A DNA stretch of 23,818 nucleotides from positions 1-23,818 of IMG/VR virus record IMGVR_UViG_3300037069_000459. One strand, written 5' to 3'. Each line of letters opens with the position of its first letter. Positions within the stretch are counted from its first letter, which is position 1. Below, piece by piece: positions 1 to 23,818 of this stretch. A model generated the notes under the pieces. It searched no databases, had not been told where the DNA came from, and saw only the letters and a program-made list of their open reading frames with translations. A program made the position numbers and the translations under genes. Source of the DNA: a virus.

Positions 1-489
1 GAGAACTGTCGCCATTGCCACGGTGACGGCCACCGCTATCAGCTGACCGACGCCGAGATGGCAAAGAAGCGGAAGGCATACGACAAGAACAAGCCACGGC
101 GAGGCGGACCAGCACGACGGGCCGATCCCGAGGTGTGGGACGAAGACGACGACTTCGATTACGAGGGCGGCGCCGGGTTCAACCGCTATCGGCCCCCGAA
201 CGTCGATTGCCCCGAGTGCGCGGGCGTTGGTGAGTCTGTCGTGGTCCCGCGCGATACGCGTCTGCTGTCGCCGGCGGCTCGTGCGCTGTACGCGGGCGTG
301 CGCGTGACGGCCACGGGCGGGTTCGAAATCAAGATGCGCGATCAGAACAAGGCGCTCGAAATGCTCGGGAAGCACCTCGGCATGTTCGTCGATCGCCAAG
401 CCCTGGTGAACGCCGACGGGACCGACAAAGAGTTCGCCCCGATCATGTTCGTGCCGGTCGAGGCCAAGCCGCGAGAGGACGGGGAATGA
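1..489 (+). CDS. Terminase small subunit, C-terminal part (5' end outside window)
   Basis: The frame is open from base 1, so the ATG at 58 is internal and the true start lies to the left. The visible 162 residues begin with ENCRHCHGDG, a CxxCxGxG zinc motif, and a second one, CPECAGVG, follows about 60 residues later. The end carries DQNKALEMLGKHLGMF, a C-terminal signature of phage small terminase subunits. This subunit recognises phage DNA and hands it to the ATPase/nuclease subunit for packaging. The N-terminal helix-turn-helix expected for the family would lie outside the window. The large subunit is about 9.5 kb downstream rather than adjacent. The identification rests on recalled similarity to zinc-containing phage small terminases. 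Confidence 0.8.
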   Translation, partial: ENCRHCHGDGHRYQLTDAEMAKKRKAYDKNKPRRGGPARRADPEVWDEDDDFDYEGGAGFNRYRPPNVDCPECAGVGESVVVPRDTRLLSPAARALYAGVRVTATGGFEIKMRDQNKALEMLGKHLGMFVDRQALVNADGTDKEFAPIMFVPVEAKPREDGE

Positions 490-752
490 TCACGAGACGG
501 CCGCCGACCGACGAACCGGCGCAGGTGGTCAATGCGCTCATCGAGATCATCGACGGCGCGGTCTATTCGATCCCGCCGGGACTCGGGTGGGTTAACGGCC
601 CTGATGGCGAAGTCTGGCGTCACACGTCGAGCGCGGGCAAGTTTTCCAGCCTGCGCCACGACTATGCGCACAACCGCGACACCGGCCGGTGCGCGGTGTG
701 CGACCGCGAAGATTTGAACCGCATTCACATCAGGGCGAGCGAGGATGTCTGA
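486..752 (+). CDS. Small phage protein of unknown function (88 aa)
   Basis: The start codon overlaps the stop of the small terminase gene in an ATGA junction, which suggests translational coupling. The product is soluble-looking, with no membrane segment. It has a CAVC pair near residues 74-77 and several histidines, so a small metal site is possible but unproven. I recognise no family. It is the first of six tiny overlapping plus-strand genes. Confidence 0.7.
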   Translation: MITRRPPTDEPAQVVNALIEIIDGAVYSIPPGLGWVNGPDGEVWRHTSSAGKFSSLRHDYAHNRDTGRCAVCDREDLNRIHIRASEDV

Positions 753-1026
753 CAAACCCGAGACGTGGACCGATGAGGCGACCGACGAAACGCTCGCTCG
801 TGTGTCCTTAAGTTCCTACGCTGACGACGCCCGGGCGTATGGCCTGGCGGCGGTTTACCCGAGATCGACAGAGTTCATACGAGGCCGCCGGTCACCCGAG
901 ATCATGCGCGAATATCAGTCGTCGCAGATGCGTCAGGGTGGCGCGAAAATCCTTTTCATGGGGCTGGACGTCGGCCGAGGTCCGCCGTCGGTCCATATCC
1001 ACATCGCCGACGACAGAGACGCGTAA
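745..1026 (+). CDS. Small phage protein of unknown function (93 aa)
   Basis: The ATG at 745 lies just inside the end of the preceding gene, which stops at 752. The product starts with an acidic N-terminus and ends in a histidine/aspartate-rich tail (VHIHIADDRDA). No domain is recognised. It is kept because the frame is open, overlaps its neighbours tidily and is followed immediately by the next start. Confidence 0.62.
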   Translation: MSDKPETWTDEATDETLARVSLSSYADDARAYGLAAVYPRSTEFIRGRRSPEIMREYQSSQMRQGGAKILFMGLDVGRGPPSVHIHIADDRDA

Positions 1027-1286
1027 TGCCCTGCGCGCCCATAACCCAACAGGGCCGCCCGGTCGGTTTCGCGTGCAGCCGGCCGATGCGCCAGCGATGC
1101 GCCTGCGGGAAACCTGGTGCGGTTCTGCTGTGCGATTGGAAGGTTCCCGAGAAGGCCACTGGCACATGCGACAAGCCGCTGTGTCCGAGCTGCACGACCA
1201 AGCCGTCGGCCGACAAGGATCTCTGCCCTGCGCACGCCGCGGCGTTCGAGGCGTGGCGGGTTCGGAAGTGCGAGGAAGCGGATTGA
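1026..1286 (+). CDS. Cysteine-rich small protein, probable zinc binder (86 aa)
   Basis: The ATG shares one base with the previous stop (TAATG). The product has about nine cysteines, including CACG near residue 25 and CPSC near residue 58, followed by C and H residues. This looks like a compact zinc-ribbon fold. The family is not recognised. Such proteins in phage early regions can bind nucleic acid or host proteins, but nothing here identifies a target. Confidence 0.68.
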   Translation: MPCAPITQQGRPVGFACSRPMRQRCACGKPGAVLLCDWKVPEKATGTCDKPLCPSCTTKPSADKDLCPAHAAAFEAWRVRKCEEAD

Positions 1287-1351
1287 TGGTCGTTCCCATC
1301 CCGTGGATTATGTCGGGCGCATACCTGCGCCGAAATCAGGAGACTCGAGAC

Positions 1352-1510
1352 GTGGAAACCAAACCCATCCCGCCGGCCGATCCCCTCATCGCCTACAAAG
1401 CCCGATCCGAGGCGGCGACCCAGGAACTCGAGTCCGCGCTCATGGCCGCCGTCCGAGCTGGTCTCGACGTCGCGCCGTACATCGCCCGCATTCGGGACCT
1501 GGCCCGATGA
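1352..1510 (+). CDS. Very small protein of unknown function (52 aa)
   Basis: The GTG at 1352 is preferred because AGGAGA at 1339-1344 sits about seven bases upstream as a ribosome binding site. A longer form from the ATG at 1286, overlapping the previous TGA, is open in the same frame and would give 74 aa. The C-terminal half is predicted helical (SEAATQELESALMAAVRAG). No family is recognised. Confidence 0.55.
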   Translation: METKPIPPADPLIAYKARSEAATQELESALMAAVRAGLDVAPYIARIRDLAR

Positions 1511-1746
1511 GCGAGCCTCCCGAATTCGTCCTCCGCGAAATGCTCGGTGACACCCTGGCGAACAAGCTGGTCGAAGCGCGCACCCGCACGGGCGACGCGT
1601 CGATCATGTGCCGGATCGGCGACAGCCCTGACGACAGCCCTGACGTTTGGATGCCCGGCCTGGCCTCGATTGAGCGAGCCGGCGTGCCGACGGTGTACGG
1701 GCTGTCGGGCGAGGAAGCCGCGGCGCAACTGGACGCCCTGGCGTGA
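1507..1746 (+). CDS. Small phage protein of unknown function (79 aa)
   Basis: It starts with ATG overlapping the previous TGA (ATGA). It has no cysteine pair or membrane segment, and a short DSPDDSPDVW stretch with a repeated SPD motif in the middle. The C-terminus is predicted helical. The function is unknown; it is supported by coupling to both neighbours. Confidence 0.6.
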   Translation: MSEPPEFVLREMLGDTLANKLVEARTRTGDASIMCRIGDSPDDSPDVWMPGLASIERAGVPTVYGLSGEEAAAQLDALA

Positions 1747-1928
1747 CCACCATTACCCCGTTCCACGTCCTGCGCCCTGTGGTGCGCGACGCGGTTCGGG
1801 GGGCGAAATTCCAGTGCGACAGATGCGGGCCGACGAACCACGTGATCGAAGGGCCGGCGGGGCTCCTGTGCTGTGCGTGCGAGCCCACCAAGGCCCGCGA
1901 ACTCGCTCGGCCGGTCTTGTCGTCTTAG
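1743..1928 (+). CDS. Small zinc-ribbon-like protein (61 aa)
   Basis: A GTG start overlaps the preceding TGA (GTGA). The product has a CDRC pair near residue 25 and a CCAC pair near residue 43, spaced as in a four-cysteine zinc ribbon. It is the last gene of the plus-strand run, and I see no intrinsic terminator with a plus-strand T tract directly after it. The function is unknown. Confidence 0.62.
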   Translation: MTTITPFHVLRPVVRDAVRGAKFQCDRCGPTNHVIEGPAGLLCCACEPTKARELARPVLSS

Positions 1929-1993
1929 ACGGATACCCTGCGCAAGGCGTTCCACAGGGGCGCGCACTCGGCGGCTACACGCGGACCCCATCA

Positions 1994-2027
1994 CGAAAAA
2001 CGGCCCCTAGATCGCTCTAGGGGCCGT
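1994..2027 (-). terminator. Intrinsic terminator of the leftward operon
   Basis: A perfect 12-bp stem (2000-2011 with 2016-2027) encloses a TCGC loop. Read on the minus strand, the stem is followed directly by TTTTT (1996-2000), so polarity fits the leftward genes that end at 2172. The stem could also slow plus-strand transcription arriving from 1928. Between this stem and 2171 I see no gene, only two weak hairpins at 2115-2136 and 2136-2149. Confidence 0.85.
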
Positions 2028-2171
2028 GTGAGTCGAGGGTGTTAAGGGAAGTTCCAAACGGGTAGTTCGAGGTGGGTGGTCCGAGGCGGTTACATGGCTG
2101 GTCCCCCTACTGTGCAGCGTCCCTTGGTCGACGCTGACGGTACGCCGTCGGGCGAGTCCGTCAAGGCCCGC

Positions 2172-2339
2172 TCAGCGCTCGATCCCGCAGATGTCCATGC
2201 GCCCGCCGGTTGACCACGCTGCGCCCTGACGACATTCCGCGACCTGTTCAGTCACGGCGATATGGTGGGCGAACGCTAGGAAAGCGAACACGGTCAGCAC
2301 GACCGCGAGGCCGAACGTGGTGAGGATGTCGCGGGCCAT
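2172..2339 (-). CDS. Small single-pass membrane protein (55 aa)
   Basis: The ATG at 2339 is two bases past the TGA of the upstream gene (TGA-G-ATG), so translation is probably coupled. The product has a short charged N-terminus (MARD), then one hydrophobic segment at about residues 5-29, then a short tail with two cysteines. This suggests an inner-membrane protein with a small soluble tail. Size and topology resemble small lysis or membrane proteins, but no lysis gene is recognised next to it. It is the last gene before the operon terminator. Confidence 0.6.
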   Translation of the reverse strand: MARDILTTFGLAVVLTVFAFLAFAHHIAVTEQVAECRQGAAWSTGGRMDICGIER

Positions 2340-2340
2340 C

Positions 2341-2622
2341 TCAGACCCGCGCGCTGCGCAGGGCGTCAGCCAGTTCGTCGGGCGTGTTCGCGTCCTCGGC
2401 CAGACGCGCGATCTCGGCCATCCGCTCGGCGTACGTCCCGGCGTTCTTGACCCGCATGAAGTTGTCGAAGGCGCCGAACACGGTGTGCAGGTCGGGCGTC
2501 GGGATGGTCCCGCTCGCCTTGGTCCCGTAACGGCCTTGCGTGAGGGTGACGTAAACCTTCGGGGCGAAGGTGACGCGAGCGCTGATGTAATCGTGCTGCG
2601 TGTTGATCTTGGCGACGGTCAT
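2341..2622 (-). CDS. Phage protein of unknown function (93 aa)
   Basis: The ATG at 2622 is preceded by AAGGAA. The N-terminal half looks beta-rich (FAPKVYVTLTQGRYGTKASG) and the C-terminal half helical and acidic (YAERMAEIARLAEDANTPDELADAL). There are no catalytic motifs. It sits in a leftward operon of small, probably early genes. The function is unknown. Confidence 0.75.
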   Translation of the reverse strand: MTVAKINTQHDYISARVTFAPKVYVTLTQGRYGTKASGTIPTPDLHTVFGAFDNFMRVKNAGTYAERMAEIARLAEDANTPDELADALRSARV

Positions 2623-2650
2623 TGGCTGAGTTCCTTGTGCGTGAGGGGTT

Positions 2651-2683
2651 GGGCGTCGAGACGATCCCGACGCCCGTGCGGGC
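2651..2683 (-). other. Intergenic stem-loops within the leftward operon
   Basis: Between the stop at 2684 and the start at 2622 lies an 8-bp stem (2651-2658 with 2668-2675). It overlaps a GCCCGTGCGGGC palindrome (2672-2683). No T tract follows on the minus strand, so it may be an RNA-stability or attenuating structure rather than a full terminator. The palindrome plus two flanking bases recurs at 14400-14413. Confidence 0.4.
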
Positions 2684-3136
2684 TTAGCCGAACTTGGGCG
2701 GCGCGACTTCGCGGCTGAGCAGGTTGTCGACCTCGGCGAGGCGGGCCGGGGTGTGCGCCTTGGTCGGGAACATGAGGCGAATGCCCGCGTCGTCGGTGAT
2801 GTACGCCTTGCCGTTCCATTCGAACTTCCAGGGCTTGGAGCGCTTCGAAGCGTCGTAGCCCGTCACCGTCGCGCCCTTGCGCTGCGGGTGGGTCGAGGGC
2901 TGGCTGATGTCCACGCTCATCATGTCGGCGAACTGATTGGCCCACTTCATGTCTTGGTCGGCCTTGGCGGCGGTGATCTCGGCTTTGACCTGAATGGTGC
3001 AGGTCGCGAAATCGTACTTGATGTTGCCCGTCCGCAGCGCGATCCCGTGCTTCGTGGCGACGGTGGCGAGGGCGGCGTCGATGTCGGCGCGCAGGGCCAG
3101 AAGGGCGGCGCGGTCTTCGAAGGTCGAGATAGTCAT
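2684..3136 (-). CDS. Phage protein of unknown function (150 aa)
   Basis: The ATG at 3136 has AGGGA upstream. The N-terminus is helical (FEDRAALLALRADIDAALATVATKHG), followed by beta-like segments and a middle with KGATVTGYDASKRSKPWKFEWNGKAY. Proteins with this arrangement occur in phage early regions without a known role. There is no membrane segment or nuclease motif. It is the largest gene of the leftward operon. Confidence 0.78.
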   Translation of the reverse strand: MTISTFEDRAALLALRADIDAALATVATKHGIALRTGNIKYDFATCTIQVKAEITAAKADQDMKWANQFADMMSVDISQPSTHPQRKGATVTGYDASKRSKPWKFEWNGKAYITDDAGIRLMFPTKAHTPARLAEVDNLLSREVAPPKFG

Positions 3137-3148
3137 GATCGGGTTTCC

Positions 3149-3319
3149 CTAGGCTTGCTTGATGGTGGTGATCGTGTGGCGGATCGACCGGGTGCGGTAG
3201 AACTGACGGCGCGCGTCGGCCTCATCGGCGGCGGTCACAGTCGCGGTCATTTCGACCACTTGCGAACTGCGGGGGCGCTTGCCGAGGTAGGTGACGCGGT
3301 AGGTCTTGAGGTCTTGCAT
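3149..3319 (-). CDS. Very small protein of unknown function (56 aa)
   Basis: The ATG at 3319 is chosen over an upstream in-frame ATG at 3373. AAGGAA lies just upstream of 3319, and the extension would translate promoter DNA: its first residues MLWLFRLAI are the translated repeat, as also happens before the 3867 gene. The product begins MQDLKTYRVTYLGKR and is basic. It is the first gene behind the promoter at 3345-3373. The function is unknown. Confidence 0.7.
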   Translation of the reverse strand: MQDLKTYRVTYLGKRPRSSQVVEMTATVTAADEADARRQFYRTRSIRHTITTIKQA

Positions 3320-3344
3320 CGGGGTCGTTCCTTCTGACCCACTC

Positions 3345-3373
3345 AAAATAGCCAAACGAAATAGCCAAAGCAA
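3345..3373 (-). promoter_or_regulatory. Promoter P1, repeat-embedded, internal to the leftward operon
   Basis: On the minus strand, TTGCTT (3373-3368) is followed after exactly 17 bases by TATTTT (3350-3345). The -10 box is the end of a TGGCTATTTT repeat, and a second TGGCTATTT copy fills the part of the spacer next to the -35 box. The predicted start is near 3338, giving a leader of about 19 bases to the ATG at 3319. The same 29 bases recur exactly at 3893-3921. Confidence 0.8.
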
Positions 3374-3391
3374 GCACTATTTTGGCTATTT
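3346..3391. repeat. Operator-like repeat cluster A (AAATAGCCA x3)
   Basis: Exact copies of AAATAGCCA lie at 3346-3354 and 3359-3367, thirteen bases apart. An inverted copy, TGGCTATTT, lies at 3383-3391. The two direct copies overlie promoter P1 and the inverted copy lies just upstream of its -35 box. This arrangement suits a repressor or activator that binds repeated half-sites. The inverted copy overlaps the stop codon of the upstream gene (3386-3388). Confidence 0.8.
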
Positions 3392-3616
3392 CTGGCGAGC
3401 GGGGTGGCTGTATGCGCCGATGCGCGTGTCAATGATCATGCTGGCGGTACGCTCGCACGGGCCGCCGATGTAGTAGAGGCCAGCCGCCAGGGGTTCGCGG
3501 TGCAGGGTTCCGTCACGGCGAGCGGTGGCGAGATATCCCGCCACCGACGATCGCCGGAACTCGGTCCACCTATTCGGCGAGACGCGAGGCAGGCACACGG
3601 CGGGATTCACCCTCAC
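3386..3616 (-). CDS. Small protein of unknown function (76 aa)
   Basis: A GTG at 3616 shares one base with the TAG of the preceding gene (TAGTG), which indicates coupling; a second in-frame GTG at 3610 is possible. A much longer open frame continues upstream to 4180, but it runs antisense through other genes and is not used. The product contains WTEFRRSSVAGYLATARRDG and GLYYIGGPCER and looks like a small folded domain. No family is recognised. Its end lies inside repeat cluster A. Confidence 0.55.
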   Translation of the reverse strand: MRVNPAVCLPRVSPNRWTEFRRSSVAGYLATARRDGTLHREPLAAGLYYIGGPCERTASMIIDTRIGAYSHPARQK

Positions 3617-3867
3617 TAGCGAACCTCCAATTCGTCGATGTCGCCCGCGAACTGGTAGGTCGCCAGGAACCTCTTCGGCTTGAAGCCCGCCGCAGCGAAC
3701 TCGCCGTATCCGTTCCACCCATCGACCTCGCTGTTCGGGTTGCGGGGATCGGTGCGCGTGAACTTGTGGCGCGCGGCCCGATGCCAAACGATGGTTGCGT
3801 CGGGGGCTTGCTTGCGGATCAGACGTTCCGCCGCCGCCCTGAATTCTTTGACCGTCTTGAACCGCAT
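3616..3867 (-). CDS. Phage protein of unknown function (83 aa)
   Basis: The ATG at 3867 has AGGAG eight bases upstream. An in-frame start at 3921 would only translate promoter sequence and is rejected. The N-terminus is helical (VKEFRAAAERLIRKQAPDA), and a central region has conserved-looking DGWNGYGEF. It is the first gene of the leftward operon, directly behind P2. The function is unknown. Confidence 0.72.
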   Translation of the reverse strand: MRFKTVKEFRAAAERLIRKQAPDATIVWHRAARHKFTRTDPRNPNSEVDGWNGYGEFAAAGFKPKRFLATYQFAGDIDELEVR

Positions 3868-3892
3868 GTCGCTCGCTCCTGTTGACCTCTCG

Positions 3893-3921
3893 AAAATAGC
3901 CAAACGAAATAGCCAAAGCAA
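3893..3921 (-). promoter_or_regulatory. Promoter P2, repeat-embedded, start of the leftward operon
   Basis: The layout is the same as P1: TTGCTT (3921-3916), 17 bases, TATTTT (3898-3893), with TGGCTATTT copies in the spacer and over the -10 box. The 29 bases are identical to 3345-3373. The predicted start is near 3886, again about 19 bases before the start codon. It diverges from P4. Confidence 0.82.
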
Positions 3922-3966
3922 CCCACAAAATAGCCATTGACGAAAATAGCCATCCCGTGGCTATTC
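3894..3966. repeat. Operator-like repeat cluster B between divergent promoters
   Basis: Exact AAATAGCCA copies begin at 3894, 3907, 3928 and 3944. An inverted near copy, TGGCTATTC, lies at 3958-3966. This is the densest cluster in the window and covers both P2 and P4. Direct and inverted half-sites at uneven spacing are known for ribbon-helix-helix regulators such as the omega/ParG type. The adjacent gene encodes such a protein. Confidence 0.82.
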
Positions 3967-3967
3967 T
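3937..3967 (+). promoter_or_regulatory. Promoter P4 of the ribbon-helix-helix gene, predicted leaderless start
   Basis: TTGACG (3937-3942) is followed by TATTCT (3962-3967) with a long 19-base spacer, or by CTATTC with 18. Counting seven bases from the -10 end puts +1 at or next to 3974, the A of the gene's ATG. No Shine-Dalgarno sequence is visible before that ATG. Two repeat copies lie in the spacer and over the -10 box. Confidence 0.65.
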
Positions 3968-3973
3968 GCTCGG

Positions 3974-4183
3974 ATGAAACAGAACCCGAAATCGGCTCAG
4001 CCGAACGCCTACGGGCTGCACCAGGTCGCGACGCGCCTGACGCCCGAGAGATATCAAGCCCTGCAGCGGATCATGACCAGGCGCGGCCTGCGCTCGCTGA
4101 ACGCAGCTGTCGGCCAGCTCATCGACGACACCGACGCGCGTGACGCTCGGTACGCCGATCCTGAGACGGTGGCGCCGCAATGA
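3974..4183 (+). CDS. Ribbon-helix-helix transcription regulator (69 aa)
   Basis: Residues 16-22 (HQVATRL) fit the DNA-contacting beta strand of Arc/CopG-type proteins. Residues 24-37 (PERYQALQRIMTRR) fit the first helix and 41-54 (SLNAAVGQLIDDTD) the second, with the usual turn at G38-L39. Such proteins dimerise and insert a two-stranded ribbon into the major groove at short repeated sites. The gene starts directly behind repeat cluster B, so I infer that it binds the TGGCTATTT sites, controls its own promoter and the divergent operon, and probably acts at the other clusters. Its ATG coincides with the predicted transcription start. The DNA target is inferred, not shown. Confidence 0.72.
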   Translation: MKQNPKSAQPNAYGLHQVATRLTPERYQALQRIMTRRGLRSLNAAVGQLIDDTDARDARYADPETVAPQ

Positions 4184-4374
4184 GCCGCCGGGGCTTCAAG
4201 GCCGCCGTCGTCAAGCTGCGGCCTGCGGCGGTCTGCACGTGCGAGGAATGGAACGGCGGCACGGTGTTCATCGTCAGGCATGGCGGCGCAGAACTAGGGC
4301 GCGACGCGTGGTCAGCGCGTGAGGCGTGGCGTCAGGCGTTGCTTGGCATCTACGGAGCCCCGACCGGCAAGTGA
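4180..4374 (+). CDS. Small protein of unknown function (64 aa)
   Basis: The ATG overlaps the regulator's stop (ATGA), so the two are probably co-translated. The product has a basic N-terminus (MSRRGFKAAVVKLR), a CTC pair near residue 19 and a helical segment AWSAREAWRQALLGIYG. No family is recognised. Confidence 0.65.
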   Translation: MSRRGFKAAVVKLRPAAVCTCEEWNGGTVFIVRHGGAELGRDAWSAREAWRQALLGIYGAPTGK

Positions 4375-4805
4375 CCATTCGGTTCACCATCGAGCGAAAC
4401 CCGTTCCTCGAACGCCTCGTGCTGGCGGGGAACGGGCGCTGTTGCTGCTGTGCGCGTGAGTTCACGGGCCGGTCGGCTACTGGCGCGGCCAATGGAGATC
4501 CCACCGTCGAACATGTGATCCCGCAGAACCCGCAGTCGAAAGACCTCGCGCGAATGAGGGATTTACGCAGGCTGATCATGTTTCCCGGCGTAGTGCAGGG
4601 CGTGAAGGCCGCGGCTCACGCGTCATGCAATCGGCGCAAGGGCAACCGCGCACCCACCGGCTGCGAACTCGTGTTCTTGATGGCCGTGAACGCGCGCCTG
4701 ACGCCGGCGCGAGAGATGCAGTCGCCGTATTCGAACAAGGCCGCAAGGCGACGCGCGTACAAGATCAGGAAGCGAGCCAGGGCGCAGGAGGCGGCGAACG
4801 CATGA
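4371..4805 (+). CDS. HNH endonuclease (144 aa)
   Basis: A GTG start overlaps the previous TGA (GTGA); an earlier in-frame GTG at 4326 is less likely because it lies deep in the preceding gene. Residues 24-27 are four consecutive cysteines, E47-H48 give the first HNH histidine in VEHVIP, and H83, C86, N87 and K90 form HxxCNxxKGN, the end of the beta-beta-alpha metal motif. The cysteines probably hold a structural zinc. HNH enzymes of this size in phages cut DNA, often helping packaging or acting as free-standing homing nucleases. The distant terminase genes leave both options open. The C-terminus is strongly basic (RRRAYKIRKRARAQ). Confidence 0.85.
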   Translation: MTIRFTIERNPFLERLVLAGNGRCCCCAREFTGRSATGAANGDPTVEHVIPQNPQSKDLARMRDLRRLIMFPGVVQGVKAAAHASCNRRKGNRAPTGCELVFLMAVNARLTPAREMQSPYSNKAARRRAYKIRKRARAQEAANA

Positions 4806-4927
4806 AATACGAGATCCTCAAGGGCTCGGACGGCCGACGTTGGGGCCGCGTGATGGGCTCGGGCCTGGTGGCCGAATTGCGCGCGGGAGATCCGCCGCCG
4901 AAACCGAAGAAAGGGAAGGCGAAGTGA
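4802..4927 (+). CDS. Very small basic-tailed protein (41 aa)
   Basis: It starts ATG overlapping the HNH stop (ATGA). The product ends in a proline/lysine tail (PPPKPKKGKAK) that could bind nucleic acid. It is too short for family recognition and is supported mainly by tight coupling on both sides. Confidence 0.5.
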   Translation: MKYEILKGSDGRRWGRVMGSGLVAELRAGDPPPKPKKGKAK

Positions 4928-5151
4928 TGGCGATACCGCACCCGAAATGGACCTATGCGCAGGGGCCAAGTCCCGAAACCATCGAACAGAAACGACAGAT
5001 GGCGGCTGCGTTCAGGAATTCGCAGGCCGTGAACGGCATGGCGCGAAATCGACGCGCCGGGACCGAGGGCCGACCGCGTCATTTCGCGCCTGAGCCGCAT
5101 CCTAGAAAAATAGCCATTGCGTTTGGCTATTTGTTTGGCTATTTACGGTGA
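4927..5151 (+). CDS. Small protein whose end overlaps operator cluster C (74 aa)
   Basis: The ATG shares one base with the previous stop (TGATG). The product is polar and basic (EQKRQMAAAFRNSQAVNGMARNRR). Its last 15 or so codons run through the repeat/promoter DNA, giving an atypical end (IAIAFGYLFGYLR). The functional protein may have been shorter before the promoter arrived. No family is recognised. Confidence 0.55.
   Translation: MAIPHPKWTYAQGPSPETIEQKRQMAAAFRNSQAVNGMARNRRAGTEGRPRHFAPEPHPRKIAIAFGYLFGYLR
5108..5144. repeat. Operator-like repeat cluster C
   Basis: AAATAGCCA lies at 5108-5116, with inverted copies at 5124-5132 and 5136-5144, twelve bases apart. The 13 bases AAAATAGCCATTG at 5107-5119 are identical to 3927-3939 in cluster B. 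The copies overlie promoter P3. Confidence 0.8.
5117..5145 (+). promoter_or_regulatory. Promoter P3 of the esterase operon, repeat-embedded
   Basis: TTGCGT (5117-5122), 17 bases, TATTTA (5140-5145). As in P1 and P2, the -10 box is the tail of a TGGCTATTT repeat and another copy fills the spacer. The predicted start is near 5152, about 21 bases before the GTG at 5173. This places the genes 5173-6311 under the same control as the leftward operon. Confidence 0.78.
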
Positions 5152-5172
5152 CAGCAACACCGGAGACGAGCC

Positions 5173-5400
5173 GTGACCACCTGGACCAAGAACCAAAACG
5201 GCTTCAAGGACTCGTCCGAGATGTTCCGCACGGTCAAAGGCCAGCGTTTCGTTCAGTGGGCTATTTGGGCGAGCGACGAACGCGTCGCCGCCTACCGCGC
5301 CGCCGGGCTGCGGGTTCGTCGGTTCGTCGGCGAGCTGTTCATTCACACCGACGATCAGAAGGCGGCGGCCGAGATCGACACTCAACGAGGCGAAAACTGA
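5173..5400 (+). CDS. Small protein of unknown function (75 aa)
   Basis: The GTG start has GGAGA about eight bases upstream. The product contains AIWASDERVAAYRAAGLRVRRFVGELFIHTDD, a beta-alpha-beta-like pattern, but no recognised family. It is the first gene behind P3 and is one base from the esterase gene. The coding sequence contains an imperfect operator copy (GGGCTATTT at 5258-5266), probably by chance. Confidence 0.7.
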   Translation: MTTWTKNQNGFKDSSEMFRTVKGQRFVQWAIWASDERVAAYRAAGLRVRRFVGELFIHTDDQKAAAEIDTQRGEN

Positions 5401-5401
5401 C

Positions 5402-6130
5402 ATGACCGACGCCCGCATCATCATCGCCGGGGACTCCAACCCTCTCGGCTTCCTCAACACCGGCGCCGCGCCGTACGCCCTGACCGCCCGCGTGCAGATT
5501 TGGGCCGACACCAACGCGGACGGCATCGGCGACGCGTGGCACTACATGCGCCCCGGCGTCAACACGGGGACGCTCAACAATCCCACGGCGTGGGGCGAGG
5601 AAGTCCAGATCGCGAACAAGTGGCTCGGCGACCACCCGACCGGCATCATCTGGATCGTGAAAGGTCAGGAAACCGTCAAGGGCGGCGCGACGGCGGCCGA
5701 CTCGTTCGATCCGCACACGGGGCCGATGTTCGCCTCGACGACGCACGCGGTGAACGACGCGATGCACAACCTCGACGGCTCGGCGTTCGCGTTCTCGCAG
5801 TTCGACGTCGCGTTCATCGGCCTCGGCGAGAACGACGCCACGAACCCGACGATGGCCGCGAACTATCTGGCGAACATCACCGAGATAAACGCGGCGGCGC
5901 GCACGGCTTGGCATGTCGACGAACTGGTCGAGTACCGCATCACCGAGGGCGCGGGTGCGCCTGCGGACAACCTTGCCGTTCGCCAAGCGCAATGGCAGGC
6001 CGACCAAGCCGACGCGCACCTCGTGACGTACAAAACCATCGGTTATGACATGCAACCGGATGGTGTACATTACGCCCTCGCGGGGCACGTCGCCCTCGGG
6101 AACGACGCCTATGACGCGTGGGTCTTCTAG
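5402..6130 (+). CDS. SGNH-fold hydrolase, probable carbohydrate or lipid esterase (242 aa)
   Basis: Block I is GDSN with S12 as the probable nucleophile. A GENDA block with N144 supplies an oxyanion-hole residue. PDGVHY near the end supplies D220 and H223 of the triad. These are the blocks of SGNH/GDSL hydrolases, which remove acyl groups from sugars or lipids. There is no signal peptide. In phages such enzymes can trim acetyl groups from surface polysaccharide, either as virion parts or free enzymes. It lies in the P3 operon upstream of two exported proteins. The substrate cannot be read from the sequence. Confidence 0.8.
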   Translation: MTDARIIIAGDSNPLGFLNTGAAPYALTARVQIWADTNADGIGDAWHYMRPGVNTGTLNNPTAWGEEVQIANKWLGDHPTGIIWIVKGQETVKGGATAADSFDPHTGPMFASTTHAVNDAMHNLDGSAFAFSQFDVAFIGLGENDATNPTMAANYLANITEINAAARTAWHVDELVEYRITEGAGAPADNLAVRQAQWQADQADAHLVTYKTIGYDMQPDGVHYALAGHVALGNDAYDAWVF

Positions 6131-6131
6131 G

Positions 6132-6311
6132 GTGGCGTGGTGGCGGCGGCAAATCCCGCAACCCATCACCGTCGAGTGTGAAACCATCTGCGGCGAACTG
6201 CGCAAGCTTGTCGCCGTGACGGTTCCTGCGGGCACGCCGTGGGATGAACTCGAAACGATCCTCGTGGGCGTGGGGATCATCGAGCCGGAAAATCACCCGG
6301 CGCCCCGTTAG
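6132..6311 (+). CDS. Small protein of unknown function (59 aa)
   Basis: The GTG at 6132 is one base past the esterase stop; an ATG at 6111 inside the esterase gene is an alternative start in the same frame. The product has VAVTVPAGTPWDELETILVGVGIIEPE, a plausible beta-alpha pattern. No family is recognised. It is the last gene before the terminator at 6352. Confidence 0.6.
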   Translation: MAWWRRQIPQPITVECETICGELRKLVAVTVPAGTPWDELETILVGVGIIEPENHPAPR

Positions 6312-6320
6312 TCCCGACAA

Positions 6321-6350
6321 TTGACCATTTGCCTCGGCGCGGCGTAACAA
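6321..6350 (+). promoter_or_regulatory. Promoter P9 of the exported-protein genes
   Basis: TTGACC (6321-6326), 18 bases, TAACAA (6345-6350). The predicted start, near 6357, lies inside the left arm of the terminator hairpin. RNA begun here would lack most of that arm and escape termination. It contains no TGGCTATTT copy. Confidence 0.55.
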
Positions 6351-6351
6351 T

Positions 6352-6379
6352 CCCTCTCTGACCTCAGAGGGGGATTTTT
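6352..6379 (+). terminator. Intrinsic terminator of the esterase operon
   Basis: A 9-bp stem with one G-T pair (6352-6360 with 6365-6373) and an ACCT loop is followed by ATTTTT (6374-6379). Polarity is plus. It ends transcripts from P3 a few bases before the next gene. The right arm AGAGGGGG also serves as the ribosome binding site for the GTG at 6383. Confidence 0.8.
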
Positions 6380-6382
6380 GCC

Positions 6383-8059
6383 GTGACCCGAATCTTGCAC
6401 CGTGCGGGGGTCGCGCTCGCGATCCTCCTGATGACCATGTCGCCCGCCCTGGCGGCCGACAACTACCGCATCATCGAGGCAACGGGCGCGACGCGCACGA
6501 TGGCCGCCAGCGACATCGGTTCGGTTCTCTACCCGCGCCAACTTATCCAAGGACTCAGCGGCGGCGTCCCTACCTCCGTGCAGATGACCACGCCCGGCGC
6601 GCTCAACGTCAACTGCGTCGTGGGCTGTTCTGGTGGTGGCGCTGTCACGATCTCGGGCACGCTCCCGGCCTACGCCTCCCCGCCGACATTCCTGCTCGGC
6701 GGCACGCTCCCGGCCTTCGGAGCGACCCCCACGTTCAACATCGGAACCGGCTCGGTTGGGATCTCGGGCACGCTTCCCGCGTTCGCTTCGATCCCGACGG
6801 TGAACGCCAATCCGTTCGTTCCGGTCGCCGGGGCGACTCTGGCCTCTACCACGACCTCAGCCCGTGTCGCGTTCGGCGCCGGTACGTCGGCCATCCTGAT
6901 CAATAACGGCGCGGTCGACGTCAGTTTCAAACTCGGCAACTCGGGTGTCGTGGCGCTCACCACCGACCCCGTGTTGCCCGCCGGCCGCGCTATGGAAGTC
7001 GCGATTGGCGCGAACACCCACGTCGCGGGGATCACGGCGGCCGGGTCTTCGTCCCTGGCGCTGATCACGGGCACGGGGACTCCGAACTTCTCGGGCGGTG
7101 GCTCGTCTGGCGGTGGCGGTGGCGGGGCCGTGACGATCGCCAACGGGGCCGACGTCTCGCAAGGCGCGGTCGCCGACTTGGCGGCCACGTCTGGCGTCGG
7201 ATCGTTCAACGTCATTCAGCTGCTCAAGGGCCTGTTGGTGGCGGCGCAAAGCACGACGCCCGTGGACGTCCTCGGCCCGCTGACTGACACGCAACTTCGC
7301 GCTACCGCCGTTCCCATCTCGGGCACGGTGACCGCGACCGGCCCACTCACCGACACCCAACTGCGGGCGACTCCGGTTCCCATCAGTGGGGCTCTGACGG
7401 ATACCCAACTGCGGGCGTCCGGCGTTCCCGTCATCGGTACGGGCAACGTCGCGCACGATAGCCCCGACAGCGGTTTCCCGCTCAAGGTGGGCGGCGTCTA
7501 TAAGGCATCGCCGACGAACGTGGCGGATGGCGACCGCGCCGACTGGCGCATGTCTCCCAATGGCAACGGAGCGGTGGTTATCGGCCACGCGACGACCAGC
7601 GGATTCGTCAATATCGGCGGACCAGGTCGCGGCGTGGCGCTGTCGGGCAATCAGGCGCTATGGGCGACGTCGTTCGGGATGAACTTCAACGGGACGTCAT
7701 ATGACGGCCTGACGAAGCCCGCCACGGTTTCGCGTATCGTTTCCGCAGCCGCCTCGACGAACGCAACGTCGGCCAAGGTGACCACGGGCGACCTGCACAA
7801 AATCACCGGGTACAACGCCGCCGCGGCGGTCAGGTACATCAAATTTTACAACAAGACGTCGGCGCCGACCGTGGGAACCGACGTCCCGATCCTGACGATC
7901 CCGGTCGCCCCGACGGCGGCGTTCGACATCGATTTCCCCAACGGCGGTATGTATTTCTCGACGGGCATTGCTTACGCGATGACCACGGGATCGGCCGATG
8001 CGGACACCGGGGCGTTGACGGCGGCTGACATTCTTGGCCTCAACGTCGTCTATAACTAG
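6383..8059 (+). CDS. Exported repeat-rich protein, tail/surface-like (558 aa)
   Basis: A GTG start lies about ten bases after AGAGGGGGA. Residues 1-25 form a Sec signal peptide: a basic start, hydrophobic AGVALAILLMTMSP, and cleavage after ALA. The mature part is rich in G, S, T and A. It has SGTLPA-type repeats, a glycine-rich linker, and three LTDTQLRA copies (DNA 7280-7303, 7346-7369, 7394-7417) separated by VPISG. LTDTQLRA-type repeats are known from phage tail-associated proteins, but those normally lack signal peptides. The rest looks beta-rich with no catalytic motif. It may be a surface-exposed or periplasmic phage protein, or a fibre protein with an acquired leader. Confidence 0.78.
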   Translation: MTRILHRAGVALAILLMTMSPALAADNYRIIEATGATRTMAASDIGSVLYPRQLIQGLSGGVPTSVQMTTPGALNVNCVVGCSGGGAVTISGTLPAYASPPTFLLGGTLPAFGATPTFNIGTGSVGISGTLPAFASIPTVNANPFVPVAGATLASTTTSARVAFGAGTSAILINNGAVDVSFKLGNSGVVALTTDPVLPAGRAMEVAIGANTHVAGITAAGSSSLALITGTGTPNFSGGGSSGGGGGGAVTIANGADVSQGAVADLAATSGVGSFNVIQLLKGLLVAAQSTTPVDVLGPLTDTQLRATAVPISGTVTATGPLTDTQLRATPVPISGALTDTQLRASGVPVIGTGNVAHDSPDSGFPLKVGGVYKASPTNVADGDRADWRMSPNGNGAVVIGHATTSGFVNIGGPGRGVALSGNQALWATSFGMNFNGTSYDGLTKPATVSRIVSAAASTNATSAKVTTGDLHKITGYNAAAAVRYIKFYNKTSAPTVGTDVPILTIPVAPTAAFDIDFPNGGMYFSTGIAYAMTTGSADADTGALTAADILGLNVVYN

Positions 8060-8070
8060 GGCTGGAAACC

Positions 8071-9981
8071 ATGCGTGTTTCGACATCTGTTCGGGCGCTG
8101 ATTCTCTGTGTCCTGGCGCTGGTCACTCTTGGGTTCTCGGCGGGGCCGGTCAGCGCGCAAGGGAGTCCTTGGCGGCTCAAGGTCAAAGGGTCGGCCGCTG
8201 CGCCCTTGGTCCCTCAGCTCGCCCCGACCCTGACGCTCTACCACGGCGCATGGTCGGTATCCGGCCGCGGCGGCGCCCGGCTGTCGAACATGACCACCGG
8301 GCTCCGGCAGAACTCGGTTACGGTCAATTCGTGGAACGTGACGGCGACGGGCAACTGCGGGAATGCCGCCCATTGGTCGGGCACGGGGACGAATATTCCC
8401 GAGACCGCGACCACCATGACGCCGCAGCTGAGCGCCTCGGGCGTCACGAACAAGCTGACCCTGACCTCGTGTGAGTTTGCCGTCGTCGCTAATGGTGATT
8501 TCGGATCGTCGAACACGGCCCTCGTGACCATGACGCCGGTTCCGTGCGCGGGGTCTATGGGGAGCGTTAACGGAAACGACAACTTCCTCGGCGCCGTCGT
8601 GTCCTCAAGCGCGGCCGGTTTCGTCGCTTGTTCCGGGCCGCCGCCCCGCATCCTGATCGCGCGCGGCGCTGAGCGAGGAACCGCAGCCTGCGCCGGCTTC
8701 ACGGCGACGTTCAGCTTCAGCACATACGTCACGGTCGAGGACGCCGACCAAGCGAACAAGGGAAACACCTTGTCGTGCGTCGACTTCAGTAGCGTCAATT
8801 TCATGGAGGCGAAGGGGATCAACGCCACGTCGCCAGCCGGCACGGGCACGACCTACCGATTCCGGGTTGCGAACTCGAACAACGTGAAGCTGACCGACAT
8901 TCAGGCCGGAAGCGGGAAAACCAACAGCTACAAGTCGGGCACGAATGGAGTTCTGATTTCGGGCTCGACGAACGTGACCGTGACCAACGCGACCGTTTTG
9001 GGTCAGGACAGCGGGTTCGTTCTCACCGGCGCCGTCAACGGCGTCACGATGAATAATCCGCGCGTGCGCTGGTACTACAATAACGCTTTCCAGTACGACA
9101 ACATCACGAACGTCACGATCAACGACGCGGTCGTTATGTCGGCACAGCGCCTTGTCGTCGCGGGCAACCCCGTGCCGCCAGGCGTGAGCCAGCTTCACAC
9201 TGATGCGCTGCAAATTAACGATGATGCATCGCCCAATACAGTGACGTGGAACCGTGCCGTGTTCCTTTCGGCCGATAGCACGCTCGGGTATCAGCTCATG
9301 TTCGCGGGCGGCGGCGCGCTGGGGAACTTCTACAACTACACGAATAACGTCGTGAACGGCTGTCTCTGCCTTGGCCCGTCGGTCAACGGGCTTCTGTTCT
9401 CATCGAACGCGGGGACCAGCGTTCTAAAGAACCTGACTCTTGGGAAACTCGCCACGGGCGGCGACGCGACCGGGAATTGGTACCCCGTTTGCATCACGCC
9501 CGAGGGCTATCCGCCGGGCGACGGCGCTTGCCCCTATGCGGTCGGCCCGAACCTCTATTTCAGTTCCGCTTTCCCCGCGAACTGGACCGGGACCATGACC
9601 GTCGACCACGCGTACATTTACGGCGTGGTCAGCGTGAACAGCCCCGCTTATGCGACCATCGATACGCCAAGCGTCAAGGCGTACTCGAACGTGGCTTGCA
9701 CCACGTGTTTCGCGGTCACCGATCCCCGTGGGGACCTTGAGGCCATCCTTCCGCCCGTGTGGGAGGCGATGACGATGGACAACATTATTGCGCTCGTGAA
9801 GTCCAAGTATGCGCCGAAGCCGGGCGGCCCGCTCGATATGGGCGACGGCACGTACGCGAGCGCGATCAAACCTGATGGATCGTGGCAACCCCGGCGTCGC
9901 CGAGGTGGTCGCCGACCTGGTCGCGTTCGCCTCTCCACGAGGCGCGCGCCCCAACGCAAGCGGATGGCGCGGGCGGCCTGA
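8071..9981 (+). CDS. Exported right-handed beta-helix protein, tailspike-like (636 aa as read)
   Basis: Residues 1-30 form a signal peptide (hydrophobic LILCVLALVTLGFSAG, cleavage after VSA). The body has recurring short beta turns such as NVTVTNATVLG, GVTMNNPRV and NVTINDAVVMSAQ, as in pectate-lyase-like parallel beta helices. HTDALQIND resembles the catalytic-face segment seen in such folds. In phages this fold is typical of polysaccharide-degrading tailspikes. The last 25-30 residues are arginine-rich (QPRRRRGGRRPGRV) and look like out-of-frame translation, so the natural end may be near 9880. It lies eleven bases after the preceding exported protein. Confidence 0.72.
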   Translation: MRVSTSVRALILCVLALVTLGFSAGPVSAQGSPWRLKVKGSAAAPLVPQLAPTLTLYHGAWSVSGRGGARLSNMTTGLRQNSVTVNSWNVTATGNCGNAAHWSGTGTNIPETATTMTPQLSASGVTNKLTLTSCEFAVVANGDFGSSNTALVTMTPVPCAGSMGSVNGNDNFLGAVVSSSAAGFVACSGPPPRILIARGAERGTAACAGFTATFSFSTYVTVEDADQANKGNTLSCVDFSSVNFMEAKGINATSPAGTGTTYRFRVANSNNVKLTDIQAGSGKTNSYKSGTNGVLISGSTNVTVTNATVLGQDSGFVLTGAVNGVTMNNPRVRWYYNNAFQYDNITNVTINDAVVMSAQRLVVAGNPVPPGVSQLHTDALQINDDASPNTVTWNRAVFLSADSTLGYQLMFAGGGALGNFYNYTNNVVNGCLCLGPSVNGLLFSSNAGTSVLKNLTLGKLATGGDATGNWYPVCITPEGYPPGDGACPYAVGPNLYFSSAFPANWTGTMTVDHAYIYGVVSVNSPAYATIDTPSVKAYSNVACTTCFAVTDPRGDLEAILPPVWEAMTMDNIIALVKSKYAPKPGGPLDMGDGTYASAIKPDGSWQPRRRRGGRRPGRVRLSTRRAPQRKRMARAA

Positions 9982-9983
9982 TC

Positions 9984-11288
9984 GTGCCCGCGCTACCCCC
10001 GATCCGGGTGGAGATCCCCGCAAAGATCATGCGGGTGTTCGCCAACCCCGACGGCTCGTACCGGCCGTCGTTCTTCAAGGTGCTGCACGGTGGCCGCGGC
10101 TCGGGGAAGTCCGAGTCCATCGCGCGCATCTTGCTCGCCGAGGCCAGGGCGAGGAAACAGCGCACGCTCTGCACGCGCATGTATCAGACCAGCGTTGGCG
10201 ACTCCGTCCTCAAGACGCTTGAGGAAGCCGCGATCACGATGGACCTGATCGGCAACCCGAAAAAGGTCGATGAGTTCGAGGTTCTGAAAACCGAGATCCG
10301 CCACCGGATCACGGGTTCCGACTTCCTGTTCAAGGGGCTGCAACGGGACATTTCGTCGATCAAGTCGATGAAGGGGGTCCGGCGCACGTGGGTCGAGGAA
10401 GCCGAGCCGGTCTCGAAAGAGATGTGGCAAATCCTCGAACCGACCATGCGCGAGGCCGGGGCCGAAATCCTCGTGAGCTACAACCCCGACAACGAACAGT
10501 CGGCGACCCATCAGAAGTTCGTCATCAAGCCGACTCGAGCGGCGATCGTCGCGGAAGTGAACTGGCGCGATAACCCGTTCTTTCCCGAGATCCTGAACGA
10601 GCAACGCCTGACCTGCATGGTCGAGGACCCCGACGCCTACGACTGGATTTGGGAAGGTCACTGTCGGAAAGTCACCGACGCGATCATCTTCCGCAACCGG
10701 GTCACGTTCGAGGCTTTCGACGAACCGGCCAACATGCGCCCGTTCTACGGCCTCGACTTCGGCGAGAGCGCGGACCCGAACGCGGGTATCCGGTCGTACA
10801 TTCAGACCATCGGCGGGCGCGACCATCTGTTCATCACACACGAGGCGTTCGGCTGGCGGGTCGAACTGGACCAGGTCGGCGAGCTGATAGACGGGACGTT
10901 GCTTGAGGGCCAGGGGTTACCCGGCGCCCGAGATTGGCCCCTCAAGTGCGATGCAGCCCGTCCGGGCATGATCGCTAAGCTGCGTAACGAGGGCTTCAAC
11001 GCGAGCGCTGCTGAGAAGTGGTCGGGTTCGGTCGAAGACGGAATTGCGCACCTCAAGGCGTTCGCGCAAATTCACGTCCATCCGCGATGCACGAACATCG
11101 CGCGCGAGTTCCGCCTGTACTCGTACAAGGTCGACTCCAAGATGCTCGACCAGAACGGCAACCCCGCCATCCTGCCGATCATCGTGGACCGTTGGAACCA
11201 CGGCATCGACGCCTTGCGCTACTCGCTCGACGGCTACATCGAGAAGGGCGGCCTGGGGCTCGGGGTGTGGGGGAAGCTGGCGGGTTGA
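9984..11288 (+). CDS. terL: Terminase large subunit, PBSX/Terminase_3 type (434 aa)
   Basis: Residues 36-43 are GGRGSGKS (Walker A) and 136-141 WVEEAE (Walker B). The nuclease has acidic residues D258 (GLDFG), D323 (KCDAARP) and D402/D409 (DRWNHGIDALRY). The protein pumps DNA into the prohead and cuts it at the end. The GTG at 9984 is chosen because it lies just past the upstream stop and places Walker A where the family usually has it. The frame is open further up to a GTG at 9882, adding 34 residues. Portal and head genes follow, interrupted by one minus-strand gene. Confidence 0.93.
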   Translation: MPALPPIRVEIPAKIMRVFANPDGSYRPSFFKVLHGGRGSGKSESIARILLAEARARKQRTLCTRMYQTSVGDSVLKTLEEAAITMDLIGNPKKVDEFEVLKTEIRHRITGSDFLFKGLQRDISSIKSMKGVRRTWVEEAEPVSKEMWQILEPTMREAGAEILVSYNPDNEQSATHQKFVIKPTRAAIVAEVNWRDNPFFPEILNEQRLTCMVEDPDAYDWIWEGHCRKVTDAIIFRNRVTFEAFDEPANMRPFYGLDFGESADPNAGIRSYIQTIGGRDHLFITHEAFGWRVELDQVGELIDGTLLEGQGLPGARDWPLKCDAARPGMIAKLRNEGFNASAAEKWSGSVEDGIAHLKAFAQIHVHPRCTNIAREFRLYSYKVDSKMLDQNGNPAILPIIVDRWNHGIDALRYSLDGYIEKGGLGLGVWGKLAG

Positions 11289-11314
11289 CGTTCGCGCTAG
11301 GGTGTGGCTATTTG
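11285..11314 (+). promoter_or_regulatory. Possible promoter P5 with a single operator copy
   Basis: TTGACG (11285-11290), 18 bases, TATTTG (11309-11314). The -10 box is again the tail of an exact TGGCTATTT (11305-11313), as in P1-P3. It overlaps the end of terL. A transcript would start near 11321 and meet the hairpin at 11415, giving an RNA of about 120 bases. Confidence 0.5.
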
Positions 11315-11414
11315 TTCGCTCGCTATGGCGGCTCGCCGTACAGCAATGGGGACTAGCGACCCAAGCCGGTCGGCTCCGGTAGAACAACCGCCCGCCCCTC
11401 CGCGTCATGAGGCA

Positions 11415-11443
11415 AGAGCCCGCAGGAAAACCCTGCGGGCTCT
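11415..11443. terminator. Terminator-like hairpin between convergent genes
   Basis: A perfect 12-bp stem (11415-11426 with 11432-11443) has a 5-base loop. Neither side carries a real T tract. It lies between terL (plus) and the lysozyme-like gene (minus), where a two-way terminator is expected. Confidence 0.65.
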
Positions 11444-11454
11444 CTGCGTTAAGT

Positions 11455-11580
11455 GAGAGGCTACCGGCGAAAAAGGCAGCGTAGTAGCGCGGAGGCCAGG
11501 ACGCCCGAAACACCCTCAGGCCGTGGAGCCCAACCCACACGGCCCGTTGAAGCTGTAGCCCCGCCTAGCGGTGGCCTCTC
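11455..11580 (+). ncRNA. Possible structured RNA between terL and the lysozyme gene
   Basis: This stretch has no convincing gene. Its ends pair over 12 bp (11455-11466 with 11569-11580), with one G-T pair that is a true wobble only in the plus-strand RNA. An inner 7-bp hairpin lies at 11519-11525 with 11538-11544. The right arm touches the stop codon of the minus-strand gene. It could be an RNA element or simply a second convergent terminator. Confidence 0.3.
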
Positions 11581-11989
11581 ACCCGTTCAGCGCCGCCAGG
11601 ACCCCCGACCGGAGATCCGCCGGCGACACGTAGTCCCCGCCGTTCTCGTGAACGAAAATGGCCTGACACATGGCCGAGAGGTTGTCGGGTGTCAGCGGGA
11701 ACGGAACGTCGGGCTCGAGTCCCATTCGCTCGGCGACGTGTTCAGCATAGGCCGCCGTATGGTTCTCAACCGGCGGCGCCCAACGGTTCACCATCTCGCG
11801 CACGGTAACGAGCCCCTTGGTGCGGTAGTTCGTCAGGATCTTCGCCGTGCAGCGCACGCCGTTCGCCATCGTGTCGAACTGCATGAATGACTTGTCGGTC
11901 CCTGGCTCAATTTCGCCCTTCCACGAGTCGCGGGAAAGGCGGACGTTGCCGGGATTATTGTTGCGGATTCCGCGCGGTAGCTTTGCCAT
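11579..11989 (-). CDS. Virion-associated lysozyme-like protein (136 aa)
   Basis: The ATG at 11989 has AAGGA eight bases upstream; an in-frame ATG at 12040 is less likely. The N-terminus MAKLPRGIRNNNPGNVR is the hallmark of a phage protein family often annotated as structural protein P5 or peptidoglycan hydrolase. There is no signal peptide or membrane segment. It may cut cell wall during entry or serve in lysis. It is the only minus-strand gene between terL and portal and diverges from the portal gene. Its predicted -10 (TACTAT, 12029-12024) overlaps the portal -10 on the other strand. Confidence 0.75.
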   Translation of the reverse strand: MAKLPRGIRNNNPGNVRLSRDSWKGEIEPGTDKSFMQFDTMANGVRCTAKILTNYRTKGLVTVREMVNRWAPPVENHTAAYAEHVAERMGLEPDVPFPLTPDNLSAMCQAIFVHENGGDYVSPADLRSGVLAALNG

Positions 11990-12001
11990 GTGGTGTCCTT
12001 G

Positions 12002-12030
12002 CTGACAAACGGGCCGGGCGGCCATAGTAT
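12002..12030 (+). promoter_or_regulatory. Promoter P6 of the head module
   Basis: CTGACA (12002-12007), 17 bases, TAGTAT (12025-12030). The predicted start is near 12037, with the ATG at 12055 and GGGGGA as ribosome binding site. No TGGCTATTT copy is present, so this is probably a separate late promoter. Confidence 0.6.
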
Positions 12031-12054
12031 CCGCTTTCATCGCCGGGGGAATCC

Positions 12055-13506
12055 ATGACCGAAAAGCCGCGCATTCGGGTTCAGGCCGGATCGAGTTACA
12101 CCGTCGACAGCTTCGCCAACGCCAATCAGCGGATGGGGTTGAACGCGGGCGGCGCGCTGGACGGCGCCGGGTACTATTTCAACTTCCTGACGCGGAATTT
12201 CCTGCTCTTGGAGGCGGCGTATTCCACGAGCTGGATCGTCGGCAAGGCGGTCGACGCGCCGGCCGAGGACATGACCAAGGCCGGGATTGTCCTGAACTCG
12301 ACCCTCGACCCCGACGAGTCCGCCGCGATGTATGCGGCCTATGACGACCTCATGTTGAGCCAGGCGCAGGCCGACGGGATTCGGTGGGGGCGGCTGTACG
12401 GCGGCGCGATCAACCTCATGCTGATCGACGGTCAGGACACGTCGAAGCCGCTGCGCCTCGAGTCCATCCAACAGGGTCAGTTCCGAGGGCTGCGGACGTT
12501 CGACCGTTGGGTTGCCTATCCCGACATGACTCGGATCATCACGACGCCGGGGCCGGATATCGGCCTGCCCGAATTCTACATCGTTGAGGCGAACCTTCCG
12601 CTCGGCATCCCGACGCGAATGGAGATCCACTATTCTCGGGTGCAGCGGTTCGTTGGCAACCCCTTGCCGCTGCGCCGTCGCATCCAAGAAAATCTGTGGG
12701 GCGCATCCATCTGCGAACGCTTGTGGGATCGTCTTCTAGCGTTCGACAGCGCCTCGGCCGGGGCGGCGCAGCTGGTCTATAAGGCGCACCTTCGCACGAT
12801 CAAGGTCGAGGGATATCGCAACCTGATCGCGGCCGGCGGCAAGATGTTCGAGGCGGTGATTCAGCAATTCGAACACATGCGCCGATTCCAGAACATCGAA
12901 GGTCTGACGGTCATGGACGCGGCCGACGAATTCGAAACGCACTCGTACACCTTCGCGGGTCTCGACGACATCCTCACGCAGTTCGGGGACCAGGTCTGCG
13001 GCGCCATCGAAGTTCCGCGCGTCCGCATGTTCGGCGAGTCCCCTGGTGGCCTGAACTCGGACGGCGAAAGTTCGATGCGGACGTACTACGACGACACCGC
13101 CAAGAAACAGAACACGACCCTGCGTCGGCCGACACAACTGGTTCTCGACGTCCTGGCGCGGTCGGTTCTCGGGAAGGCCCCGCCGGAAGGGTTCGGGTTC
13201 TCGTTCGCCCCGCTCGGCCAGATGACCGCCGAGGCCAAGGCGACCGTCGCGAAGACCGTGACCGAAGCCGTGGGCGACGCCTACGACCGAGGCATGATCA
13301 CGGCTCAGGTTGCGGCGAAGGAACTGCGGGAATCCAGCCGCACGACCGGCGTGTTCACCAACATCACCGACGAAGACATCGAGGCGATGGAGGACGTTAT
13401 TCCCGATCCCATCGAGACGGCGGCGGCGATGGCCGAGGCAACGGCGGTCGACGATCCGTCCGCACCTGGTGGTGCGAAAAAGAAGCCGACCGCCAAGGCT
13501 GAGTGA
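12055..13506 (+). CDS. Portal protein, DUF1073 type (483 aa)
   Basis: The N-terminal region has NFLLLEAAYSTSWIVGKAVDAPAEDMTKAGI, typical of DUF1073 portals. Residues near 325-345 carry FGESPGGLNSDGESSMRTYYD, a conserved loop of this family. The portal forms the dodecameric ring through which terminase pumps DNA and to which the tail attaches. Length is usual for the family. The C-terminus ends in a lysine-rich tail (GGAKKKPTAKAE). The next gene starts in its stop codon. Confidence 0.9.
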   Translation: MTEKPRIRVQAGSSYTVDSFANANQRMGLNAGGALDGAGYYFNFLTRNFLLLEAAYSTSWIVGKAVDAPAEDMTKAGIVLNSTLDPDESAAMYAAYDDLMLSQAQADGIRWGRLYGGAINLMLIDGQDTSKPLRLESIQQGQFRGLRTFDRWVAYPDMTRIITTPGPDIGLPEFYIVEANLPLGIPTRMEIHYSRVQRFVGNPLPLRRRIQENLWGASICERLWDRLLAFDSASAGAAQLVYKAHLRTIKVEGYRNLIAAGGKMFEAVIQQFEHMRRFQNIEGLTVMDAADEFETHSYTFAGLDDILTQFGDQVCGAIEVPRVRMFGESPGGLNSDGESSMRTYYDDTAKKQNTTLRRPTQLVLDVLARSVLGKAPPEGFGFSFAPLGQMTAEAKATVAKTVTEAVGDAYDRGMITAQVAAKELRESSRTTGVFTNITDEDIEAMEDVIPDPIETAAAMAEATAVDDPSAPGGAKKKPTAKAE

Positions 13507-14246
13507 TGGCGGCGCAGGCGAAAGAGCGTTCCCCGTTCGAGCAAATCCGGGGCATTGAGCGCCGGTACGCGATGACGTTGCGCAAGCTGGCGACGCAGAT
13601 CGGGAACATGACCAACATGTTTGACGATCTCCTGAACAGCCCGGCGCAGCGAGCGGCGCTCGACAACCTGATGCGCCAGTACAGCGACACCCTCACGCCG
13701 TGGGCGCGCTCGCTGGCGGGAAAGGTGGTGCAGGAGGTCGACCGCGCGAACCGCCGCGCCTACGCCGCGCACGCTCAGAACATGAGCCGCGGCCTTAAGG
13801 TCGAGTTGCAGACCGCCCCGACAGGCGAGATGCAACGCCTCATGATGGCCGAGCAAGTCGAACTGATCCGGTCACTTCCCATCGAGGCGGCGCAGCGCGT
13901 TCACGCGATCGCCCGAAAGAACCTCCTGACCAGCGTGCGCGCGGAAGTCCTCGAACGCGAGATCATGCGTACGGGCGAGGTGACGCGGTCGCGGGCCACG
14001 CTGATCGCCAGGACCGAAACGAGTCGCACGTCGTCAAGCCTGACGATGGCGCGGGCGGTGTGGGTGGGGTCGGTCGAGTATGCGTGGCGCACCTCACGCG
14101 ACGATGACGTGCGGCCGTCGCATGACAAGATGGAAAGCCAAATTGTCCAGTGGGCCGACCCGCCGACGCTGGACGGTTTGCGCGGCCATGCGGGGTGTCT
14201 GCCGAACTGCCGGTGTTATCCCGAGCCGCTGATTCCGAGGGATTGA
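13506..14246 (+). CDS. Minor head protein, MuF domain (246 aa)
   Basis: The ATG overlaps the portal stop (TGATG); a GTG one codon earlier is possible. The C-terminal half carries LIARTETSRTSSSLTMAR, then TSRDDDVRPSHDKM and GCLPNCRCYPEP, the ordered motifs of the Mu gpF family. A few copies sit at the portal vertex of the prohead. The N-terminal part is helical. No toxin domain is fused to it, since it ends directly after the MuF motif. Confidence 0.9.
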   Translation: MAAQAKERSPFEQIRGIERRYAMTLRKLATQIGNMTNMFDDLLNSPAQRAALDNLMRQYSDTLTPWARSLAGKVVQEVDRANRRAYAAHAQNMSRGLKVELQTAPTGEMQRLMMAEQVELIRSLPIEAAQRVHAIARKNLLTSVRAEVLEREIMRTGEVTRSRATLIARTETSRTSSSLTMARAVWVGSVEYAWRTSRDDDVRPSHDKMESQIVQWADPPTLDGLRGHAGCLPNCRCYPEPLIPRD

Positions 14247-14281
14247 GGGAGGGGTGAACTGGTCCCTTTGTTCGACGGGGA

Positions 14282-14354
14282 TGGTTACCCCGGCGGGACT
14301 CGAACCCGCATTTCCCCCCTTTGTCGGCGCGCTACCTGACTGCGCTACCCAGCG
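14282..14354 (-). tRNA. Degenerate tRNA-like element 1 (D and T arms intact, encoded CCA)
   Basis: On the minus strand there is a perfect D arm (14345-14329, GCGC stems with AGTCAGGTA loop) and a perfect T arm (14309-14293, GCGGG-TTCGAGT-CCCGC). A 3' discriminator A and CCA (14284-14282) follow. The anticodon region is about four bases short and does not form the usual 5-bp stem, and the acceptor strands pair poorly. It ends the tmRNA/tRNA-like cluster. It could be a decayed tRNA or a processing signal. Confidence 0.45.
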
Positions 14355-14356
14355 TT

Positions 14357-14424
14357 TCCACCAGGGCGGGATTTGAACCCGCGACCTCCGACTGACCGTA
14401 CGCCCGTGCGGGCGAAACCTTGGA
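14357..14424 (-). tRNA. Degenerate tRNA-like element 2 (T arm intact)
   Basis: A perfect T arm lies at 14382-14366 (GCGGG-TTCAAAT-CCCGC), preceded by a plausible variable loop (AGGTC). The ends can form a bulged acceptor-like stem (14418-14424 with 14357-14365). A 5-bp hairpin (CGCCC-GCAC-GGGCG) takes the place of the D arm. No normal anticodon arm is visible. It lies two to three bases from elements 1 and 3. Confidence 0.35.
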
Positions 14425-14425
14425 G

Positions 14426-14497
14426 CACAGGGCGAGGAAGTCGAACCCCGCATCTACCGGGCGAACCCGGCATGTCCTAGCCTTAGACGACCCTAGC
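14426..14497 (-). tRNA. Degenerate tRNA-like element 3 (Glu/Gln-like D arm)
   Basis: The minus strand has TC then GTC-TAAGGCTAG-GAC (14490-14474), as in Glu/Gln tRNAs. An anticodon-position hairpin follows with a six-base loop. The T-like arm (14450-14434) has the TTCGA loop but a poor stem. The acceptor strands match only partly. It begins at the probable 3' end of the tmRNA coding piece, so it may guide processing of that RNA. Confidence 0.4.
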
Positions 14498-14801
14498 AAG
14501 TTGGCGGGGTTCTGTTGCCAAGCCCCCGCCGGGCTCCGCTTACGCCGCGACGGCGTAAGACAGGTCTTGGTTGTCGTTCACAGTTCTTTTGCGGATTGGA
14601 TACCGCGCCAGTAGGCCCGTCGAATCTGATCGCCCCCATCAAGAACACACGGGCCGGTTCAGATGCCGGATGCTTCGCATCATCCGACGCGGTCCTCGTG
14701 GCCGCCGTCCGTGTGTTCGTGGTGGAGGCGGCGGGAATCGCACCCGCGTCCGAACCTCAGCGCTCGCATATCCTTCTCGAATACTGCGACAGTCAACCGC
14801 T
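14498..14801 (-). ncRNA. ssrA: Circularly permuted two-piece tmRNA (phage-encoded)
   Basis: The acceptor piece comes first: T arm 14747-14731, then CGCCTCC, A and CCA ending at 14720. The coding piece starts near 14637 with GGGGGCG followed by ATCAGATTCGACGGGC, the tmRNA 5' signature. GGGGGCG pairs with CGCCTCC over 7 bp and includes G3-U70, the alanyl-tRNA synthetase identity pair. The 82-base spacer (14719-14638) is closed by a perfect 10-bp stem (14709-14718 with 14643-14652). The two pieces can also pair through TATCC/GGATA and TGGCGC/GCGCTG. A tag frame (14581-14540) and an H-type pseudoknot (S1 14531-14535/14521-14525, S2 14526-14530/14503-14507) follow. It would rescue stalled ribosomes. 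The outer ends, 14801 and 14498, are estimates. Confidence 0.93.
14540..14581 (-). other. tmRNA proteolysis-tag reading frame
   Basis: Thirteen codons and TAA encode VNDNQDLSYAVAA. The NDN core and AVAA end match alphaproteobacterial tags; a C-terminal AA is what ClpXP reads. The stop codon lies in an 8-bp hairpin (CTTACGCC-GTCGC-GGCGTAAG), as in helix 5 of tmRNA. The first codon is GTG where most tags start with alanine. Confidence 0.88.
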
Positions 14802-14823
14802 TTTGCTCCACAAAATGGACCAA

Positions 14824-14853
14824 TTGACGCCCTCGGCGAAACAAGTCTAGTTT
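14824..14853 (+). promoter_or_regulatory. Promoter P8 of the protease-capsid genes
   Basis: TTGACG (14824-14829), 18 bases, TAGTTT (14848-14853). The predicted start is near 14860, sixteen bases before the TTG start at 14876, which has AGGGGG as its ribosome binding site. It restarts transcription after the opposite-strand RNA cluster. Confidence 0.6.
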
Positions 14854-14875
14854 CGGGACGACTTAGGGGGACCGC

Positions 14876-16099
14876 TTGACCACATACGCGCCAGCCAAGA
14901 TCAGCGCTCGGAAGTCGAAGACTCCCGAAGGCTTTCTTGTGCTGCATGACGTTCGGTTGAGCCGCACCGGGGACATGCTGTACGGGGCCGGTCAGACGCC
15001 GGTTCCCGTGGGCTCGAACGGCGTGGCCGTGATCAGCCGCGACGCCGACACCGTGTTCGCCGCCGATGCCCTGGCGTCGTTCGTCGGCAAGCCCGTCACC
15101 ATCGGACATCCGGCCGAGGCCGTGAACCCCTCGAACGCCCGCGACCTGTCGCACGGTCATATCCTGTTCGCGCGCCAGGGTGCGCCGCCGCTGTCCGATT
15201 TCATGGTCGGCGACGTGCTGGTGACGTCAAAGGACGCCATCGACCTCGCTGACGCGGGCTGTGAAATCTCCTGCGGCTACGACGCCGCGTACGAGGTAAC
15301 CGGCCCCGGTCGTGGGCGGCAGACGCGAATCGTTGGAAACCATCTGGCGTTTCTGCCCGATGGCAAACATGGCCGCTGTGGTCCGATGTGCTACGTCGGC
15401 GATCAGAGCATGGAACTAGAGGACCCGACTCCGATGACCACGAAGAACAGCCTGTTCGGCGGCGGCGCCGCCCTGCTCAAGAAGGTGTTCGCCGCGAAGG
15501 ACGACGCCGAACTCGCCCGCGTGCTGGACGAAGCGACCGCCGATGAAGCGCGCCAGGCCGACGCCGCACGCATCGCCGAGCTTGAGGCGACGGTCGCCCG
15601 CCTGACCAAGGACTCCGAGAAGGAAGACAAGGGCAAGGACGACGACAAGGACGACGAAGACGAGAAGGCCAAAAAGGCCAAGACCGACGACGCCGCGTAC
15701 GTCGCCGCCACCCTCCCGCGCGTGAAGTCCGCCGCCGAGATCCTGGCCCCCGGCATCACCTTCCCGACCCACGACGCCGCCGACCTCACCGCCACCCGTG
15801 ACGCCATGTGCGCGTGTCAGCGGTCGGCCCTGGTCAAGGCGCTCGAACGCCCCGAGGGCAAGGTCGCCGTCGAGGCCATGTTCGGCGCCGGCGTGGACGT
15901 GACCAAGCTGACCGGCCCGACCCTCGACGCCGGGTTCTTCGGCGCGTCAGCCATGATCGGCGCGCTGAACAATCACACCCTCTCGGCGATGGCGATGAGC
16001 CGCGGCGAGGGCGGCGAACTCGCCTCGGCGACGCAACGCGCCATCGACGCCGACAAGCGCTCGCAAGAGCGTTGGAACAAGAACCGCGCCGCCGCCTAA
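14876..16099 (+). CDS. Prohead protease/scaffold, DUF2213 type (407 aa)
   Basis: A TTG start follows AGGGGG by about six bases. Residues 15-165 match DUF2213: VLHDVRLSRTGDMLYGAGQTP, then KPVTIGHP and CEISCGYDAAYE, motifs of a putative prohead protease domain. The following region is highly charged and helical, with an acidic-lysine run near 245-265 (KEDKGKDDDKDDEDEK), as expected for a scaffold that is removed during maturation. It lies upstream of the cement and capsid genes, as usual in this head module. Confidence 0.85.
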   Translation: MTTYAPAKISARKSKTPEGFLVLHDVRLSRTGDMLYGAGQTPVPVGSNGVAVISRDADTVFAADALASFVGKPVTIGHPAEAVNPSNARDLSHGHILFARQGAPPLSDFMVGDVLVTSKDAIDLADAGCEISCGYDAAYEVTGPGRGRQTRIVGNHLAFLPDGKHGRCGPMCYVGDQSMELEDPTPMTTKNSLFGGGAALLKKVFAAKDDAELARVLDEATADEARQADAARIAELEATVARLTKDSEKEDKGKDDDKDDEDEKAKKAKTDDAAYVAATLPRVKSAAEILAPGITFPTHDAADLTATRDAMCACQRSALVKALERPEGKVAVEAMFGAGVDVTKLTGPTLDAGFFGASAMIGALNNHTLSAMAMSRGEGGELASATQRAIDADKRSQERWNKNRAAA

Positions 16100-16123
16100 C
16101 CCGACGCCACCGGAGAACCTGAC

Positions 16124-16660
16124 ATGGTCGCCTTTCTGACTCGTATGCCCGCCGGGATTTCCGGCGCGATCACCCGCCCGCTGGAGTCGACCATCGAGCC
16201 GGGCACGCTGTACCGCTCGACCGACGCTCTCGGCGTGAACTTCGTGCCGAAGGAATACGGTCAGGCCGTCGTGTTCGACGCGACCGCCAAGCGCTATCGC
16301 CTGCCGAACGCGGGTGACACCGCCGCCGACATCGCCGGGTTCCTGACCCGGCCCTATCCGGGCGGCGTCGCTCAGTTCACGGGCGCGCTGGGCGTGACCC
16401 CGGTGGACGGCGACCACGTCGTCGACATCATGAAGCGCGGGTATATGAGCGTGAAGCTGCGGGGCGCGACTGCGTCCGCAAAGCAAGGGCTCGTGTACGT
16501 CCGCATCGCGACCCCGACCACCCCGGCCCCGCTCGGCGGTGTCGAGGCTGCGGCCGACGCGGCGAACACCGTCGTTCTCGACGCGAAGACCCGGTTCATG
16601 GGTCCGGCGTTCACCGACTCGACCTTCGGCGCCGAAACCGAAATCGCGTTCAACATCTAA
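16124..16660 (+). CDS. Head decoration/structural cement protein, gp24-like (178 aa)
   Basis: GGAGA precedes the ATG. The product starts MVAFLTRMPAGISGAITRPLESTIEPG and has beta-rich segments (ADIAGFLTRPYPGG, DIMKRGYMSVKL). This matches small cement proteins found between protease and capsid genes in related phages. It would bind the outside of the shell and stabilise it. Confidence 0.8.
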   Translation: MVAFLTRMPAGISGAITRPLESTIEPGTLYRSTDALGVNFVPKEYGQAVVFDATAKRYRLPNAGDTAADIAGFLTRPYPGGVAQFTGALGVTPVDGDHVVDIMKRGYMSVKLRGATASAKQGLVYVRIATPTTPAPLGGVEAAADAANTVVLDAKTRFMGPAFTDSTFGAETEIAFNI

Positions 16661-16679
16661 CCGGGGGCCTACGAGCGCC

Positions 16680-17618
16680 ATGATCACTTATGACGAATAC
16701 ACGGTCGATGCCGCCGGGATCTTCCTGACGCAGCAACTGACCAAGTACGACTGGACCACGAACGACCCGCTGTATTCCGTCACCTGGGATCGCGACGTTC
16801 GGCGCCGCACCGACGTCACCATCGTCGATGACTATGCCGCCTACACGCTGAGCAACTTCGCTCACGTCGGCGGCATCAACCCCGGCGGCAAGAACTGGAC
16901 CGGCAAGCAATCGACCGCCGTTCCCGGCCCCGCCGTGGACATCGCGCCGGTTATCAACCCGGTCCACCAGTGGGCGTCCCTGCCCTCGTGGTCCATGCGC
17001 GAACTCTATCAGTCGCAGTTCCTCAACCGCCCCATCGACACCGCCAAGCTGGACGTCGTGCGGCAGAAATTCGAGATGGACAGCGACGAACAGGTCTATA
17101 TCGGCGACGGCGAGGTCGCCTGCACCGGCCTGCTCAACGATCCCCGCGTCGTGGTGACGAACGCGGCCTTCACCTTCGCCGCCGGCACGCCCGACCAGGT
17201 CCTCGCCGTTCTGAACACCGCCCTGTCGGCCGTCCAGACCGCGACCGGTTATGCCCTCGCGCCCACCAAGATCATCCTGCCGTTCACCCGCCTGAACACG
17301 CTGATTTCCCGGCGCCTCGGCGACAACGTCGGCATGTCGATCCTGACCTATCTGGAAGAGAACAACATCTCGGCGAAGACCAACGGGCGGCCGCTGGAAA
17401 TCGTCGGCACCAAGTGGGCGGACACGGCCGGCGTCGGCGGCGTGACGCGCATGTGCGTGTACTACGACGACAAGAGGTTCGTTCAGTTCCCCCGCGTGGA
17501 ACTGATGCAGCTTCCGGTTCAGCCGCGCGGGTTCGACCAAATCCTGCCCGTCATGGGGGCTCTCGGCGTCGTCGAAGTCCGCTATCCCGAAACCATGCTG
17601 TACGTGGACGGCGTTTAA
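16680..17618 (+). CDS. Major capsid protein, DUF2184 type (312 aa)
   Basis: The ATG at 16680 is chosen; the frame is open further upstream but overlaps the cement gene. The N-terminal segment carries an LTKYDWTTNDPLYSVTWDRDV stretch (split here as LTKYDWTTND and PLYSVTWDRDV), and the C-terminal half has KIILPFTRLNTLISRRLGDN and PETMLYVDGV. These fit DUF2184 capsid proteins with an HK97-type fold. Codon use is strongly GC-ending, as expected for a highly expressed gene. A strong terminator follows at once. Confidence 0.88.
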   Translation: MITYDEYTVDAAGIFLTQQLTKYDWTTNDPLYSVTWDRDVRRRTDVTIVDDYAAYTLSNFAHVGGINPGGKNWTGKQSTAVPGPAVDIAPVINPVHQWASLPSWSMRELYQSQFLNRPIDTAKLDVVRQKFEMDSDEQVYIGDGEVACTGLLNDPRVVVTNAAFTFAAGTPDQVLAVLNTALSAVQTATGYALAPTKIILPFTRLNTLISRRLGDNVGMSILTYLEENNISAKTNGRPLEIVGTKWADTAGVGGVTRMCVYYDDKRFVQFPRVELMQLPVQPRGFDQILPVMGALGVVEVRYPETMLYVDGV

Positions 17619-17639
17619 GGGGGCGCAAGCCCCCTCTTT
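17619..17639 (+). terminator. Intrinsic terminator after the capsid gene
   Basis: A GGGGGC-GCAA-GCCCCC hairpin (17619-17634) with a stable GNRA-type loop is followed by TCTTT. It starts one base after the capsid stop codon. It probably lets the capsid mRNA accumulate above that of the downstream connector genes. Confidence 0.85.
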
Positions 17640-17667
17640 CGTCCTCACGTAGAAGGAACCGAAGACC

Positions 17668-18330
17668 ATGACCCGCCTGATGCTATCCAGCCTCGCAGCC
17701 GCCGTTTGCATGGCCGCCGCGACCGACAAGGGTTCGTCGGCCAAGGCCGCCGAGGATGCGGCCAAGGAAGCCGCCAAGACGCCGCTTGAGAAGGCGGTCG
17801 AGGCCAACGGGCCCGAGGGCGACAAGCCCGCCCTGACGCAGCCCGACAAGGCCCATGACGGCGAGTTCACCGACATCACCGAAGCGAACCTCGCCATCAT
17901 CGACCTGCGGCAGCAGCTCGACGCCGCCAAGATCGCGCATGAGTCCGAGGCCGCCGGCCTGCGGTCGCAAGCGGCCATTTCCGAGTCGGCCCTGGCCGAC
18001 CTCAAGGCGCGCATGGTGGCGGGCAACCTGACCACCACGCAACGCGACCTGGCGGGCGACGCCGCCTCGGCCCTGGCGGGCCACGAGGTCAGCGCCGCCG
18101 AGGCCGCCGCGGCGCTGGTCGAGGTGCGCGTGAAAACGCCGATGCTCGTGCAGCCCCCGCCGCCGCGCTACTATGACGATGAGGTTCCCCCGGCGCCGGT
18201 GTCCCTGGTCAAGGGTCTGAACCTCGTTCCCCCGTGGGTCGCCGATCACTGGATCGTCAAGGCGAACTCGGAAGATCCTGAGCCGAAGCAACTGCCGAAC
18301 CCGACGGCGGCCGAACCCGACCTGGTCTAG
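17668..18330 (+). CDS. Structural-region protein of unknown function (220 aa)
   Basis: AAGGAA precedes the ATG. The N-terminus MTRLMLSSLAAAVCMAAA is weakly signal-like and includes a cysteine, but lacks a clear lipobox. Residues 25-140 are alanine-rich and helical, with coiled-coil character (LRQQLDAAKIAHESEAAGLRSQ). The C-terminal part is proline-rich. It lies between capsid and connector genes, so a minor head role is likely but unproven. Confidence 0.7.
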   Translation: MTRLMLSSLAAAVCMAAATDKGSSAKAAEDAAKEAAKTPLEKAVEANGPEGDKPALTQPDKAHDGEFTDITEANLAIIDLRQQLDAAKIAHESEAAGLRSQAAISESALADLKARMVAGNLTTTQRDLAGDAASALAGHEVSAAEAAAALVEVRVKTPMLVQPPPPRYYDDEVPPAPVSLVKGLNLVPPWVADHWIVKANSEDPEPKQLPNPTAAEPDLV

Positions 18331-18332
18331 CT

Positions 18333-18794
18333 ATGGATGCGGCGCAGTTCCGCACCGACTTTCCTGAGTTCGCGGACGTAGTCGCTTACCCCGACTCGTC
18401 CGTGGACTTTTGGATTCGGCTCGCGACGAAGCTTCTGCGCCCCTCGCGATGGGCTGACGTTCTCGATGAGGGCATCGAGCTATTCGTCGCCCACAATCTA
18501 GCGCTACAGCGCGCCGCGTCGAGCGGCGGTTCGAGCGGCGTTCCCGGCATGAACTCGGGGGTCGTCGCGTCGAAGACCGTCGACAAGCTGTCGATCACCT
18601 ACGACTCCAGCGTCGGGATCGTGCCGAACGCGGGGCATTGGAACCTGACCACCTACGGCACGCGGTTCCTGTGGCTGATGAACATGGCGGGCATGGGACC
18701 GACGCAGCTGGGCGCGGGCGTCGCGCACGCCCTCGACGGCGAGGTGTGGGTTGTGGGCGGCATTCTCGGCAACGGGTGGCCGTATGGCTCCTAA
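18333..18794 (+). CDS. Head-tail connector, DUF4054 type (153 aa)
   Basis: The start MDAAQFRTDFPEFADVVAYPDSSVDFWI (two halves MDAAQFRTDFPEF and ADVVAYPDSSVDFWI) is the typical DUF4054 opening. It is followed by a helix, ELFVAHNLAL, and a PGMNSGVVASKTVDKLSITYD segment. These proteins form the adaptor ring under the portal. The start is two bases after the previous stop, and the next gene overlaps its end by eleven bases. Confidence 0.82.
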   Translation: MDAAQFRTDFPEFADVVAYPDSSVDFWIRLATKLLRPSRWADVLDEGIELFVAHNLALQRAASSGGSSGVPGMNSGVVASKTVDKLSITYDSSVGIVPNAGHWNLTTYGTRFLWLMNMAGMGPTQLGAGVAHALDGEVWVVGGILGNGWPYGS

Positions 18795-19293
18795 GAACGT
18801 CAAGATGACTTACGACGCCGTCCCGCGCATTCAGGCGGCGATGCGGGCGCTCGGCCGGTCGCGCGTCTTGGTCGGCATCCCGGCCGAGAACGGTGGCCGC
18901 ACGCCCGAGCCAGGGTCGGGCGAGATCATCAATAACGCGGCGCTCGGCTACATCCACGAGAACGGATCTCCCGCCGCGAACATCCCCGCCCGCCCGTTCC
19001 TCGTTCCCGGCATCGTCGAGGCGCAGGAACAGATTGCGGACACGCTCGAGTCCAGCGTGCGCAAGATGGTCAGCGCCGAGGGAAGTCGCGAGTCGATGGC
19101 GAAGGCGCTGCACTCGGTCGGCCTGGTGGCCGTGAGCGCGGTTCGCCGCAAGCTGACTGACGGGCCGTTCGCCCCGCTCGCGCCGCGCACCCTGGCGAAG
19201 CGGAAAGCCCGCGGCGTGAAGCGGACAAAGCCGCTGATCGACACCGGGCAGATGCGCAACTCCATCACGTATGTCGTCGAGGGGGGCGAATGA
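18784..19293 (+). CDS. Tail-completion/neck protein, gp10-like (169 aa)
   Basis: The ATG at 18784 lies inside the end of the connector gene. NNAALGYIHENGSPAANIPARPFL is the core signature (NNAALGYIHENG then IPARPFLVPGI) shared with HK97-gp10-like and virion-morphogenesis proteins. A C-terminal LIDTGQMRNSITYVV also fits. It probably joins head and tail. The next gene starts in its stop codon. Confidence 0.78.
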   Translation: MAPKNVKMTYDAVPRIQAAMRALGRSRVLVGIPAENGGRTPEPGSGEIINNAALGYIHENGSPAANIPARPFLVPGIVEAQEQIADTLESSVRKMVSAEGSRESMAKALHSVGLVAVSAVRRKLTDGPFAPLAPRTLAKRKARGVKRTKPLIDTGQMRNSITYVVEGGE

Positions 19294-19802
19294 CCTTCCC
19301 GCTTCTCGACGTCTCCGAACTCCTGTCCGACCCGATGTTCGTCGAAACCGAAATGACGGTCTGGCGGCGGCGGCAAGTGCTGGTCAAGGGCCGCACCACG
19401 CCCGAGGTCGTGCAGATCATCACGAACGTCGCCGCCAGCGTTCAGCCGAAGGATACGGCGATCGGCGGAAATTTCACCGAACGCGCGCCCGACATGGAAT
19501 ATCGCGGCTCGAACCTGAACATCTACACGGCGTTCAGGCTGCGAGGCGTGACCAAGGAAAAGGCCCCCGTCGAGGGCGACCCCGAAATCGTGTTTCTGCC
19601 CGACGTGGTCGTGTGGAACGGCGACCATTTCCTCGTGGCGCTTACCAACGATTGGACGCACTACGGCGCCGGGTTCATGCACGCCGAACTGGCGTCGACC
19701 GATCCCGTCGACTACGCCCCCGACGGGCTGAATCCGATCCCGCTGTTCGGGGTCCTCGACTTCCGAGTTCCCGGAAACGCCGCGCTCGTGGTGGGGCTAT
19801 GA
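19290..19802 (+). CDS. Conserved neck-region protein (170 aa)
   Basis: An ATGA overlap couples it to the previous gene. It contains DVVVWNGDHFLVALTNDWTHY and GAGFMHAELASTDPVD, a pattern I associate with the conserved protein at this position in related myophages. No enzyme motif is seen. A neck or tail-joining role is inferred from position. Confidence 0.7.
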   Translation: MTFPLLDVSELLSDPMFVETEMTVWRRRQVLVKGRTTPEVVQIITNVAASVQPKDTAIGGNFTERAPDMEYRGSNLNIYTAFRLRGVTKEKAPVEGDPEIVFLPDVVVWNGDHFLVALTNDWTHYGAGFMHAELASTDPVDYAPDGLNPIPLFGVLDFRVPGNAALVVGL

Positions 19803-20368
19803 GCGACGTCGCGGGCTACCTATCGCCGGCCGGCGTTGATCCGATTGACGACGCGGAACTCGACGACTTCCTCGGTGACGTAATCGCGGCAATCACGGGG
19901 CTTGATCGTAACGAACTGGTCAGACCGCGTTGGCAGGAAGACCCGCCAGCCCTTCCGTCTCGCGCTGTGACCTGGTGCGGGGTCGGGGTCATGTCGAGCC
20001 GCTCGGACGTGAACGCCTACACGGAGACGGCGCAAGACGGCCTGACCACGGAGTTCACCCGGCACGCGTCCCTCACCATCCTCGCCAGCTTCTACGGCCC
20101 GCAGGCCGGTCGGATGGCGGGGCTCCTGCAGGATGGGTTGCAGGTCGATCAGAACCAAGCCGCGCTGTTGGGCGCGGGGTTCGCATCCATCGAAACTATT
20201 GGCCCGGTCAACACGTCCGAGCTGATCAAGGAAAAATGGCTACCGCGCGAGGACGTCACGTGGATCGTTCGGCGCGAGATCCGCAGAACATACCCCGTTC
20301 TTTCGCTCCTGTCGGCGAACGGGGAACTGGTCACAACGCTCGGAACTGTGGCATTCGGGACGTCCTAG
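19799..20368 (+). CDS. Neck/tail terminator protein, gp12-like (189 aa)
   Basis: The ATG overlaps the previous stop (ATGA). The product has SLTILASFYGPQAGRMAGLLQDGLQVDQNQ and ELIKEKWLPREDVTWIVRREIRRTYPV (given as overlapping pieces of the family core), fitting the neck terminator family found just before DUF3383 sheath genes. It would cap the tail tube and sheath at the head-proximal end. Confidence 0.74.
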   Translation: MSDVAGYLSPAGVDPIDDAELDDFLGDVIAAITGLDRNELVRPRWQEDPPALPSRAVTWCGVGVMSSRSDVNAYTETAQDGLTTEFTRHASLTILASFYGPQAGRMAGLLQDGLQVDQNQAALLGAGFASIETIGPVNTSELIKEKWLPREDVTWIVRREIRRTYPVLSLLSANGELVTTLGTVAFGTS

Positions 20369-20377
20369 GCGGTCGCC

Positions 20378-20406
20378 TTGCTGATTCTAGGTGAGGCCGC
20401 TACTAT
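20378..20406 (+). promoter_or_regulatory. Promoter P7 of the tail module
   Basis: TTGCTG (20378-20383), 17 bases, TACTAT (20401-20406). The predicted start is near 20413; GGGGGA lies before the ATG at 20436. This resembles P6 in its -10 box and ribosome binding site, which suggests a shared late promoter type. Confidence 0.62.
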
Positions 20407-20435
20407 TCGCGAAGCGCACGCGGGGGAACGATACT

Positions 20436-21926
20436 ATGAGCAACGGCCTTCCGGTTTCCCGACTGATCCGAGTCGATGTGAACCTCGCCCCCCTGGCCGC
20501 TCAGGCGCCGAACCTGAACAGCCTGGTGATCGTCGGCAGTTCCGACGTGATCGACACCGACACGCGCATCGTCTCGTACGGTAGCCTCACGGAGGTCGCC
20601 ACCGCGTTCGGGACCAACGCCCCCGAGTACGCCGCCGCCTCGCTGTTCTTCTCGCAGGCGCCGACCCCCTCGCAACTGTACATCGGCCGGTGGGCGCAAG
20701 CCGCCACCTCGGGCCGCATGTTCGGCGGCGCGCTGTCGGCGGCGCAAAAGGTCATCGCCACGTGGAACGCCGTTGTGAACGGCGGCTTCAAGGTGGCCGT
20801 CGATGGCGGCGTCGTCACCAACGTCACCGGCATCAACCTCGCCGCCGCCGCCAATCTCAACGCGGTCGCCGCGGCCATTAACGTCGCCCTGGCGGCGGTC
20901 CCGCTGGCCGTCACCGTGTCGTGGGACGGAACCCGGTTCGTGTTCAAATCGACCGCGACCGGCGCGGCCTCGGCCGTCTCGTTCCTGACGCCCCCGATTG
21001 CGGGTGTCGACCTGACCCCGATGATGAACGGGACGCTCGCCCTCGGTGGCCGTCAGGTCGCGGGCATCGTCGCCGAGTCCGCCGTGCAGGCCGTCACGAT
21101 CCTCGACGGCAAGCCTACCAGCTTCTACGGCATCACCTTCGCCTCGCCGCTCATCGTCGATGCCGACCATCTCGCCATCGCCGCGTTCGTCGAGGGCGTG
21201 AAGCCGCGCCACCTGTACGGCGTCTCGACGGCGGCGGCGGGGTCCATCGACCCCCTCTCGACCACCGATATCGGCTATCTGCTCAAGGCGGCGCAGTACC
21301 AGCAATCGTTCGTCCAGTACAACAGCGCGGGGCTGTACGCCGCCGCCTCGGCGTTCGGCCGCTTCCTGACGACCAACTTCGCCGCGAACAACAGCATGAT
21401 CACGCTGATGTACAAGCAAGAGCCGGGGGTGACGGCCGAGCAACTGACCACCGATCAGGCGAGCGCGCTCAAGGCCAAGAACGTCAACGTGTTCGTGGCC
21501 TATCAGAACGACACGGCCATCATCCAATATGGCACCGTCGCGAACGGCTTCTATATCGACGAAGTGTTCGGCGTGGCGTGGCAGAAGTATCGGATCGAAA
21601 CCGACCTGTTCAACGCCCTCTACACGGGCGCGACCAAGATTCCGCAGACCGACAACGGCATGGCGCAACTCGCCACCGTGATCGAAGGCGCGCTCTCGGC
21701 AGGCGTGAACAATGGCCTGATCGCGGCGGGGTACTGGACGGCCGGCGGCTTCGGCCAACTGGTTACCGGCGACTACCTGTCGAACGGTTTCTATGTCTAT
21801 GCCCCGCCCATCTCGACGCAATCCCCGGCGGATCGCGCGGCCCGTAAGTCGGTCGCGTTCCAAGTCGCGGCGAAGCTGGCGGGCGCGGTCCACGAGATCG
21901 ACGTCGTCTTCAACATCAACCGCTAA
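20436..21926 (+). CDS. Tail sheath protein, DUF3383 type (496 aa)
   Basis: The ATG at 20436 follows CGGGGGAA; an upstream in-frame start at 20391 would overlap promoter P7. The N-terminus SRLIRVDVNLAPLAAQAPNLN and the segments ASLFFSQAPTPSQLYIGRW and VNVFVAYQNDTAIIQYGT fit DUF3383. The C-terminus has FQVAAKLAGAVHEIDVVFNI. This sheath contracts to drive the tube through the host envelope, which makes the phage a myovirus. Confidence 0.9.
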   Translation: MSNGLPVSRLIRVDVNLAPLAAQAPNLNSLVIVGSSDVIDTDTRIVSYGSLTEVATAFGTNAPEYAAASLFFSQAPTPSQLYIGRWAQAATSGRMFGGALSAAQKVIATWNAVVNGGFKVAVDGGVVTNVTGINLAAAANLNAVAAAINVALAAVPLAVTVSWDGTRFVFKSTATGAASAVSFLTPPIAGVDLTPMMNGTLALGGRQVAGIVAESAVQAVTILDGKPTSFYGITFASPLIVDADHLAIAAFVEGVKPRHLYGVSTAAAGSIDPLSTTDIGYLLKAAQYQQSFVQYNSAGLYAAASAFGRFLTTNFAANNSMITLMYKQEPGVTAEQLTTDQASALKAKNVNVFVAYQNDTAIIQYGTVANGFYIDEVFGVAWQKYRIETDLFNALYTGATKIPQTDNGMAQLATVIEGALSAGVNNGLIAAGYWTAGGFGQLVTGDYLSNGFYVYAPPISTQSPADRAARKSVAFQVAAKLAGAVHEIDVVFNINR

Positions 21927-21940
21927 GGCCGGGGGCCAAT

Positions 21941-22399
21941 ATGGGCACGTATTCTTTTCTCTCGGTCCAAGCGACGCTGTCGGGGCCGGGCGGGCTGGTC
22001 GCCCTGGCGAACGGCGCCGCAGCCGCCGAAGAGGGCATCACGGTTTCGATGGCCGACGACAAGAACACCCTGACCACCGGGGCGGGCGGTGAGGGGATGC
22101 ACAGCCTGCACGCGGGCAAGTCGGGCTCGCTGACGGTGCGCCTGCTCAAGACGTCCAAGATCAACGCCCTGCTGATGCAGATGTACAACCTGCAAACCTC
22201 GAACCCGGCGCTGCACGGGATCAACACCCTGACCGTCCGCGACACCCACCGGGGCGACGTGGTCGTGTGCCGTGACGCCGCGTTCAAGAAGGCCCCCGAC
22301 CTCAATTACGCCAAGGACGGCGGAATGAACGAGTGGGTGTTCGACGCCATCTATATCGACGAAACGCTCGGCGTTGGTACGGCGGCGCGGGTCCTCTAG
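21941..22399 (+). CDS. Tail tube protein, DUF3277 type (152 aa)
   Basis: The product starts MGTYSFLSVQATLSGPGG and has GITVSMADDKNTLTTGAGGEGMHS (two adjoining segments), HAGKSGSLTVRLLKTSK and WVFDAIYIDETLG. These match DUF3277, the tube subunit encoded directly after DUF3383 sheaths. The gene lies fourteen bases after the sheath, with GGGGG upstream. Confidence 0.87.
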   Translation: MGTYSFLSVQATLSGPGGLVALANGAAAAEEGITVSMADDKNTLTTGAGGEGMHSLHAGKSGSLTVRLLKTSKINALLMQMYNLQTSNPALHGINTLTVRDTHRGDVVVCRDAAFKKAPDLNYAKDGGMNEWVFDAIYIDETLGVGTAARVL

Positions 22400-22401
22400 T
22401 C

Positions 22402-22812
22402 ATGGTCGATTTCACTGTCGACGGGATCGGCTACCGAACGCGCCTGATGAGCGGCCGGACTCAGTTCCACGTCGCTCGCAAGCTGGCGGGCGTGATGGCC
22501 CCAATGGTGGGCTCGGACTCCGGCCCGCGCGCGGTCATGGACGCTTTCGCGAACATGGAGGACGCCGCGGCCGACTTCGTTCTCGACCGATGCCTCGCCG
22601 TCGTCGAGCGTCAGGACCCCGGAACGCAGACCTGGGCGCCGGTGATGACGGCCGACGGATCGCTCATGTTCGCCGATCTCGAGTCGAACCTCGCCGCCCA
22701 GATGCAGATGGTCTGGCCTGTCCTAAAGGAGAACGTGCAGGCTTTTTTGTCCGCACTCCCCAAAGACCTCAGCGAGAAGCTGGAGTCGGCGGTGGCGAAG
22801 TTGTCGAGCTAG
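22402..22812 (+). CDS. Tail assembly chaperone, short form (136 aa)
   Basis: The start is two bases after the tube stop. The product is helical and acidic, with HVARKLAGVMAPMV and a C-terminal LSEKLESAVAKLSS. Position between tube and tape measure, size and the slippery site near its end mark it as the G-type tail assembly chaperone. It coats the tape measure protein during tail building and is not in the finished virion. Confidence 0.83.
   Translation: MVDFTVDGIGYRTRLMSGRTQFHVARKLAGVMAPMVGSDSGPRAVMDAFANMEDAAADFVLDRCLAVVERQDPGTQTWAPVMTADGSLMFADLESNLAAQMQMVWPVLKENVQAFLSALPKDLSEKLESAVAKLSS
22743..22749 (+). promoter_or_regulatory. Programmed -1 frameshift site (T TTT TTG)
   Basis: In the chaperone frame, codons GCT TTT TTG contain the heptamer T-TTT-TTG, which fits X-XXY-YYZ. 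A -1 slip joins the chaperone frame to the open frame ending at 22985. The run of six T is conspicuous in this GC-rich DNA. Confidence 0.82.
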
Positions 22813-22985
22813 TACGGCTCGACAGCGGCGAGGACTTCTTGTGGCGGCCCGTGCTGGCGGGGCTTTGCGAATGGCGCCACATTCTCGACGGCACATATAC
22901 GCTTTGCGACCTCGCGGACATGAACGATGCACTAGACGTCCAAGAGGAAAACCGACGGCGACAGGAAAGACCACCAGGGGCGTAA
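22746..22985 (+). CDS. Tail chaperone frameshift extension (T domain)
   Basis: This frame has no convincing start of its own and is reached by -1 slippage from the chaperone gene. The fusion would be about 194 aa, 116 from the first frame and 78 from this one. The added part has DSGEDFLWRPVLAGLCEWRH and TLCDLADMNDALDVQEENRRR, typical of T domains that bind the tape measure protein. It ends three bases before the tape measure ATG. Confidence 0.78.
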   Translation, partial: FVRTPQRPQREAGVGGGEVVELVRLDSGEDFLWRPVLAGLCEWRHILDGTYTLCDLADMNDALDVQEENRRRQERPPGA

Positions 22986-22988
22986 GCG

Positions 22989-23818
22989 ATGGCGGACAAT
23001 AGCGACATCATCCGCTCGTTTCTCGTCTCGGTCGGGGTTCAGACTGACGAAGCCGGACTCAAACGCTTCGACAAGACCGTCAGCAAGATCACCGGAACCG
23101 TCTTCGAGTTCGCGAAGCAAATGGCCCTGGCCGCTGCGGCGGTGTCGGCCGGCGTCGTCAAGATCAGCGCCGAGTTCGAAGACCTCTATTACGCCTCTCA
23201 ACGCCTGCGGTCGGCCGTCGACAACATCAAGGCGTTCTCGTTCGGCGTGTCTCAAATGGGTGGGGACGCCAAGGCCGCCAGGGCGTCGCTAGAGGCGTTC
23301 GCGTCCTTCCTGCGCACCAACCCCGCCGGGGAGGGGTGGGTGCGCTCTCTCGGCGTTGAGACGCGCGACGCGGCGGGCGAGGCGCGCGAATACGCCGACG
23401 TGCTGCGGGACGTCGGCGCTCAGCTGCGGAAAATGCCCTATTGGGCGGCGAAGCAACGCGCCGACATGATGGGGATTGACGAGAACACCCTTCAAGCCCT
23501 CATGCGCGGAACCGACCTGTGGTCCGACCGATACCGCAAGATGGTCGCCGACGCCGGCGTCGACATGGACAAGATGTCGAAGGACCTGGCCGAACTGACG
23601 CAGTATTTCCGCCTGCTCAAGGCCGAGATAGAGGTCGGCCTATACCGGGCCATCAAGGATATCGACCCGCAGCTCTTGCGCCTCGGCGTTCTCTTGGCGG
23701 CGGTCGCCGCCGTCCTTGGCCTGATCGCGGTGTTCGCTGGGCCTGTCGTGGCGGGCATCGTCGCGATCGCCGGGGCCATCGCGCTCCTGACCGACGACTT
23801 CCTCGGCTGGCGCAAGGT
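22989..23818 (+). CDS. Tail tape measure protein, N-terminal part (3' end outside window)
   Basis: The ATG at 22989 opens a frame that runs off the window after 276 codons. The start SFLVSVGVQTDEAGLKRFDKTVSKITGTV (VGVQTDEAGLKRFDKTV as core) is typical of tape measure N-termini. A coiled, charged region follows, then a strongly hydrophobic segment near residues 235-265 (LGVLLAAVAAVLGLIAVFAG). It sets tail length and is ejected with the DNA. Position after the chaperone pair agrees. Confidence 0.9.
   Translation, partial: MADNSDIIRSFLVSVGVQTDEAGLKRFDKTVSKITGTVFEFAKQMALAAAAVSAGVVKISAEFEDLYYASQRLRSAVDNIKAFSFGVSQMGGDAKAARASLEAFASFLRTNPAGEGWVRSLGVETRDAAGEAREYADVLRDVGAQLRKMPYWAAKQRADMMGIDENTLQALMRGTDLWSDRYRKMVADAGVDMDKMSKDLAELTQYFRLLKAEIEVGLYRAIKDIDPQLLRLGVLLAAVAAVLGLIAVFAGPVVAGIVAIAGAIALLTDDFLGWRK

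Follow-up and report, generated by a model that had tools for sequence, protein, structure and literature searches.

A two-piece, circularly permuted tmRNA of the alphaproteobacterial type, encoded by a phage and lacking PK1

Overview

The 23,818-base window analyzed here is a virus record of IMG/VR and a fragment of a contractile-tailed phage; its minus strand carries a circularly permuted, two-piece tmRNA gene of the alphaproteobacterial type at approximately 14499-14819. The locus is a real phage two-piece tmRNA and a divergent variant of a known RNA; what is new about it is only the absence of PK1 and the company of a Y-RNA-like element. Computation established the presence and structure of the gene, its location in a phage, the absence of PK1 and the recurrent loss of PK1 in other phages. 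The features are as follows.

14751-14773, minus: helix P2, acceptor-piece strand (GGAUAUGCGAGCGCUGAGGUUCG), pairing in helical segments with 14598-14619 (two-piece co-fold, Rfam alignment)
14720-14758, minus: tRNA-like 3' part with T arm, 3' acceptor strand CGCCUCC, A73 and CCA (ARAGORN 3' tRNA domain, Rfam)
14638-14719, minus: intervening segment of 82 nt, expected to be removed (sequence and fold)
14612-14637, minus: tRNA-like 5' part with acceptor strand GGGGGCG and D-loop region AUCAGAUUCGA (ARAGORN 5' tRNA domain)
14598-14619, minus: helix P2, coding-piece strand (CGGGCCUACUGGCGCGGUAUCC) (Rfam, co-fold)
14582-14597, minus: short linker between P2 and the resume codon, where PK1 is expected but missing (Rfam alignment gap, G1-to-tag distances)
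14540-14581, minus: tag reading frame GUG...UAA, encoding VNDNQDLSYAVAA (ARAGORN)
14503-14536, minus: 3' pseudoknot with the conserved GGCAACAGAA loop; S1, 14524-14530/14503-14509; S2, 14533-14536/14520-14523
14323-14392, minus: Y-RNA/YrlA-like tRNA-shaped module, permuted at the anticodon loop (RNAfold, Rfam YrlA, geometry scan)
13503-14246, plus: head morphogenesis (MuF-like) gene flanking the RNA island (PHROG 324, E 1.3e-62)
14876-16099, plus: head maturation protease/DUF2213-like gene flanking the RNA island (PHROGs 1961 and 530)

Identification of a permuted tmRNA gene on the minus strand

Searching the whole window with 4227 Rfam families, we found a match to RF04321 (tmRNA_permuted) at 14773-14540 on the minus strand (79.3 bits, E 5.6e-14; GA cut-off, 47 bits) that spans the full length of the model. 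RF01849 (alpha_tmRNA) matched 14819-14499 on the same strand with 50.0 bits, exactly at its GA cut-off of 50. Employing ARAGORN, we obtained a permuted tmRNA at c[14449,14812], with the 3' tRNA domain followed by the 5' domain and with the tag VNDNQDLSYAVAA ending at a stop codon. The initial annotation had proposed a circularly permuted tmRNA in two pieces, encoded by the phage and with its 3' acceptor part ahead of the 5' part, to be checked with Rfam covariance models and ARAGORN; these searches bear it out and supply the strand, which it had not given. The score of 79.3 bits with the permuted model lies under those of nearly all cellular copies, whose best matches are mostly 109-166 bits. 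A one-piece or beta-type tmRNA was ruled out, as the beta model gave 40.8 bits (cut-off, 84) and ARAGORN called the permuted form. A prophage attachment-site remnant of a host ssrA was also rejected, because the gene is entire and is located between head genes rather than at an end.

The acceptor strands GGGGGCG and CGCCUCC form 7 pairs, including G3-U70, followed by A73 and an encoded CCA (14720). The 82-nt spacer is closed by a 10-bp stem, GAACACACGG/CCGUGUGUUC (14709-14718/14643-14652); its length compares with a median of about 28 nt in the cellular set. Both the acceptor stem with its G3-U70 and CCA and the spacer stem had been described beforehand and were found in full in the sequence and the folds. 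Co-folding of the two pieces gave the 7-bp acceptor stem, a 5-bp T arm and a segmented P2 together. The co-fold energy (z = -2.8 relative to shuffled coding strands), taken alone, would be modest evidence for P2 pairing, because the lowest of 300 shuffles fell slightly below the real value.

The tag starts in an ANDN-like manner, ends with AVAA and is intact with its stop codon. The A at -4 from the resume codon is retained, as in most relatives. After the tag, GGCGGGG/CCCCGCC and GAGC/GCUU pair around the GGCAACAGAA loop to form the 3' pseudoknot, so that the tag frame and the pseudoknot expected to follow it are both present. The same pseudoknot design, with at least 10 pairs, was found in 36 of 38 permuted tmRNAs, formed by many different base pairs, versus 6.7% of shuffles; for the window pseudoknot alone, the shuffle fraction was 4.1%.

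PK1 is missing from the phage tmRNA

In the window tmRNA, 56 nt separate the resume codon from G1, the first nucleotide of the 5' acceptor strand, and the long P2 helix stops 16 nt short of that codon; in the Rfam alignment, the PK1 stem is deleted. Among 45 alphaproteobacterial-type tmRNAs from genomes, the G1-to-tag distance was 80-88 nt in 43, 111 nt in one and 64 nt in one (with an odd tag call). This sample was parsed with ARAGORN and includes those parsable among the 20 lowest-scoring genomes fetched; one of its members, L100, is a phage copy within a genome. Cellular copies hold a CUCGGCAUGGUACCGCCGUUAUCGGG-like segment (PK1) between P2 and the resume codon. With PK1 gone, the 5' coding piece of the window tmRNA falls about 28 nt short of the length found in nearly all of the cellular alpha-type tmRNAs sampled. 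PK1 at this position is a trait of cellular members that the RF04321 model does not require. Its absence from the window had gone unremarked in the initial annotation.

L100 (genome G102, contig C5, 8964-9350) is a second, phage-type permuted tmRNA with acceptor strand GGGCCGG and tRNAs nearby, situated in what appears to be a cluster of phage structural genes; the bacterial genome around it carries a normal ssrA as well.

PK1 is also missing from permuted tmRNAs of the virus contigs L017/L019 (G1-to-tag distance, 47 nt), L011 (48 nt) and L033/L034 (55-64 nt). Like the window tmRNA, these bear tags and retain the 3' pseudoknot, but their tags and spacers are different. Loss of PK1 thereby recurs in about three further phage lineages. 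L019 and L034 had no match among 50,697 phage records. Small open frames, i.e. possible genes within a tmRNA spacer, may be present between the tmRNA pieces of L019 and L011, whose spacers are 159 and 203 nt long; one of the frames has a ribosome-binding-site-like AAAGGAG.

In E. coli, PK1 was found to be necessary for tagging, and a small hairpin was able to substitute for it (review PMC3968760). In the limited set of papers searched, we saw no mention of permuted tmRNAs that bear a tag but lack PK1.

Comparison with known permuted tmRNAs

Permuted tmRNAs of phages are known, two-piece forms having been published in 2022. tmRNA was reported in 402 of 18,146 phages, with 133 unique structures, 53 of which are two-piece and 50 of these marine or aquatic (PMC9004378); 79 phage tmRNA sequences are listed in PMC11915505, and we found dozens more permuted tmRNAs in IMG/VR virus contigs. 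The novelty implied by the initial annotation is therefore weaker, as this kind of RNA had been reported before.

Alphaproteobacterial ssrA (RF01849/RF04321; for example in Caulobacter and Siccirubricoccus, L057) resembles the window gene in its permuted two-piece form, G3-U70 with CCA, P2, the NDN...AVAA-type tag and the 3' pseudoknot with GGCAACAGAA. The window gene differs in the missing PK1 (56 versus 80-88 nt), in its GUG resume codon and in being phage-borne. Alpha-type permuted tmRNAs are likewise encoded by the Caulobacter phage CcrColossus (L004, 1506-1889) and the Rhodobacter phage RcSimone-Hastad (L005, 1240-1630), with no feature annotated there in either record, and the Caulobacter phage CcrPW gave a partial match. 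CcrColossus shares with the window a valine-starting tag (VNDNDAPVMEQLLAA) and Y-RNA-like modules. In contrast to the window, CcrColossus and RcSimone-Hastad have long pre-tag segments (102 and 85 nt), and the tmRNA genes of these phages are not part of the head-gene cluster. Alpha-like two-piece tmRNAs are also encoded by marine phages, among them the OM43 phage Melnitz (PMC9004378); the Melnitz copy is associated with both a glutamine riboswitch and an early promoter, whereas the window gene is antisense within head genes.

A Y-RNA-like element downstream of the tmRNA gene

Directly downstream of the tmRNA gene, on the same strand, there is a tRNA-shaped module that keeps the invariant tRNA positions. 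RNAfold arranges it as an anticodon-stem strand, variable loop, T arm (UUCAAAU), acceptor hairpin, U8-A9, D arm with GG and the other anticodon-stem strand; the acceptor hairpin has 7 bp and is closed by GAAA, and the anticodon-type stem has 5 bp. The T arm, acceptor hairpin and D arm of the tRNA-like module of Y RNA are present according to both the fold and the geometry, and the predicted layout is that of bacterial Y RNA (YrlA). The Rfam YrlA model gave 38.8 bits on the module, below its GA cut-off of 69, and covered model positions 23-86 only, with no evident Rsr-binding outer stem. Since this model also matches tandem tRNAs, the score was not used alone and the geometry was tested directly. 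Among all collected loci, including many tRNA arrays, the scan found the module only in the window phage, in CcrColossus (8-bp stem, GCAA loop) and in Gordonia phage Boopy (5-bp stem, UUCG loop). Ordinary tandem tRNAs were ruled out for the window: ARAGORN finds none, and the acceptor strands pair mutually as a hairpin.

The module is flanked by a further tRNA-like segment with a UUCG-hairpin anticodon arm (approximately 14420-14495) and by an isolated T arm (approximately 14290-14310); the tRNA-like segments adjoining it lie between 14286 and 14496. In CcrColossus (JX100810.1; L116, 108836-109447), up to three YrlA-like matches lie beside a putative TROVE-domain (Ro/Rsr) gene, as would be expected for real Y RNAs. 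One stretch of this region is annotated as tRNA-Gln, and ARAGORN detects no tRNA there. In Boopy (L114, 483-582), a YrlA-like RNA matches the full model with 52.1 bits within a tRNA cluster beside a tmRNA; it overlaps an annotated tRNA-Leu, and that annotation is doubtful. No match to TROVE (PF05731) was found in the 23.8-kb window, which is an incomplete fragment. Y RNAs of phages are known from mycobacteriophages (PMC12282133, citing Chen 2014).

Genomic setting

The plus strand of the window encodes terminase, portal, MuF-like, protease, capsid and tail-sheath proteins, and the RNA genes lie antisense in a 630-nt gap between the MuF-like and protease genes. The two genes abut in Burkholderia phage Magia; in Acinetobacter phage A785.1, about 290 nt separate their counterparts. 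Most relatives are myophages of about 39-45 kb, such as Magia; the best-matching proteins, with 44-50% identity, belong to phages that infect beta- and gammaproteobacteria. A second contig with the same tmRNA gene is 99.98% identical over 4.4 kb and was the only closer homologue found. A search of genome contigs gave no portal-gene relatives, and a search of 385 genomes from the class to which Siccirubricoccus belongs, run without a positive control, gave no capsid relatives. No consensus sigma-70 promoter was found on the minus strand near the tmRNA gene, and the promoter and terminator scan was empty. There is no smpB in the 23.8-kb fragment, so the tmRNA would depend on the SmpB of the host.

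Two other frames were noted. A 153-aa frame at 11579-12040 on the minus strand, antisense between the terminase and portal genes, has no Pfam match; its GIRNNNPGNV motif is reminiscent of phage muramidases. The region 5402-6130 has a weak match, just below cut-off, to SASA-type carbohydrate esterase (PF03629, E 3.1e-5).

Discussion

Most probably, the window gene is a bona fide and functional phage ssrA of the alphaproteobacterial permuted type, which would carry out SmpB- and AlaRS-dependent rescue while dispensing with PK1. The minus-strand transcript would fold with the 3' acceptor part first and be trimmed by host tRNA-processing enzymes with loss of the 82-nt spacer, leaving two RNAs that stay paired through the acceptor stem and P2. 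The tmRNA would be charged by AlaRS of the host via G3-U70, host SmpB and EF-Tu would bring it to stalled ribosomes, and the frame would add A-VNDNQDLSYAVAA, a degradation tag ending in VAA, with the 3' pseudoknot as the sole pseudoknot kept. Transcription, processing, charging, use of SmpB and rescue or tagging during infection are predicted; as the initial annotation suggested, the phage may supply its own ribosome rescue or retag host proteins. A functional gene is supported by the intact parts (covariance-model and ARAGORN matches, co-fold, 3' pseudoknot, tag and A at -4), by the compact island between head genes, by the second contig and related phage tmRNAs, and by the loss of PK1 elsewhere with the other parts kept. 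It is weakened by the alpha_tmRNA score at cut-off, the low 79.3 bits, the lack of a consensus minus-strand promoter nearby, the role of PK1 in E. coli and the lack of smpB.

Several of these points could also be read as signs of decay, namely that a host ssrA was captured, lost its PK1 region by deletion afterwards and is now an unexpressed passenger; the low score among permuted tmRNAs, the missing consensus promoter and the T-arm fragments of uncertain meaning downstream fit such a history. We consider it unlikely, however, since no damage is seen in the acceptor stem with G3-U70, CCA, P2, the tag frame with its stop, the A at -4 or the 3' pseudoknot, and several otherwise intact-looking phage lineages are also without PK1. 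The missing PK1 also leaves room for an inhibitor or decoy that is charged and bound by SmpB but resumes translation poorly, so that it damps host tmRNA or adds a tag of different stability; in E. coli, a tag-less form of the phage DS6A tmRNA was reported to inhibit the endogenous tmRNA (PMC11915505). For a pure decoy, the tag frame and degradation-type end that the window gene keeps would be superfluous, and the other PK1-less phages likewise keep their tags, which makes a decoy quite improbable. As for chance resemblance, nothing beyond the borderline alpha_tmRNA score speaks for it, and the agreement of two independent programs, with E 5.6e-14 over the whole window and 4227 families, renders it exceedingly improbable.

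Beyond a functional phage ssrA, we suggest tentatively, as a possibility that we would not expect to hold in full, that phages have repeatedly evolved minimal, tag-encoding, PK1-less two-piece tmRNAs, and that the window carries one of them, packed with a Y-RNA-like mimic in an antisense island within head genes as a quality-control module for translation and RNA that takes over ribosome rescue in infection. Although two-piece tmRNAs of phages are known, they have received little study. Tag-bearing tmRNAs that naturally lack PK1 would test directly whether resuming translation needs PK1, and the fact that unrelated phages (the window phage, CcrColossus and Boopy) share tmRNA together with Y-RNA-like tRNA mimics suggests that phages exert control over ribosome and tRNA quality systems.
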